From positions 1 to 64,000 of the forward strand of contig MU603993.1 in the NCBI GenBank assembly GCA_025201845.1: 64,000 nt of DNA, in the 5' to 3' direction. Every line of letters begins with the position of its first letter. The first letter of the stretch is position 1. The translations under genes and the position numbers were made by a program. The DNA comes from Martensiomyces pterosporus (Eukaryota; Kickxellomycota; Kickxellomycetes; Kickxellales; Kickxellaceae). Shown here piece after piece: positions 1 to 64,000 of this stretch. A model generated the notes under the pieces. It searched no databases. It was not told where the DNA came from and saw only the letters and a list, made by a program, of their open reading frames with translations.

Positions 1-378
1 AAGGCCGGTATCTCTTCGTCCGCTGGACCCAAGTCGCGCTCGTCCAAGGCTGGAATCCAGTTCCCCGTCGGCCGTATCCACCGCCACCTGCGCAGGGGCA
101 ACTACGCTCAGCGCATTGCTGCTGGTGCCCCCGTCTACCTGGCCGCTGTCCTCGAGTACCTGACTGCCGAGATCCTCGAGCTCGCCGGCAACGCCGCCCG
201 CGACAACAAGAAGACCCGCATCATTCCCCGCCATCTTCAGCTCGCCATCCGCAACGACGAGGAGCTCAACAAGCTTCTTGGCAACGTCACCATTGCCCAG
301 GGTGGTGTCCTTCCCAACATCCACGCCACTCTTCTCCCCCAGAAGTCCAAGAAGGCCAACCCCTCTCAGGAGCTCTAA
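1..378 (+). CDS. HTA1: Histone H2A (3' part; 5' end lies outside the window)
   Basis: The frame is open from base 1 to a TAA at 376-378 and gives 125 residues of a core histone H2A, so only the extreme N-terminal tail (and the start codon) is missing. Visible family signatures are [34 protein letters not shown] and the acidic-patch stretch [10 protein letters not shown]. The protein ends SQEL, the C-terminal motif phosphorylated after DNA damage in fungal H2[11 protein letters not shown] and the [13 protein letters not shown] helix place it with canonical H2A rather than H2A.Z, although IHRHL before the first helix is the form usually seen in H2A.Z. It packages DNA in nucleosomes as a dimer with H2B. 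An H2B gene may lie just upstream, as is common in fungi, but it is not in this window. Confidence 0.95.
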
Positions 379-681
379 GCATCATTCGACTTCGATCGTG
401 TACGCGCGCGTTGTTTAATTTCTTCTATAGCCGAGGCGGCATAAACATTCTCTGTATAATAAAATATCTAAAACACTCGGCCAGATCGGAATTGTTTGAT
501 CAATGCTTGTAATTTGTGGATTCCAACGACGCTTGTCGCTTTTCCCGCTGTCCACTTTGCATGTCGGATTGATACATCCGTGCTGGGCTATGGCCCCTTT
601 TCTTGTCCCCCTTTCCTTTCTTCTCTCTGAATTTTGTAAATATTCGGACACCATTAATTCAAATATTTATAAACAAAGCAA
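379..681. other. Intergenic: H2A 3' region and SANTA-gene promoter
   Basis: The stretch holds the H2A 3' untranslated region and then pyrimidine-rich and AT-rich sequence before the ATG at 682. No further gene is supported. Confidence 0.6.
458..463 (+). terminator. Likely polyadenylation signal of H2A
   Basis: AATAAA lies 80 bases after the H2A stop codon in an AT-rich 3' region. This is a plausible poly(A) signal, placed by position only. Confidence 0.5.
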
Positions 682-3600
682 ATGGACCGCCAGGGAAATA
701 GGAGAACAAGCAGCTTTTTCAGTCGAATTAGGAACCCGGACGTGTTAAAGTCGCCGTACCCACGACATTTGGCACAGAGTGTCAGGCCTACGCCAATCTC
801 ATATAGCAATGCGCACGACTATGGACGTCCAGCGCCAGCTCATAGCCTAGCTGCGTGGCAAAACCCTGCGTCGCGTCTTAACCACGCTGCCACACCAGTC
901 AGCGGGGTGCCACGAGGTCAAGGTAGGTTTAGTGTACCTGTATGTGCTGCTTAGGCATGGCGGCTGCCTGTATGCTACGTCGTGTTTAATTTAGAATTTC
1001 GGGAAACGTTCATCTATCTGTAGCAGGACCTGCTCGTAATCCATTGCCAGTAGTAAGCTCTGTACAACCGATCAGAACACGTCCAACTTACGTTACGGAG
1101 CCCCAGCTTATTCCAGGAAGCTGTCGCCCAACACATCATCTATCACCGAGCGCCGTCCGCGATCCTCTCAGCAGTGCAGCTCCATGCGTGCTGCAAAACT
1201 GGTTCGTTCAGGTTGATCCGAAAAAGAATACTGTTAATGTTCGTGGCGACTTCACAAAGCCAAACGGCGCTATGGTTAGCAGGCATAGCTCGCCAATCGA
1301 AATGGCCATTGACAGCCACACTCTCATGTCGGCAACTGGCTCCATTTATCGGCTCGTAGGCGCAGTGAATGTGGATAAAATGCTGGAGCGTGGATTTCCG
1401 GAGCATCTTATCCATCATTTCACTAATGGGTTTCCACGCAACTGGAAGCAGGTCATCGCAATGTATCAGCCGTCTATATCGTTCCCGGGGGATACTCGCA
1501 GACAGCCGAATCCCCCGAGTTTCCAAAGCGGCACTAGCAGGTCTGGCGGGTTCGATGCTGCTATGAGAGGCTCGTTTTCGACACGTCCCATCTCAACGGT
1601 CACACGGCATAACGAATCGCATGGAGATCCTCAAACTAGTGCTGGTAGGCGAAATTTCAGTGCCATTGCAGAGGCTGATGGGGCCACGAGCGGTACCTCG
1701 CCAATTTTCCCGGAGCGTGGTGTCAGAATGGATCGAGATAGTCGCCTCACCTCAAATAGAGCTGCAGATGAATATTCATCGCACAGTTCTGTCTATCGTA
1801 GCGGAGCCGATCTGTTTACTGGGAACAGGTTCCCTCAAGCGATTGCCTCTAACAACAATCCGATACATGGTAAAAGCACGGCAGATATGGCTTCTCCTGA
1901 CCCTCGTCACCGCGTAGACGGAACTGCGAGCGATATGATAGCGCCAAACAGTTACTCACCTGACTTGGGCGACATAGCTATGGATACGATGGAAGACGAA
2001 GCGGGCAATGACAGCGCTGGAGGTGTCAAGTCTAGCATGGACCACAATATGGTCATCGACGGACCTATTGCTGGAGCTGTTGCTAGGCAAAAGGCACCGA
2101 GTGTCAGTGAAATGATCCAGTCCAGCGGCATCATAGACGCGCTGCGTAGTGTGTCCAAATCACCAGACCAAGATGCAGGGTTCGAGCCGGCGCCGCTTGT
2201 AGCCCAGCCAGTAAAAAGGAGACATCCACAAAACCAGGCCAAAGGCAAAGAGGCAGCGGTTGTACCTAAACCCCAGTCAGACGCAACTGCTTCTGTCGGA
2301 TCAGATACTGGCGGCGGTAATGGGAAGGAAACCCAACCTGTACCAGGGGACCGCCCTGAGTCGGATCAGCGCGACTTCGATGATGGAGATGCATTGGCGA
2401 ACTATTTGCAGGCCACCGGTAGTTCTCGTCATGCAAACTCGTCAAACTTGTCGGGAGACGCTAAGGTGCCAAAACGAAAGCCCAGGTGGGTACCCAAGAG
2501 TGTCAAAAATGTCATTGAACACGCATCTCCAGAAGACCGGGCTACTTCTCCGCCATCTTCGAACCAGAAGAAGAGGCCCAGTATGAGGATTGTGGACAGC
2601 TCTGACGAATCCGACAATCTGCTGCTGAAGAAACTGGCAAGCACTACTCCCGGGCATCATCCGGGTGCTGATGAAACCCCGGATTCTGCAGGCAATGTGA
2701 CAAATGTGACACCTGAAGCGACGCACGGCGAGGCTAGCGAGAGTGGTGATGATGCTGTGGTGGTGGTGTTCCGTTCGGCTCAACCTCTAGGCACCAGCAC
2801 ACCTACACGGAAACACAAAAAGATCAGAAGGACACGAGCTGAGGCCCCATCAAGCGCTGCCTCAATGACACCTGCTACTGCTACTGCTACTGCTACTACT
2901 GCTGCTGCTGCTGCCAAAGGTGCGGCATCAAGGATAGGTGCCACAAATGTACAGGGGCCAGCAACAAGACAGAAAGGGGCATCACTGAACGCCATGCTAA
3001 CGGCCACGCCAACGGCCACGCCAACGGCCACGCCAGCGAGAATCACCAGATCGGCGCTAAGGTTGAAACGGACTACTCCTACGGCGCCCAGATGGAAAAC
3101 GGTTTCTGAGACAGATGCTAATGCTGCCATAGGTTCAGATTCTACTCACGCTGCAGCAGGTGCTTCTGCTGCGAGCGCAGAGCAAGCCCAGGCACATACA
3201 CGAGTAGAGACGCCTACGAAAACACCAGGCTCCGCTAAGGCTAAAAACACGGATGCAGAGCCAAATGCAGGCGCAGACGAGGATCCTAGTCCATGGCTGC
3301 GGATTGAAGAACACGACTCTGATTTCGAGACAGATTCAAGTCAGGTGGCAGCCCCAATAGGCGACGGAGGCAATAAACAGCTTGATGGCGGAGAACTTCC
3401 AAGCAAAATAGGCACTTCACTTGCTCCTCCTAACCCGCCAGCTGCAGATGACTCGAAAATAGCGACGCCAGCCAAACCCAGTGCATCTGCCACACCGAAA
3501 AAACCAGCTGGCAGTTTAAGCGGCAAAGCCAAGGAGAAATCAGCGACGGCAGCATCCTCGTCAATAACTCGATCGGGAAGAAAGATACGCAAGCCGCAAG

Positions 3601-3833
3601 AATGGTGGGCCAACGCGCGAGACCACTTAAACGGCAGCGGGCACGAAGAGTCCAGCATCAAGTACAAGTGGGGATCGGGTGACCTCTTTCTAGTCAAGGG
3701 CGACAGACACGTAAATCTTTCCGAGCTCTATCTCCAAGGCGGTGCTGATGTGGATCTGGCCCATGATGCTGAGAAAAGCAAAGAGCCTGATGTATCTGAT
3801 GCTGGTGGTGGCGAAGGCAAGACCAGTCTTTAA
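682..3833 (+). CDS. SANTA-domain protein with a C-terminal CENP-C-like motif (KNL2/Mis18BP1-like)
   Basis: Exons 682-922 and 1024-3833 join in frame to give about 1016 residues. The long second frame has no ATG near its beginning, so the upstream exon with an ATG in good context (caaATGg) is needed. Residues about 139-224 read as a SANTA domain: a leading W, SSPIEMAIDSHTL, SGSIYRLVGAV, then GFPEHLIHHF and GFPRNW. SANTA domains occur in KNL2/Mis18BP1, which licenses deposition of centromeric CENP-A. Residues about 930-950 contain RSGRKIRKPQEWW, resembling the CENPC-k motif of plant and many animal KNL2/M18BP1 proteins. The middle is low-complexity, Ser/Thr/Ala-rich and probably disordered, with repeats of TAT and TATP. 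No SANT/Myb domain was seen. The gene is likely a centromere assembly factor; this role is inferred from the two motifs. Its stop lies 120 bases from the convergent thioesterase gene. Confidence 0.8.
2874..3036. repeat. Microsatellite and 12-base minisatellite inside the SANTA gene
   Basis: A run of ACTGCT units near 2876-2913 encodes alternating Thr-Ala then poly-Ala. A 12-base unit (ggccacgccaac) repeats three times near 3001-3036 and encodes TATP repeats. Both keep the reading frame and lie in the disordered middle of the protein. Confidence 0.7.
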
Positions 3834-3891
3834 GCTGCATGTGCATGTATAGCAGCAGCTCTTTCCTCTATATTTCTACTGCGTACCGCTG

Positions 3892-3897
3892 AATAAA
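3892..3897 (+). terminator. Likely polyadenylation signal of the SANTA gene
   Basis: AATAAA occurs 59 bases after the stop codon in the short convergent gap before the thioesterase gene. Confidence 0.45.
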
Positions 3898-3953
3898 TGA
3901 ACAATGCATTATCTACTGCAAAGGCAATGCCGAGGGCACATGGCGTGCGAGAT

Positions 3954-5096
3954 TTATAGCTTGCCTCTGGACGCCGCCTTGCTAGCGTTCGTAAATACAG
4001 TCCTTAGAGTTGTGAACACTTCCTCGCCTCTCATGATCTTGGCAAGTATGGTGGTTCTACCGCCCTCAGTGCTCTCGATTGACGCGTCGATGATGACGTC
4101 CTCGCACTCCATGGGGACGCCCTTACGATAGTTGATGTCTCGAAAGACAGCATCAGCAGTGTCTGTGCTCACGCCTGAGATCTTGCTGAACAGCAGTACC
4201 TACAGCACCCAAAGCAAACGAAGGGGGAACACATTAGTCGGTGCATACTGGTGAAATATGGCCGCGCTTATCCAAGCACCTTGAGGGTGTGCACCTACCG
4301 AAGCGTTGTACAAGACCGTTCCCAAAACACCGCCATGTACATAAATGGGTGGTCCATTGAGATCAGCTCCAAAATCGAGAACAGCTGCAATGCGCTTCGT
4401 GGCTTCACTGAAGGACCCGGATTTGTGTTTTGTAAGATCGCACAATAAAATGCTCATCGACTTGTTGAGGCCCGCTAGCTCTGTGTCAGCCAGATCCACC
4501 GAGTCAGGCGCATGAATGAGCGGCGATGGGACTGCATAGTCAACCTTGACTTCCTCGGCAACCTGCTTCATCTTGGTTCCAAGAGGCATGAACACAAATG
4601 TGCCTCTGGCGATCATTACCTCCGCGCCAGTCTCGGCATCAAAGAGCGGACACTCAACAACAATCTTGCGTCCAGCAACCAGCGTCGTGTACGCATCAAA
4701 GAAGAACAGGCGGCCCAAGGGCGAGGCCCCAGTCTTTGTTATGCTCAGATTCACGGTGAATCCGATGCCGTTCTTCAGCGAGGTATGCTGCGTGACGATG
4801 CGTGTTGCCAGCTCGGCAGTGACGTCGTCCAGCAGGGTGAAAAGCGTGGTCTCTGGGATTGCTGCGCTCCTGGGTATCTGGCTGCTGCTAAAGTTCCAAA
4901 AGCCGATGTGGTGCCTTTGCGATGGCGAGTACCAGTATGCCGGGTAATCAATCACGCCGCCCTCTACCAGATGCTTCTCGATAAAGTGGCCAGGGTTCCT
5001 GTCCCACAGAGCGTGCAGCTCCACAGGAACAAGGTCGGTGAAAGCGTTGATCCGGGTCTGGATGGTGCTATGCAGTCTAGAATCTGGAACTCGCAT
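3954..5096 (-). CDS. Double-hotdog acyl-CoA thioesterase family protein
   Basis: Exons 4299-5096 and 3954-4199 (minus strand) join in phase 0 across a 99-base intron with a gtaggt donor and a tgtag acceptor, giving 347 residues. The downstream half carries the PaaI/THEM-type motif GPPIYVHGGVLGTVL, typical of hotdog-fold thioesterases, and the upstream half (ISRSAAIPETT, then LDDVTAELATRIV) appears to be a second hotdog-like domain, so the layout is like fungal two-hotdog thioesterase superfamily proteins. Such enzymes hydrolyse fatty acyl-CoA thioesters; the exact substrate cannot be read from sequence. The ATG at 5096 is the first in-frame ATG after upstream sequence without coding character. 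It is divergent from the MAPR gene at 5808. Confidence 0.8.
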
Positions 5097-5807
5097 TGGA
5101 GCTTGATTGTATATCGCTGTCAAGGGAAAGCCAAGCAATAAGATTGAATGGGTGTTTTGAGTGTGCTGGTGGGCTGCAGAATGAGAGCAAGGGAAAGCAG
5201 TGTCGGTGAATGTGGCAAGGAGAGACAGCAGACACCAGCGCCCGCTTAAATACAACGCTAGTCAATTTGCACGTGCGCGTACAGGCTGCACAGTGAAAGG
5301 AGTTTGCAGCAGCCTTTCAGGCGAGTGGACGAAGCCAGCGCACAGGATGAAGAACTGGCACCTGGCTAGCTGTGCCGATCATTACAAATCAAGCAGCCAG
5401 CGGCACCGAGAATTGCAGCAGCTGACAGCTTGCAGGTTCCGTAGCACTCAGCAACGTGCCTAGCAAAAAGCGCGGAAATAACCATGTTCGCATTGGAGCT
5501 GTGCCCGAGAAGCCGGGGCCCGGCTCTTGCTGACATGTGCAAAATAGAACATAAGCAGCAGTAGGCAGGTAACGTTGCTTTTGGAACCCATTGTGCATCT
5601 GTGCTTGGCTTTGGGCTGTGGCTGTGGATCCACCAATCAGGGACCCGATTTCGCTTGATTGTTGATGCGTGACCTTCTGAGTATCAAAGCGCAGAAGCGC
5701 GTCAGATAAAGGTATGCACTTCTTTTTTCCAGCTGCTCCATGGTACCTCCGCCTCATTCACTACTATTTCTTTCCGCAAGCTGCACTCGTTGTATTGACT
5801 GATAAGG
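5097..5807. other. Divergent promoter region, thioesterase and MAPR genes
   Basis: A 711-base gap between two divergent genes. It presumably holds both promoters and 5' untranslated regions; no other gene or RNA is evident. Confidence 0.6.
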
Positions 5808-6137
5808 ATGAGCCAGACATTCACGCTCAAGACACTGAAGGAGTACAGCGGCCAGGACGAGTCCAAGCCCATTCTGCTGGCGCTTAACGGCAAAGTCTAC
5901 GACGTGACAACCGGTCGCGGGTTTTATGGACCAGGCGGAAGCTACAGCGTCTTTGCTGGACGCGACTGCACAAGGGGTCTTGCCATCGGCTCGCTCAAGC
6001 CAGAGGACCTGCCGACGGAAGACGATGTCTTTGTTACTCAGGAGACACTCGACGAGAGCCTGTGGCAGTCGATGCTCTCCTGGGAGAACAGGCTCAAGGC
6101 AAAGTACCCAGTTGTAGGCACCCTAGTCCCAAACTAA
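5808..6137 (+). CDS. Soluble MAPR-family (cytochrome b5-like) heme-binding protein
   Basis: A 109-residue single-exon protein consisting of one cytochrome b5-like domain of the membrane-associated progesterone receptor (MAPR) type. It has the family core VYDVTTGRGFYG followed by FAGRDCTRGLAIG and a late KYPVVGTL. Tyr residues in FYG and SYSVF, and the Lys-Tyr pair near the end, match the heme-contacting residues of PGRMC1. Unlike the relative at 30541-31170 it has no N-terminal membrane segment, so it is probably soluble. MAPR proteins bind heme and support cytochrome P450/sterol enzymes; that role is inferred here. An AATAAA follows at 6166. Confidence 0.88.
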   Translation: MSQTFTLKTLKEYSGQDESKPILLALNGKVYDVTTGRGFYGPGGSYSVFAGRDCTRGLAIGSLKPEDLPTEDDVFVTQETLDESLWQSMLSWENRLKAKYPVVGTLVPN

Positions 6138-6165
6138 ATGTACAACTGGCACCAGTTGTTTTGGC

Positions 6166-6171
6166 AATAAA
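6166..6171 (+). terminator. Likely polyadenylation signal of the MAPR gene
   Basis: AATAAA sits 29 bases downstream of the stop codon. Confidence 0.45.
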
Positions 6172-6225
6172 CACAGCTCCAGTGCCAACAAGGCTTCTGG
6201 CGTGATTGCATAATATTGTTGGTAC

Positions 6226-6255
6226 CAAAACAAAACAAAACAAAACAAAACAAAA
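6226..6255. repeat. (CAAAA)6 microsatellite
   Basis: Six uninterrupted copies of CAAAA lie in the 322-base convergent gap (6138-6459) between the MAPR gene and the Afi1-like gene. The rest of the gap is purine-rich and shows no gene. Confidence 0.9.
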
Positions 6256-6459
6256 GACAACAAAAAAGACAACAGAAAAGTGCAGCATAGAATCGAAATG
6301 AAGGCGAAGAAGAGCATTACTGAGAGGAAATAACAAGACGAAGGAGATGCCAAAAGAGATACGACGACGACGCAGTGATAATATGGATGATGAATACGGG
6401 AAAGATAGAGTGGTGGTGCCATTAAAGTGAGTGCGCGGCGGATGTGGTGTTTAGCAGGC

Positions 6460-8780
6460 TTAGCAGGCAAATGCATGGCGGAGGTTGCTAAAGGCGCACT
6501 GGTGGAAGAAGTTTGTACTCCTCACGTATCTTGTGCCAGCCTGGTTGCACTCGATCTTCTCGAACAGACGCACGGTGTACAGCCGAATCCTCGGCGAGGG
6601 ATGGTAGAATCCATACGCCAGCGGTTGGAGGCCGCCCTGGCTCTGTGGAAGCGAGGCCAAAAGCTCAGTGACTTGCTCATTCGTCACCACTTGCTCGTCC
6701 AAGTGCTTGTAAATAGCCTCGACCTCGTTCACATCAAGGCTGGTAGAGTTGCGCAGACAGTACACCATGTGCGCAATGTCGATGCCCCGAATGAAGCTGC
6801 TTGCTTGCATCGACTGGTAGTCGCTGACAGCGTTGTGGTACGCTTGCGTGCCAATGAAGCCCTCAATGCGGCTCTGGTAAAAGCTGATGTCGCGCTCTCT
6901 GCTCTCCTTATCGCCCTGGGAGATACAGTATCCATCGACGCCGGGCTTGTCGCTGGCAGCAATGTGTGCAGGGTCGCCAAGCTGCGTGGATCCGTGTCGC
7001 TCAAACTCGTAAAGCGGCACCAGGGACATGAACCGCCTCACATAGTTTTCCACTTTGGCCCGAATCGCCACCTCGCCGTAGTGGCGCTCAATGGCAAGCA
7101 GCAGGTCCTGGATAAACTCAGTATCCAGGTTGTTCCACTTGTCAGGCTTGCCGTCGCGCGACGAGAACGAGCGGTTGCGCGAGAGGGACACCGAGTCAAG
7201 GCTGCGCCGCAGCGACTCAGCCTGCGATTTGGCGTGGCCAGACCACGAGTTTCCTGCAGGGAGTGCAAGCGCTGGGCTGACCGTTATTTTGCCCGTGTTG
7301 ATGTTGCACAGCAAATCCCACCACTCGGGGTGCTCCTCAAACGCTGGGTTAGTCACTCCAGCAATGTATCCGGGGAAGGCAAGCAGGGTGTCGAGGTTTG
7401 TCAGGTTCGTGTATGGGAACGCGCGGTTGGCAAATCCGCGCAAAACGCCGCCTCCGCCGCTGCCCAGTGCCACAGCAGCCAGCACGTAGTTTGCAACCTC
7501 CCCAGCGGGCTTTCCATGGCCAAGGAAGATGATTCTCTTTTGTGTCAGCAGCCCATTCATAAGCAGGATGATGGGGTGTGTGTATGGGCCGCTTGAGTCG
7601 AGGTGCGGGTGGCTAGCGCGGCCGCTGCCAGAGGATGCCGGCAGCGAGCCAGCAAACGTCGATAGAAGCCGGATGAGCGAAAAGTCGCCAATCTCCTCGG
7701 GATATACAGTCATTGGCACGCGGATTGGGAGCTTGACCCCAGAGTACACGATTTCGGTGTCAAAGAAACGCCGGTCTTTGTTGCGCGTCGAAGGAGCCCG
7801 TATGCGGTTCGCGTTGGCCTCGGAAATGGTTCCACGGCGGGTGGACGCCGACGACTCTTCGCTTGTGGACAGCGCAAGCTCCGCCAAAGTCGAGTCCTGG
7901 GCAATTTCGAGCCTCTCCGAATCCCTCGCCAGGTTCTCCAAAACCCTCCTCTCGTCCTCTAGCTCAATGAAGCGCTCCTCAAACATGTTCTGGTCGTCGG
8001 AGAACCGCAGAATTGTTGTCTCGTGCCGGCTCAGCCGAGGCATGCAAGACAGATCCATCTGGTTTACCGATTTGTAAAGCTCGGCCAGCGTGTCTTCTGT
8101 AGGCGAGCGGTAGTAGTTTTCCAGCGCAAGCATGAGAATGGCCTGGTATATGTGGATAAACCTATGCCGTGTGCACACAGCCATGGCCTTTACAATTGCG
8201 CCGCGGCGCACTTCCTTGTCGTGCTTTGTCCGAACCAAGTTCAGAACATAAAGGAGAGGCGGCCCGTCCTCGGTGACTTTTCCTGACTCATCGGGAGCCT
8301 TCTGGTTGAGGAAAAACATCGTCCAGTCGCTCTCGCGTGCATGCGCGCCATCGGGCAGCATGAGCTCGGCCAAGTGTCTACGCAAACAAAACAGCAATCG
8401 CGGCATGCGCATCACAAAGGCGTCAGCTGAGTGCATAGGGTCTCCCTCTCCGCTATATGTGCGTGAATACACACAATACACGCGAATAATGGCTATCTGA
8501 CGGCATAATGGCAAACACAAACAACCGGGTGCTTGCTGTGGACGGTGGTTGCTGTGAACCTTGCCACCTTGCATGCACTATTTGTAGCTTGTTTTCATAA
8601 TTCAACATACGAGTCATCCGCTCCTGTGGGCCGCGGGTACTGGTGTTTCAGTATAGCTCCCTGGTCAATGTCAAACTCAGCAAGGAGAATGTACTCGACA
8701 TTCCGCTGCTCCTGCTCCTCCTGCTGTTGCTGCTGCCTGCCGGCGCCGCCATCGTTGCAAGCGACAGTCCCGTCTGTCAT
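6460..8780 (-). CDS. AFI1: Afi1/SPA-domain (DENN-type) vesicle trafficking protein
   Basis: Exons 8611-8780 and 6460-8377 (minus) join across a 233-base intron (gtatgt donor, gcgtag acceptor) to give 695 residues. The joined N-terminus reads VEYILLAEFDIDQG, HQYPRPTGADD, then LAELMLPDGAH and ESDWTMFFLNQ, the Afi1 docking region that neither exon shows alone. The C-terminal half has the SPA signature: LLTQKRIIFLGHG, LRGFANRAFPYTN, PGYIAGVTNPAFE and WWDLLCNINTGKI. In yeast Afi1 binds the GTPase Arf3 and keeps it polarised at the plasma membrane; the family is part of the tripartite DENN group of GTPase regulators. A short Gln/Glu run lies near the N-terminus, and a Glu/Arg-rich coiled-coil-like segment sits in the middle. 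The gene is divergent from the complex I subunit. Confidence 0.9.
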
Positions 8781-9230
8781 TACGTATTTATAAACACCAG
8801 GTGCTCTGAATGGAGGATATAAGCGCTAGGACGGGACAAGAAAGAAAATAGTAGTTACAGTAAATAAATAAATATCGGATGTGTCGTGCAAAGCGGAAGG
8901 GGCAGGGGGCAGGCTTGAGGCAGAGTGTGGTGCGCCCGGCAGCCACCACCAGCTTTCTGGTTGCCAGTGCTTCTGCTTCTTTGTGGGCTGTCGCTTGGCT
9001 GGCAGACCTGCCGGCTCCCGCTTGTTCGCCTCGACTCGGCTCTGCTGGCTTTGCTCTTTGTTATCTGTGTTAGATGGGCTTTTTGGCTGTGGTGCTTTTT
9101 AGGGGCACGCAAATGCTCAGCTCCCCTTCTTTCCGCTGATTCGCTCAATTTGTGCCCTCCTCTCCTCTATTTCCCTTCCTTTTATGCTGCCTCGCCCCGA
9201 GCAAGCCGAATCGACACAATAGAAAGAACG
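8781..9230. other. Divergent promoter region, AFI1 and complex I subunit
   Basis: 450 bases between divergent start codons. A TATTTATAAA-like stretch lies just upstream of the AFI1 ATG. No gene is supported here. Confidence 0.55.
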
Positions 9231-9734
9231 ATGTCTGCTCACAGAAACTACGTGCGTAGCCTCTACAAGAGGGCCCTCTACACATCGCTCGATTGGTACC
9301 CCAACAGACTCCACTGGCGCCCTATCGCTCTTCAAATCCGCGCTGAATTCGAGGCGAACCGTGGAGAATCGAGCCCCGTGCGCGTCCAGAAGCTCGTGCG
9401 CGAAACAGAGGACGTCCTCGAGGAGTACCGGCACCCGCTGCCTTACAAGTGTACGTATTCAACAGATGCTCTAATGCTTGTGCTGTGGAGATTCAGGTGT
9501 ATGGCCGACGGAGAGTCGCAGTGGCCAGTGGCTGAGCAGCTACATGTGCTTCTACGCGGGTGTTGGCAGGTCGCATGGCATGTGCGAGCTGTAATGCCTC
9601 CGCTGCTCGTTGTGTGTGCACGCAGTACTAATTGCTCGCATTCATTCCCTGATCTCTGCTGTGTAGATATGACCGCTCCTGGAGGTACCAAGTACGAGCG
9701 CAACAAGTGGTTCGAGGACAACATGACTCTCTAG
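9231..9734 (+). CDS. NADH:ubiquinone oxidoreductase LYR subunit (NDUFB9/B22-like)
   Basis: Exons 9231-9450 and 9667-9734 join across a 216-base intron (gtacgt donor, gtgtag acceptor) and give 95 residues. The N-terminus carries the LYR-type motif in RSLYKRALY, followed by DWYPNR and RAEFEANR, and the protein ends PGGTKYERN then KWFEDNMTL. These are features of the B22/NDUFB9 (LYRM3) accessory subunit of mitochondrial complex I, which binds mitochondrial acyl carrier protein in the distal membrane arm. The length is close to fungal homologues. Its presence implies a complex I-containing respiratory chain. Confidence 0.9.
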   Translation: MSAHRNYVRSLYKRALYTSLDWYPNRLHWRPIALQIRAEFEANRGESSPVRVQKLVRETEDVLEEYRHPLPYKCTYSTDALMLVLWRFRCMADGESQWPVAEQLHVLLRGCWQVAWHVRAVMPPLLVVCARSTNCSHSFPDLCCVDMTAPGGTKYERNKWFEDNMTL

Positions 9735-10180
9735 GTCCTGATCTGCCATGTAACGCGCGCTGTCGATATCCAGCCAAGGCCTGCCTACTTGCCTCTTGTT
9801 CTTTCTGCCAAGAAAGTGTTATAAACAGCTACAACTCTCCGCTTTTCTCTCCTCTACATTTTGCAATAAACCAGCACAAAACAGCAGCAGCCGTATTAGT
9901 CGGTCCGGATTCCGCCTTCTCCATATGGCCAAGTCATGGCTGGCACTATCTTTGCCCACGCGGACCGAGTATATCGATGGCGTGCGCTACAGCATGTCAA
10001 TTAGTAAGCAAGCACGTTTCCCTGGTGGCGACATCTCACGGCGTGCAAGCCATATTTAAACAGGCGGCTGCCCACGCAGTCTCCTACACCTCTTCTTCGC
10101 CTCTCGCTTTCTCCCCTTCCTTGCTCACACTGTTTTTATATATCGCGTCCAGAGCTACACCGCCTGCTATTTACTCAAGC
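9735..10180. other. Intergenic: complex I subunit to quinone oxidoreductase
   Basis: 446 bases of pyrimidine-rich spacer, with a tttttatatat stretch about 45 bases before the next ATG that could serve as a TATA element. No gene is seen. Confidence 0.5.
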
Positions 10181-11185
10181 ATGCCGTCGATGAAAGCCGT
10201 GCTCCTCAAGCAGCCTGGTGGCATTGAGCAGCTGTATGTCGGCGAGACCGAAAAACCGGTGCCTTCTCCAAGCGAAATCCTCGTCAAGATCAGCTACTTT
10301 GCGCTGAATCGCATGGACAGCCTGCAGCGCAAAGGAGTATACCCTGTGCCGCCCCAAGCCAGCCCCATTCTGGGCGTCGAGATGGCAGGCGTTGTTGTCG
10401 AGACTGGTTCTGAGGCCAAGAGGTTCAAGGTCGGAGACAAGGTCTTTGGGCTTATGTACGGCGGTGCCTATGCTCAGTACGCCACAATCGACGAGAGCTC
10501 AGCACTTCCGCTGGGGTCTCTGTCACTGGACCTTGCCTCCTCGCTTCTGGAGTGCTGGTACACCGCGTACCAGGCCGTGCAGTACATTGGCCAGCTCAAG
10601 CCTGGCGAGGATATCCTGGTTCACGCAGCTGCTGGCGGTGTTGGCACTGCTGCTATTCAGCTGGCCAAGATGTATGGCGCGCGCCGTATCTTTGTCACTG
10701 CCAGCAGCCCAGCGAAGCTCGAGTACTGCAAGAAGCTGGGGGCAACGCACTTGATCAACTACCGCGAGCAGAGCTTCAAGGACGTCGTGCTCAGGGAGAC
10801 AGACGGCCGCGGCGTCGATGTTATCTGCGACTTCCTTCTGGCTAGCTACTTTAGCGACAATCTGGACTCGCTTGCCAGAGACGGCCGCTTGTCGCTACAG
10901 GCCACCATGGGCGGCACCGTTGTGGAGAAGCTGAACCTTGCTCCCATCCTGTTCAAGCGCCTTCGTGTTGAGGGCACCACTCTTCGCTCGCGGTCGCTTC
11001 CTTACCAGCGCGAGCTGCGGCGGGCATTCGAAGCGGAGGTGCTGCCTCATATCGAATCCGGCGAGGTGGAGTGGCACATTGCCAAGGTGTTCGACTGGGA
11101 GGACATCCAGGGTGCTCACAGGCTGCTTGAGGATGCGTCGTTCACCGGCAAGATCGTCGTCAGAGTCACCGACAACGACGACTAA
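10181..11185 (+). CDS. NAD(P)H:quinone oxidoreductase, zinc-free MDR family (TP53I3-like)
   Basis: A single-exon 334-residue protein of the medium-chain dehydrogenase/reductase superfamily. It begins MPSMKAVLLKQPGG, has the family's KISYFALNRMDSLQRKG and GVEMAGVVVETG, and the cofactor-binding glycine motif HAAAGGVGTAAIQLA near residue 150, then DGRGVDVICD. It lacks the structural and catalytic zinc cysteines of alcohol dehydrogenases, so it belongs with quinone oxidoreductases such as human TP53I3 and zeta-crystallin. It probably reduces quinones with NADPH in the cytosol. The frame stays open upstream but has no credible ATG there, so the ATG at 10181 is preferred. Confidence 0.92.
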   Translation: MPSMKAVLLKQPGGIEQLYVGETEKPVPSPSEILVKISYFALNRMDSLQRKGVYPVPPQASPILGVEMAGVVVETGSEAKRFKVGDKVFGLMYGGAYAQYATIDESSALPLGSLSLDLASSLLECWYTAYQAVQYIGQLKPGEDILVHAAAGGVGTAAIQLAKMYGARRIFVTASSPAKLEYCKKLGATHLINYREQSFKDVVLRETDGRGVDVICDFLLASYFSDNLDSLARDGRLSLQATMGGTVVEKLNLAPILFKRLRVEGTTLRSRSLPYQRELRRAFEAEVLPHIESGEVEWHIAKVFDWEDIQGAHRLLEDASFTGKIVVRVTDNDD

Positions 11186-11539
11186 AAGCATTAGCAGAGT
11201 ACATGTGCAGAGGTACTGCTGCGCTTGCTGGCGCTTTAACGCCCTCACCCAGCAGCCACTGCTGATGTAGCATTCCTGGCTCTAGTTTCTATTTAAGCAA
11301 TGGCACGTGACCAGAAGCATATAGAGAGCTGCAGAGCCGCTTTCTCGCTTGTGTACTTGATGGGTCTGACTCAGCTGGCAGCGCAGGAAAATTGAGCAAT
11401 GGGCAGCAGCTGGCTGGCATGCAAGCCATTCGAAAAATGATTACTTTTTTAGCTTCTTCGTCTGCCTTTGCACGCCTCGCCCCTCTTTTCTTTTCCCCGC
11501 GTCCTTCTTTTCTCTCCTTCCATTCCGTAACAGCTAATA
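11186..11539. other. Intergenic: quinone oxidoreductase to Nudix/CCCH/W2 gene
   Basis: 354 bases with a long pyrimidine tract (11455-11530) just before the next start codon. No gene is supported. Confidence 0.55.
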
Positions 11540-13971
11540 ATGAGCGCTACGAATCTTGCTGGACTCCTAATCTACAGGATTTCCCCGCGGAGACCCACCG
11601 AATATCTGCTGCTGAATGACTCGTACGAGCACCAACGTCACTGGTACCCGCCCAAGGGCAGAAGGGTTGCCAACGAGGATGAGGTTCAGTAAGTCCTTTG
11701 AATCTTGTTGCTGTTTCCACATGCGAAATGAGCAGCGGCTGATCTCCCCCCAGCCATGCGCATAGCACATTCAGCACATTCCATCTGGGCGAATGGGGAA
11801 TTGCTGGTTCGCTGCTGCCACAGAGGAGGCATGCAAACAGGCTCTCAAAGCACGCTGCCCCTTGATGGCATAAACACACAAAACCTGTCTGTAGGTGTGC
11901 GCTGAGACAGACGCTTGATCTGACTGGCCTTGGCGCCAACGACCTGCTTATTGACGAGGCGTTCTGTGCTGAGCTCCAGTATGTCGACGGGATTCAGCCC
12001 AAGCAGGTTGTCTATACCCTGGCTCGTCTGGCCGAGCCCTCCCGCCACAGTATGATTCGCTGTGATGGCGCTGGAATGAAGTACCAGTGGTGCTCGCTCG
12101 ACCAGGCTCTCGAGAAGGTCGTTTTCAAGAGCATGCAGGACATCCTGACACAGGCTGATGACTATATCGAAGGCATTCGCGACGAGATCCTCTCAAGAGC
12201 CTCGCGCCCTCGCTGGCAGGTTGCAGGCGAAGAAGGCGGCCGCAGACAGCAGCGCGGCGGCGGCAGTTATCGCCAGTACGACGACAGCAACAACGGTGGC
12301 AGCAACGAAAGCGAAGGCGGTCCCAGCTCGTGGCGCACAGCTCGTGGCGGCTCGGGTGGACTCGACAGCCGCTTCAAAAACCTCTCTGTGGCCGATGGAC
12401 AGAGGGGTGGGCGTGGCTACAACGACAGAGACCAGCAGCCGAACGCTGGCTACTGGAGAGAGCCCACTGGCGCTAACAGCCGCGACAATGCCGGTGCTTC
12501 CCACCAGCGCCGGCCTCAGGACAACCCTCTGTACAAGACGAAGCTGTGCGACAAGTTTGAGCGGGATGGCGAGTGCCCCTATGGGCAGAAGTGCGTGTTT
12601 GCGCATGGAGAGCAGGAGCTTCGCTCGCGTGAGACCACTCCCTCGAGCGCTCCCAGGAACAACTCTGACGACAGGCAGCAGCGCAATTATCCATCTCCAT
12701 CCCCATACCAGCAGCAACAGCAGCAGCAGCAACAACAGCAGCAGCAACAGCGCCCTGCGCAGAACAATAACCGCCAGTACAATGCTAATCCTCTGTACAA
12801 GACAAGGCTCTGCCAGCGCTACTCGGAGCAAGGCGAGTGCCCATACGGCGAAAAATGCCAGTTTGCGCATGGCGAGAGCGAGCTGCGTGCCGCTCCTGAG
12901 CAGCCATCCCAGACACGGGCTCCTCGCGATAGTGGGCCGTACGAGCAGAGGGGCTCGAATGACCAGAGCCCCAACGGACTCAGCCGTGGTACCGCGAACA
13001 GGGCACAGACCTGGAGACGCGGTGGTCTGGGCAGCGGCAGCATCGAGCGCCCACAAAATGCTCCTCCGGTAAGGAACCCATCGTGGTCCAACACTGGAGC
13101 GCATGTCGTTGGCGAGTCTCCTAACCTCAGCGACGATGGGTCGCTAGACTCGCCCCGCTACCCCTCTTCGGTCCAGTCGCCCAAGCCAGCGAACAGCAGC
13201 GATGTGGACACCCCGCACGCAGCCCCGCTTGTTACCCCAGTCCCGCAGACCATCCCCTCGCAGACCAACCTGAGGGCAGCTGGCTCCAGCGCCACTACCC
13301 CAACAACACCCTCTTCCCAGAAAAAGTCGCAGGAGTTCAAGTCTGGCAGCCTCAAAAACGATGCCGACGATGAGAGGCCCTGGATCAAGGTTGTTGAGGT
13401 GACTGACAAGGACCTGCAAAAGATGGGCAGCCCTCTGGTCGATTCTGGCAATGGCGACTTTTCAAAGCAAAAGCACTCGAACAAGGCCGCTGAACTCGAG
13501 ATCCGCTTGACTGCCGAGCTCACCAGCTTCTTTGCCAAGGGCAGCTCGGACAGCCAGGAGCTCACGCTTCAGAGTGCGTTCAAGGAGATCACCCACATCG
13601 AGTTCCGGAACAGCCTAACCAAGCAGCAGCTGCTCAACATTGTCATCGCTGCTCTGTTTGCTCCGTGCAAGGCTACGGGTGTCTCGGAGGCTATTGTCAA
13701 GAGATCCGACCTGCTCAGCAAGATCGTCACCAAGCGGCAGGACCAGACATTCATGCTCAACGCGTGGCAGCGCCTGCTCACTGAGGATGAGAACGCCGCT
13801 GCGTGGCAGAAGAAGGCATCCGAGGTCCTTGGCGCTCTCTACGAGGCCTCGCTTCTCGATGAGGAGGTGTTCACCGCTTGGTTCGACAGCAAGAGCAGCG
13901 GCGACTGCAGCCCTGCCATTGCTGCGATGAAGCCATTCGCGCACTGGCTGGCCACTGCAGAGGAGGAGTGA
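11540..13971 (+). CDS. Nudix-like / tandem CCCH zinc finger / W2-domain fusion protein
   Basis: Exons 11540-11688 and 11895-13971 join across a 206-base intron (gtaagt donor, ctgtag acceptor) to give 741 residues. Residues 1 to about 130 align with diadenosine tetraphosphate hydrolase (NUDT2-type Nudix): EYLLLND, HWYPPKGRR, then AEL and QVVYTLARL. The Nudix box is G40-x5-E46-x7-R54 but continues QTLDLTGL, so three catalytic glutamates are replaced by Gln55, Asp58 and Leu59. Two CCCH fingers of TIS11 type (C-x8-C-x5-C-x3-H, each preceded by LYKTKLC or LYKTRLC) use C268/C277/C283/H287 and C356/C365/C371/H375, separated by a Gln-rich linker. Residues about 582-741 resemble a W2 domain as in eIF5 (VLGALYEASLLDEEVF, then KPFAHWLATAEEE). 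The likely role is RNA-binding post-transcriptional control with translation-machinery contact; this is inference from domains. Confidence 0.85.
12710..12751. repeat. CAG/CAA repeat encoding polyglutamine between the zinc fingers
   Basis: A run of mixed CAG and CAA codons encodes about 13-14 consecutive glutamines in the linker between the two CCCH fingers. The codon mix interrupts the pure repeat. Confidence 0.85.
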
Positions 13972-14010
13972 GCAAAATCAACAAAAATCACTTGTGCGTG
14001 AATCGCACAC

Positions 14011-14038
14011 CTCTCTCTTCTCTCTCTCTCTCTCTCTT
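14011..14038. repeat. CT dinucleotide microsatellite
   Basis: A CT repeat with one interruption lies in the 290-base convergent gap (13972-14261) between the fusion gene and the tRNA isopentenyltransferase gene. Nothing else is seen in that gap. Confidence 0.85.
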
Positions 14039-14261
14039 GCACTTTGATAGCCCTCATTTTCCAGCTCACGCAGCAAATGCCCATACGATCCATTTTCTAT
14101 GCTCACTCCAAGCACATTCATTCACCCTTTGCCTTTGTCCCTTCAACCCACAGTACTTTTCCATCATATATCAAAACAGATTTGGCAGCCGCATCATGCC
14201 AAGCGCTTGTGCATTGGGACGCTTTCAGCGATCTAACCTTTTTGTTTTGTTGGGTGCAGGC

Positions 14262-15644
14262 TTAGCTGTCAGTGTCCCTGGTGTTTTGCCGCTTAGCAGG
14301 TGCGCCGAGTCCCTCGGCTAAGCGCTTTCGGTACTTGATGCTCTTTTTGTGCTGGCGCGACCGAAGGTGCTGGTTGTATTCATCGTCGCCGTTCAGCCAC
14401 ACCTCGTATGCAGCGCCACTGCCCGACTCCTCGGCAGTCTTGGAGCAGACCTTGCACAGATGTCGCTTCCATGCCAAAATCGAATTGGGCTTATCCTTGA
14501 CCCTTGACAGCAGGCTTGCGGCGGCTTCAGATGTGGATGCGGGGTCGGGCAGCTCTGCACCTGCGACGAACTGCTTTGCAATGTCAACACCCTTGTCCCT
14601 AACCAACGCATTCCATGAGTTCAGGTCTGTAGCATCGAGGGCATAGGCGTGCGCCTTGGTCTCTTTGCCCAGCGTCGAGCTGCACTCGGGCAGAAGCTTA
14701 TTGCGGATCCAGGTGATTTGCCGCTTGGCATATCGCCGCGTAGACGTCTTCATATCCTCGATCCCCTGCTCCTTAAGCGCTGCGCGTTTGTCGGCGGGAG
14801 TGTCTGCATCGTCCACCGCCTTCAGATAGTCCCTAAACTCGCGGAACCCAATCGCCTGCTTCAGTCCCTTGGAGAAGTCATCGCTGGTGCCCCGGAACGC
14901 GCTCGGATCCTCTAGGCCCCTGCGCAGCATGTCAAGCTCGTCAAACATGCCGCGCTCAATCATGGTGTCCACACGGCTGTCCAGCCGCTCGTTGAGAACA
15001 GGCGCATCTGCGTACAGCCAGAAGAGCAGGGTGGGGAATCGCAGGCTCTCTTCCTTCTCACGCGCCTCCTCGCTTTCCTTCACCCACTCGCTGTGCCTTC
15101 TGCCTGTTGTTTGGAACACCTCGAGACTGCGCAGCACCTTGCGGCGGTTGTTTGGGTGCCAGTTCTCGGCCATTATTGGATCCACCGTCTTGAGCTCGTC
15201 CCACAGCTGCTGGTTTGATTTGTCCGCGCGAGATTCCTCGAACTTGCGATCCACAGCAGCAGCCTCCGCCGTGTTTTCCGGGGAGCTGCTTATCAGGGAC
15301 TTGCGGAACATGACGGATTGGATGTAGTAGTTTGTGCCGCCAACGAGGATGGGTATGCGGTTTCTCCCGTGGACCTCGTTGATCTTTTGCAGCGCATCCT
15401 GCTGAAATTCCTGTACGGTGTACTCCTGGTTGGAGTCGATGACGCCCAGGATATGGTGTGGCACGCCCATCATCTCGTCGTCTGCCACCTTGTTGGTGAT
15501 GATGCCGTAGCCCTTGTACACCTGCAGGGCATCGGCGTTGATCACCTCGCCGTTTATTGCTCGGGCGAGCTCAATTGCCAGCTGGGACTTTCCTACCCCC
15601 GTTGTCCCTGTGATCGCGATAAGGCCCTTGCGAAGCAGCGACAT
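14262..15644 (-). CDS. MOD5: tRNA dimethylallyltransferase (tRNA isopentenyltransferase)
   Basis: A single-exon 460-residue protein. The P-loop GTTGVGKS lies near residues 11-18, followed by EVINADALQVYKG and VPHHILGVID, then PILVGGTNYYIQSV, all typical of the MiaA/Mod5 family. The C-terminal part adds a C2H2 matrin-type zinc finger (CKVC ... HLRSRQHKK), as in eukaryotic Mod5/TRIT1. The enzyme transfers a dimethylallyl group from DMAPP to A37 of tRNAs reading UNN codons, in cytosol and mitochondria. The start at 15644 gives a protein that begins four residues before the conserved P-loop strand, so no long targeting sequence is obvious. It lies 159 bases downstream of RAB3GAP1 on the same strand. 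Confidence 0.95.
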   Translation of the reverse strand: MSLLRKGLIAITGTTGVGKSQLAIELARAINGEVINADALQVYKGYGIITNKVADDEMMGVPHHILGVIDSNQEYTVQEFQQDALQKINEVHGRNRIPILVGGTNYYIQSVMFRKSLISSSPENTAEAAAVDRKFEESRADKSNQQLWDELKTVDPIMAENWHPNNRRKVLRSLEVFQTTGRRHSEWVKESEEAREKEESLRFPTLLFWLYADAPVLNERLDSRVDTMIERGMFDELDMLRRGLEDPSAFRGTSDDFSKGLKQAIGFREFRDYLKAVDDADTPADKRAALKEQGIEDMKTSTRRYAKRQITWIRNKLLPECSSTLGKETKAHAYALDATDLNSWNALVRDKGVDIAKQFVAGAELPDPASTSEAAASLLSRVKDKPNSILAWKRHLCKVCSKTAEESGSGAAYEVWLNGDDEYNQHLRSRQHKKSIKYRKRLAEGLGAPAKRQNTRDTDS

Positions 15645-15803
15645 TGTTATACGCCCAAGGGAAACGAAAAGACAGCGCAATATAGGATCTATGCTTTTGC
15701 AGTGAAGAAACGACAGCGGCTCAGCGGGATGGGAGGGCTGCTCACCTGGCCGTGGGTGTGGCAAATATTTACGGGCAGGGCCACGTGCACCGCGTGGTCT
15801 GGG

Positions 15804-18800
15804 CTATTCGGCGGCTGTGCCCTGGACCTTGACCCGGCTGTGCACCACGCGGATTGACTTGTCGTCCTCAATGGCCACATGCATGCGCTGCGTTGTAGCG
15901 TTGGAGTCAGAGACGGGCTGTAAGTCCGGTGCCTGGGAGCTGAACACGTACTCGCGGCGAGTGGGTGCCATCGTCGATATGCCGTGCTTGGACAGAGACT
16001 TGAGGACAACCCGCTGCTCCTTGCGGTCATCAACAGTCGCCCGACCACATGTGACCAGCCTTTCCACGAGCGAGTACTGCTCAGGAAACTTGTGCAGAAG
16101 CGAGATGCACCGGCTAGCTTGCACCTCGAGGTCCTCAAGGCCATCAAGAAGTGAGCTATAGATCGGGCTTTCGGGGTCCACTGCCAGCCAGTTGATCTCA
16201 AGCACGATCTTTCTGCCAATGGCAGCAAGCTTGGCACGCAGGCACTCCATCCGGTGGATGACCGGCTGCCTGTACAGTCTCTCGTACGCGATAAGGAATA
16301 TTGTTGGCAGGAGCCCTGTGAACAGCGAATGCACCGGAATGCCCTCCAAGTAATGCAGCGCCTTCTCTGCCTCCATCTCGTAGTCAAACAACAGCTTTTG
16401 CTTATCCGCCGGCACACGTCTGGCGTCTGTCCAGAGCTGCTGCCACAGGTTTCCTTCGCCCTCCGACATGCGCACGCTGAGGCTGCCGTCCTTCTCGTCG
16501 CTGCCCTCAGGAACAATCCAGTCGCGCGGAGAGTGCCAGCGAACAAAATCAGCCAGCGAGCAGCTTGGGTTTGCTGCCTTGAACGACTCCATGTCCGAAA
16601 TGAGTTCGGCGCATTGCAGCTTTGCTCGCTGCTTGGCGCCCTCGCTCGATGTCCCAAGGCCCATCAGGATCGCCTCTCGTTCCCGCAGCATGTCCTCCGT
16701 TAACACCGGGGGCATCTGTATCTTTGGGATCCAGAGCGGCTCATTGCTACCCAGCAGCTTGAGGTTTTCCGACGGAACAAGCCCACCAACGCGCTCGTCG
16801 CTGGCAGGCTCACCGGGTGTCTTCGATTCAGCGTCCTTTTCTGGCGCACCACTGCTCCTAGCATTGCTGCTCTTTCTTGGGCTGGCACCAGCACCCGTGT
16901 CTGATGTGGGTTTGGCAGCGGTCAGTGACGGGGTTGCACAGGAGCCACCAGCCATCACGGACGGCCGCTCCCGCTCGTACACGTCGCTGATGTGGTGGAA
17001 TCCTGAGGTCGAATCCACACTCGAGGACATTGTCAGGTCAACGTAGTTGGAGTCGCGGTTGCTCTGGCCAGGAATCGACACGCCTTTGCTGCTCACATCG
17101 ACCTCAGATGTCGATCTCGCCGCGTTGGCAGGGAGGCGCACGGATGCGAACGATGAGAGAGTAGCTCTGTCGTCAATGCTGCTCTCGCGGTTAAGCGACA
17201 GCGTGCTATTGCTATCGTCATCAATACAGATGGCCGGACAAACATCGCAGTCCTTGTCATCACCGCCGACAGCCTTGCAGCCACCATCATCACAGCCGTC
17301 ATCCTCATTTTCGTCGTTGCAACCTGCATCCACCTCTTCTGCCGACACGAACCCATCGCTATCATTTGCCTCAGAGTCGGCCTTGATTTCCTCAAACCCG
17401 TCCAGATCGCCAGATGGGCTCCGCGGGCTATCCACGCTATCGCTGGTGCTCGACCGCCCGTCTTGGGACCGTATGGATTTTAGGAGGCGGCCAATAGGGC
17501 GGCGTATGCGAGAGCCAGGCACCCATGCACCTTGGCCCGATGCGGGGCCAGCATCCGCAAGCCTGCTGCGAATCTGGTCATGGACGTGGGATCGGATGCG
17601 GCGAATCAAACCATCAGACTCTGGGCTCTCTCGACCCCCGCTGTCTTTCAACGAGCAACTCTTGGCGAAGCCGCCAGATGGACTGGCCGACGCAGCTTCC
17701 ACGTTGGCAAACATGTGCAACGCAGCATGACCAGTATGAGACGGCGGCGGATCGCGTCGAAGCAGCCTTCGCTCTTGGCAGCAGTTGAGCATCTCCAGCT
17801 TTTGGTATACCAGCAGGTGCTTGAGGTGCACGTTATATCGAGCCGGGGCTATTCCTAATCCGTTAGACCCGGCCAGCGAGGCGCCGGTCGCAGCAGCGGA
17901 TGATGATGTGGGTGTCTCGGCACCGGACGCCACTCCGTCCTGGCCAGCCGCATACTCTGCCTCCGTGGCGACCTTTGGCAGGAACCTTTCGTTCTCCCAC
18001 CGCCACCTGACTTCCTTCAGCGCCATTGCCCACAGCAGTCGCAGGAACGTCATTATTGAGGGTGCACGCCAAAAGTCGGCCGACCTCTTAGCCGTTGCAA
18101 CCAGAATGATCTCGCTTAGCCGCCACAGCAACGAGCGATACGGCACAGCAGTTCCATGTGGCATGCGCGCAATAAGCTGTGTGACTGTAGACGGTCGCGA
18201 GGCTGGCCTGGCATTGGCATATACTTCCGAGATCGTCCTTTCCAGCCGCTCTTCGAATGCCCGAGACGCCTGCTCGTCCATCGTGTCCACCGCCAGCCCA
18301 GGCGGGGCAATGTGTGGGTTGCCAGATGCACCAAACAGATCGATAAGCATGTCGCTAGTAATCTCGGCATGCGCCTCCATCTGCTCTGAAAGACTGAGGT
18401 GTCGGTGTCTGCTTGCCTGGTCTGCTGATTGGGTCCATGCAGCAAACGCATCCTCCAAAGCCTCGGTGAGCATGGTGCGTTCCATATCGGCAGGGAGTAG
18501 CTGAGCAGAGAGCGACCACGCCGTGGCAGTCTTCAGATACAGCTTGTCGCGCCCAGTAGGTTGCGGGTCAATATACATGCCGCATGGCGAGGGCTGGAAA
18601 AGTGCGCTGAGCGTTATTGTGCGCAGGGGGTCGTTTGCTGGCCCGATATTCAGGTCGCCAGCACGATACTGGAAATCGGACGAGGCAGTGTTCCAATCGC
18701 GGCTGTAAGTGTTCTTGACCGTGTACACGTGCAGGGCACTCAAGCTGACTGTCTTTGAGACAAACTCCCACTCCTGGGTGAGCGCCGCCACCGCTGTATT

Positions 18801-19703
18801 GCTGGATCTACGGTCGACTTGTCCGCCGTCCTTGGCGAACGGCGCATTAGCCAAGATGCGGAACGAGTTTGAGTACAGCTCAACCAGCCCATTGAGCTGG
18901 AGATATGCCGAGGGCGCCTGTGCCAAGTACGCCGACTCAAACTTCTTCTCCACTGCCATGACGCTGTGGCTGGCACCGGCCTCTTCTCTGTTTGCCTGCT
19001 CGGTGGCCAGCGCCCGACCAAGTGACCTGCCTGTAAATAGATATCGCCAGGCATCGCCGACGGGGACAAAAACGGGCACCTGACATCGCACATTCTGTGC
19101 AGCGATGTTCATTGAGGACATTAAAAGCTTTGCTGTCTCCAGCGACACGCTGTAGTTCCCGCCAATCTCAGCCGAGCCTGTACCTCCATCGAGAGTGTCC
19201 TCCGCCCAGTCGCTCTCGTCGCCAAGATACCTCAGGTACATGATGAGGCGGCTGCCGGTCCAGCGATGCATCGGATGCCACGCAGGCTCTACCCCCGAGT
19301 GCCCGCGGTCAACCTCGAGCTCTGTCGCATAGACCGGAGGGAAGAGGCCATCGAGCCTGGCGGACTTTGTGCCGGGCAGAGGCTTGCTGGAGTCGGGGTG
19401 GGGCATTAGGGGGTGGAGGGAGAGCGTGAGAGCATATGCTGTGCCTCTAAACGACAGCTGCGATTCTCTGGTGCATAGCTCTGCTATCTGGGCTAGAACC
19501 CGGCTCCTGTCCTGCTTGTGTTTGACAAGCAGCTGCTGGCATTTCTCGCTCAGCTCGTCCGCGCGGAACTCGCCAAGACCGCCATCGCTGACCTTCCATT
19601 TATACAAAACGGCTTCTATTGAGGCAATGAACTTTTCCCAGGACGATGCAGCAGTGTAGTCAACAAGCTCGTAGTTTTCGTCATCGACATTGGAGTTTGC
19701 CAT
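15804..19703 (-). CDS. RAB3GAP1: Rab3 GTPase-activating protein catalytic subunit
   Basis: A single-exon 1299-residue protein. Diagnostic blocks are WHPMHRWTGSRLIMYLR near residue 150, FKAANPSCSLADFVRWHSPRDW near residue 1050, and LWTDARRVPADKQKLLFDYEMEAEKALHYLE shortly after, all matching RAB3GAP1. The DFVRWHSPRD block is the most conserved part of the catalytic domain and probably carries the arginine finger. The partner subunit RAB3GAP2 is not in the window. The complex acts on Rab3 as a GAP and on Rab18 as an exchange factor at the ER and lipid droplets in animals. Residues about 770-830 form a very acidic, Cys-containing insert, and the surrounding 250 residues are Ser-rich and probably disordered. 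The first ATG of the frame is at 19703; the gene is divergent from RFC. Confidence 0.93.
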   Translation of the reverse strand: MANSNVDDENYELVDYTAASSWEKFIASIEAVLYKWKVSDGGLGEFRADELSEKCQQLLVKHKQDRSRVLAQIAELCTRESQLSFRGTAYALTLSLHPLMPHPDSSKPLPGTKSARLDGLFPPVYATELEVDRGHSGVEPAWHPMHRWTGSRLIMYLRYLGDESDWAEDTLDGGTGSAEIGGNYSVSLETAKLLMSSMNIAAQNVRCQVPVFVPVGDAWRYLFTGRSLGRALATEQANREEAGASHSVMAVEKKFESAYLAQAPSAYLQLNGLVELYSNSFRILANAPFAKDGGQVDRRSSNTAVAALTQEWEFVSKTVSLSALHVYTVKNTYSRDWNTASSDFQYRAGDLNIGPANDPLRTITLSALFQPSPCGMYIDPQPTGRDKLYLKTATAWSLSAQLLPADMERTMLTEALEDAFAAWTQSADQASRHRHLSLSEQMEAHAEITSDMLIDLFGASGNPHIAPPGLAVDTMDEQASRAFEERLERTISEVYANARPASRPSTVTQLIARMPHGTAVPYRSLLWRLSEIILVATAKRSADFWRAPSIMTFLRLLWAMALKEVRWRWENERFLPKVATEAEYAAGQDGVASGAETPTSSSAAATGASLAGSNGLGIAPARYNVHLKHLLVYQKLEMLNCCQERRLLRRDPPPSHTGHAALHMFANVEAASASPSGGFAKSCSLKDSGGRESPESDGLIRRIRSHVHDQIRSRLADAGPASGQGAWVPGSRIRRPIGRLLKSIRSQDGRSSTSDSVDSPRSPSGDLDGFEEIKADSEANDSDGFVSAEEVDAGCNDENEDDGCDDGGCKAVGGDDKDCDVCPAICIDDDSNSTLSLNRESSIDDRATLSSFASVRLPANAARSTSEVDVSSKGVSIPGQSNRDSNYVDLTMSSSVDSTSGFHHISDVYERERPSVMAGGSCATPSLTAAKPTSDTGAGASPRKSSNARSSGAPEKDAESKTPGEPASDERVGGLVPSENLKLLGSNEPLWIPKIQMPPVLTEDMLREREAILMGLGTSSEGAKQRAKLQCAELISDMESFKAANPSCSLADFVRWHSPRDWIVPEGSDEKDGSLSVRMSEGEGNLWQQLWTDARRVPADKQKLLFDYEMEAEKALHYLEGIPVHSLFTGLLPTIFLIAYERLYRQPVIHRMECLRAKLAAIGRKIVLEINWLAVDPESPIYSSLLDGLEDLEVQASRCISLLHKFPEQYSLVERLVTCGRATVDDRKEQRVVLKSLSKHGISTMAPTRREYVFSSQAPDLQPVSDSNATTQRMHVAIEDDKSIRVVHSRVKVQGTAAE

Positions 19704-20125
19704 TGCAACAGAACGCGGCAAGCAGGTATACTAAGCAGGCGGGGGTTGTGAATGAGAGAAAGCACTGGGGCAGTGACCTCACTGAAGCGAGCGCGGGACG
19801 GCAGTGCTGAAGCGCACATGCGCGTACGACATGCTCGCCGAGAGCCGGTGAAGGCGGCTAAACACGCAAGCCGCTTGCTCAGCAGGCGAGCCGATGCGGG
19901 AAACGCGCGCCGGTGTTGCTGGGAGAAAAAGTAAACAGCATTTCCCCCGCAGCCCTCGCTGCGTTTATATTGCTGGCCTGCAGCCGCCGCTGCTCTCCCC
20001 TCTGTATTCCCTGCTCTCCTTCGAAACAGCGCCAGCCTTGGTTCGCAATTACTCGGCCACTCTCACCTGATTCGGGCAAGCCACGTCGAAACAACAGAAC
20101 AGAACAGCACGGCAAGCAAGCAGCC
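19704..20125. other. Divergent promoter region, RAB3GAP1 and RFC subunit
   Basis: 422 bases between divergent start codons, GC-rich. No additional gene is supported. Confidence 0.6.
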
Positions 20126-21181
20126 ATGGCACTCTGGGTTGAAAAGCACCGGCCTCTTAGCCTGGACAGGCTGTCGTTCCATGCTGACCTCACCGACCAT
20201 CTCCGGCAGCTTGCCAATACAGGCGACCTCCCGCACCTGCTTGTATATGGGCCAACTGGAGCCGGCAAGCGCACGAGGATATCGGCGGTTCTGCGCGAGA
20301 TATATGGGCCAGGGGCCGAGAAGCTGAAGGTTGACCAGCGCGTGTTTGAGACGCCTAGCCGCCGCAGGATGGAGATTAACATTATCTCGAGCAGCTACCA
20401 CATCGAGGTGAACCCCAGCGACGCTGGGATATACGACCGCGTCATCATCCAGGACTTGATCAAGGAAACTGCGCAGACACAGCAAATCTCGGCGTCCAGT
20501 GCGCGCAAGTTCAAGGTCGTCGTCATTCACGAGGCAGATGCGCTGAGCCGCGATGCGCAGCACGCTCTGCGCCGGACGATGGAGAAGTACATGGCCAATA
20601 TGCGTGTCATCTTGTGCTGCAGCTCGACAGCCAAGATCATCAGTCCTGTGCAGAGCAGATGCCTGCTGGTGCGTGTTGCTGCGCCCACAGCAGACGAGGT
20701 TGTCGACGTGCTGAACTCGGTGGCAAAGAAGGAGGGAATCAGCATCCCTCAGGACTTTGCCAAACGCCTCGCGCTGAGCTCGAGGCGCAATCTGCACAGG
20801 GCGCTGCTGATGCTCGAGGCGTCATACGTGAGGCAGTACCCGTTCAGCGAGTCCCAGGACATCCCAATTCCCGAGTGGGAGGCGTACATCCACGCGATTG
20901 CCAATTCGGCGCTGCAGAAGCAGACACCGGCACAGCTGATGGCCGTGCGCAAGCAGTTCTACGAGGTCCTTACGCACTGCATCCCCGCGTCTACTATCCT
21001 CAAGACCGTTGCGCTGCAGCTCGTCGACGGCGTGGACCAGAAGCTGAAGCCCGAGGTTGTTCGCCAAGCAGCGTTCTACGAGCACCGTCTGCAGAGCGGG
21101 CAAAAGGCCATCGTCCATCTCGAGGCGTTCATGGCCAAGTTTATGAGCATCTACAAGCGGCATCTGATGGAGCTCGCCTAG
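20126..21181 (+). CDS. RFC5: Replication factor C small subunit (RFC3; yeast Rfc5 type)
   Basis: A single-exon 351-residue AAA+ clamp-loader subunit. It begins MALWVEKHRP and has a P-loop (YGPTGAGKRTR), a Walker B-like strand in VVIHEADALSRDAQHALRRTME, CSSTAKIISPVQSRC (SRC motif), and the C-terminal collar domain. The Walker B is HEAD rather than DEAD, and the SSYHIEVNPSDAG block identifies human RFC3/yeast Rfc5. With the other RFC subunits it loads the PCNA clamp at primer ends during replication and repair, and also serves in the Rad24, Ctf18 and Elg1 complexes. The ATG at 20126 (gccATGg) is the expected family start. The gene symbol follows yeast usage. Confidence 0.95.
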   Translation: MALWVEKHRPLSLDRLSFHADLTDHLRQLANTGDLPHLLVYGPTGAGKRTRISAVLREIYGPGAEKLKVDQRVFETPSRRRMEINIISSSYHIEVNPSDAGIYDRVIIQDLIKETAQTQQISASSARKFKVVVIHEADALSRDAQHALRRTMEKYMANMRVILCCSSTAKIISPVQSRCLLVRVAAPTADEVVDVLNSVAKKEGISIPQDFAKRLALSSRRNLHRALLMLEASYVRQYPFSESQDIPIPEWEAYIHAIANSALQKQTPAQLMAVRKQFYEVLTHCIPASTILKTVALQLVDGVDQKLKPEVVRQAAFYEHRLQSGQKAIVHLEAFMAKFMSIYKRHLMELA

Positions 21182-21747
21182 TTTAGTTTCTTCCACCCTT
21201 AATGCAAGCAGCGTCGGCTATGGTATTGGCCTGCACAACTGGCATGTGCAGCAGGAAAGTCGTCACACGCGGCATCTGGCTTCGTAGACCCGTGCCTGCG
21301 TTAAAAAGCAGCTGCAGAACCACAAACAGCTGGGTGATCGCCGGCACCTGCCGCTGCCACTGCCACTGCCACTGCAGTTGCAGGTGGCACGCTTTGGCAC
21401 TGGAGCTCGCCAGCACCGATTGGCACTCGCAGCGCTGTCCCATCGCATCTACGCGGGTACAGGGCGGCCCTAGCGTCGCCTCGCAATAATGTTATCTGTA
21501 GCAATGTGATTGGCCAGCGCCGAAACCTCCTTTTGGGCGAAGGGAGAAAAAAAATAGGCGCTGGCCCTTGTTGCATTTTGGCAGAGGGGGAAGTCCGCCC
21601 ACAGCCGCTCGGCTTATCTGCTTTTCCACGCCTGTGCTGCTGCCCACCCTGCTCGCTCAGCGGTGCTTTCCTTTCTCTTCTCTTCTCAGCACTATCCCAC
21701 ACATCATTCTTTTTCATCTTATATAATACACCTCTCTGGTCCAAAAG
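21182..21747. other. Intergenic: RFC subunit to KGD2
   Basis: 566 bases. Near 21346-21387 a short CTGCCA repeat is flanked by CACCTGC and GCAGGTG, which are inverse complements. The last 100 bases are pyrimidine-rich. No gene is supported. Confidence 0.55.
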
Positions 21748-23524
21748 ATGCAGTCCCGTATGGCTTTCCAGCTGAGCCAGGCTATGGCGCCGGCTCTCAG
21801 ACACACCATGGCCGCCTCCAATTTGACAAAACTCTCGGGTGCTCTGGCCTTCAAGCACGCACAGTAAGTACACGCGAGAAAGCGCATGCTGGCAGGCAGC
21901 TCTCGGCGGCACTCGTTAAAGCACACTGCAGGCCTTCTGACGCCCTTTTGCCCCTATTTTGTAACGAACTGTAATTTGCGCTGTAGGTCGGTCTTCTCTA
22001 GCCAGGGCTCTCTCCGCTTCTACTGTAAGTGCGCGTTGGCAGAAATGCTGCCTGCTTTCTTTGCCCTCCGCTGATGCGTGGCTTTCCTTGCGCCTGAGGG
22101 CACGCATGCTCTCTGCATCGGAGAGCCGCGATCGCACGCCGTGCACACTGCATTTCCCCGTGCCTCCTCGCCAGCGGTCCCACTCAGCCGGCCTTATCTC
22201 TGTGTAACACATATGCTGCGAAAGCGCAACGCGCACATGTTGCAGGATGAAAAATCATGCACCTCTGTTTGCCTGCTGCTATTGTTGTTGCTACTGCCGC
22301 TATTGTCCTCACTCTTCTGCTAATCAACACGCCGACACCCGATGCGCACGTGTGCATGTCAATATAGCGGACGACAAGTACAGGATCATCAAGGTCCCTC
22401 ACATGGCGGACTCTATCACCGAGGGCACTCTGAAGTCCTGGGCCAAGCAGGTTGGCGAGCAGGTTGAGCAGGACGAGGAGGTTGCCTCGATCGAGACCGA
22501 CAAGGTCGACATCCCCGTCAACTCGCCTGTTGGTGGCGTTGTGCGCGAGCTCTTGGTCAACGAGGAGGACACCGTTGTTGTTGGCCAGGATCTGTTCAAG
22601 ATCGAGGAGGGTGCTGTTGCCGAGGGCGGAGCTGCTAAGCCCAAGGCCGAGGAGCCTGCTGCTGCTCCTGCTGCCGAGGCCGCCGCTGCCGCTGCTGCTG
22701 CTCCCGCTGCTGCTGCTCCCGCTGCGCCCAAGGCTGCGCCCGCTGCCGCTGCACCCACGCCTGCACCCCAGGCCAAGGCTGCTGCGCCTGCTGCCGCCTC
22801 CCCTGTGTCGTTCGGCACGCCCAGCCGCTCGGAGCGCCGCGTCAAGATGAACCGCATGCGCCTCCGCATTTCCGAGCGCCTGAAGCAGTCGCAGAACACG
22901 GCCGCATCGCTCACTACATTCAACGAGGTCGACATGAGCAACCTCATTGAGATGCGCAAGACGTACAAGGACGCAGTCCTCAAGACGCACGGCGTCAAGC
23001 TCGGATACATGGGTGCCTTCGTCAAGGCCAGCACCCAGGCCCTGCAGGCCGTGCCCGAGGTCAACGCCAGCATCGACGGCGACCACATGGTCTACTACGA
23101 CTACTGCGACGTCAGCGTCGCCGTTGCCACCCCCAAGGGCCTCGTAACCCCTGTTCTCCGCAACACGGAGCGCATGTCCATCGTCGATGTCGAGCAGGAG
23201 ATCGCTCACCTCGGACAGAAGGCGCGCGACAACAAGATCACCGTCGAGGACATGGCTGGTGGCACGTTCACCATTTCGAACGGCGGCGTCTTTGGCTCGC
23301 TCTACGGAACCCCCATCATCAACATGCCCCAGGCCGCCATCCTCGGCATGCACGCCATCAAGGAGCGCCCTGTTGTTGTGAACGGAAAGATCGAGATCAG
23401 ACCCATGATGTACGTTGCCCTGTCCTACGACCACCGCATCATCGATGGCCGCGAGGCCGTCACCTTCCTTGTCAAGCTCAAGGAGGCCATTGAGGACCCT
23501 CGCCGCCTTCTCCTCAACGTCTAA
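21748..23524 (+). CDS. KGD2: Dihydrolipoamide succinyltransferase, E2 of 2-oxoglutarate dehydrogenase
   Basis: Exons 21748-21863, 21987-22024 (38 bases) and 22368-23524 join in frame to give 436 residues; both introns end in TAG. Exon 1 and the small exon 2 supply a mitochondrial presequence rich in Arg, Ser and Ala. The lipoyl domain follows, with the attachment lysine at about residue 97 in ETDKVD. A long Ala/Pro linker leads to the catalytic acyltransferase domain, which ends with the active-site HRIIDG near residue 407. No peripheral-subunit-binding domain is seen between, as is normal for eukaryotic KGD2 and distinguishes it from the pyruvate dehydrogenase E2. It forms the core of the TCA-cycle 2-oxoglutarate dehydrogenase complex in the mitochondrial matrix. 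Confidence 0.95.
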
Positions 23525-23841
23525 GCCCACGCAAAGTGCACGTCTGGGCTGCGCAGCCCCGATAGACGGGGGCTTGCGCTTGGCCCAGCCGGGACCGCAG
23601 CTGGTCCCCCCCCACCATTCCTTCCTAGAGTCATCGCTCATGGCTGCTTCCCACCCATTTCTTTCCGCTGTTTCCCTTCAGCACCAGCACAATCTGCTGG
23701 CAAACAATGCAGGCAGTCAAAGCAATGCAGATATCTGGTGCCGGCACCACAGAGCAGGGTAGCAAAGAAAACATATGTATAGGAGTGAACAGATGATGGC
23801 AGGAAAAAGAAACATGCGAATGCGCGAAAATGCGACAGGGA
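23525..23841. other. Convergent 3' region, KGD2 and condensin subunit
   Basis: 317 bases between convergent stop codons, presumably two 3' untranslated regions. Nothing else is seen. Confidence 0.6.
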
Positions 23842-26800
23842 CTAGAGGGCTTCGTCCTCCTCTTCCATCTCATCGTCGCTGTATTGTGTGAGCTGCGTCC
23901 TGAGGCTGCCGATCTCCTTCTCGACAGCCTCAGCCTCGTCCTCGCCGATAGCCTTTGCGCGAGCCTCCCGGAGCTTCGCCTCGTACTCGTCAAGCAGCAC
24001 CTTGGTCTCCTGCCTCTGCGCTGCCTGCGAGCGAGCCTTTGCAACGATCTCGCCAAAGTACTTGTACACAGCGTCCTCGGACAGCTTGTCCTGGTAGCTG
24101 GGCAGGCCGTCAAGCAGCCTCCTCACGCTGCGCTCGGACTTGTACGGCAGCAGCGCCAGGCAGTAGGCAATGTCGCGGCACTGGCGGGGGTCGGCGGAGT
24201 TGCGGAACCTCTGGCACAGCTTCTCGACCACGTTGTCGGTCTGCCTGTCCTTCTCCTTGATGAAGTCGAAGAGGAACTTCATGATGCGACCAAAGCTCTC
24301 CTCGTTGACCGCGCCAGCACCCACGCTCAGGCTGGAGATGATGTCGGGCAAGTTGTTGTACACGGCGTTGTCCTTGGTTGCCAGCTCGGAGAAGAACAGC
24401 CGGGCCATGTCGGCCACCCGCTGGTCCTTGTCCTCAAGGCACTTGGCCATCTCGCCCAGCTGGCCCTTGACCTTGACCATGCCGTTCAGAATCAAGTGCG
24501 TCAGGACCATCAGCGTGGTCTTCTTCACCTTCGAGTCCTGGTCGTGCAGGGGCCCGTAGAGGTACTGCACGTTTTCGCCGATGAGGTTGTTGAAGCACAC
24601 GGTGATGTCCCCAAGGGCAATGGAGATGTTGGCGCGGATAACGGGCGACTTTGCCCTCTGCAGCAGCGTCAGCAGCAGGGGGAGGTTGGTCTCGCAGAAG
24701 GCCGATGAGATGCACATGAACTTGGCCAGAGCCGCCGTCGCATGGACCGTAAGCAGCCGGTCGTTGAACTTGCCCAGGTTCTTGCACACATGCACCAGGA
24801 GCGGGCCAAACAGCGCCAGCAAAGACCGGTTGCCAAACAGCAGCTCGCGCTCGCGGATCGCAGAAATGATGTCGCCGATCTCGTCCTCCGTCGTGCCCGC
24901 AATCTGGTTGAGCTCGTCGTCCTCGTCGTCCTCTTCGCCGTCCACGTCCATGCCCGAGGTGTTGCTGGCCTTGCCGCGCCTGCCCTTTCCCTTTGGCGTG
25001 GCACGGCGCTTGCGCTTGGGCTCCTCGTCGCTCTTGCGCCGCTTCAGCTCGGCCTCGATTGTCTCCAGCAGCACGATCTCCTTGATCGCAATATGCCCGA
25101 CGATGAACAAAAGGCGGGTGAGGTCCCACGGGTCGACGAGCTTCCTGGCAGGCTCAGGTGCCGCCGGCGAGTCTCCGTCATCGACATCCATCGAATCCTC
25201 AACCCCGGCTGCGGTCTTTGCGCTGGCAAGCAGGTCCTGCACCAGCCTTGCCTGTGTCTTGACGATGCGAGCAGCAAAGGCGTCGGGCTTCTCGCCCAGC
25301 GCATATATCGTGTTGAGGGCCTGCTCAGCGGCTGGGAACCATTCGGGGTCGCGCCGGGGCTCCTCGATGATGCGCCTCAGTCCGTCAAATATGGAGCTGT
25401 TCATGGGCAGTCTCTTCGCCTCGCCCTCGTCGAGCCCCGCAGCTGCGCCGACTCGCTTGGTTTTTGACGAGCCCAGGCACTGGAGGACCATGCAGGTGTA
25501 CTTGGCTACAACCAGGTCGTCGTGGCCGTACCTGCCCAGCCCAATGCGCAGGTAGAGGTCAATGTCGTCGGTGACAATGGACTTGCTCGCCTGTGCCAGC
25601 ATCCCGAGGATGATGATTGCGCCGCGCCGCTGCGCCGGCGGCAGCTTCTGTCTGGTATACCCGTAGACGCTGCGCAGCTTACTGACAACAGCCGCGCTGA
25701 TCAGCCCCTCCTCCATCAGTGTGCGAATGAGTTCCTCCAGCGATGTCAGCTCGGCCAATGTGGCGCCGAATGTGAGGCTGATGAGGTTGCGTGTGATACG
25801 GCTTGTGTTCTCCGCCGCGCTCAGGCGCTCGCTGGGGGCCAAATAGAGCTGCATATACGAGTCCAGCAGCTTCGCACGCACGCCCTTGGCCTCCTCCGCA
25901 CCCGAGCTGCCATCCCCAGCACTGCTGCCACTGCTGCCATTCGACGGGGTCCAGATGAGGTGCGCCATGCGCCTGATTCCCTCCTGCGCGCCGTCGACAC
26001 GGAACCGGACGGCTGTCACGAAAAAGTCCATCGCCTCCATGACTTCGCTCTTGTTAGTCGACCCCAAGAGCTGGATGAGCAGCGGCTGGGCCTCCTGCAC
26101 TTGGTACACGAAATGGAGCGCGTCGCGGTAGTACCGCTGCTGGAACTGCAAGTGCATGGCCTTGGCCGCCATCTCAGGCGACAACCCGGCGTTAGCAAAG
26201 TCCTGTGCCGCCCGCGCATTGTCGCCTGCGACGCTGTTGCCGTTGGTCGTGCCGCTGACATTAGTGTCGCCGTCATCGTTGCCGCCATTGTCGCTGTCGC
26301 TCTCGTCTCCGCCATCGGTAGCATCATCATTCTCTTCACGGTCCGCCGGGTCACCGGCTTTGTCCACTGCCTTGGCTGGCACTGCATTTGCCATCTGCGC
26401 CAGCTCCGCGTTAATCTTCTCCAGGCTGTCTTCGAGTCTCTCGATACCCAGCTCTGCGCCATCCAGCGAGAACGGGTGGGTCTCGAGGAGTGCAGTGAGT
26501 GCACGGATAGCGTGCTTGCGCACGTTGCTTGCCTTGTCCTCGAGTCTGCCGATGGTGAGGCTGATGAGCTTGGGTCTGCGCTTGGGGAATTTGGCGGGCC
26601 CGCTGCAGATGAACTGGCATACCTGAAGGACCTTCGCGCGGACCAGGTAGTGGGCGTCCTGGAATCTCTGCTCAATGATATCAAAGTACTCGACAATCTG
26701 GTTCTTTGTGATCTCCGTCTGCTCCTCCTGCGACGCAAGATACAGAATCAGGTGGCCGACAACGTCGACCATGGCTGACCTCAAAATGTGTGCCTCACAG

Positions 26801-27783
26801 TCGAGGTGTCTGATAAGGAGGCCCATCTGGCGCAGGAGGGCCTTGGGCGCCGCCTGCGAGAACCTGACCAAGAAGCGAGCAGTGTTCTTGGGCCCGGTTT
26901 TGTCATGCGTGCTATTGAAGTCCCTCGTAGCCACACTGCGCAGAACCTCGTCAGCCAGCTGCGTGCCGCCGTATTTCTCGTACGCCAGCTGGAGGAGCCC
27001 AGCCATGGCCTCGCTCAGGTGCTCGTAGTGCTGGAGGTTCTGTGTGATCATGGTGACTGCGCCATATAGTCCGTTGTAGCTCTGCACCCACAGGCACAGG
27101 GCGTTGAACAGGGTCTCTTGGAACTCGGTGTCGCGCGCATACGCGGGGTTCTCCATGACCTTGTGCGCCAGTCGGGTGAACACACCAATGAACGTGTCGC
27201 GCTCCGGGAGAGAGTTCCAGACACGGCCTAGCGGCAACTGCAGAAGCTGCTGGAGGAGCAAATACAAATCCATTATCTTGGCCTTCCACCCCGGAACCAC
27301 ATCCGCAACCGTCGCACCCTTCGCGGCACCGCTGCCCGTGGAGGTGTTGGTACGCCGTTTGCGGCCCTTGGTCTGCGTCGCTGCAGCGCGCGACTGCGAC
27401 GCCGTGGACTCGCCTCTCTCGATTGTCCACTGGAACAGGAATGCGTACCTATCCAGAGCCTCCGCGTGCTGCGTCGGGTCATAGCCGGGCGTAGCAAGCG
27501 CGGCAGATACCTGCTTTATCTCGTTCTCGAATCCCGCCACAAGCATGTCCAGGCCGCGCGCAATGAGCTTGGGATCGATGGTGGGGAGGTCGCGCGCAAA
27601 ACACTGGAGCGTGTCGAAGGTCGCGTCGTCGTTGATGGCGTCGCCGCTGACCACGAGCTTGTCGGTCAGGCCGTTGATGGTGCGCTTGGCTATCGTTGTG
27701 TCGATGCCATCGAACGAGAAGCTGTTGTGGATTTCGGCCTCGCCCTCTTGGAGCTTTATGAGCTGCGAGTGCAGGTTGAACAT
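23842..27783 (-). CDS. YCS4: Condensin complex subunit 1 (CAP-D2; Cnd1/Ycs4)
   Basis: A single-exon 1313-residue HEAT-repeat protein. The N-terminal MFNLHSQL, the block QFQDAHYLVRAKVLQ (as RFQDAHYLVRAKVLQ), SNVRKHAIRALTALLETHPF, and the late VCFNNLIGENVQYLYGPLHDQD and LTHLILNGMVKVKGQ identify CAP-D2. Two acidic, disordered segments lie around residues 470-530 and 900-960, the second followed by a basic cluster (KRKRRATPKGKGRRGK) that could be a nuclear localisation signal. The C-terminus is acidic. CAP-D2 binds Smc2/Smc4 through the kleisin CAP-H and is needed for mitotic chromosome compaction. An in-frame ATG at 27951 would add 56 residues, but the family homology begins at 27783. Divergent from DUG1. 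Confidence 0.94.
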   Translation of the reverse strand: MFNLHSQLIKLQEGEAEIHNSFSFDGIDTTIAKRTINGLTDKLVVSGDAINDDATFDTLQCFARDLPTIDPKLIARGLDMLVAGFENEIKQVSAALATPGYDPTQHAEALDRYAFLFQWTIERGESTASQSRAAATQTKGRKRRTNTSTGSGAAKGATVADVVPGWKAKIMDLYLLLQQLLQLPLGRVWNSLPERDTFIGVFTRLAHKVMENPAYARDTEFQETLFNALCLWVQSYNGLYGAVTMITQNLQHYEHLSEAMAGLLQLAYEKYGGTQLADEVLRSVATRDFNSTHDKTGPKNTARFLVRFSQAAPKALLRQMGLLIRHLDCEAHILRSAMVDVVGHLILYLASQEEQTEITKNQIVEYFDIIEQRFQDAHYLVRAKVLQVCQFICSGPAKFPKRRPKLISLTIGRLEDKASNVRKHAIRALTALLETHPFSLDGAELGIERLEDSLEKINAELAQMANAVPAKAVDKAGDPADREENDDATDGGDESDSDNGGNDDGDTNVSGTTNGNSVAGDNARAAQDFANAGLSPEMAAKAMHLQFQQRYYRDALHFVYQVQEAQPLLIQLLGSTNKSEVMEAMDFFVTAVRFRVDGAQEGIRRMAHLIWTPSNGSSGSSAGDGSSGAEEAKGVRAKLLDSYMQLYLAPSERLSAAENTSRITRNLISLTFGATLAELTSLEELIRTLMEEGLISAAVVSKLRSVYGYTRQKLPPAQRRGAIIILGMLAQASKSIVTDDIDLYLRIGLGRYGHDDLVVAKYTCMVLQCLGSSKTKRVGAAAGLDEGEAKRLPMNSSIFDGLRRIIEEPRRDPEWFPAAEQALNTIYALGEKPDAFAARIVKTQARLVQDLLASAKTAAGVEDSMDVDDGDSPAAPEPARKLVDPWDLTRLLFIVGHIAIKEIVLLETIEAELKRRKSDEEPKRKRRATPKGKGRRGKASNTSGMDVDGEEDDEDDELNQIAGTTEDEIGDIISAIRERELLFGNRSLLALFGPLLVHVCKNLGKFNDRLLTVHATAALAKFMCISSAFCETNLPLLLTLLQRAKSPVIRANISIALGDITVCFNNLIGENVQYLYGPLHDQDSKVKKTTLMVLTHLILNGMVKVKGQLGEMAKCLEDKDQRVADMARLFFSELATKDNAVYNNLPDIISSLSVGAGAVNEESFGRIMKFLFDFIKEKDRQTDNVVEKLCQRFRNSADPRQCRDIAYCLALLPYKSERSVRRLLDGLPSYQDKLSEDAVYKYFGEIVAKARSQAAQRQETKVLLDEYEAKLREARAKAIGEDEAEAVEKEIGSLRTQLTQYSDDEMEEEDEAL

Positions 27784-28690
27784 TACCAGAGGACCTGATA
27801 AAGGTAAGGGCGAGTAGTAAATAGTAACAATAAAAGTGCCAATGCGGTGGGTGGAGGGGAAAAGGAGAGCAAAGGGGCGGCGTGTGGAGAGAAAAAAAAA
27901 GCTACAAGCCGAGCTAAGCTGTGCGAGCCAGTGTGGCCCGGGAGCTGGCATACTTGTTTACTTTTTCGCACTGCCTGTTTACATTAAGGCCCATGCTGGC
28001 AATCGGCGGGTGTGATCTAATTGTGATTTGCAGATCCAGCCAGGCGGCTCTGTGCGTGCCCGGTGACGAAGATGGCGTGGTGCGAAACTGGGGGCCGGCC
28101 GCACCTGCAGCCTCTCCTGCTCTCCGGCGTGCGTGGGAACAGCGTGGGCGAGCGCGAGTGTTCATGTCCACGCACGAGCGGACTTGGCCGCCTCTGTGCT
28201 CGATATAGAAATATCAGTGCAAAAATTTTGGTCGCTGTTTGTTCCTTTTGTTCCTAGAGGTTCCTGTTCCTCGCTCTGGAGACTGGGAGAAAGGCGTGTT
28301 GCTTGCTTGGCACTGCACCCGAGCAAGCAAAAAGGAGAAAGGGAGAGAGGGGGGAGCAGGCCTCCCCGCTACACAGCATCACGCCTGCAGATGGCATCAG
28401 CACTGCTGCTGCATCACAGCGTCATGCGGCTTCCATGGAGAATCTCAGCAGAGCGCACGGCCGAGCAACGGCGCTGTAGAAGGGGCATGGGGATGATGGT
28501 GGGAAAGCGGCCTGCTGCAGCGGTTTTCAGCATCTCCAGACCAAAAGCATTCTCGGTGCCTCTTTCATCTCCACAGCACTGCTTCATTCCTTCCTATTTT
28601 CACAGACCAGCCTCAACTGCCCGTGCGCCCTTATTTATTCCCCTCTGCGCCAACTACAGAAAGATAACAGCAACCGCAACGACAGAAAGC
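27784..28690. other. Divergent promoter region, condensin subunit and DUG1
   Basis: 907 bases between start codons. On the plus strand it stays open in the DUG1 frame from an ATG at 28391 to 28690 (100 codons, Arg-rich), which is either a long 5' leader or an alternative N-terminus. No separate gene is supported. Confidence 0.55.
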
Positions 28691-30124
28691 ATGGCCAACG
28701 TCGAGAAGTACTTTGAGCTCGTTGATCAGAACCAGAAGAAGTTCATCGAGGCCCTGCGCGAGGTTGTCGCCATTCCCAGCGTCAGCGGCGACGCAGCCCG
28801 CCGCCCCGACGTCATCCGCATGGGCGAGTGGCTCCAGGCCAAGTGGGAGGCCCTCGGTGCCACCTGCAAGCGCGTTGACCCGGGCAAGCAGGACCTCCAC
28901 GGCGCGATTCTCGACCTTCCGCCAGTCATCCTGGGCCAGTATGGCAACGACCCTAGCAAGAAGACCGTCCTTGTGTACGGGCACTACGACGTGCAGCCGG
29001 CGCTCCTCGACGACGGCTGGGAGACCGACCCCTTCACCCTCGTCGAGAAGGAGGACGGCCGCCTTGTGGGCCGCGGCTCCACCGACGACAAGGGCCCAGT
29101 TCTGGGCTGGCTCCTGTGCGCGCAGACGCACAAGGAGGCCGGCATCGACTTCCCGGTCAACCTCAAGTTCTGCTTCGAGGGCATGGAGGAGAGCGGCAGC
29201 GAGGGGCTCGACGACATCATTGTCGAGGAGGCCGACAAGTGGTTCAAGGGCACCGACGTTGTGTGCATCAGCGACAACTACTGGCTTGGAAAGAACAAGC
29301 CCTGCCTCACCCACGGTCTGCGCGGCGTCAGCTACTTCCACCTCCTCGTCGAGGGCCCCGGCGCCGACCTCCACTCGGGCGTGTTTGGCGGAACCGTGCA
29401 TGAGCCCATGGTCGACCTGGTCCACCTGATGTCCAAGCTCGTCGACGTCAACGGCAGGATCCTCGTTCCTGGGATCTACGACCAGGTGATGCCCGTCACT
29501 GAGGAGGAGGAGGAGACATACCAGGGCCTGGAGTTCAGCCATGCGGATCTCGCGAAGGACCTCAAGAATGACGTGATCATCCACGGTGCTGAACGCGATA
29601 CCCTCAAGCACCGCTGGCGCTACCCCACGCTCTCGATTCACGGAGTCGAGGGTGCATTCTACGCGTCGGGCGACAAAACCGTCATCCCCGCAAAGGTCCG
29701 CGGAAAGTTCTCCCTGCGCACTGTGCCCAACATGGAGCCAGCCAAGGTCGCAGAGCTTGTTACTGAGCATCTCAATGCTGAGTTTGCCAAGCTTGGCAGT
29801 AAGAACAAGATGACGGTCATTGAGACCCATGGCGGTCGCTGGTGGTACTCGTCGCCGAAGCACCCCAACTTTATTGCCGGTGCCAAGGCCACCGAGAAGG
29901 TGTACGGCGTCAAGCCCGATCTGACCCGCGAGGGCGGATCCATCCCCGTCACCCTGACCTTTGAGGAGAACCTGAACGTCAACGTCCTGCTGCTGCCGAT
30001 GGGTGCGGCTGACGATGGCGCTCACTCGATTAACGAGAAGCTGGATAAGCGCAACTATATCCAGGGCATCAAGCTGCTCGGCGCCTACCTGCACGAGGTT
30101 GCCCAGACCGACCTGGCCGCCTAG
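28691..30124 (+). CDS. DUG1: Cys-Gly metallodipeptidase (M20 family; Dug1/CNDP2)
   Basis: A single-exon 477-residue M20 metallopeptidase. Metal ligands and catalytic residues are visible in order: YGHYDVQP (His and catalytic Asp), STDDKGP (bridging Asp), EGMEESGS (general-base Glu and ligand Glu), and SDNYWL (Asp ligand), with a final His in GAADDGAHS. The dimerisation lid domain lies between (THGLRGVSYFHLLVEG, LHSGVFGG). In fungi Dug1 hydrolyses Cys-Gly during glutathione turnover, in the cytosol. The ATG at 28691 (agcATGg) gives a start like that of other Dug1 proteins. The frame is open upstream to another ATG at 28391, which would add an Arg-rich stretch. Confidence 0.95.
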   Translation: MANVEKYFELVDQNQKKFIEALREVVAIPSVSGDAARRPDVIRMGEWLQAKWEALGATCKRVDPGKQDLHGAILDLPPVILGQYGNDPSKKTVLVYGHYDVQPALLDDGWETDPFTLVEKEDGRLVGRGSTDDKGPVLGWLLCAQTHKEAGIDFPVNLKFCFEGMEESGSEGLDDIIVEEADKWFKGTDVVCISDNYWLGKNKPCLTHGLRGVSYFHLLVEGPGADLHSGVFGGTVHEPMVDLVHLMSKLVDVNGRILVPGIYDQVMPVTEEEEETYQGLEFSHADLAKDLKNDVIIHGAERDTLKHRWRYPTLSIHGVEGAFYASGDKTVIPAKVRGKFSLRTVPNMEPAKVAELVTEHLNAEFAKLGSKNKMTVIETHGGRWWYSSPKHPNFIAGAKATEKVYGVKPDLTREGGSIPVTLTFEENLNVNVLLLPMGAADDGAHSINEKLDKRNYIQGIKLLGAYLHEVAQTDLAA

Positions 30125-30540
30125 GGTGGTGCTGAGTGCGCCTTTTCACTACTTCAGCTGGTCTCTTTCCTAGCTTTGCTTCCAGCACCTTTAATGCCAC
30201 AGCCTGTCATGCCGAAAGTGCCCCTGTCTCCTCTGCCCTGCTACTTGGCGCTACTGCAGCCGATGCAGGGTTAGGGAGGACAAGCGAGAAAAAAAAAACC
30301 CTCTTTGCTGGCCAATGGATTGTGTGGCTTGAAATCAGCCCAGCTGCGTGTGCAGGTTGTCGGTGCCGTAGCAGCGGGCACCTGGGAGACAGCCGGCCCC
30401 AGTTCCACGCCCTTCTCTCCCTCGCAGTGCGCCTAATTCACACACTCTTCTCTGGCATCCATCTGTTCTACAGCTGCAGCGCTCCTTTTTCTCTTCTCTG
30501 CTACCAACACAATACACGCATAGGTAGGCGCCAAGCCAGG
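30125..30540. other. Intergenic: DUG1 to membrane MAPR gene
   Basis: 416 bases with a poly-A run at 30288-30299 and a pyrimidine-rich tract ahead of the next ATG. No gene is seen. Confidence 0.55.
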
Positions 30541-31170
30541 ATGAGCTACGATACTCTGGAAGCCGTTGTTCCCTCAGCAACATCCGTCCCGGAGGCAGCA
30601 GGCGAGGCGGTCGTCGGCCACACCCCCTCTCTCGCTCGTTTTCTCCAGCCAATAGTGCCGGACCTGGGCAACCCAGTGCAGCTCATTTTTCTCGGAGTGG
30701 CAGCGTTCTTCGTGGTGCGCAGCATCCTCTCGGTGCTCTCGAAAAACGAAAACGAGCGGTTTTCGATGGCCAGCGTGGCAAGAGAGGCGACGGAGATCCC
30801 GGCCAAGCGCAACTTCACACCCCGCGAGCTCTCGGAGTTTGACGGCAAGGACGAGGAGACGCCCTTGTATATGGCGGTCAAGGGCATCGTGTATGATGTG
30901 TCGAAGGGCCGCTCGTTCTATGGCCCCCAGGGGCCGTATGCGAACTTTGCTGGAAGGGATGCGTCCCGTGGACTGGCGCTGGGCAGCTTTGACAGGTCCA
31001 CGTTGACGGACCTGGATGCGCCTTTGGATGATCTGAAGGACCTCGACAAGGCGGAGATGGAGGCCCTGAATGAGTGGGCGGGGTTCTTTGCCGGAAAATA
31101 CACGCCCATTGGAAAGCTTGTGCCGCCGCTTGCAGCAGAAGAGTTGGCTGAGGCCAAGAAGGACAGCTAA
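30541..31170 (+). CDS. DAP1: Membrane-anchored MAPR heme protein (Dap1/PGRMC type)
   Basis: A 209-residue protein. Residues about 45-65 (VQLIFLGVAAFFVVRSILSVL) form an N-terminal membrane anchor, followed by a b5-like MAPR domain: FTPRELSEFDG, VYDVSKGRSFYG, then PYANFAGRDASRGLALG and GKYTPIGKL. The two Tyr and the Lys-Tyr pair known to contact heme in PGRMC1 are conserved. Dap1 binds heme and sustains the cytochrome P450 sterol demethylase Erg11 at the ER. The frame is open further upstream, but the ATG at 30541 begins directly before conserved sequence. It is a paralogue of the soluble protein at 5808-6137. Confidence 0.92.
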   Translation: MSYDTLEAVVPSATSVPEAAGEAVVGHTPSLARFLQPIVPDLGNPVQLIFLGVAAFFVVRSILSVLSKNENERFSMASVAREATEIPAKRNFTPRELSEFDGKDEETPLYMAVKGIVYDVSKGRSFYGPQGPYANFAGRDASRGLALGSFDRSTLTDLDAPLDDLKDLDKAEMEALNEWAGFFAGKYTPIGKLVPPLAAEELAEAKKDS

Positions 31171-31642
31171 GGGCCATTGGATTGATCAGTGTGTTGTTTT
31201 CTCTCTTTCTCTTTCTCTCTTTCTCTTTCTCTTTCTCTCTGGCCTATACCGATTTCACACGAGATTAAATCTTATCTCTGCTGCCTGCTACACGCACAGG
31301 TAGACAAGCGAGCCAAGCGAGTGCGTGTGGGCTGGAGCCTGTGCTCGGCGATGATCCCTTGCTTTCTGCGACTGTGTGGGAGATGTGGAAGCGCCGCCGG
31401 AGCTGCGTCAAGCCCGAGCACACGGATTGTCTTTTGCTCCACCTGCGGGGGTGCTTTGCCCAGTGCAGCCCCTGCCTTCACGTGGCATCGCTTGCGAAAC
31501 GGGGTATAAAATCCCACATCACCTCTGCTGGCGCCTGGCCCGCTCATCCCACTCCCAGCACGCCCGCTTGCGCAAGCCTCTTTTCCTGCCTCCTGCCACC
31601 CGTACTGTACCATTAACCCCCCGCTCCATACGCACACACGAC
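31171..31642. other. Intergenic: DAP1 to HAD hydrolase
   Basis: 472 bases. A CTTTCT/TCTCTTT-type pyrimidine repeat runs from about 31197 to 31240. A TATA box lies near the end. No gene is supported. Confidence 0.6.
31505..31511 (+). promoter_or_regulatory. TATA box upstream of HAD hydrolase
   Basis: TATAAAA in a GC-rich surround lies about 130 bases before the ATG at 31643, a plausible core promoter. Confidence 0.5.
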
Positions 31643-32377
31643 ATGGCCGACAAGATAAAAGCAGCTATCTTTGATATTGGCGGCGTTGTGGTCAAGTCTC
31701 CGTTCATCGCCATCTCCCAGTACGAGCGCGAGCACGGGCTGCCCGCCAACTACATCAACGTTGCTCTGTCCAAAAAGGGCGCCGACGGAGCGTTCCAGAA
31801 GTACGAGCGCGGCGAAATCACGCACGACCAGTTCACCGATCAATGGACGGATGAGCTCAACGAAGTAGCAGAGAACAACGCCGCGTACAAGAGGTACCTC
31901 GCCAGACGCCACCTCGACACTCGCATGGTGCTGCCCAAGGAGACCCACGTCAACGGTGGTGTGCTGTTTGGCCGCATGATGGAGGTGGCCAAGGAGCCCA
32001 ATGAGTGCGTCGTCGAGCTGATCCGCACGCTGAGGAGGGCTGGGTACAAGGTGGCCGCGCTGACGAATAACTTCCAGAACGACGCAACGTCGGGGAAGAT
32101 GCGCGAGGAGTTCTTCAGTGGCCTGTTTGACGAGTTTGTCGAGTCGTCCGTTGTTGGGCTGAGGAAGCCGGACCCAAAGTTCTATATGCATGCGTGCAAC
32201 CTGCTCGAGGTTAGGCCGACGGAGGCTGTTTTCCTCGATGACATCGGGATCAACCTGAGGGCGGCTAGTGGACTGGGAATGGCGGCTGTGCAGGTCAAGA
32301 TCGGACGGGAGGTAGAGGCTGTGGAGCACGCCAAGAAGATCATACAGGCGCGCGGGCTGTACTCTGCCAGGCTTTAG
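31643..32377 (+). CDS. HAD-superfamily hydrolase (ACAD10/EPHX2 N-terminal-like)
   Basis: A single-exon 244-residue haloacid dehalogenase-like protein. Motif I reads FDIGGVVV, with the nucleophilic Asp present but the usual second Asp (DxD) replaced by Gly. Motif II is in ALTNNF, motif III lysine in GLRKPDPKFY, and motif IV in AVFLDDIGIN. This pattern matches subfamily IA proteins related to the phosphatase domain of ACAD10 and the N-terminal domain of epoxide hydrolase 2, many of which have the same DxG change. The substrate is unknown. The ATG at 31643 is preceded by a TATA box and 5' leader; the upstream open frame is not conserved-looking. Confidence 0.88.
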   Translation: MADKIKAAIFDIGGVVVKSPFIAISQYEREHGLPANYINVALSKKGADGAFQKYERGEITHDQFTDQWTDELNEVAENNAAYKRYLARRHLDTRMVLPKETHVNGGVLFGRMMEVAKEPNECVVELIRTLRRAGYKVAALTNNFQNDATSGKMREEFFSGLFDEFVESSVVGLRKPDPKFYMHACNLLEVRPTEAVFLDDIGINLRAASGLGMAAVQVKIGREVEAVEHAKKIIQARGLYSARL

Positions 32378-33159
32378 AGGCTCACTGTCGCTGCAAATGC
32401 GTGCCTTCTCTTTCTCACCCGCCACACGTTCTCTATCGCTTTTCCTATGCACATGCAGCTTGTGGCACCAGTATCTTGTCTGTGCACATCGAATGACTAT
32501 CCCCGCGCCATGTTGCGGCAATGGAGCGTCCAATTGCCTGGCACCATATGGAACAAGCAGAGCTGTGTCCATGCAACTGGTGACCCACCTGCGACATCCT
32601 GAATGGGCGTATCTGGCCGCATCGCCACCAAGCAAAGGCAATTCTTGACTAATATAGGCGTAGGCTGTTGCTGCATCGCACCAGTGAATGTGTACCTCAC
32701 ACCTCCCCAGAAAGCCAGTGCTCGCTCTCTCCACCCCAACACCAGATCAATGGAGAAGCCGCATGTTTAGCAGCCCATGCAAGGAGTGTGTGAGCTGGCA
32801 GGCGCAACAAGAGCAGCTCACTCCAGCGCTCACAGCTGCCAGAATGCATGGACAGGTATAAATTGAGCTGCGTCTGCTCGCGCCGAAAGGGAAAAAAGCT
32901 TCTGGCTCCTCCTCAGAGCCTTTCCACAGTGAGCAGCGTCTTCAAATCCTGTGCTCCCTACACCTGCTGCTGGCCGTTATCTCCGCCCTGGAATCACAGG
33001 CCCTTAGCCCACTCTCCCGAGCCTCTACACACGTGCACCTTTTTGCCTTCATTTGCTTCTCTGTTTCAAATCGCTCTTGGCAAAGGTCGCTCTGGTTCAA
33101 TTCACACAGTAAAGCGCCTTGAATTACTCTGTACACACAAAAAGTCAGCACCCGCAGAA
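32378..33159. other. Intergenic: HAD hydrolase to dihydroorotate dehydrogenase
   Basis: 782 bases. A TATAAA at 32857-32862 could be the DHODH core promoter with a leader of about 300 bases. No gene, tRNA or repeat was found. Confidence 0.55.
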
Positions 33160-34473
33160 ATGTTTAGAATCGGTTCTCGTGCTGTTGGCAATCGCCTCCC
33201 TGTCTCCGCCACTAGGACAGCAACACGGTCGTTTGCAAGCAAGGCCCAGCCCCCATCCAAGCTGCGCAACCTCGTCTGGGCCACCACGGGTCTTGCAGTC
33301 GCCGGCCTGGGAGTCCTCTACGTGACCGATGCCAGCGCCGGCATCCACAAGTACGTGAGCACGCCCCTGATGCGGCTGATGGATCCCGAGAAGGCACACA
33401 ACCTGGCCGTGTACTCGCTCAAGCAAGGCCTGGGTCCCACGGACCGCAAGCCCGATGACCCTGCTTTGGAGGTGGAGCTGTGGGGCAAGAAGATGTCAAA
33501 CCCCGTCGGGTTGGCCGCTGGATTCGATAAGAACGCGGAGGCGATTGACGCACTCTTCGGGCTGGGATTTGGCTCTGTGGAGGTGGGAAGCATCACGCCG
33601 CTGCCTCAGGAGGGCAACCCTGGAACGCGTGTGTTTAGGATCGAGGAAAGCGGGGCGACGATCAACAGAATGGGGCTGAATAACGATGGCGTCCAGGTGT
33701 GTGGCGACCGCATTCGCTCGAGGTTCTGGCGCTTGCTGGCGTCCCAGAGCAAGAAGCATGGAGAAACCGTGGCTTCACTGTCGAGTGCTATGAACAAGTC
33801 GGCGCATGCTGATAAGTTGCTGGGAATCAACCTGGGCAAGAACAAGACGTCGACGGGCGAGTCGTACGATGACTACGTGTATGGCGTCCAGAACCTCGGC
33901 CCCTATGCGGACTACCTGGTGATCAACGTCAGCTGCCCCAACGTCAAGAACATCGACGCCAGCTCCAACGTCAATGTGCTCGAGTCGACGATTGAGGCGG
34001 TCATGGATGCGCGCAACAAACTGCCCAACTACCGCCCTCCTGTGGTCATCAAGATTGGACCTGACAACGACATGGACCAGCTGAGACTTATCGCGCAGCT
34101 GGCCATGGACTACAAGGTCGACGGCATCATCACCACCAACACCACCCTTAAGCGCCCTGCGGGACTCAAGGACACGGGCAATGTGGCCAAGGAAGCCGGT
34201 GGGCTCAGCGGGCCGCCCCTGCGTGATCTCGCCCTGGCTACCACCAGGCAGATGTACAGGCTCACTGGCGGAGGCATTCCGATCATCGGGTGTGGCGGCA
34301 TCCGTACCGCTGAGGATGCCCTGGCTTTTGCTAAGGCGGGTGCCACCAGCGTCCAGATCTTGACGAGCATGACGTTCGATGGGCCTGGAAAGATCCGCGA
34401 GATCAAGGATGGACTCATCGATGCCCTGCAAGGCCGCAAATGGACTGATGTCATTGGCGAGGATGCCCAATAA
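33160..34473 (+). CDS. URA9: Dihydroorotate dehydrogenase (quinone), class 2, mitochondrial
   Basis: A single-exon 437-residue protein. An Arg-rich presequence is followed by one membrane segment (TTGLAVAGLGVLYV, residues about 45-60) and the class 2 catalytic domain: GLAAGFDKNAEAID, GFGSVEVGSITP, INRMGLNNDGV, and NVSCPNVKN with the catalytic Ser, then GGLSGPPL and PIIGCGGI. Class 2 enzymes sit on the outer face of the inner mitochondrial membrane and pass electrons from dihydroorotate to ubiquinone in pyrimidine synthesis. This contrasts with the cytosolic, fumarate-linked class 1A enzyme of baker's yeast. The ATG at 33160 gives a typical presequence. The gene symbol follows fungal usage and is tentative. 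Confidence 0.95.
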   Translation: MFRIGSRAVGNRLPVSATRTATRSFASKAQPPSKLRNLVWATTGLAVAGLGVLYVTDASAGIHKYVSTPLMRLMDPEKAHNLAVYSLKQGLGPTDRKPDDPALEVELWGKKMSNPVGLAAGFDKNAEAIDALFGLGFGSVEVGSITPLPQEGNPGTRVFRIEESGATINRMGLNNDGVQVCGDRIRSRFWRLLASQSKKHGETVASLSSAMNKSAHADKLLGINLGKNKTSTGESYDDYVYGVQNLGPYADYLVINVSCPNVKNIDASSNVNVLESTIEAVMDARNKLPNYRPPVVIKIGPDNDMDQLRLIAQLAMDYKVDGIITTNTTLKRPAGLKDTGNVAKEAGGLSGPPLRDLALATTRQMYRLTGGGIPIIGCGGIRTAEDALAFAKAGATSVQILTSMTFDGPGKIREIKDGLIDALQGRKWTDVIGEDAQ

Positions 34474-36611
34474 GCTGAGGTGGGGCAATGGATGTGGAGC
34501 GTTTGCAGTAGCATCCTGCGGTTTCTGTGGCCATTCCAATGTGTCGCTTCTCTTGTTTGTTTTGTCTTGTGCGCTCTGTTCCCCTCTTCATTTGTCGTTA
34601 ATGAGAAGCCATACTTTGGCATCGGCGCTGTCTGCTGTTTTCGTATATTAAATGGGGTTGATTATCGAAATCTAGAACAAGCCCAGGCTCGGCTCTTTCT
34701 TCAGCAGCAGTTCCCTTGTCTTTGTTTTGCATGACGCAAACGCTGCAAATGAATTTGAGCTGCAAAGTGTGTCTGGAGTCCTGGAGTCCTGGAGTCCTGG
34801 AACCCCGATCCAAGGGAACCAGAGTGGCCTCCCTTCGTCGCCCAAGTGCCGTTTCTGTGCACCTGGCTGCAACTGAACAGAGGAAGCAGGGGTGCACAAG
34901 AGGCATCAGTCCTGGCAAACGATGGGCGGTGAGTTGATTTGGCGCTGGTCCCTGAGGCGCGGAGAAAGTGCGGGATGGTAGACGAGGGCACTGTGGCTCT
35001 TGTCGTCGCTGCTGCTGTTGCACAGGGCTTGCAATGGGCGGGCCTCTTCTCACACCCCTCAAACGCGGGGGTATCCAATGGGCCTGGGGAGCGAGTGATC
35101 AGTCCTCCAGCCATCCCCATTGATTGACTTGCACACAAGTGGAAAATAACGGCCCGAGGGATAGGCGTGTGTGCGGAGGGTGGAACAGCCGCTGCGTTTT
35201 GCTCTTGGGCGGGAGGCCTGCGTGTCTCCTGATTTATTTCGCTAGCACGCCTCCTGCTCTTCTTTCCTTCATACACGCCTTGAATTCGGACATTCTTTTC
35301 TTCTCTGCCAGCTCTCTTCCTTCTTGCTGCCAAACGTCTACCGCGCCCATATACTCGTTATTCTTATTGTCTGCCTGGAACCCTCCCCCACAGAGAGAGC
35401 CTGGCATCATCGGTTGGCACGAAAGATACGGGAGCAGCAGCCATTAGTGGGGCAGCGGGTCATCGGTGCTGGTAGCATACATCGCTTACATAAGGAATAA
35501 TTAATCCGCAACGCAGCACCCTGTGCCTCAACCACAGCTACACAGCTGGAGAAGGCAGAGGGAGAATAATACCAAGCAGCGCGCTTATCTCGCATACACA
35601 CAATACTGCTCGCTTCTGCCAGTTAATACCTCGGGTGCGAAACACGCGCACTATTCTACTCGCACATACACACACAGGCGGATTGTTTGTTTGCGTGAGC
35701 TAGCAGGAGCGTCTATTTCAGAATGCTCGCTGGCTCTGAGCCGCAGAAGAATGGCTCCGCAGAAGAACCACACACACAGCACACCCTGGAACGGCAGCAG
35801 CGGCGGCAGCGCACGGTGGACCGACAGGCTCAGGAGCAAGACGCTTTGCACACCAGCAGGGATGACGAGGACGACGACCACGGCACAATGGCTGAAACCG
35901 ATGGTAAGCACAGCCTCCCCCGCCCACTCTCCTATCCGCAATGGCTTTTAAATGGAGAGGAGCGTGACCTTGCAAAGGGTATTTTTAGCCCGCTTGTTAA
36001 CTGCTCAACCCTTCCTTTCTCCACACGCCCCCCGGACCTTCGAATGGCGGGCACCGTAGCTGCTGCCCATGAAATTTGCCCGTCTTCTGGGAATGCCGTC
36101 CCTCCCTCCCCTCAATCGCGCTGCCTGAAGGGCATTTTGCTCCTGCGAGCTAGAGGGCGGCCTCTACGGCATCCTCGGGTGTTTACTGCGCGTGCACTGT
36201 CTATTCTCCTCCCCCGCATCCACATATTGCGCCGTGCTTTTTTGGGTGCTGCTATTTCTAGCCCTCAGTGGACACCCTCTTTTTAGCATGTGCTTCGTTG
36301 TTCATCCCTGGCTTGCACTCGCGCGCTCTTTCCCTGATTGTAACCCGCGGCATCATTTGTTTTCCTGTTTACCGCTGAGCAAACAAAAAGTAGAGCTCCA
36401 AAAGGCTTGGCAGCCGCTGCACAACAACAACACTGCCACTGGAGACCGGCCACACCAACCAGCAAGCATCTTGAGTACAGGACAGCTTTTGCCACGAGCC
36501 CGTCTAGCAGGCTACGATCCACTGAGCACACCCACACGGACGCGAAGCCAACAACGACCCGGCGGTCTATCCTCACTTGTAATATCCACCGCAGCTCAGC
36601 ACTCGACACCC
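34474..36611. other. 2.1 kb gene-poor region and leader of the chitin synthase-like gene
   Basis: No protein homology, tRNA or mobile element is seen. At 34778-34801 GGAGTCCT repeats three times. From 35723 and 35751 two ATGs open short frames that run to a good donor (gtaagc after 35903), so a short upstream exon of the chitin synthase-like gene is possible. Candidate acceptors lie at several points between 36200 and 36400, but no choice is compelling. The end of the region is in frame with the large gene. Confidence 0.5.
34778..34801. repeat. Short tandem repeat in intergenic DNA
   Basis: The octamer-to-nonamer unit ctggagtc is repeated three times in a row within the gene-poor region downstream of DHODH. 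Confidence 0.6.
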
Positions 36612-39600
36612 ATGGCCACTACAGCTGCAACTCCACATACATTACGGTCCCATGATCTGTCGCCGCTCTCTCCGCTCGAAGAGCAGGTGTTTGACCATGG
36701 CGTGTACAATATTAGCAACAACAACACGCAGTCAAATTACAGCGTATTCGACGACGATACGGTTATGAAGATGTGCGACGACGACGTGGACCAGGCTGCT
36801 GCTGCCATCGCAGCAGAGAACGCGCAGCAGACGGTTTCTGGACACGGATGGCGGATAGATAGCGTCATTGATAAGTACGGCAACCGCATTGCGTCCAGGT
36901 CAAAACGTTTGGCCCGAATGATGGGGCAGCGAGGCAAGGGAAATGCGAGTTTGGGCGATCAGTGGCCGCCGCCGCCACCACCACCACCTCTGCCTACAGC
37001 TGGATCCAGCGGCACCAGCGATACACGGCTGCTGGCTCATCACCATAGCCTGCGGTATGAATCGAGCAATAATGGGTCGTCATCGACACGTGGGGGTGCT
37101 GCATCAACATACTCATCGCCAATAGGCGCACCTGCAGAGCTGTCCGAGGGATATGGAACGAGCGCAGTTGCCACCGCTGCGATGGCAAGCGCCAATGCCA
37201 ACACGTCGCCCCACCAGAAACGGCTAGGCCATCGGCGCGGTGGCCCTGCTGGCAAGTCGCGCCTACATCTGAAGCCACAGCAGCAGCACCATCGGTTTAA
37301 ACGCAAGCAAGGGTCATCACTCGACAGCATACCGGCGCGACACGCTGCCATGGCGCTGGCGCACGCAGATGACGATGCCGCCAACAATGCAGAGTATGAC
37401 GACAACCACAGCGGCAATCCTAATGGGAGCCATGGCAACCAAAGTCTGCTGTTTGGAAGCGGCAGTGCAGGTGGCGGCGCACATGCGGCGATGGGGATCG
37501 ACTCCGGGTCATTTGAACTCGCTGACTACTCGACTGGCGGCAGCACTTCGACTATCTTGCAAAAACGCGGACAAGAAAACAGCAGCAGCAGCCCGATGAA
37601 TCGTCGTCGTCACCGTGGCCACTGGTGGACAGCCATTTTCCGCAACCACGCGCGCTCGGCCTCAATTGCCTCGCAGCACACACCCAGCACAGTGGCGTTC
37701 CCAGCAGACGTGCCACGAGTAGGACCGCGAGGCATTGGGCTTGTTAGTCCGCCCGCAGGCGGCATTGGCGGTCCATTCGAGCAGCCGCCCCAATCGTCCC
37801 GCACAACTGTTGGCGGCGGTGGGGTTCCTAGGCCCGGTGGTGCAGATGGCAAGTCAGCAGGCGGTGCACAGAGAGCGGAGCCATTTGGAAATGCAATGCA
37901 TGCAGCACGAGAGCGGATCACAAACTTCATTATGCCTGGCGGATACAACCGGTTTGGAACTCGCGACGAGCACACTTACACAGAATCAATCGGCTTTTTG
38001 CTGGCATTCGTCCTGGCCAGTGTCGCGTTTATCATGTGGGGCACGCTGGTGCCTAAGGCGCTGTGCAGCACTAACCTGACGTTTACTATGAACGACATTG
38101 GGAGCCGCAAATTTGTTGCGGCTAACGGCGTCGTCTCTGACTTTACGCTGTCGCACAGCTCGTTTGGACATGCCATGCGCGGGTTTTCAGGCTACGACAT
38201 TTCAACCATGTTCCCGCTGCTTGGCCAGCTGTCAGAGAGCAACTGGAACAACCTGTCGTCTGGCACCAGGTCGTTATTGAGCAAGTGTATAGCCAGCGAC
38301 ACCGTGGCTTCGAACTTTATCAAGACGTGGAGGGCAAACAGTACCTTGTATCAAGGAGACTTGTCAGACTTTCCGACCAAGTGCCCATTCCCACAGGCGC
38401 CACAGACAAGTGGCGCGCCATGCCTGACGCAGGGCTGGTCGCAGTTCACATCGAGCAAAGTGGGGCTTTTGAAGATCAACATGACAGAGCTGCGCCAGCG
38501 CCACTCATCCCCGACCACCTCGTGGGTCATAATCGACGGCCTTGTATTCGATGTATCCACCTATGTGCAGTACGCGAGCTCTGAGATTGTTGTCAACGGC
38601 ACCGTGCTGGCGGATCGGCAGCTGCTGCACGAGTCGATGTTCCTGCCCGAAGCCCTGACCAGCTTGTTTATTAGCAAGCCAGGCAAAGACATTTCGAGCG
38701 AGTTCCACAGCCTCAGTATCGACGACGTTCTGTACAGGCGGTGCATGGAGTCGCTGTTCTTCCATGGCACCACGCTTACGGCCAAGTCACCGTTTGCCTG
38801 TGCCAACACTAATCTTGTTGCGTGGGTGACGTTTGGGTTCTATTTCTTTGTGCTGTTCTCCCGCTTGGTCACCGCTGAGGTCTACGCAACGTTCCGTGCC
38901 CGTAAGGTTGTCTTGTCGATTCCTGGGTTCGAAGGCGATCCCTACGCGCAGTTCCAATCGGATGAGGACAGTGTGGATGCTGGTAGCGGCGCCAGCGATG
39001 CCAGTGCACAGGATGGTACTAGCAACGGCAGCGAGCACGGCATTAGACAGGGTGATCACAGCATTAGTCCGACACCTGGCAAAGACGACACATATCCGTA
39101 TGGCCAACATAAGACATCGCGAGAGGAAGCCCGTAGCAGCGAACCACAGAAGCAGCAGCAGCAGCTTGTGGAAATCGAGTCCGTAAGTGAACGGCATCTC
39201 GAAGCCGGCCAGGCCAACCTAGGCAATGGCAGAAGCAGCAGCCATGCGAGCAGCAAGGGAACTCCTTCTCGCAAGCGCCACTCAACTGGCAGAGCGCCCA
39301 AGTGCATCGTAGTAATTCCGTGTTTCCACGAGTCCATCGACGTGCTGACACGCACGTTTCAGGGAATCGCGCGGTCCGCATACGCTGACACGCACAAACT
39401 GCTGTGGATAATCAACGATGGCGATGCAGAGGCCCTCGACAGTATCCTGCGCATAATGGCGCATAGCGGGCGCGAGAGCGACCCCAAATTCTACGGCGCC
39501 TACGGCGTCGATAACGGGGCGAGCTATGGATCAGCTCGCGTGTATGCCGGGTTCTACGAGTGCGGCAGACACCGCATCCCCTACGTGGTCACTGCCAAGG

Positions 39601-41762
39601 AGACGTACCAAGGCCGCGTGGACACGCTGATGATGGTGCTCAACTTCTTCCGCAGTCTGTCGAGCAGCCCGCGCCAGCAGCGCAGTGGCGAAGGACTGCC
39701 CGACGGCAGCCACCAGCAGCAGCCGCAAACGATCTTCTTGGAGGAGGAAGTTGAGGCTCGGATGGCGTCGCTGGGCCACGCGCCCTCTCAGATCGACTAC
39801 TGCTTGATGCTGGGAGGCAGCCTGCAGATCGACCCACTGGCAATCACGCAGTTTGTGGCAAGGATGGAGCGCAACGGCAGCATCATTGCGCTGTCGGGGA
39901 CGCTTTATCCGGTGGGGCGGCCGTCGTCGCTGCTGCATGTCCTGCAGTACTTTGAGTTCTATCTGCGGCACTTTGTCTCGCCCATCTGCGAGAGCCTGAG
40001 CAACGTGACGTGCCCGCTCAACCAGCTCTTCACCATGTACCGGGTGCGCCTGCCGTCGGGGGACTTTTGCCTAGGCGACGAGGACCTGGTGGCCAGCATG
40101 GACTCGCTGATGAAGGGGTCGATGCGGTACAGGCACCTGACGTGGCCCGGCAACGACTGCTTGCTGGTGCCCAGGATGGTGCGCCGGTTCCCGCAGTACC
40201 GGTGGTCGTTCGAGCCCAATGGGCGTGCGGAGGTGGAGCTGACCACGCACGAGATGGCGGCATTCGATCCATACGAGCGCCAGTGGTTCCGCACGCGGCT
40301 GGTGACGCTCTTCGACATGCTCCGCGGACGCTTGCTCAAGCGCACGTGGCCAGTGATGCTTGCCCACCTTTTGTTTCCCTTCGTTGTGCCTGCTGCCTCG
40401 TGCATGCTGTACCTGGAGATTGTCATTTCGTGCTTTGGCGACAGCCCGGCCATTGTTGTGTCGGAGCTGACTGCTGCCTTTGTCGGCGCCACGCTTCTGC
40501 TCCTGCTGGCAACCAGGAGGTGGAACCTGGCTCTGTACTTCCTGGTGTACAGTGCCATTGCTGTGCCGTTTTACCATATTTGGATCCCCGTCACCTCGCT
40601 CTTCTCGATGAACCGCGTGTGGTATTCGCCGGCGCAGATCGCTGCGCAGCAGGTGGCTGCTGAGGCGCAGGTGCAGCCGCCAGAGAACTTTGAGGCGATG
40701 AAAAACGACTACTTGCGCAAGTTCAGCAATGCCGCCGAGAAGCGCCGCGCAAGAAGACACAGGCACAGCACCAGCTCATTGAGCAGCACTAGCAGCGGCA
40801 ACGAGCAGCAGCAGCAGCAGCAGGCGCAGCAGGCGCAGCAGGCGCAGAAGCAGCACGGCGGCGTGCCAGGCATACTGGCCGGCCATTGGCGCAAGAACCA
40901 TAGCAGCGGCGGGAGCGGCAAGAAGGTGCGGATTCACAGTGCTGGCGGCGGCAACCAGTCGTCAGACTCGGAGCCAGAGTTCATCGAGGCCCTGGCTGAT
41001 CCACCGGCGAAGGGGCACCAGCCAGCTGACGCATACAGCCGCGGGAATGGCCTGGGGCTGAACTTGGGTCCAGCCACAGCTGCTCTGCAGAGCACTACAC
41101 AGCAGCACCAGCTGGCACGCGTGGTGGTCAGCGACCCACTGATGCTGGAGACCCGTGCCGTGCTTAGACAGATCCTGCGCGAGTACCCACAGGGCGTGGA
41201 GCCCGAGTCGGCGGAGTTCTATGCAGTGTGTGAGCGTGCGCTCACTGTGCTGATCCCCCTGTATCCCAGCAGCTCTGTTGCTGAACTTGCTGTGGCGGTG
41301 GATAGCTGCATCGATGATCTGGCTAGACCGGGCCATCAACTGCAGCAGCCGGGTGCCGCTGGTCCTGGTGCTGATATGCATAGTGGCCCTGGCCGGCAGG
41401 AAGGGAAGGGGAAAGAGTCTACCAGCAGCAGCACTGGAAGCCATGGCGCACCGCACTCTGCCACACCAACACCGACACTCGACTTGGTGTCTCCGCCGGA
41501 TATTGCTGCTGGTGGCAATGGCGCCGGCCGCGTGCGGGGTGGATCACGGCCCGATCCTGCTGTGGTTCCCCTATCTGCGCCAAATCCTGGCTTGAACCGC
41601 CACACACCCACAACTCTTCCTCTACCGGTGCCTACGGTGCCACAGCAGGCATTCGTGCTCTCGCAGCCGCCACCTTTGGGATCACCCAAGCGCGGTAATC
41701 CTGGGTATGTTGGACGTGGACGACCGGTCAGCGTGATCATGGAGGAGTCGGATTCCGAATAA
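36612..41762 (+). CDS. Divergent chitin synthase-like glycosyltransferase with altered catalytic motifs
   Basis: A 1716-residue frame from the ATG at 36612; the same frame continues upstream and a spliced 5' exon is possible. Residues 1 to about 450 are low-complexity. Then come a membrane segment (about 459), a lumenal part with a weak b5-like patch (TSWVIIDGLVFDVSTYV, about 645), a second membrane segment (about 735-760), a GT2 domain from about 898 (KCIVVIPCFHES) and a C-terminal cluster of membrane segments (about 1245-1330). The layout matches division 2 (class IV/V/VII) chitin synthases. However the metal-binding DAD is Gly-Gly-Ser at 1068-1070, EDRYL is NDCLL (its Asp kept, D1182), and QxxRW is YERQW (W1225). 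The C-terminal tail is Gln-rich. It may be a non-catalytic partner or a changed enzyme. Confidence 0.85.
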   Translation: MATTAATPHTLRSHDLSPLSPLEEQVFDHGVYNISNNNTQSNYSVFDDDTVMKMCDDDVDQAAAAIAAENAQQTVSGHGWRIDSVIDKYGNRIASRSKRLARMMGQRGKGNASLGDQWPPPPPPPPLPTAGSSGTSDTRLLAHHHSLRYESSNNGSSSTRGGAASTYSSPIGAPAELSEGYGTSAVATAAMASANANTSPHQKRLGHRRGGPAGKSRLHLKPQQQHHRFKRKQGSSLDSIPARHAAMALAHADDDAANNAEYDDNHSGNPNGSHGNQSLLFGSGSAGGGAHAAMGIDSGSFELADYSTGGSTSTILQKRGQENSSSSPMNRRRHRGHWWTAIFRNHARSASIASQHTPSTVAFPADVPRVGPRGIGLVSPPAGGIGGPFEQPPQSSRTTVGGGGVPRPGGADGKSAGGAQRAEPFGNAMHAARERITNFIMPGGYNRFGTRDEHTYTESIGFLLAFVLASVAFIMWGTLVPKALCSTNLTFTMNDIGSRKFVAANGVVSDFTLSHSSFGHAMRGFSGYDISTMFPLLGQLSESNWNNLSSGTRSLLSKCIASDTVASNFIKTWRANSTLYQGDLSDFPTKCPFPQAPQTSGAPCLTQGWSQFTSSKVGLLKINMTELRQRHSSPTTSWVIIDGLVFDVSTYVQYASSEIVVNGTVLADRQLLHESMFLPEALTSLFISKPGKDISSEFHSLSIDDVLYRRCMESLFFHGTTLTAKSPFACANTNLVAWVTFGFYFFVLFSRLVTAEVYATFRARKVVLSIPGFEGDPYAQFQSDEDSVDAGSGASDASAQDGTSNGSEHGIRQGDHSISPTPGKDDTYPYGQHKTSREEARSSEPQKQQQQLVEIESVSERHLEAGQANLGNGRSSSHASSKGTPSRKRHSTGRAPKCIVVIPCFHESIDVLTRTFQGIARSAYADTHKLLWIINDGDAEALDSILRIMAHSGRESDPKFYGAYGVDNGASYGSARVYAGFYECGRHRIPYVVTAKETYQGRVDTLMMVLNFFRSLSSSPRQQRSGEGLPDGSHQQQPQTIFLEEEVEARMASLGHAPSQIDYCLMLGGSLQIDPLAITQFVARMERNGSIIALSGTLYPVGRPSSLLHVLQYFEFYLRHFVSPICESLSNVTCPLNQLFTMYRVRLPSGDFCLGDEDLVASMDSLMKGSMRYRHLTWPGNDCLLVPRMVRRFPQYRWSFEPNGRAEVELTTHEMAAFDPYERQWFRTRLVTLFDMLRGRLLKRTWPVMLAHLLFPFVVPAASCMLYLEIVISCFGDSPAIVVSELTAAFVGATLLLLLATRRWNLALYFLVYSAIAVPFYHIWIPVTSLFSMNRVWYSPAQIAAQQVAAEAQVQPPENFEAMKNDYLRKFSNAAEKRRARRHRHSTSSLSSTSSGNEQQQQQQAQQAQQAQKQHGGVPGILAGHWRKNHSSGGSGKKVRIHSAGGGNQSSDSEPEFIEALADPPAKGHQPADAYSRGNGLGLNLGPATAALQSTTQQHQLARVVVSDPLMLETRAVLRQILREYPQGVEPESAEFYAVCERALTVLIPLYPSSSVAELAVAVDSCIDDLARPGHQLQQPGAAGPGADMHSGPGRQEGKGKESTSSSTGSHGAPHSATPTPTLDLVSPPDIAAGGNGAGRVRGGSRPDPAVVPLSAPNPGLNRHTPTTLPLPVPTVPQQAFVLSQPPPLGSPKRGNPGYVGRGRPVSVIMEESDSE

Positions 41763-42081
41763 ATAGACCATGTACTATCTAAGTTTTGCAGCGCCAACTT
41801 GTATTGTTGACCGTTTATTCCTTTTTTCTCATCGATAACTTCTTATTCCTTTCCTTTTGTACATCAACACCATTTCGACCGCCGCCTTTCTTGTGTGGAC
41901 TGCCAGCTCCCTTCATCGGCTGCAAAGATGAGTGGATCACCTGCTTCGTGATCAGCAGCTTGTGTTTTTCAACTCGCTAGGAGCCATCATCGTCAGCACG
42001 CCTTTTCCTCCGCTTTTGTCCTCCATTTCCTTTCCTTGCTGGTCAAAACTACACATTTACTTATCGCAGGAGGCCCCAAGC
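41763..42081. other. Intergenic: chitin synthase-like gene to RsfS-like gene
   Basis: 319 bases of T- and C-rich spacer with no gene. The downstream frame is open from 41932, but its conserved start is at 42082. Confidence 0.55.
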
Positions 42082-43053
42082 ATGTTCAAACAGGCAACGC
42101 GTACTTTTCTGAGGCAGGCCGTATGCCCGCGACTCCAGCAGCACCTTAGTCTGACCGCCGCAATTAGCAACAAACCATACAGCGCCCAATGCTCGTTTGC
42201 ATTCGCCAAACGCACAGTGGCAACGACAGCGAGCTGGTGGAGTGACAAAAGCATGGACAGGGAGCGTCAGCGGCAGTTGGCGCAGGACGACGTCAAAGAG
42301 GAGATCGCCGATCATGGGCGCCTGAGTGTCGAAGAAGAAGAAGGAAAAGAAGGAAAAGCCAAGAAGCAGCTAGCAGCTGACAGAGCGGAGATTGGGGCAG
42401 AGCTGGCACCGGAGATCGAGCGGCTTGACCCGCAGTCTGTTCCCGGGCTGTATCCGGAGTTTGATATGACGGAGGGCCAAGAGGAGGGCGAGAGTGCGGT
42501 GGAGGGCGACGACTCGTGGTACATCGACACCGAGTTTGGAGAGCAAGACAAAGTTAACGTGCCGCTGTGGCAGCGTCGCGCAGCGGAGAACCTCGGCGAC
42601 GGCCGCGCTCCCAAGAGGACGGTGGATGTGGGCGAATTTGCTGATGGCAGCTTGTTTGATCTGTGCTGCCATGTGCTAGAAGCCGACTCGAGCGTGAGCA
42701 TCATTGACGTGAGTGATCGGTGCGAGTGGACATCGAAGATGGTCATTGCCGAGGCAAAGGGCACAAGGCATATGCGTGCGATTGCGGAGGGCCTGCTGAA
42801 GGCCATTAAGGAGCGGAATCGCCAAAGGGGCGGACCCACTGCGCTGAATGTGGATGGAAGGGATAGCGATGACTGGATGGTGGTTGATCTGGGAAGCTTT
42901 GTGGTCCATATTATGATACCCGAGGCACGCAAAACGTACGACTTGGAGGCACTTTGGGCGCCGGCCCCTGCACCTGAGGACCAGAGCGTTGGTGCTGCTG
43001 CTGCAGGCGATTCCAATGCCTCTGCGCCCGACGCAAGCAAGAAGGACGAGTGA
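42082..43053 (+). CDS. Mitochondrial ribosome silencing factor-like protein (RsfS/MALSU1; ATP25 N-terminal type)
   Basis: A single-exon 323-residue protein. The first 50 residues are Arg/Ser/Thr-rich without acids, as in a mitochondrial presequence. Residues about 190-295 form the RsfS (oligomerisation) domain: SLFDLCCHVLEADSSVSIIDV, then WTSKMVIAEAKGTRHMRAIA and DSDDWMVVDLGSFVVHIMIPEARKTYDLEALW, which closely follows bacterial RsfS and human MALSU1. These proteins bind large-subunit protein uL14 and block subunit joining during assembly. A Glu-rich segment separates presequence and domain. Fungal ATP25 has this domain at its N-terminus and a long second domain that is absent here, so this is closer to the MALSU1 layout. 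Confidence 0.88.
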   Translation: MFKQATRTFLRQAVCPRLQQHLSLTAAISNKPYSAQCSFAFAKRTVATTASWWSDKSMDRERQRQLAQDDVKEEIADHGRLSVEEEEGKEGKAKKQLAADRAEIGAELAPEIERLDPQSVPGLYPEFDMTEGQEEGESAVEGDDSWYIDTEFGEQDKVNVPLWQRRAAENLGDGRAPKRTVDVGEFADGSLFDLCCHVLEADSSVSIIDVSDRCEWTSKMVIAEAKGTRHMRAIAEGLLKAIKERNRQRGGPTALNVDGRDSDDWMVVDLGSFVVHIMIPEARKTYDLEALWAPAPAPEDQSVGAAAAGDSNASAPDASKKDE

Positions 43054-43412
43054 AAATGCACATTGCGCTTGTGTGTAGGTTCCGGCAAGCGGCACTGCTC
43101 AATATATCAGCACAGTTTTTCGTACTCAGAGACGCTTAAGAGACAATGACACCATGGCCAACGGCTGGTGGCAGGCAGGCGCTTGCTACCACGCTTATTT
43201 CGCAAATAAGGCAGATGCTATTCTTGCAATGGAGGCGGATGTGGGATTTATTGGCTTGTAAAAGAGAAAAAGCATTTTAATGTGGTGGACATGGACAGAA
43301 AGGCGTTGCTGCTGGCGGAGCTCTGAGGAAAACTAAATACAAAATGAGGGAGAGAGGAAAGGAAGGGGGCATGGAGGTGCATAGTCAACAGTGTGAAAGG
43401 CGCGGTGGTGGG
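43054..43412. other. Convergent 3' region, RsfS-like gene and small orphan
   Basis: 359 bases between convergent stop codons. No gene or strong signal is seen. Confidence 0.55.
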
Positions 43413-43664
43413 CTATTGGAAGATGTCTGAAAAGTCAACGTCGTCAAGTGTTTTATACAGCGCGTTGAGCGATTTGAGGATCTGGCGGGTGCTCGGGTAC
43501 ATGACAAACCCTGTCTGTGGTCCAGTGTCCTTCAGCCATTTGCGGAACCCCCACTCTGCCTGGTTGAGCAGGTCATCGCGCTCCTCTGCAGTCAGAACAT
43601 CGGCATTCGTAGCAACAGTTGTGCTTTTTGGAGACGGAGACGTCAATGTGATGGGCCCCGTCAT
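43413..43664 (-). CDS. Hypothetical 83-residue protein
   Basis: I do not recognise the family. The frame starts at an ATG in good context (gcaATGa) and ends at a TAG. After a Ser/Thr-rich start, residues about 22-83 are well-composed and likely folded: EERDDLLNQAEWGF, KWLKDTGPQTGF, then STRQILKSLNALYKTLDDVDF. The helix-rich, charged second half argues for a real gene, and no larger gene overlaps it. Its upstream side holds a TGG/CTG-type repeat, which may be in its promoter. An additional 5' exon cannot be excluded. Confidence 0.5.
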   Translation of the reverse strand: MTGPITLTSPSPKSTTVATNADVLTAEERDDLLNQAEWGFRKWLKDTGPQTGFVMYPSTRQILKSLNALYKTLDDVDFSDIFQ

Positions 43665-44752
43665 TGCTGTGTGCTGTCAATTATGTGTATGCTTTTGGGC
43701 TTACTAGTGTGCTCTTTCTGCTGTGGTTGTGGTGGCTGTGGTGGCTGTGGTGGCTGTGGCGGCTGTGGCGGCTGTGGTTGTGGAAAGCAGCAAGGACAAG
43801 GGTGCGTGGTGCCTCTGGCTTTTATGTTTGTTGCAGGAGAGGTGGCAATGCACGAGCGCAGAAAAGAAAGAAAGGGGAAAAAAGCAAGGATGCAGAACAG
43901 GGGTGTATACACAAAAGGAGAAAGAGAAAAGAACCAGCGAGGCCTGCGGGGTATATATAGAAATACCTACGCGACGAACATGCTGATGAGACGGAAGGAG
44001 AGAAAATCTTTGTGGAGGTGGCGTATGAGCACTTTTTGGTCTCACCAGGAACACACTCTGGCCATCTACGGCCCTCTGGACACACACACGTGGTGGCCCT
44101 TCATATGTGATTTGGCCAAATGTGTCTCGCTCGTGCTGCGCAAAACTGCCTGCTCCTTCCGAATTCCTTGGCGCTACACAGCCAGCTTCTCGCTTGGTAG
44201 CCACACACGCCTCCTCTTTCGCACATATATTGCACTGGTGCTGGCCGCACAGCCGGCCGCATCCCAATTTGGCAGGGTCGCTCGCACGGAGCAAGGGGTA
44301 AGCCTCTGTTTTCTCGTCCCCCAGCAGTGATTGCTGTTGGACATGCTGGCACCAGAGCATGGCCGTAGCTTGGAGAAAGCGCGCGCAGCCATTCTCGAGC
44401 CAGCCATGCCGCTTGCGCTGCCCTGGTGTGCACGCACAGATACCACGCGCTCGCCTCACTCTTCCCCCGACCAAGGAAGCAACAGCCCGAGCGATCTTTG
44501 AGCAGAGACAATGGCCCTTTCCGCCTGGGTGGGGTCGCCCATTGCTTTTCATTTTCTTGTCGCCAAATATGTCGAAAGCCGAGAACAAAAGCATCAACCC
44601 CCTGTCCACCTGCCCTACTCTTCATTGCCGTATTGTCCACAAGGGTGCTGCCAGGGGTTGCATTGGGCTTGTTTGGTTTGTTTGCTCTATGCTAAACATC
44701 TCGCAGCAAATTTCTTGCCTGGAGCAGTATTTGTGCGCTCCCCCTCTTTTGT
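43665..44752. other. Intergenic with a minisatellite, upstream of the 43.4 kb orphan
   Basis: 1088 bases between the orphan's start and the 3' end of MTU1. It contains the tandem repeat at 43722-43790 and a purine-rich segment at 43855-43935. Long open frames cross it on both strands but are low-complexity or lack coding character. Confidence 0.5.
43722..43790. repeat. TGG-CTG-TGG type minisatellite
   Basis: A 9-base unit (tggctgtgg and its variant cggctgtgg) repeats about seven times. On the plus strand the runs read Cys-Gly-Gly or Trp-Leu-Trp-type repeats and on the minus strand Pro-Pro-Gln, but no gene frame is supported. Confidence 0.85.
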
Positions 44753-46654
44753 TCATCGTGTCCCTAGAATTACTGCCGATCCGAGACACTGATCGCCACG
44801 ATACAAAACCAGGTACTGCCCTGCCGCAACACCAAACTGATCCTCGGCAAACTCAACGTGCACCTGGCCACTACAGCTTGAGCATCTCAAGTACATGTAC
44901 AGCGTAGTGGTGTCCAATGAGCAGATATTGCACGCTGTGCCGTCCGGCTATTCTTACAATGGACGCATCTCATGGCGACGGCGCGCAAAAGGGACACCAG
45001 AAAGCACCATCCGCCAGCGAGAGAGGGCTGGGAGCCAAACAAAACACACCATTCATTCGCTCCACATGACTTACCATTTGCTTGACACCATGCATGTCTG
45101 CGGCCTCTGCATGTACCGAATCTGTGCCTCCAGCATGAGCTTGTTGCGATCCCCAAACTCTACACCACACGCACAAGCAGCAACCGAGAAAAGGGGGATT
45201 AGAGGGCTTGTGAGCATCATATGGATCCAGCTGGGCACCAGAAACATCACCGTCAGGCACTCGTGCTTGCCGCGAAATCGCTAGCTAGGGTGCGTCTGCG
45301 CACTTACCAGGCGGAGTGCCGGAAATCCAGTGGACGGGGCCAGCCGATAGATTGCGCGCGTACAACAATGGGTGCTTCCTAATTAAATGCGCAAATGCCC
45401 AGAAACATGTGCTCAGCAATCCAGTCAGCTTGGTTTTGTGCCCGCAGCTTTCTGCTCTGCTGTATTATATCTGCCGCAGACTGCCAATGAGCCAATGTCG
45501 ATTGATGGATAAGATTGGCATGCGCTCATACATGCTGAAGACATACCTGTTTTGCACTGCATGCATTCTGTTGCTATGAATGTCCTTGGCGTAGATGTAC
45601 CACTTGTCCTGCCATCCGGATATGCCTGCTGACTGTCCGATCGTCTTTGTAAACATCCCCTTGTGTCTTCCGAGCCTCAGCCCATCGCTGGACAAGATGT
45701 CGCCCTCCCTTTGTGGCAGGTATTCGGCTACAGAGGCGGTAGTGTGGAGAGAACCATGGGGCAAGCAAAGACGCATGGCATGCAGCACTCAGCTTCTAGT
45801 GCTACTGGTAGCAGATGCCCTGGCGCAGCTGCTGGATGTGCTGTTGATCGGGTCGACGCGCAAGCAAGCGCACTCCATTTTTGCTTACCTAAGAATTCAT
45901 CGAACCGCCGACGCTCGCCCACAAAGCATATTCCCATGCTCTCTTCCTTCTGGGCTGTCGCCAGCCCGGCGTCACTCGCAATCCTACGAACATCCCTCTC
46001 CTTGTTGAGAGCGCCAAGGGGAAACGCCACCTTGTCCAAACTCCCGCTGCTCACAGCAGCCAAGTAGTAGCTCTGGTCCTTCCTCTCATCCATGCCGCGG
46101 TACAGCCCAACCTTCCCAGTGTCAGGATCCCGTATGCTGCGGGCATAGTGGCCCGTGGCAAACCACGATTTGGGAGACCCATGCAGTCGGCGGCGGATCT
46201 CTTTCAGGAGCACACCGAACTTGATCTCCTTATTGCACAATACATCGGGGTTGGGCGTCCGGCCTTTCGAGTATTCGTCCAGTGCAGCCGAAAATACCAT
46301 TGTCCAGTACTCCTTCACCAGGTTGATCTCATGACACTTGATGTCGAGCTGCCTGCATACCCTCTGCACGTCCCGCCAGTCCCGCTCGGATGGACACTCG
46401 CCGCGCTCGTCGCGCGTGTCCCAGTTGCGCATAAACACGGCCTCCACATCCACACCACGCTCCTTCAGCAGATGTGCCGTCACACTCGAGTCCACTCCGC
46501 CAGACATCCCCACGTATACCTTGTCGCCACGCTTAACTTCGCTATCCCACGTATCCCTGAGGTGATGCGTGTGTCGTCTAAATACAGACCGTGGCGCTGC
46601 AAGCGTCCATCGCCGTGCTCCGCCTAAGCATGCCACAGATGCCATACCATACAT
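44753..46654 (-). CDS. MTU1: Mitochondrial tRNA-specific 2-thiouridylase (five exons)
   Basis: Exons on the minus strand: 45889-46654, 45547-45727, 45308-45378, 45075-45159 and 44753-44870, joining in frame to 406 residues. All four introns begin GTA and end TAG. Exon 1 has the PP-loop GMSGGVDSSVTA, FMRNWDTRDE, the catalytic Cys in NPDVLCNKEIKF, GHYARS and the second catalytic Cys in GICFVGER. Later exons supply FLAEYLPQREGDI, HKGMFTKTIGQSAG, YARNLSAGPVHWISG, EAQIRYMQRPQTC and AAGQYLVLYRGDQCLG, the order of bacterial MnmA. The enzyme thiolates U34 of mitochondrial tRNAs for Lys, Glu and Gln. The N-terminus is basic and suits a mitochondrial presequence. The small last exons would be missed by a simple frame search. 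Confidence 0.92.
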
Positions 46655-47809
46655 TTGAAGCTGATCTCTGGGGCCGGTTGCCTGCCGCAAAAGTACTTGA
46701 GGAAACAGAATGCGTGAATAGCGCTGCAGCTGCCCCCATACTGCCCACGCTCATTGCACCAAGTTTGAGACAGCTGCCGCTATTTCAGGCAGTCACGTGG
46801 ACGGCGTCTTTGTGCTGGGCGCATCCGCGCTCTGCATCTCTAACGAGCGCACGTACCACGCCGCTCCAGGCTCCAAAACACTGGGTAGCCAACAGCGTCG
46901 GGCGCAGAGCAGCACTGCGGCTGCTTGCTGATTTCATGTCGGGCTACACAGCACGTCAGAACGGCGCAGGTGGCTTGCTGTTTTTTGCTTGTCCAAAACT
47001 AGGCGGGGGCGAAATCAGCAGCATGCCTCCTGTGGGGGCCATGTACGGCGCTCAGCCAGCCTTCGACTGCCTGGTCAATGAAGGGGGGAGCAAGGCTGGG
47101 CGGTGGAGGCATGAGGACAGCCAGGGCGCGAGGACAGCCAGGGCGCAAGTGCGAGCCCGGCTTTCCCTGCTAGCATTCGCGGCCTCATGTCCTCATAGAG
47201 ATCTACTGCCAATCCCTCATAAGGAGCAGATGCACGATTCCTGGCGCACAAATAAAGGGCCACTGCACTCGCATATGCTAGCGCGCCTAAGCAGAGCGGA
47301 AGGTGCATCTGTGGGGATAGAGGCGAACCGTACATTGCACCTCGTTTTTCGTGCGAATGAATCCACGAGTGTTTAGGCGGGCCTATCATGGTGGGCTGAG
47401 GGGCGGTGCGTGGATTCGCAGCACATTCCAGCCAAGAATGTAATGTAGCTTGCATTAGGCTGTTTCCTGAGTGGAAATCCTGTGCGGCATTCGCAAACCC
47501 CGTCAGAGGCGGGCCCTGGGTGCTGCCACAGCCGGACCCTGCCAGGACAAACATGGTCCGTTGGCGCTTTCAGCGGCCTCCGAGCCAGCTGCTGTATATA
47601 GCTGTCTAGCACACGCATCTGCTTTCAGCAGCCCGCCCCTTCGCTTCCCCCTTGCTCTACCATTCTGTGTTTTTGATGAATGCATATATATTACAGCCGC
47701 CCAACTCATAGCATTCTATTTGCACAGGACACGCCTGCGAACACTACCCACGCCTCCATTCACCCCGCTTAGCCAGCCCTCCTCTTTTACGCTCGCACGC
47801 AGTCTTATC
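46655..47809. other. Divergent promoter region, MTU1 and alpha/beta hydrolase
   Basis: 1155 bases between divergent start codons. A 17-base perfect tandem duplication is at 47113-47146 and a TATATA at 47595-47600. A long plus-strand open frame (46591-47376) overlaps the MTU1 start and has no recognisable domain; I do not call it. Confidence 0.5.
47113..47146. repeat. 17-base tandem duplication
   Basis: The unit gaggacagccagggcgc occurs twice in direct, uninterrupted tandem. It lies in the divergent promoter region between MTU1 and the alpha/beta hydrolase gene. Confidence 0.9.
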
Positions 47810-49105
47810 ATGTCAGGTATCGAGGTGCCAGTTGCCGGCACCGCTGCCCTGGGGCTTGGCCTGGCATATGGAATCAAGAAATACAATGATGGCTGCCGCG
47901 TCAGCCTCATCACAGCCGACAAAGATGCCTCTCGGGTGGTCGGAGAGACCGAAGACGGCGATGCCGTCACCATCCGTTCTCTCCTCGACTCCGAATGCCC
48001 CTCGCTCACGGACCCCAAGAAGGCATACATGGTGCCCACGCCCTACCTAGCTGCCGGCGTGCTCCAGACGGCCTACATCACAATTAATGGGTTCAAGCGG
48101 GACAGGCTCTCGAACATCAAGTACGACCGCGAGCTGCGCATAATGAGCGATAACGGCACTGTGTCGCTGGACTGGTACCCAAAGCGCAGCCAAGACCCGG
48201 CAGCCTCCTCACCCATCGTGGTTGTCATGTCTGGGCTTGGGGGTAGCAGCGACGAGTACCACATCCGCTGCATGGCCAAGGCGCTGGCAGATGGGCCGCT
48301 GAAGTACCGCGTCGTTGTGATGAACCACCGCGGGTCTGGACGCACCCCATTGACGTCGCCGAGGGTGTACAACGGGTACGACACCGAGGACTACAGAACC
48401 ACCGTTGCCTATGTGAGGTCATGCTACCCGCAGGCACCACTGCTTGGGCTGGCTTTCTCGCTGGGTGGCAATGTCATGACAAAATACATCGGCGAGGAGG
48501 GCGACAACTGCCCGTTTGTCGCTGCTGCTGCCATCTGCTGCCAGTTCGATGTGGGCATTGCAGGCCGTGTTTTGGACGAGCACACGTTCCTCAACGACAA
48601 GATATTCCAGCCCAACTTGATGGCCACTGTAAAGAGACTGGTCAAGAGGAATGAGGCGATGATCCAGAGCGGCGAGATCAAGTACGACATGGAAAAGATC
48701 CTGGCGACAAAGAGGATGAAGGATTTCGACCAGCATTTTGTCGCCAAGTCATTTGGGTTCTCCAGCTGCTGGGAGTACTACGATGCGACGTCCAGCTCGC
48801 CCTACGTTGACAAGATCGCCATTCCGTTCCTGGCCATAAACACCCTGGATGACCCAACTATACCGGTGAGGGCTGTCCCCATTGAGAAGCTGAAGCGCAA
48901 CCCAAACACATCGCTGGTTCTTGTCAAGCATGGCGGCCATCTCGGGTTCTTTAGCGGGCTGAGCCCCAGGATCTGGTACACAAAGCCTGTGGTCGAGTAC
49001 TTTGATGCTATTCTCAAGGCATCAAAGTCCGGCCGTTCCTTGCAGGCAGCTGGAAAGCAAGGCAGCGGCGTCAGAGTCGTCGCTGGCTCTGCTGCCAAAT
49101 TGTAA
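47810..49105 (+). CDS. Alpha/beta hydrolase, YheT/Eht1/ABHD1-3 family
   Basis: A single-exon 431-residue protein. The core has VVVMSGLGGSSDEYHIR (oxyanion region), VVVMNHRGSGRTPLT, the nucleophile elbow in LGLAFSLGGNVMTKY, the acid in INTLDDPTIP and the His in KHGGHLGFFSG. The order and the paired NHRG and SLGGN motifs define the YheT/ABHD1-3 family, which includes the yeast ethanol acyltransferases Eht1 and Eeb1 and phospholipase ABHD3. The elbow is A-F-S-L-G rather than the common G-x-S-x-G, a tolerated variant. A hydrophobic N-terminal segment (residues about 8-22) may anchor it to a membrane. The start at 47810 is the first ATG before conserved sequence. Confidence 0.9.
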   Translation: MSGIEVPVAGTAALGLGLAYGIKKYNDGCRVSLITADKDASRVVGETEDGDAVTIRSLLDSECPSLTDPKKAYMVPTPYLAAGVLQTAYITINGFKRDRLSNIKYDRELRIMSDNGTVSLDWYPKRSQDPAASSPIVVVMSGLGGSSDEYHIRCMAKALADGPLKYRVVVMNHRGSGRTPLTSPRVYNGYDTEDYRTTVAYVRSCYPQAPLLGLAFSLGGNVMTKYIGEEGDNCPFVAAAAICCQFDVGIAGRVLDEHTFLNDKIFQPNLMATVKRLVKRNEAMIQSGEIKYDMEKILATKRMKDFDQHFVAKSFGFSSCWEYYDATSSSPYVDKIAIPFLAINTLDDPTIPVRAVPIEKLKRNPNTSLVLVKHGGHLGFFSGLSPRIWYTKPVVEYFDAILKASKSGRSLQAAGKQGSGVRVVAGSAAKL

Positions 49106-49290
49106 TCGTATCGCTGGTTTACTATGAGGCTATCTCGATATGTGCTCGCTATTACCCCTTTTAAACGTAAATGTACTCCTATTACAGAAACTGGTAGCTG
49201 GCGGCAATGAGTGTATTTGACCACGCTCATATAGAAGGGGCTGGGGTTCAACAATGTGGTGCGGCTGTAGATGTGCTACGGACACACTTG

Positions 49291-50268
49291 TTAGCTGGAC
49301 AGACAAAGGTATGCCGAGGCGTAGCTGACAGAGGAGTCTGATGGATCAAGCACTTTGCTCGACTGGTCATATTTGACAAACCTCAGGCGCGGTCCCTGTT
49401 GGCCATCTGGGTACAGGTGGTTGACTGCCGCCAGAAGGACGCCGATCGGATGGCGGCCACATATTGTGTTCTCTGTTTCGTCCAGGTACTGTCTGAACCC
49501 CTTATGGTCGGACCTAGCAATGACCTCCATGCCAGCCTCGTCCAGTCTCTTGATGGACTCCCAAATTGGCGTCCCGCTGGGTCTCGCAGCACGCGAGCTC
49601 AGGTTCAGCGCACGGCTGGTTTCCGAGTCCTTGTAGTATGTGAAGCGGAAGCGGCCTCCCCAGTGGCAGAAATCCGAGGATATGACAAACAGGTTTTCCT
49701 CGCTGGCCAAGTACGGCGCAAGAAGCTCGCCGTACTGCTCTTCCTTTTGGAAGCTCAAGTTTCCGACCAGGATGGGAACCAGCCTGATATCGCCGATTTT
49801 TTGCTCGAATATTTTGTAGATATACGGCACATGCATTTCCAAGCTGTGCTCGTCTTCGTCAACTGCCTTGTTCATCGTGCGCCAAGTGCCCCTGCCCTTC
49901 AGCTCGCCAATGGTCTTTTGGTCGACCTGGATGTTGCCCAGCGGTGTTTCGTACTCGCTGCATGTGGACAGCGCACAGTGCTCGAGGTACACGTGGTGCG
50001 AGGGCCCAAGAAGGAACACTCGCTTGACCTTGGCGACGTCGACGCATTTGTATGCGTATGCGGCGTTTGGCCCGCTGTAGCTGTAGCCAGCATGGGGCCC
50101 GATTATTGCACGCACTCCACTGACTGGCATCTCGCGGCTATCGCCACTGGGCTCAATCTCGCTGACGACGTCAGGGACACTGTCAATCCAGCCCTGGAGC
50201 TGCCTGTCCAGCTGGGCGGCGCTGTCACTGTACCAGCTACCGGCATGTGTTGCCTCGCGAATAGCCAT
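49291..50268 (-). CDS. MHO1: MEMO1 family protein (Mho1)
   Basis: A single-exon 325-residue protein of the MEMO family, related to non-heme-iron dioxygenase folds. Visible conserved blocks are REATHAGSWY at the start, IGPHAGYSYSGPNAAYAY, FLLGPSHHVY, then EDEHSLEMHVPYI and VISSDFCHWGGRF. The His and Cys residues thought to bind metal in MEMO1 (in GPHAG, EHSLEMH and DFCHWG) are present. MEMO1 in animals acts in signalling and redox/copper biology; Mho1 in yeast is little characterised. The start at 50268 gives the family N-terminus. Convergent with the alpha/beta hydrolase gene, 185 bases apart. Confidence 0.94.
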   Translation of the reverse strand: MAIREATHAGSWYSDSAAQLDRQLQGWIDSVPDVVSEIEPSGDSREMPVSGVRAIIGPHAGYSYSGPNAAYAYKCVDVAKVKRVFLLGPSHHVYLEHCALSTCSEYETPLGNIQVDQKTIGELKGRGTWRTMNKAVDEDEHSLEMHVPYIYKIFEQKIGDIRLVPILVGNLSFQKEEQYGELLAPYLASEENLFVISSDFCHWGGRFRFTYYKDSETSRALNLSSRAARPSGTPIWESIKRLDEAGMEVIARSDHKGFRQYLDETENTICGRHPIGVLLAAVNHLYPDGQQGPRLRFVKYDQSSKVLDPSDSSVSYASAYLCLSS

Positions 50269-50643
50269 TGCCTTGTGTGCGGAGTGGAGTTCAGGAGAGA
50301 AGCGCTGCTGTAGGTGAGTGTAGCGAAAAGCGCAATTTCAATTCAAGCCTAGAATAAGAGTATGCAGCGTGGAGAGGGAGCGGAGAAAAGAGCTGGAGCA
50401 GGCGGGTGCGTGGAGCAGGGGGCGGAATATAGCGCATGACGCCATCAGCCATGGCCAACGCTATTGCCAGGCATGCAGCACGCATTATTGAACCACGGTC
50501 ACAGATCACCTGACTGGCATACTCACTCTTGCATACGGACATGGGCATGCACTCGCAGGCAAGTCTGGGATGCGGGAGGGAAGATAATATAGTAATGGTG
50601 GTAGGGGTTGGAGCAGTTGACTAAAAAACAGAGTGAGGGAAAT
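50269..50643. other. Intergenic: MEMO1 promoter and ATP synthase g 3' region
   Basis: 375 bases between two minus-strand genes. No gene or repeat of note. Confidence 0.55.
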
Positions 50644-51682
50644 CTAATCCTTGTAGCCGATGAAGTTGCCGCGGCCAATGATCTCGCCAATAACAAAGAG
50701 GGTCGAGAGCTCAAAGGTCTTGATGGCGCCCTTCTTCCACTGCTCGACGGGGATGTCCTTGAGCGACTTGACGTTCTTGATCTTGACGTAGTCCAAGACC
50801 TTGAAGAGCTGGGTCTCGGCGGCAGCAAAATCAACCTTGCCGGGGAGGGTGAAGTTCTGGCGAACAACGACCTGCTTGCCCACGTGGTAGGCGACCTCAG
50901 AGTAGTAGATGATGGGCTCGAAGATTCCTATATGGCTTGGTTTCAGATTAAACGAAAAAATGCGCATGAATAACTGGGCCTTGCATGACGCTGCCAGCAG
51001 AGCAGCACAGAACTAAGCAGCCATGCGCCTGCGGTCCACAGCACACAAAGCTGGGGCTGCTTGGCTGACTTACCGACTGTCTTGTTGAGAGGCCCCTTGA
51101 TGGAGGCAGGGAGCGGGCCTACATGGTTTCAAAGGCAGAATGCGCACATATTGTTTACAGGCGATCCTCAGTAGCAGCAGTGGCTAGTACACAGGATGTC
51201 CGGGGCTTCAGTCAAGCAACCGGCAGCCCAAAGCCAAAACATGCAATGGCACTTACTGGTGATGGTCTTGTACAGGTTGCAAAGAGCCTTGGTCAGACCC
51301 TGGGCTACAAGTCAGAGAGAAACAGGGAGTCCGAGGCAAGATTAGCTATCGTCCAGGGCAGGTAGCGGGAGACATGGAGCGCATGTGACTGAGGGGGCGG
51401 GCCGTCGACACAGCTCGCGATCCATGCCGGTAGCATATCTGCTGCTATTGTAGGCGTGGCAGCTACACAGGTGCAGCGCCTTAGGATATCAAACGAGCTG
51501 CGAGTGAGACGGGGAAGGGAGCATTGTTTTGCCGACTGAAAACACCAGTTGTCCTTACACTTGACAGCGTTGGTAGCGTTGGCAGCAGCCTGGGTGGCCT
51601 TCTGGGCGGCAGATTCGGTGCTAGCATAGCGAATGTAGGCCCGGGCGACGGGGGCAGCCTTCGAGAAAACGCGCATGGACAT
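50644..51682 (-). CDS. ATP20: Mitochondrial F1Fo ATP synthase subunit g (four exons)
   Basis: Exons on the minus strand: 51559-51682, 51257-51304, 51074-51118 and 50644-50927, joining in frame to 166 residues. Exon 1 encodes a basic, Ala-rich mitochondrial presequence (MSMRVFSKAAPVARAY). The two middle exons are only 48 and 45 bases long and encode LTKALCNLYKTIT and PLPASIKGPLNKTVG. The last exon has GIFEPIIYYSEVAYHVGKQ, then ETQLFKVLD, and a C-terminal hydrophobic helix with GEIIGRGNFIGY, whose Gly-spaced face matches the dimerisation GxxxG region of subunit g. Subunits e and g stabilise ATP synthase dimers at cristae edges. All three introns end TAG. Confidence 0.9.
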
Positions 51683-52389
51683 GACTATTCGAACTGTACG
51701 ACTGGTGTCTTGCAACCGCAGGCTGGAATCCTCGGATTGAACAAAAAAAAAGATATCGAAATTGAAAATGGCGGAGGGGAAAGAGTGCGAGCCTCCTGCA
51801 GACACCAGCACCTCCTTACCCCAATGGCGCGGGTTGCGCGAGGAAATTTTAGGAAAACGCAGTCTAAGAATGCATGCTTATCTTGGTTCCCTCGGCTCAT
51901 GCAGAGCTCGGCTGCCGAGTGCGGCTCAGCGAGCCATCCCTGATGTTGCCAGGCGGTCCCAATTTTTCTTGCCGATTCCGCATTTGGGTCTCCAGGCGAT
52001 CGCGCATTTGGCGAGGAGCAGGGGCTGCTGGCTGCTGGCCGTGAATCAGCCCAAACTTGGGTGCTGTTCGGTGCTCTGGTGTTGTGAGTCATAGCGCGTG
52101 AGTTAGCACTCACAGCAAGCGTGTCCCTGACCTTTCGGGAACACAGTGCACCAGCCATTGGCTCACCCCACTCGGCCGCCACAAATATGCGCTGGGCGCT
52201 GGGCGTGGGCCATGCTGACACCCGCATGGCATAAAAGCCCGCCCGCTGCGATTGCCTGCACAGCCGCCTCTTCGTTTTCTCATCTCATCTCTTTTCTCTC
52301 TTCCCTCGGCCACGCCACCTCCCCTCTATTTACTCTCTCGCGCCTTACACAGCAGCACGCACCTTGCCGCAGCGTAGCAAAACAACAGT
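51683..52389. other. Divergent promoter region, ATP20 and DAHP synthase
   Basis: 707 bases between divergent start codons. A CATAAAAG element at about 52229 lies 160 bases before the DAHP synthase ATG. No gene is supported. Confidence 0.55.
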
Positions 52390-53508
52390 ATGAGCTCCGA
52401 CAGCCACCACTACGTCCACGCTCTGAATGAGCTCGACGACGTGAATATTCGCCGCATTCGCCCCCTCATTCCTCCCCAGATTCTCATGGAGGACCTGCCT
52501 CTCACCGAGTCCGCCGCCGCCACAATCGTAAAGGGACGCCTGGAATCCGAGGCTATTATTCAGGGCAAGGACGACAGGCTGCTGGTCATCGTCGGCCCAT
52601 GCTCGATCCACAACCCGACTGCTGCTCTCGAGTACGCAGACCACCTCAGAGCCTACGCCGAGACCGCTGCGGAGGACCTGTGCATCGTCATGCGTGTCTA
52701 CTTTGAGAAGCCCCGCACCACAGTTGGCTGGAAGGGCCTGATCAACGACCCCGACCTCAACAACGGGTTCTCCATCAACAAGGGTCTGCGCAAGGCCCGC
52801 ACTCTGCTCCTTGACATCGCCGAGAAGGGACTCCCTGCCGGCGCCGAGATCCTCGACACGATCTCGCCTCAGTACATCGGCGATCTCATCAGCTGGGGAG
52901 CCATTGGTGCCCGGACAACCGAGTCGCAGGTCCACCGCGAGCTTTCCTCGGGCATGTCCGTGCCAATTGGCTTCAAGAACGGCACCGACGGCAATGTCAA
53001 GATTGCTGTCGATGCGATCAAGTCCTCAGAGTCGCCGCACTGCTTCCTCTCGGTCACCAAGCAGGGCCTGAGCGCCATTGTCGAGACCAAGGGCAACAAG
53101 CACTGCCACATCATCCTTCGCGGCGGCGCCGATGGCCCCAACTACGAGGAGAAGTACGTCCAGGACTACGTTGCTCAGCTCACCAAGGCGGGCGTCAACC
53201 CTCGCCTGATGATCGACTGCAGCCACGGCAACAGCTCAAAGGACTTCAGAAAGCAGCCCATCGTCGCCGAGAGCATCAGAAGCCAGCTTGCCTCCTCGGA
53301 GACTGGCAAGTACATTGCCGGCGTCATGATCGAGAGCAACCTGGTCGAGGGCAACCAGAGCATCCCTGCCGACGGCGATCTGTCAAAGCTTGTCTACGGC
53401 AAGAGCATCACCGATGCCTGCGTCAACTGGGAGGACACTGCCAAGATACTCGATGGCCTGCGTGAGGGCGTCCGTAGCCGCCGCCAGAAGACCGCCGCCT
53501 CCAACTAG
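52390..53508 (+). CDS. ARO4: 3-deoxy-7-phosphoheptulonate (DAHP) synthase, AroF/G/H type
   Basis: A single-exon 372-residue type I DAHP synthase. Conserved blocks include IRPLIPPQIL, VGPCSIHNP, RVYFEKPRTTVGWKGLINDP, then DTISPQYIGDL, GAIGARTTESQ, GFKNGTDG and DCSHGNSSKDF. It joins phosphoenolpyruvate and erythrose 4-phosphate in the first step of the shikimate pathway. Fungi usually have two isozymes, inhibited by phenylalanine (Aro3) or tyrosine (Aro4). The features here do not decide which; the symbol is a family label, and RVYFEKP with PQYIGDL could equally suit Aro3. Located in the cytosol. Confidence 0.93.
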   Translation: MSSDSHHYVHALNELDDVNIRRIRPLIPPQILMEDLPLTESAAATIVKGRLESEAIIQGKDDRLLVIVGPCSIHNPTAALEYADHLRAYAETAAEDLCIVMRVYFEKPRTTVGWKGLINDPDLNNGFSINKGLRKARTLLLDIAEKGLPAGAEILDTISPQYIGDLISWGAIGARTTESQVHRELSSGMSVPIGFKNGTDGNVKIAVDAIKSSESPHCFLSVTKQGLSAIVETKGNKHCHIILRGGADGPNYEEKYVQDYVAQLTKAGVNPRLMIDCSHGNSSKDFRKQPIVAESIRSQLASSETGKYIAGVMIESNLVEGNQSIPADGDLSKLVYGKSITDACVNWEDTAKILDGLREGVRSRRQKTAASN

Positions 53509-53906
53509 CCTTTTGTGTTCCTAATCCGCTGAGATATGCCTGATAAATCAACTGTTTTGCTGGGCCAATTGCAGCACCTGTTTACGCTTGGACAGCGTTT
53601 GTTTACTTTGGCCGCTTGCCCTCTGCTGATTGGCCCTGGCCCGCAGCGATGGCGTTCGACTTTGCTCTAAACGCCAATTTTTTTTTTGTGCAGGACACGT
53701 TGAGCAGCAGAAAGCACCCCACTTTGCAGCTGCCCGTCGCTGCCTGCCTGCCCCGCTCTCCTTCGTCCCTGAAAGAAATATTTTCATGGTACCGGCTGTT
53801 TTCGCTTCTCTCCACTAGCAGCAGCCCTCTTTATTCGTCTGAATCCAGTAATAAAAAACAGCACCACAGCGCTCCCATTCCCTGGTTTACCACCTTTTGC
53901 ACTCGA
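53509..53906. other. Intergenic: DAHP synthase to CLASP
   Basis: 398 bases with T- and C-rich tracts that would form the CLASP 5' leader. No gene is supported. Confidence 0.55.
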
Positions 53907-56068
53907 ATGGACTACACCAAGGTAAACACGAATGCGACAACCAAAGCGCATGCGCGCTCTGTTCTGTGAGCGAGACATCCTGCGCTTGCTATTCATCGCT
54001 ATACCTACACCCATTGTCTCATGCTAATAAGCTCTCTCTTGGTCTCACGCGCATATGCTTGGCGATAGTGCGAAAGCGCAAGCGATTTTGATACAAAGTT
54101 CCGCACCCTGCTTGCAAAGCTCGACGTCGTTGAGGGCGAGGAGACATGGCAGCAGATTGACAACGCGCTCAAGAACCTGCTCGCGCTGGTCAAGGCAGGC
54201 GCTACAAAGTTTGACTCGTTTACTGCGACTATGAAGCAGGCGACTAATTTCATCAACAACGCGGTAAGTCCAGCCACGCGATATCCACAGCACCAGGAGT
54301 TTGACGGGGTGGTGAATATGCTTAAAGGGTGAGGCGGCTGCATTTGGCTAATTTGGCTGCTTTTCCACTGAAAACGCTTGTCATTTGGACTCTGTAGGTG
54401 CTAAGTGAACGCACTCGTCTCAGTGGCACGGCTCTTGCGCTTATTGAAGAAATGGCTCGGCAAATGGAGACGCGCTTTCAGACGCTTTGTGAGCTGCTCT
54501 TCCCCACAGCGATGAAAACCTGCGGCCGTGCCAACAAGGTGTTTGTTACTCGCGGTGTGAACTGTCTGACAACGGTCATCACCTACGCGCACGTTCCAGA
54601 CCAGACTCCGAGAATCTGCGAAGCGGCAGCAAATGATCCCAATAAGACGGTCCGGTCCAGCGCAGCAAAGCTCTTGATGTCAATTGTGTCGTGCTGCACC
54701 GTTCCGGAGCTTACCCCGCACCTGGCGGTCGTTGAAAAGGCAATTGCAGATGGCGTTGTGGATGCTAACCCTGAAGCCAGAACCACCGCTAGACAGTCGT
54801 ACGAGATTTACATCAAGCGGTTCAGCAACCGTGCTGAGCAATTCAAGGCTGGACTGTCGACCACGGCGAAGAAATATCTAAAGATCGAGGACAAGGGCGC
54901 TGATGCCAAGCCCCAGAGCAGCTTTGGATCCTTCCGCCAGCGCCAACCACTCCGCGACCGCATCAATGCTCAGCGTGCCAATGCCAAGGCCAACTCGATT
55001 GGGAGCTCTTCAAGCTCTGCCGATGCGCCGGCCAGCGCTACTGCGGCGGCGGCACCACACCGCCCTAAGCCCGTTCGTCCTATATCCAGACATACTCAGG
55101 GTGCTACGTCCGCCGCTAAGGACGGTGTGGCATCCTCTGCTGCCGCGCTTACTCTCACCAGCACAGGTACAGCAAGTGCGAGCGAACCAGCGGGCGCGAC
55201 GCCAGTGGCTGCACCTGTGCCCACAAAGCCCGCAGCGCCAGTTGCCGGTTTTGGAGCGAACAGCGTCGAGCAGCTGCTGCTATCGCCCCGCAGCACCAAG
55301 CCTACGCTGGTCAGGTTGTTTGGCGACGATCCCAACAACCCACAGGGCACCCCCGCTGCCGCTGATAAGGAGCGCTCTGATTCTACGCAGCCCTCTGTTT
55401 CCCCTACCGCTTCAGTATTCCCCAGCAGAGGCCCCTCGCCTCTCGTAAAGACAGTCTCTTCCGAATCGGTAGCGATGGCGGAGGCAAAGGCCGGTGCCGA
55501 CGGCAATGCTGCTGCGGATAAAGATGCTTCGACAAAGACCGAGGAAGCGCCAGTGGCCATGAGCGAGCCAGCAGCCAAACGGGCCAGTAAAACCACTGGC
55601 GGTGCGTCCGCAGGCTCGACATCGGGCCATGCTGAGCGACCCGCTTCCCGTGCCCAGCGTAGCCATGGGCTTTCATTCTCGTCGCTGAGTGGCGGCAACG
55701 GTGCCAGACCTACTCGCACTGCTCATGCAGTACGCCCACAGTCAAGGAACCTCGTGTCAAACAGAATGGAGGAGGCACTGCGCGCAGCAAGGCCGCCTTC
55801 GCGGCAGAGCAGCAATTCAAAGCCAGCGACTGAGCCAGCGACTGCTACCACGCGGGCACAGCGTCCAGCAAAGTCTGTTGAGAAGAGCAAATCGGCTGAC
55901 ACTGCTCCCCCTAAGCGGATGACGCTGAGGTCGGATTCTAAGGCCACGTATAATCTTCGTACCAGGTCCGCGGAGTCTAGCAGCGCGTCTGATAATGTTC
56001 CTGGATATCTTCGGGCAACAGCATCGTCAGCAAAGCGGATATCAGGTAACTACGACGACGAGCTTTGA
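53907..56068 (+). CDS. CLASP-family microtubule-binding protein with one TOG domain (short form)
   Basis: Exons 53907-53921 (15 bases), 54069-54263 and 54398-56068 join in phase 0 to give 626 residues; the first exon is the least certain. Exon 2 and the start of exon 3 form a TOG/HEAT domain of CLASP type: TWQQIDNALKNLLALVKAGA, then LSERTRLSGTALALIEEMARQ, NKVFVTRGVNCLTTVI and IADGVVDANPEARTTARQSY. The remaining about 370 residues are Ser/Ala/Pro/Arg-rich, basic and probably disordered, as in the microtubule-binding tails of CLASPs. CLASPs (S. pombe Cls1, yeast Stu1) stabilise spindle and cytoplasmic microtubules. At 626 residues it is well under the usual 1000 or more, and there is no second TOG domain. 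Confidence 0.82.
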
Positions 56069-56738
56069 ATGCAACCGCTGGGCTGCGCTTCTTGTTTGCT
56101 TGCTTTAGGTCCTTGGCTGAATGCGAGAGAGGGTATGTGAAGATCTAGGGCCGCCGCTCAAATCGGCATTAGCCACGCTGCACCACCATGTATCTAACAC
56201 CCACACCACATGCTTCCGCCCCTCACCTGACGCTTTCCACCATGCCACCGCATCGCATTCCTGACTGCGCCCATGCCGACCTTGCTAGCTCTCTCTGCAA
56301 AGGAAGCCGAGCGATAGCGCTGTCCTGGACGCAAGGGCACTAGCCACACCGCACACCATATTAACTGAGGCTGGTTGACAACTACACGTTTACAGTAGAC
56401 TCTGCAAGCACTGCTGCTCGCGGAACCAAGCGGCGAAAGCGCGACGATCCTCAAGATGAGCAAGCGGCCATCCCTGCCACGGCAAAGGTAGCCAAAATCG
56501 GTGCCCGTCGGTCAGCTCGCTAAAGAGGCGCGGCATTCCGAGCTCGCAGCACCCTATTTTTCGCTCACTTTCCAATGCTTCATTTGGCTTTTGTGTATCA
56601 TTACAGGCTCCAAGCGTGCAGCAATCCGTCAATAGCTTGTGTTCAAAGTGTACTGGAGGCGGAAACGATGAATGCTTGTGGAAAGCCACATGCAAAACGG
56701 AATGCTGAAAATAAAGTGAAAATAAGCCTCGGCTGCGT
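56069..56738. other. Convergent 3' region, CLASP and coiled-coil orphan
   Basis: 670 bases between convergent stop codons, longer than most such gaps here. Open frames on both strands lack coding character. No tRNA or repeat was found. Confidence 0.5.
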
Positions 56739-58562
56739 CTACATTCTCTTCAGACGGTTGCTCAGCCGCGAGTAAATGCGTCTAGGTGTCTTGGACACAA
56801 CTGCACGAAAGAGATGTGGTGTTGTTGCCTTTGGGCTATTGTTGCCAGAAGCAATGGTGGTTACGTTAGAACAAGCATCGGACTTACAATTGGCGATGTT
56901 GCTTGATTGGGTTTCAGAGCTGAGGCTGCCTCTGCGGACAACCGGTGTGTGCTGAGGACTTGGGGTGGACATGTGCACCTCGCTTGGTGGCAGAGGCGAC
57001 GATGGCTTCGCAATTGGCGTCGACTGAGCAGAGACAATGGCGGCTGGTGCTGCTGCCTTATCGGCCGAAGGTGTGCCTGTACCTTCGCACATGCCTGGGC
57101 GCTCGGGCTGGCCAGCGCCCTCTGTATGCGAATCCGCGCCTGCGCTGCTCTCACTGATTTGGCCATACCTGGGGGGTTTGAGACCCTTGGCTTGATCGCC
57201 CCTGCACGACTCGTCTGAAATTGAGCTTCTCTCCACATAGATGCACGAGTCGCGCGTGTCAACCGCAGTCTGCGTCGCTGAAGCACGCTTCTCCTGCTGT
57301 TGCTGCTGCTGTTCTTCATTGGGATCAGTATTGGCCACGGCTGGTGCCTGAGCCTTGCTCGACGCCTCATCCTCGGTGGTGGATTCCTCGTAGACAGACC
57401 ACCCGTTGACATACTCGACAGGCGTGCGCGGCTTCGCCATCTTAGCTGGAGCACCGCTGCTGCGTGCAGGAGTAGTGGCTGCAGAATGGCTGTCCAGGCT
57501 CTTCGCATCGACGATGCGAGACATCCTGCTCTTCTTGCCCAGTGTGCGTGCCACCGACTGCCGCTTACTCCAAACCGCGCCATTGGCAGACCTGTGTTCC
57601 ATTGGGATGGGTGAGGGTGGCACTGGCTGTGGCCACTCGCTGTTTGCGCGCAGCTGAGCCAGAAACCCGCTCGTTTCGATCATGATGGATTCGGTGCGGC
57701 GCAAGCCCACACAGTCAGAGGCAACGGCGTACTGGCGCAGCTCCTTGTCTCTCAGCTGCTTGCGCAGCGTACGCACCTGCGCTTTCCTTTCACGCAGCGA
57801 CGCCTCCATGTCCTCAATGTCCGCCCTCTGCTCATTCACTGTCTCGTGAAGCCTGCTGACAATGTCCTCCAGAGGGTCAGCTTCAGTTTGCATTGATTTG
57901 TCGAATGTCATTATTAGCGGCAGTCTCGCTGTTGCTGTGATATTGCGGGTACCCATGGAGTGGTCATTCAGGTTGACAGCCCTATCTCTCCTCGTAGACG
58001 GCAAATTGTCTGTGGGTGGGGCGCTGAAGGTTGAGGCCGAGGACAATGGCGAGTGTGCGGGAGGCGACGAGGATGGAATGATGCGTGGTGGCTGCTGCAG
58101 CCTGAACCCTGTGTCGTTGGCTATACGGAATGAGGTGCGCCTGAATGCTGGCGCTGGCGTGTGGCAGAGTGCCAGTGATGATGTGGGTCGAGACTTGGGA
58201 TCCCAGGCTGTAAATGCAGGCGATATGGGCGTCATAGGGACTGAAACGGCAGAGCTGCACCTTTCGGGGTGAGCACCAGGCGGCTGGTGGGCTTTCGGCA
58301 GGCTGAGCAGCTCTCTGGTTGTTGCTGACATTGGCAGTGCACAAAGACCGCCAACTGCAGAGAAGACATGGTTGAGGTGGCCCTTCAGCTCAGAGACTGC
58401 GCACTCATAAAGATCCAGTCGTCTGCGCAGAGATAGGAGCTCGCGATGCTCTGTCTCCAGAAACCCGGCCAAATCGGCGCCGTCGACGCCCTCAAGCAGC
58501 TGAAGAAGGTCTGTGATTATCTGGTTGTCGCTACACAAAGTAGCAGCAGCAGTAGATGTCAT
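56739..58562 (-). CDS. Hypothetical 607-residue coiled-coil protein
   Basis: I do not recognise the family. It has an N-terminal charged helical segment (residues about 10-70) with LLQLLEGVDGADL and LSLRRRLDLYECAVSELKGHL, a Ser/Pro-rich linker, and a central coiled coil (about 230-275) with EDIVSRLHETVNEQRADIEDMEASLRERKAQ-type heptads. A block IMIETSGFLAQLR follows (about 292-304). The rest is Ser/Pro/Gln-rich, and the C-terminus ends with a basic RIYSRLSNRLKRM. Such a layout is common among cytoskeleton or spindle-pole adaptors, but this is only suggestive. The gene is convergent with CLASP. Confidence 0.7.
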   Translation of the reverse strand: MTSTAAATLCSDNQIITDLLQLLEGVDGADLAGFLETEHRELLSLRRRLDLYECAVSELKGHLNHVFSAVGGLCALPMSATTRELLSLPKAHQPPGAHPERCSSAVSVPMTPISPAFTAWDPKSRPTSSLALCHTPAPAFRRTSFRIANDTGFRLQQPPRIIPSSSPPAHSPLSSASTFSAPPTDNLPSTRRDRAVNLNDHSMGTRNITATARLPLIMTFDKSMQTEADPLEDIVSRLHETVNEQRADIEDMEASLRERKAQVRTLRKQLRDKELRQYAVASDCVGLRRTESIMIETSGFLAQLRANSEWPQPVPPSPIPMEHRSANGAVWSKRQSVARTLGKKSRMSRIVDAKSLDSHSAATTPARSSGAPAKMAKPRTPVEYVNGWSVYEESTTEDEASSKAQAPAVANTDPNEEQQQQQQEKRASATQTAVDTRDSCIYVERSSISDESCRGDQAKGLKPPRYGQISESSAGADSHTEGAGQPERPGMCEGTGTPSADKAAAPAAIVSAQSTPIAKPSSPLPPSEVHMSTPSPQHTPVVRRGSLSSETQSSNIANCKSDACSNVTTIASGNNSPKATTPHLFRAVVSKTPRRIYSRLSNRLKRM

Positions 58563-59592
58563 GGCTAAGCGTCAAATTGGCGAATACAGAAGGTACACAA
58601 AGGCAGAGGGAAGGGTAGTTGCGGGCAAAAAGAGGAGAGGGGAGGGTGAGCTAGAGGCGGGCGCTGGGCGTAGAAAGAGACAGACATTCCGTGCCATCTG
58701 TTATATAGCACCGGGCGCTAAGCGAGGGTATCCCTGCAGGCTCCGTCTTGGTAACTGCAAAATAAAATGCTGCATGTGGCGCTTCTTATACCCATGTTCA
58801 GCACTGGCAGCCAGGTAGTCAATAAGTGATGACAAAAAGAGACGTTTATTAGGCGCAATACTCTCAGCCCTCCTTTCTTTCTCGGCCCAGCTTGCCAAGC
58901 AACCCCCGGTCAGCTACAACGCTTGCTGGCAGCCGATCTCTAATAATGGCTGCTGTGCATGCCTGCCGCTTCCACATCTGGCCGCTCCCTCATTATGTCC
59001 ATACCAGCACCCGGCACATATCAACAGGGAAGGGTCCACGACAATAGCCACTGTGCGTCTCCGGCGGTGTACTTGAAGGACAAGCACAATTGCTTTGGTG
59101 CAGTTTGGAATGGAGACGGGCACCATTGAGATTGGCCCATGCCAAAAAAAAAAAAGATGCTGCAGATGCCTTGGCTAGCAAACCCCAGGGCGCAAGCAGC
59201 AGATGCGGGGCGTGTGCTGGCCGCAAGATACAATGGGCTCAGTGTTTGTAGGATGCTAAGCTTAGAGCCCGTCTTTCGATAGAGCCGAGTCCAAGCGTTT
59301 GCATGTTGCTGGATGCTAGCATTCGCTGTAATTGATCAGCCGGCCACAGAATCATCCCAGTTGTTGGGAAAGAGCAGCCAACCACAGACACACGAGACCG
59401 CCCGCGGCAGCGCATCCAAGGCTGGCAGCCACAAGCTGTTCATGGCACTTGCCGCTGCTGGGGCGGGTAGTATGAAAAGCGGACATGCCTGTGGGGCACA
59501 CAGCACTCTTTTTTTCCCTTGATTCTTTGCACGCTGCTATTTTTTTTAAAGAAAATATCTTCTACGCAAGTTCCTGGCTTTGTTGTGCAGAA
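58563..59592. other. Divergent promoter region, coiled-coil orphan and PhnP-like hydrolase
   Basis: 1030 bases between divergent start codons. It has an A-run near 59142-59153 and T-run near 59541-59549. No gene, tRNA or larger repeat is evident. Confidence 0.5.
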
Positions 59593-60501
59593 ATGGTTCC
59601 TGTCGGCTTAGAAGTCGCTGCGCCCAGAGTGAGGGAGATCATATTCCTGGGTTCAGGCACCTCGGGGTGCATTCCAAACATTCCTTGCATTACGTCGAAT
59701 GACCCAAACTGCCAGGTCTGCAAGCTTTCTGTTACTCCTGAGGGATGGAAGAACAGGCGCCGGAACACCTCACTGTTGGTTCGCATCGACCATCCTGATG
59801 GCAGAGAGAGGAATGTGGTGATTGACTGCGGCAAGACCTTCTTCGAATCGGCTGTCGATATCTTTATCAAGCACGACGTCAAGACCATCGATGCTGTCTT
59901 GCTGACCCACGGCCATTCCGATGCAATTCTTGGTCTGGACGATCTTCGACAGTGGACAATGAGCCTGGGCATGATGATCCCTGTGTACTTGGACAAGGAG
60001 ACGCTAGAGACCGTCTCCAGTGCGTTCCCCTACTTGGTTGATAACCGCAAGGCTACAGGAGGCGGCGATGTGCCGTCGCTGGATTTCCGTGTTATTGAGG
60101 AGCCATACAGGGCATTTGAATGCCAGGGCATTGAATTCCAGCCGCTGCGTGTCGAGCACGGCAAGTATGGCAATGGAGACCCATTCTATTTCACTGGATT
60201 CCGCTTCAGCGACATATCGTATCTGTCAGACTGCTCAAGGATCCCGGACGATACACGGCCACTAATCGCAGGCAGTCGTCTATTGATCCTGGATGCCCTG
60301 ATGTGGATCCCGCATATATCACATTTTGGGTACTGGGATGCACTCAAGGAGGTGCGGTATTTTAAGCCACAGCGCACAATTCTGACCGACTTTTGCCATG
60401 GAATTGAGCACAGCGATATGGAAAGGCACGCAAAGAAGCTGGAGGCTGAAGAAAACCTTATTGTCGATCCAGCCTTTGATGGCATGCGCGTTGTCGTTTG
60501 A
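59593..60501 (+). CDS. Metallo-beta-lactamase fold hydrolase (PhnP-like phosphodiesterase family)
   Basis: A single-exon 302-residue protein of the metallo-beta-lactamase superfamily. It starts with the strand REIIFLGSGTSGCIPN, then NTSLLVRI and VVIDCGKTF, and the metal motif LLTHGHSDAILGLDDLR. The second His of the classic HxHxDH is Ala (HGHSDA), as in PhnP-type fungal proteins. A Cys-x2-Cys lies in DPNCQVCKLS, and later metal ligands are in VEHG, ISYLSDCS and DFCHGIEH. Bacterial PhnP is a cyclic phosphodiesterase; the fungal substrate is not known. The ATG at 59593 is used because conserved sequence begins shortly after. Convergent with the next gene. Confidence 0.9.
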   Translation: MVPVGLEVAAPRVREIIFLGSGTSGCIPNIPCITSNDPNCQVCKLSVTPEGWKNRRRNTSLLVRIDHPDGRERNVVIDCGKTFFESAVDIFIKHDVKTIDAVLLTHGHSDAILGLDDLRQWTMSLGMMIPVYLDKETLETVSSAFPYLVDNRKATGGGDVPSLDFRVIEEPYRAFECQGIEFQPLRVEHGKYGNGDPFYFTGFRFSDISYLSDCSRIPDDTRPLIAGSRLLILDALMWIPHISHFGYWDALKEVRYFKPQRTILTDFCHGIEHSDMERHAKKLEAEENLIVDPAFDGMRVVV

Positions 60502-60692
60502 CGTTGCCCAGAACAACAATGCGTGTTCAAGTGCTTTCCTGCTGTCGCGCTGCTCTAAGCGCACACGCCATTCTTGGAACACCAAGCTCAAACAACTGGT
60601 CGACGAATCCGCACTTCTTTGTGGATAGGTGGGTTCATATTTCAGCTTAGAAAAAGGATTAGTGTTTGGTGCTTAAGGCAATAGATGTACAC

Positions 60693-61451
60693 CTAGTTGC
60701 TCTTCTTGAACACCTCGATCATGTCAGCGTTGGAGAATATCTCGGACACTGGCGTCTCCACAGGCGCGAAAGCGTTGCTGACCATGGCCCACGCAACAGT
60801 AGACGTAGGAATGGCAACGCTTCTTGGTGCAAAGAGCTTGAGGACAGGCAGCACGTACATGGAGATGCGCTCAACCAGCCTCGCTTCCTCTCTGTCGCAC
60901 TCAAGCATGGCAGGGCGGAAAATTGATGCACGCGGAAATTCAAGCGCCTGCACCTCCGCGTCAACTTCGCCCTTTGTCCTTATGTACAGGAACCTCGAGT
61001 TTTTGTCTGCACCCGAGGAGCTGCAAATGGAGTAGTGTTCGACGCTGGCCTTCCTGCATGCATTTGCCGCATTGAGAACGTAGTCGTGATCGACCTTGTA
61101 GAATGCCTCGCTGCCATTCTTGGCCCGAGTGGTGCCTAGGCAGCTGAAGGCGTGGGTGTGCCCGGAAAAGTCGCGCTCGAGCTGCTCGGTGTTTTCAAAG
61201 TCGACGGGCTTCTGAACCAGCTTGTCGGCGTTCACACCGGTGTACTCGATGGGGCGGCGAGTGAACACGGTCACTCTGTCAAAGGCGTCCGAGACAAGCA
61301 GGTGCTTGACTACTTCGCGGCCGACCTCCCCCGTGCCGCCGAGGACCAGCGCGCTCTTGCCTGGTGCCCTTTCCTTGAATTCGAGTGCGGCTTTGCGGAA
61401 AGCATCGCTCAGCGCAAGCTTGTCTCCGATAATCTTCACAGCGCTGGCCAT
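60693..61451 (-). CDS. FMP52: NAD(P)-binding atypical short-chain reductase (HTATIP2/FMP52-like)
   Basis: A single-exon 252-residue Rossmann protein. The cofactor loop reads SALVLGGTGEVGREVVKHLL, followed by VTVFTRRP, HAFSCLGTTRAK (family CLGTTR motif), the VDHDYVLNAANACR helix, and SICSSSGADKNSRFLYIRTKGEVD with the Ser and YxxxK-like catalytic region. This pattern identifies the TIP30/HTATIP2 and yeast Fmp52 family. Fmp52 is a mitochondrial outer-membrane protein of uncertain role; HTATIP2 is an oxidoreductase linked to nuclear transport and apoptosis. The catalytic Tyr is in FLYIRTKGE. The start at 61451 is the first ATG before conserved sequence. Confidence 0.92.
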   Translation of the reverse strand: MASAVKIIGDKLALSDAFRKAALEFKERAPGKSALVLGGTGEVGREVVKHLLVSDAFDRVTVFTRRPIEYTGVNADKLVQKPVDFENTEQLERDFSGHTHAFSCLGTTRAKNGSEAFYKVDHDYVLNAANACRKASVEHYSICSSSGADKNSRFLYIRTKGEVDAEVQALEFPRASIFRPAMLECDREEARLVERISMYVLPVLKLFAPRSVAIPTSTVAWAMVSNAFAPVETPVSEIFSNADMIEVFKKSN

Positions 61452-61812
61452 GGTGTATGCTTGACTGTTGTCTGTATTGTTAAGCAGCCGCAAAGAGCAA
61501 GCAAAGGAGGAATATACGTAGTAGATCGACAACCAAGGTGGGCGTCGGCAGCACTGCTGTCTCGCCACATTTATGGCCATTGCTGCTGTGCCAAGAAACG
61601 CGTGTCATCTGTCTTATGACTGCATCATCTCTTGATTCGCTGATCCCGCTCTCACAAGATCAGCGCCTCGCCTTCTTGCACAACGCAGGTTCACGGTAAT
61701 TCAGCCAAGGGCCCTCCCTTGCCTCCGCTGTTTTCTCTCGCCATTGCGCATTGCTCTTTTTTGAATTTCCAGCAGCTGATCGCTCCTGCCCAGTCCATAA
61801 ACCAAAGACAGT
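61452..61812. other. Divergent promoter region, FMP52 and COX14
   Basis: 361 bases between divergent start codons. No other gene is supported. Confidence 0.6.
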
Positions 61813-62225
61813 ATGAGCTTCAATCGGTTCCGCGTGTATGACATAGTGCAAAAGTCGCTTTCTACTGCGCTCTTTGCGACCACAGGTACAAAAAAAAGAG
61901 CAGCAGCCAGGACACTCCAAACACGCATATATCTGCCGAGAGAACAGCGGACTAATGGCGATATACCCCTTTCTTTACGTGCATTTCTATAGTTGCCGGA
62001 GGCATCTTTATCGGTGTCAACGTCTACAACAACTACGTTGAGAAGCAGAAGCTCCAGAAAGAGGTAACGCTCAGAGCACCAGATCGCTGATCCTGTAGCA
62101 CACATATCTGTGATCGAACCATTAGACCCGAAAGCTAAACGATGCCCAACGTCTACTTCCCTCTGTACGTCTTGTAGATGGCCTACAAACAGATGTTGAA
62201 GGACGATCCGGCCAACAAGAACTGA
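61813..62225 (+). CDS. COX14: Cytochrome c oxidase assembly protein COX14 (three exons, 63 residues)
   Basis: Exons 61813-61885, 61993-62063 and 62178-62225 join in frame to 63 residues; donors are GTA and acceptors TAG. The protein has a short N-terminal segment (RVYDIVQKSLSTALFATT), a single membrane helix (VAGGIFIGVNVY) followed by NNYVEKQKLQKE, and a basic tail ending KDDPANKN. The size, single-helix form and YDIVQKSLSTALF/VYNNY pattern resemble COX14/C12orf62, which binds newly made Cox1 in the inner mitochondrial membrane. Each exon is too short to stand out as an open frame, so the gene is easily missed. Family assignment rests on size and pattern. Confidence 0.75.
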
Positions 62226-62615
62226 ATAGAATAGTTGAGCCCGGGCAAGGCGAAGCCCCCTTGCTTATATATCCTTCTGTAGCACTCATCCTGCGTTCAT
62301 ATATCATGTTTCAGCCTCACAACACAGCCCAGCACATGCACACATCAGTTACGCGAAAGGCACACATGCCGCCTTGGTGGAGTCACATGTTTGCTCATTG
62401 ACAAGTGCGCGCCAATCAGCGCTGGGTTTGCCTGTGGGAAAAGTGGAGCCAGCCAAGCCGGAGATGGCCTTCGCCGAGTCTAAGCGAGCTGGGTGCTTCT
62501 CTTTTTTCTTTCATGTTGTTGGAGCTTGCCTCTGCTTCTCTTTTCAAGCGCTCCTGAATCCAAGCACCCGCTCTACTCCTTGTACTCGAACACCGTACAT
62601 TCTCTTCACGCATAA
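62226..62615. other. Intergenic: COX14 to BET1
   Basis: 390 bases with no additional feature recognised. Confidence 0.55.
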
Positions 62616-62990
62616 ATGTCGCGGCGGGCAAACCGAACACCGAATGAAGGAGGTGAGGCAGGCCAAGGAGAGGCATTTGAATTGGAGCAGCAAAACAACC
62701 GCCATCTCGACAGCCTGGCAGCCAAAGTATCGGCGCTCCACAGCGTAACAGTCAACATTCATGACGAGGTGAATGACCAAAACAGATTGCTCGATGGCAC
62801 GTCGGAGACATTCAGCCGGTTTGGGAACATGTTTGACCGGACGCGACAGCAGCTCACGCATACACTGGCCACGGCCAACTCAAAGTTCCTATTCTACTTG
62901 ACGCTAATCCTTGTCTTCGGCGTCTTCAGTCTGTACTATATTGCCAAAAACCTCCTAGCCAAGGATGTAGACCCTTATGAGCTTCCATAG
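62616..62990 (+). CDS. BET1: ER-Golgi Qc-SNARE Bet1
   Basis: A single-exon 124-residue tail-anchored SNARE. The N-terminus is short and Arg-rich. A heptad-rich SNARE motif follows (residues about 28-80), with NNRHLDSLAAKVSALHSV and NIHDEVNDQNRLLD, then the Bet1-like TFSRFGNMFDRTRQQL. A C-terminal membrane anchor (FLFYLTLILVFGVFSLYYI) is followed by about 15 lumenal residues. Bet1 acts with Bos1, Sed5 and Sec22 in fusion of ER-derived COPII vesicles with the Golgi. The ATG at 62616 gives the family-typical start. Confidence 0.92.
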   Translation: MSRRANRTPNEGGEAGQGEAFELEQQNNRHLDSLAAKVSALHSVTVNIHDEVNDQNRLLDGTSETFSRFGNMFDRTRQQLTHTLATANSKFLFYLTLILVFGVFSLYYIAKNLLAKDVDPYELP

Positions 62991-63522
62991 AAGCCCCACT
63001 CTTGCTGTTTCTTTTTCTTCGCCGCATCCAATTCGAAGCCACAATACAATCCCTAATTCCTTGTATTCTGCGCCTTTTGTTTGTCTGCGCTGCGCTTGAA
63101 GGCTGCCTGCCTATTTCAATGATCATGTTTACATGCACCGCTGCTAGGCAGATTAATGGAAGCGTTGCTCACAAACATCTCAGTTGGTATGCATGTACAA
63201 TGCTTTGCAGGCGATGCAGCCGTGGATTATATGCTTTGTCGTTCCGGGCGCAACATCATCCGCCATATCGCACAATCTGTGTGTTGCTGCTGGAACGGCC
63301 TGCGGTGCCTCATGCAGAATGGTGAATGTAATGGGCGCTACATGTCTGGTGCAGCACTGCATAGCCTTGCAATCAAATGCACATACCCACGGTTCACATG
63401 GCACAACCCATTGACACAAGTGAGGGCCGGTGCGAGAATAAGCTGCGCGATATCCATTTCTACAGCGTTTTATTTGGCTGCGTAGCCTCGTTCCTACTTA
63501 CGATAGCACGGAAATATGCACG
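62991..63522. other. Intergenic: BET1 to final small gene
   Basis: 532 bases. Several overlapping open frames of 75-110 codons cross 63150-63490 on both strands, all with unusually many Cys, His and Met, and none with a recognisable domain. I see no supported gene. Confidence 0.5.
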
Positions 63523-63948
63523 ATGACGCTTGTCAGAAACTCAGTTCGCACGTCTCGGCCGACATGGGCTAGGTATACACGCATAATGAGCACCATCAGA
63601 CCCGGGACAGGGGCTTGGATGCAAAAATGCTCGATCCGCAATAGCACGGCAGCGGCAGACAGCGACAAGCAGCAGGCAGAAGGCGTCGAGACGCGGGATA
63701 CCAGGCATGAAGAGTTTGCAAAGAACTTTATCGGCATACTCAAAGCGGCGAATGAGCACCCAAAGAAGCCTCTGTCTGTCGACGAAGAAACGCAAAAGGC
63801 AGACAGACAGCTAGCAGCTTCGCTGGCGAAATTGTTTGCAAAAAGCAAAGTGGATGTGACGCCAGAGCTACTGGAGCGGCGCCGCAAGCTGCGCATGCAG
63901 TATCCTGAACTGTTCAAGGGCATTTCAGATGGCGACTTGGACAACTAA
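63523..63948 (+). CDS. Hypothetical 141-residue protein, probably mitochondrial
   Basis: I do not recognise the family. The first 45 residues are basic with no acidic residue (TLVRNSVRTSRPTWARYTR) and look like a mitochondrial presequence. The remaining part is helical and charged: RHEEFAKNFIGILKAANEHP, then ADRQLAASLAKLFAKSK and PELLERRRKLRMQYPELFKG, ending acidic. A small, charged, helical protein with a presequence could be a mitochondrial ribosomal or assembly factor, but this is only a guess. An upstream exon cannot be excluded. Confidence 0.6.
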   Translation: MTLVRNSVRTSRPTWARYTRIMSTIRPGTGAWMQKCSIRNSTAAADSDKQQAEGVETRDTRHEEFAKNFIGILKAANEHPKKPLSVDEETQKADRQLAASLAKLFAKSKVDVTPELLERRRKLRMQYPELFKGISDGDLDN

Positions 63949-64000
63949 AGCTTCCACAAGTAGCCTTGATCGTTTTGCTTGAGTAAGAGTTGGTGTCAAG

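Follow-up and report, generated by a model that had tools for sequence, protein, structure and literature searches.

A gene on the forward strand of the window, the whole 64,000-nucleotide stretch of Martensiomyces pterosporus DNA that was analysed, reads as one protein in which a Nudix domain is followed by two CCCH fingers and a W2 domain. The locus raises the question of whether these modules truly belong to a single protein and, if so, what a Nudix domain would do beside RNA-binding and initiation-factor-type modules.

Gene model and distribution of the family

Exon 1 (11540..11688, + strand) encodes residues 1-49 plus two bases of codon 50 and contributes the N-terminal part of a NUDT2-type Nudix domain, including the HWYPPKG motif and the first part of the Nudix box. 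Exon 2 (11895..13971, + strand) encodes the Nudix remainder, linkers, two CCCH fingers, the W2 domain and the stop codon. The exon join proposed in the earlier note, 11688 to 11895, is in frame across a GT-AG intron (11689..11894, + strand) that interrupts the Nudix box, and gives a protein of 741 residues; without splicing, a stop codon follows exon 1 immediately in frame. The intron is placed by reading frame and Nudix profile score: nine donors and 19 acceptors (GT..AG) were tried in combination, 24 choices keep the frame open, and the 11689-11894 splice scores highest (231.0 bits versus 210.2 for the next) against a homologue-derived Nudix profile that leaves out the window row. An alternative splice restoring the catalytic glutamates was rejected, since the Q, D and L codons found in their place all lie in exon 2 and none of the 24 choices is better.

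Three protein searches returned at least 115 distinct proteins, of which 92 were kept to form, with the window protein, a 93-member family; the 23 homologues set aside as CCCH-only (P0033, P0034 and P0046-P0066) contain neither Nudix nor W2, and none has the full order (0/23). Using architecture profiles built from family members, the W2 profile including the window protein, we read the full Nudix-CCCH-CCCH-W2 order in 83 family proteins out of 93, so that the order is the same in related fungi, as the earlier note anticipated. Six of the ten proteins without the full order are tagged as partial by their source, and P0019 and P0068 were counted, though their box looks mis-modelled. By source name, the members come from Kickxellales, Dimargaris, Mucorales, Endogonales, Calcarisporiella, Mortierellales, Glomeromycota, chytrids and Quaeritorhiza, the genera being sorted into their usual taxonomic groups.

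A quick phylogenetic tree of 51 members requires 8 changes for 9 groups, which is the minimum, and this points to vertical inheritance of the family rather than a local accident. Kickxellales, Mucorales, Mortierellales and Glomeromycota each fall on one side of a branch, and the chytrids need two changes; one Dimargaris and two chytrid rows form long branches whose exact placement is unsure. Among the matches listed from three word-limited protein searches, the full architecture appeared in no protein from Dikarya or from outside the fungi, and the Dikarya matches listed (e.g. Mycena and Pleurotus) have CCCH domains only, an apparent loss of the family in Dikarya.

The gene lies directly downstream of a zinc-type dehydrogenase (quinone-oxidoreductase-like; window 10181-11185), and two public models, P0001 and P0026, in which dehydrogenase domains accompany the fingers and W2, fuse domains that are apparently those of this upstream neighbour to the Nudix-CCCH-W2 gene, which suggests that the order of this gene pair is conserved and that annotation has read through it. 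Such fusions favour the explanation that the window protein is itself an artefact of two adjacent genes called as one; however, one 701-codon open frame holds what remains of Nudix, the two fingers and W2, and the order is common to 83 of the 93 family proteins, and the artefact was rejected on these grounds as extremely improbable. As judged from sequence, the gene is confirmed to encode a genuine, conserved single protein with Nudix, CCCH, CCCH and W2. On its other side, a tRNA isopentenyltransferase (window 14262-15803, - strand; IPPT, 7e-72) converges on the gene, and a 1308-codon frame (window 15804-19730, - strand) matches the catalytic subunit of the Rab3 GTPase-activating protein (5e-55).

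Identity and catalytic residues of the Nudix domain

The Ap4A-hydrolase-like Nudix domain that the earlier note placed at the N-terminus was recovered by several routes. The Pfam NUDIX profile scores 24.6 bits (cut-off 21.1) when the N-terminal 157 residues are scanned alone and 20.6 bits, just below the 21.1 cut-off, in the full 741-residue protein; a PDB search with the Nudix part matches human Ap4A hydrolase (3e-17), and the domain fold is nearest to Ap4A hydrolase, that is, of the NUDT2 type. The window box, GRRVANEDEVQCALRQTLDLTGL, departs from the canonical GX5EX7REUXEEXGU. Its residues G40, E46, R54, Q55, D58 and L59 are all as previously claimed, and the last three, which occupy the RExxEE glutamate positions, are encoded within the Nudix remainder (11895..12219, + strand; to residue 158) at 11908-11910 (CAG, Q55), 11917-11919 (D58) and 11920-11922 (L59). 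A109 and G110 occupy the positions of the Ap4A hydrolase Glu-His pair.

The conservation of these positions was counted, in human numbering, against the Ap4A hydrolases of human, worm and malaria parasite, in the 89 family proteins out of 93 that gave a Nudix hit and, at each position, only in those with a letter there. These 89 were chosen without regard to the WxxPKG pattern; the profile used to align them came from an 82-member set picked by that pattern, less the window row (81 rows). The third RExxEE glutamate (E62) is Glu in 0/86 members, Ile in 36 and Leu in 22, and H111, common to the three solved Ap4A hydrolases, is kept in 0/88 and replaced by Gly in 86; the three aligned solved enzymes retain both residues. 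E110 is kept in 44/88 members and is Ala in the window protein. The first glutamate, E58, is kept in 73/86 and is Gln in the window protein and Dipsacomyces, the only two with Gln among the 82 WxxPKG-picked members (2/82), while E61 is Glu in 50/86 and Asp in 30/86. The earlier note's loss of three metal-binding glutamates therefore extends across the family for the third, whereas that of the first and second does not. E49 and R57 are kept in 83/84 and 85/86 members, respectively. Eight residues in common with Ap4A hydrolases, which presumably line the Ap4A pocket, are conserved in 94-100% of members: W38 (83/83), P41 (83/83), K42 (82/83), G43 (84/84), Y82 (86/86), K89 (86/86), W116 (89/89) and H37 (78/83).

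With the third glutamate and His111 absent throughout and the presumed pocket residues kept, the probable loss of catalysis suggested earlier is well supported for the window protein and likely for the family as a whole. A one-species oddity was rejected, as the glutamate and histidine losses were counted across family members. The window protein also has Gln at the site where an Ala mutant (E58A) of human NUDT2 shows no activity on PPP-RNA (PMC8616924). A literature search on the roles of active-site residues in Ap4A hydrolase found nothing relevant.

In the genome to which the window belongs, the pattern GX5EX7REX2EEXG is complete in 5 of 11 Nudix matches and left the other 6 unread. The PF00293 scan of the genome did not list the Nudix-CCCH-W2 gene, and so split or divergent Nudix genes can escape it. 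When human NUDT2 was compared with genome loci, exon 2 scored 31.9 bits and the next frame, L008, 28.8 bits; among the loci compared there appears to be no clear separate NUDT2, bearing in mind that the PF00293 scan can miss Nudix genes.

CCCH fingers and the W2 domain

Finger 1 (12547..12606, + strand; residues 268-287) has the spacing C-x8-C-x5-C-x3-H and is preceded by YKTKL, and finger 2 (12811..12870, + strand; residues 356-375) is preceded by YKTRL and lies 68 residues after finger 1. The Pfam zf-CCCH profile matches twice (3.7e-20), and the fingers are of low confidence in the structure model. Across the 91 of 93 members in which two fingers were read, the gap ranges from 26 to 123 residues. 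In the TTP family, 18 residues separate the two fingers. The description of the pair as TIS11-type accordingly stands finger by finger but not for the spacing: by motif, the fingers are TIS11-like and do not form a TTP-type tandem unit. A separate two-finger protein in the same genome (L019) has a gap of 18, counted by eye.

The C-terminal region (13366..13968, + strand) contains a WIKVV linker motif and the W2 helical domain, modelled with confidence from about 13471, and ends in the aromatic/acidic segments LLDEEVFTAWF and PFAHWLATAEEE. Pfam W2 (PF02020) matches residues 667-741 (2e-11; 44.2 bits, cut-off 30), the region adopts the W2 HEAT fold, and a PDB search, weak with the window W2 alone (eIF5 at 0.0079), gives a strong match with an eight-member family W2 profile, which bears out the C-terminal W2 assignment. 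Positions Y, E, W, W, E and E are invariant in these eight members. In eIF5, 5MP and eIF2B-epsilon, the W2 domain binds to the tail of eIF2-beta through its lysine boxes (PMC12224906), a binding mode with which the invariant residues are compatible. The genome also encodes eIF5 (L001), 5MP (L002) and eIF2B-epsilon (L003), so the gene bearing the fingers is an additional W2 protein. The linker motif before W2, W-[MIL]-[KRH]-[VI]-[VIL] (window 13366-13420), was found by pattern in 53 of the 93 family proteins, and a 1210-codon frame elsewhere in the genome (L005) gives a weak W2-like match (4e-4, under the cut-off).

Proposed function and comparison with known systems

The domain order, which the earlier note believed to be undescribed, involves a combination already listed: Pasterny et al. 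(2025; PMC12210691) describe a fungal Nudix 'subfamily A' of 84 proteins, found in fungi only, in which most members carry W2 and zf-CCCH, 51% of residues are predicted to be disordered and NUDT2 is most likely a distant relative. The window protein has the subfamily A features of their Table 2 (a fungal, NUDT2-like PF00293 domain with zf-CCCH and W2) and is, by that description, a member. In the survey, the new subfamilies are presented as enzymes whose box is well preserved and retains two or more of the metal-ligand glutamates. Its main text contains none of the terms 'eIF', 'initiation factor', 'zinc finger', 'RNA-binding', 'pseudoenzyme' and 'inactive'. Literature searches by domain name (Nudix/NUDT2, CCCH/tristetraprolin and W2) found no paper on the combination, whereas the Pfam accessions led to the survey alone, and open-licence literature searches found neither the pseudoenzyme pattern nor the translation reading, which may still be published. 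With the domain combination known, what is fresh is a conserved, probably non-cleaving Ap4A-hydrolase fold joined to RNA-binding and initiation-factor-type modules.

The reading we favour, with a probability of about one half, is that of a non-cleaving binder joining a Nudix ligand, fingers for U/A-rich mRNA and W2 docking to tune initiation. In its likeliest form, an old pseudoenzyme would bind Ap4A or RNA 5' ends uncleaved and bring eIF2 or eIF3 to U/A-rich mRNAs. The NUDT2-derived Nudix domain, its hydrolysis gone and its substrate pocket kept, would most likely bind Ap4A-like alarmones or polyphosphorylated or capped RNA 5' ends, as with CFIm25/NUDT21; the two TIS11-like fingers, on flexible linkers, may bind U/A-rich mRNA; and the eIF5/eIF2B-epsilon-type W2 is predicted to contact initiation factors, the likeliest being eIF3 and/or eIF2-beta through its lysine-rich tail. 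As a whole, the protein would place an eIF5/5MP-like competitor on selected mRNAs, whose initiation would be repressed or tuned, with the nucleotide acting as a stress input. The mRNA-specific translation regulator envisaged in the earlier note is plausible.

It is unlikely that the fingers and W2 deliver a working enzyme to mRNAs, be it an Ap3A/Ap4A hydrolase or a decapping enzyme, as the survey implies for subfamily A. The NUDT2-type fold, the retention of E49, R57 and mostly E58, and the survey's docking, in which Ap3A/Ap4A, along with NADPH and NAD+, are the favoured ligands of its subfamilies (PMC12210691), would agree with activity, as would nudD and gmm, which still hydrolyse although two box glutamates, neither of them the third, are missing (PMC5389931); what tells against it is that the third Glu and His111, retained in all three solved Ap4A hydrolases, occur in no member read, and that the window protein also lacks E58. 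Somewhat less doubtful is a TIS11-type adaptor for mRNA decay or localisation, whose fingers would pick U/A-rich mRNAs while Nudix and W2 act as protein-protein modules that call in the machinery of decay or transport and not initiation factors. An equally tentative suggestion is a sensor-effector of old fungal origin in which a dead Ap4A hydrolase senses the stress alarmone or an Np4/PPP 5' end, and W2 and the fingers, carried on one chain with it, switch the initiation of selected mRNAs. We know of no clear effector of Ap4A in eukaryotic translation, and the presence of an Ap4A-type pocket, RNA-binding fingers and an eIF5-type W2 in one protein would make an Ap4A-translation link directly testable. 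If true, the sensor-effector would give early-diverging fungi a direct connection between dinucleoside-polyphosphate signalling and eIF2-dependent translation, and the residue losses suggest that the cataloguing of the family among the hydrolases may be mistaken.

Compared with known systems, NUDT2, the asymmetrical Ap4A hydrolase, is a stand-alone active enzyme with RExxEE and the Glu-His pair, whereas the window family lacks the third Glu and the His. CFIm25/NUDT21 is an RNA-binding Nudix protein in which we know of neither fingers nor W2. Its third Glu is likewise replaced (PMC5389931) and it binds Ap4A at its RNA site (PMC4856261), but it belongs to a different Pfam Nudix family, PF13869 (PMC12210691), and acts in 3'-end processing. 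Subfamily A, like the window protein, is fungal with a NUDT2-related Nudix, W2 and zf-CCCH, and is treated as enzymatic with a preserved box (PMC12210691), whereas the third Glu is present in 0/86 of the sequences read here. 5MP/BZW likewise ends in a W2 domain and lacks GAP and GEF domains, and 5MP of several eukaryotic branches inhibits eIF2 (PMC4176352), a precedent for an eIF5 competitor. It differs in its MA3/HEAT N-terminal part (PMC12224906) and has no such fingers; the 5MP-type N-terminal HEAT domain (PF25504), found in L002, was not detected in the window protein at E 0.1, which therefore lacks the N-terminal HEAT plus W2 arrangement of 5MP/BZW. TTP/TIS11 proteins share the C-x8-C-x5-C-x3-H fingers and the YKT lead-in, to which the window family adds Nudix and W2, with a finger gap of 26-123 residues instead of 18.
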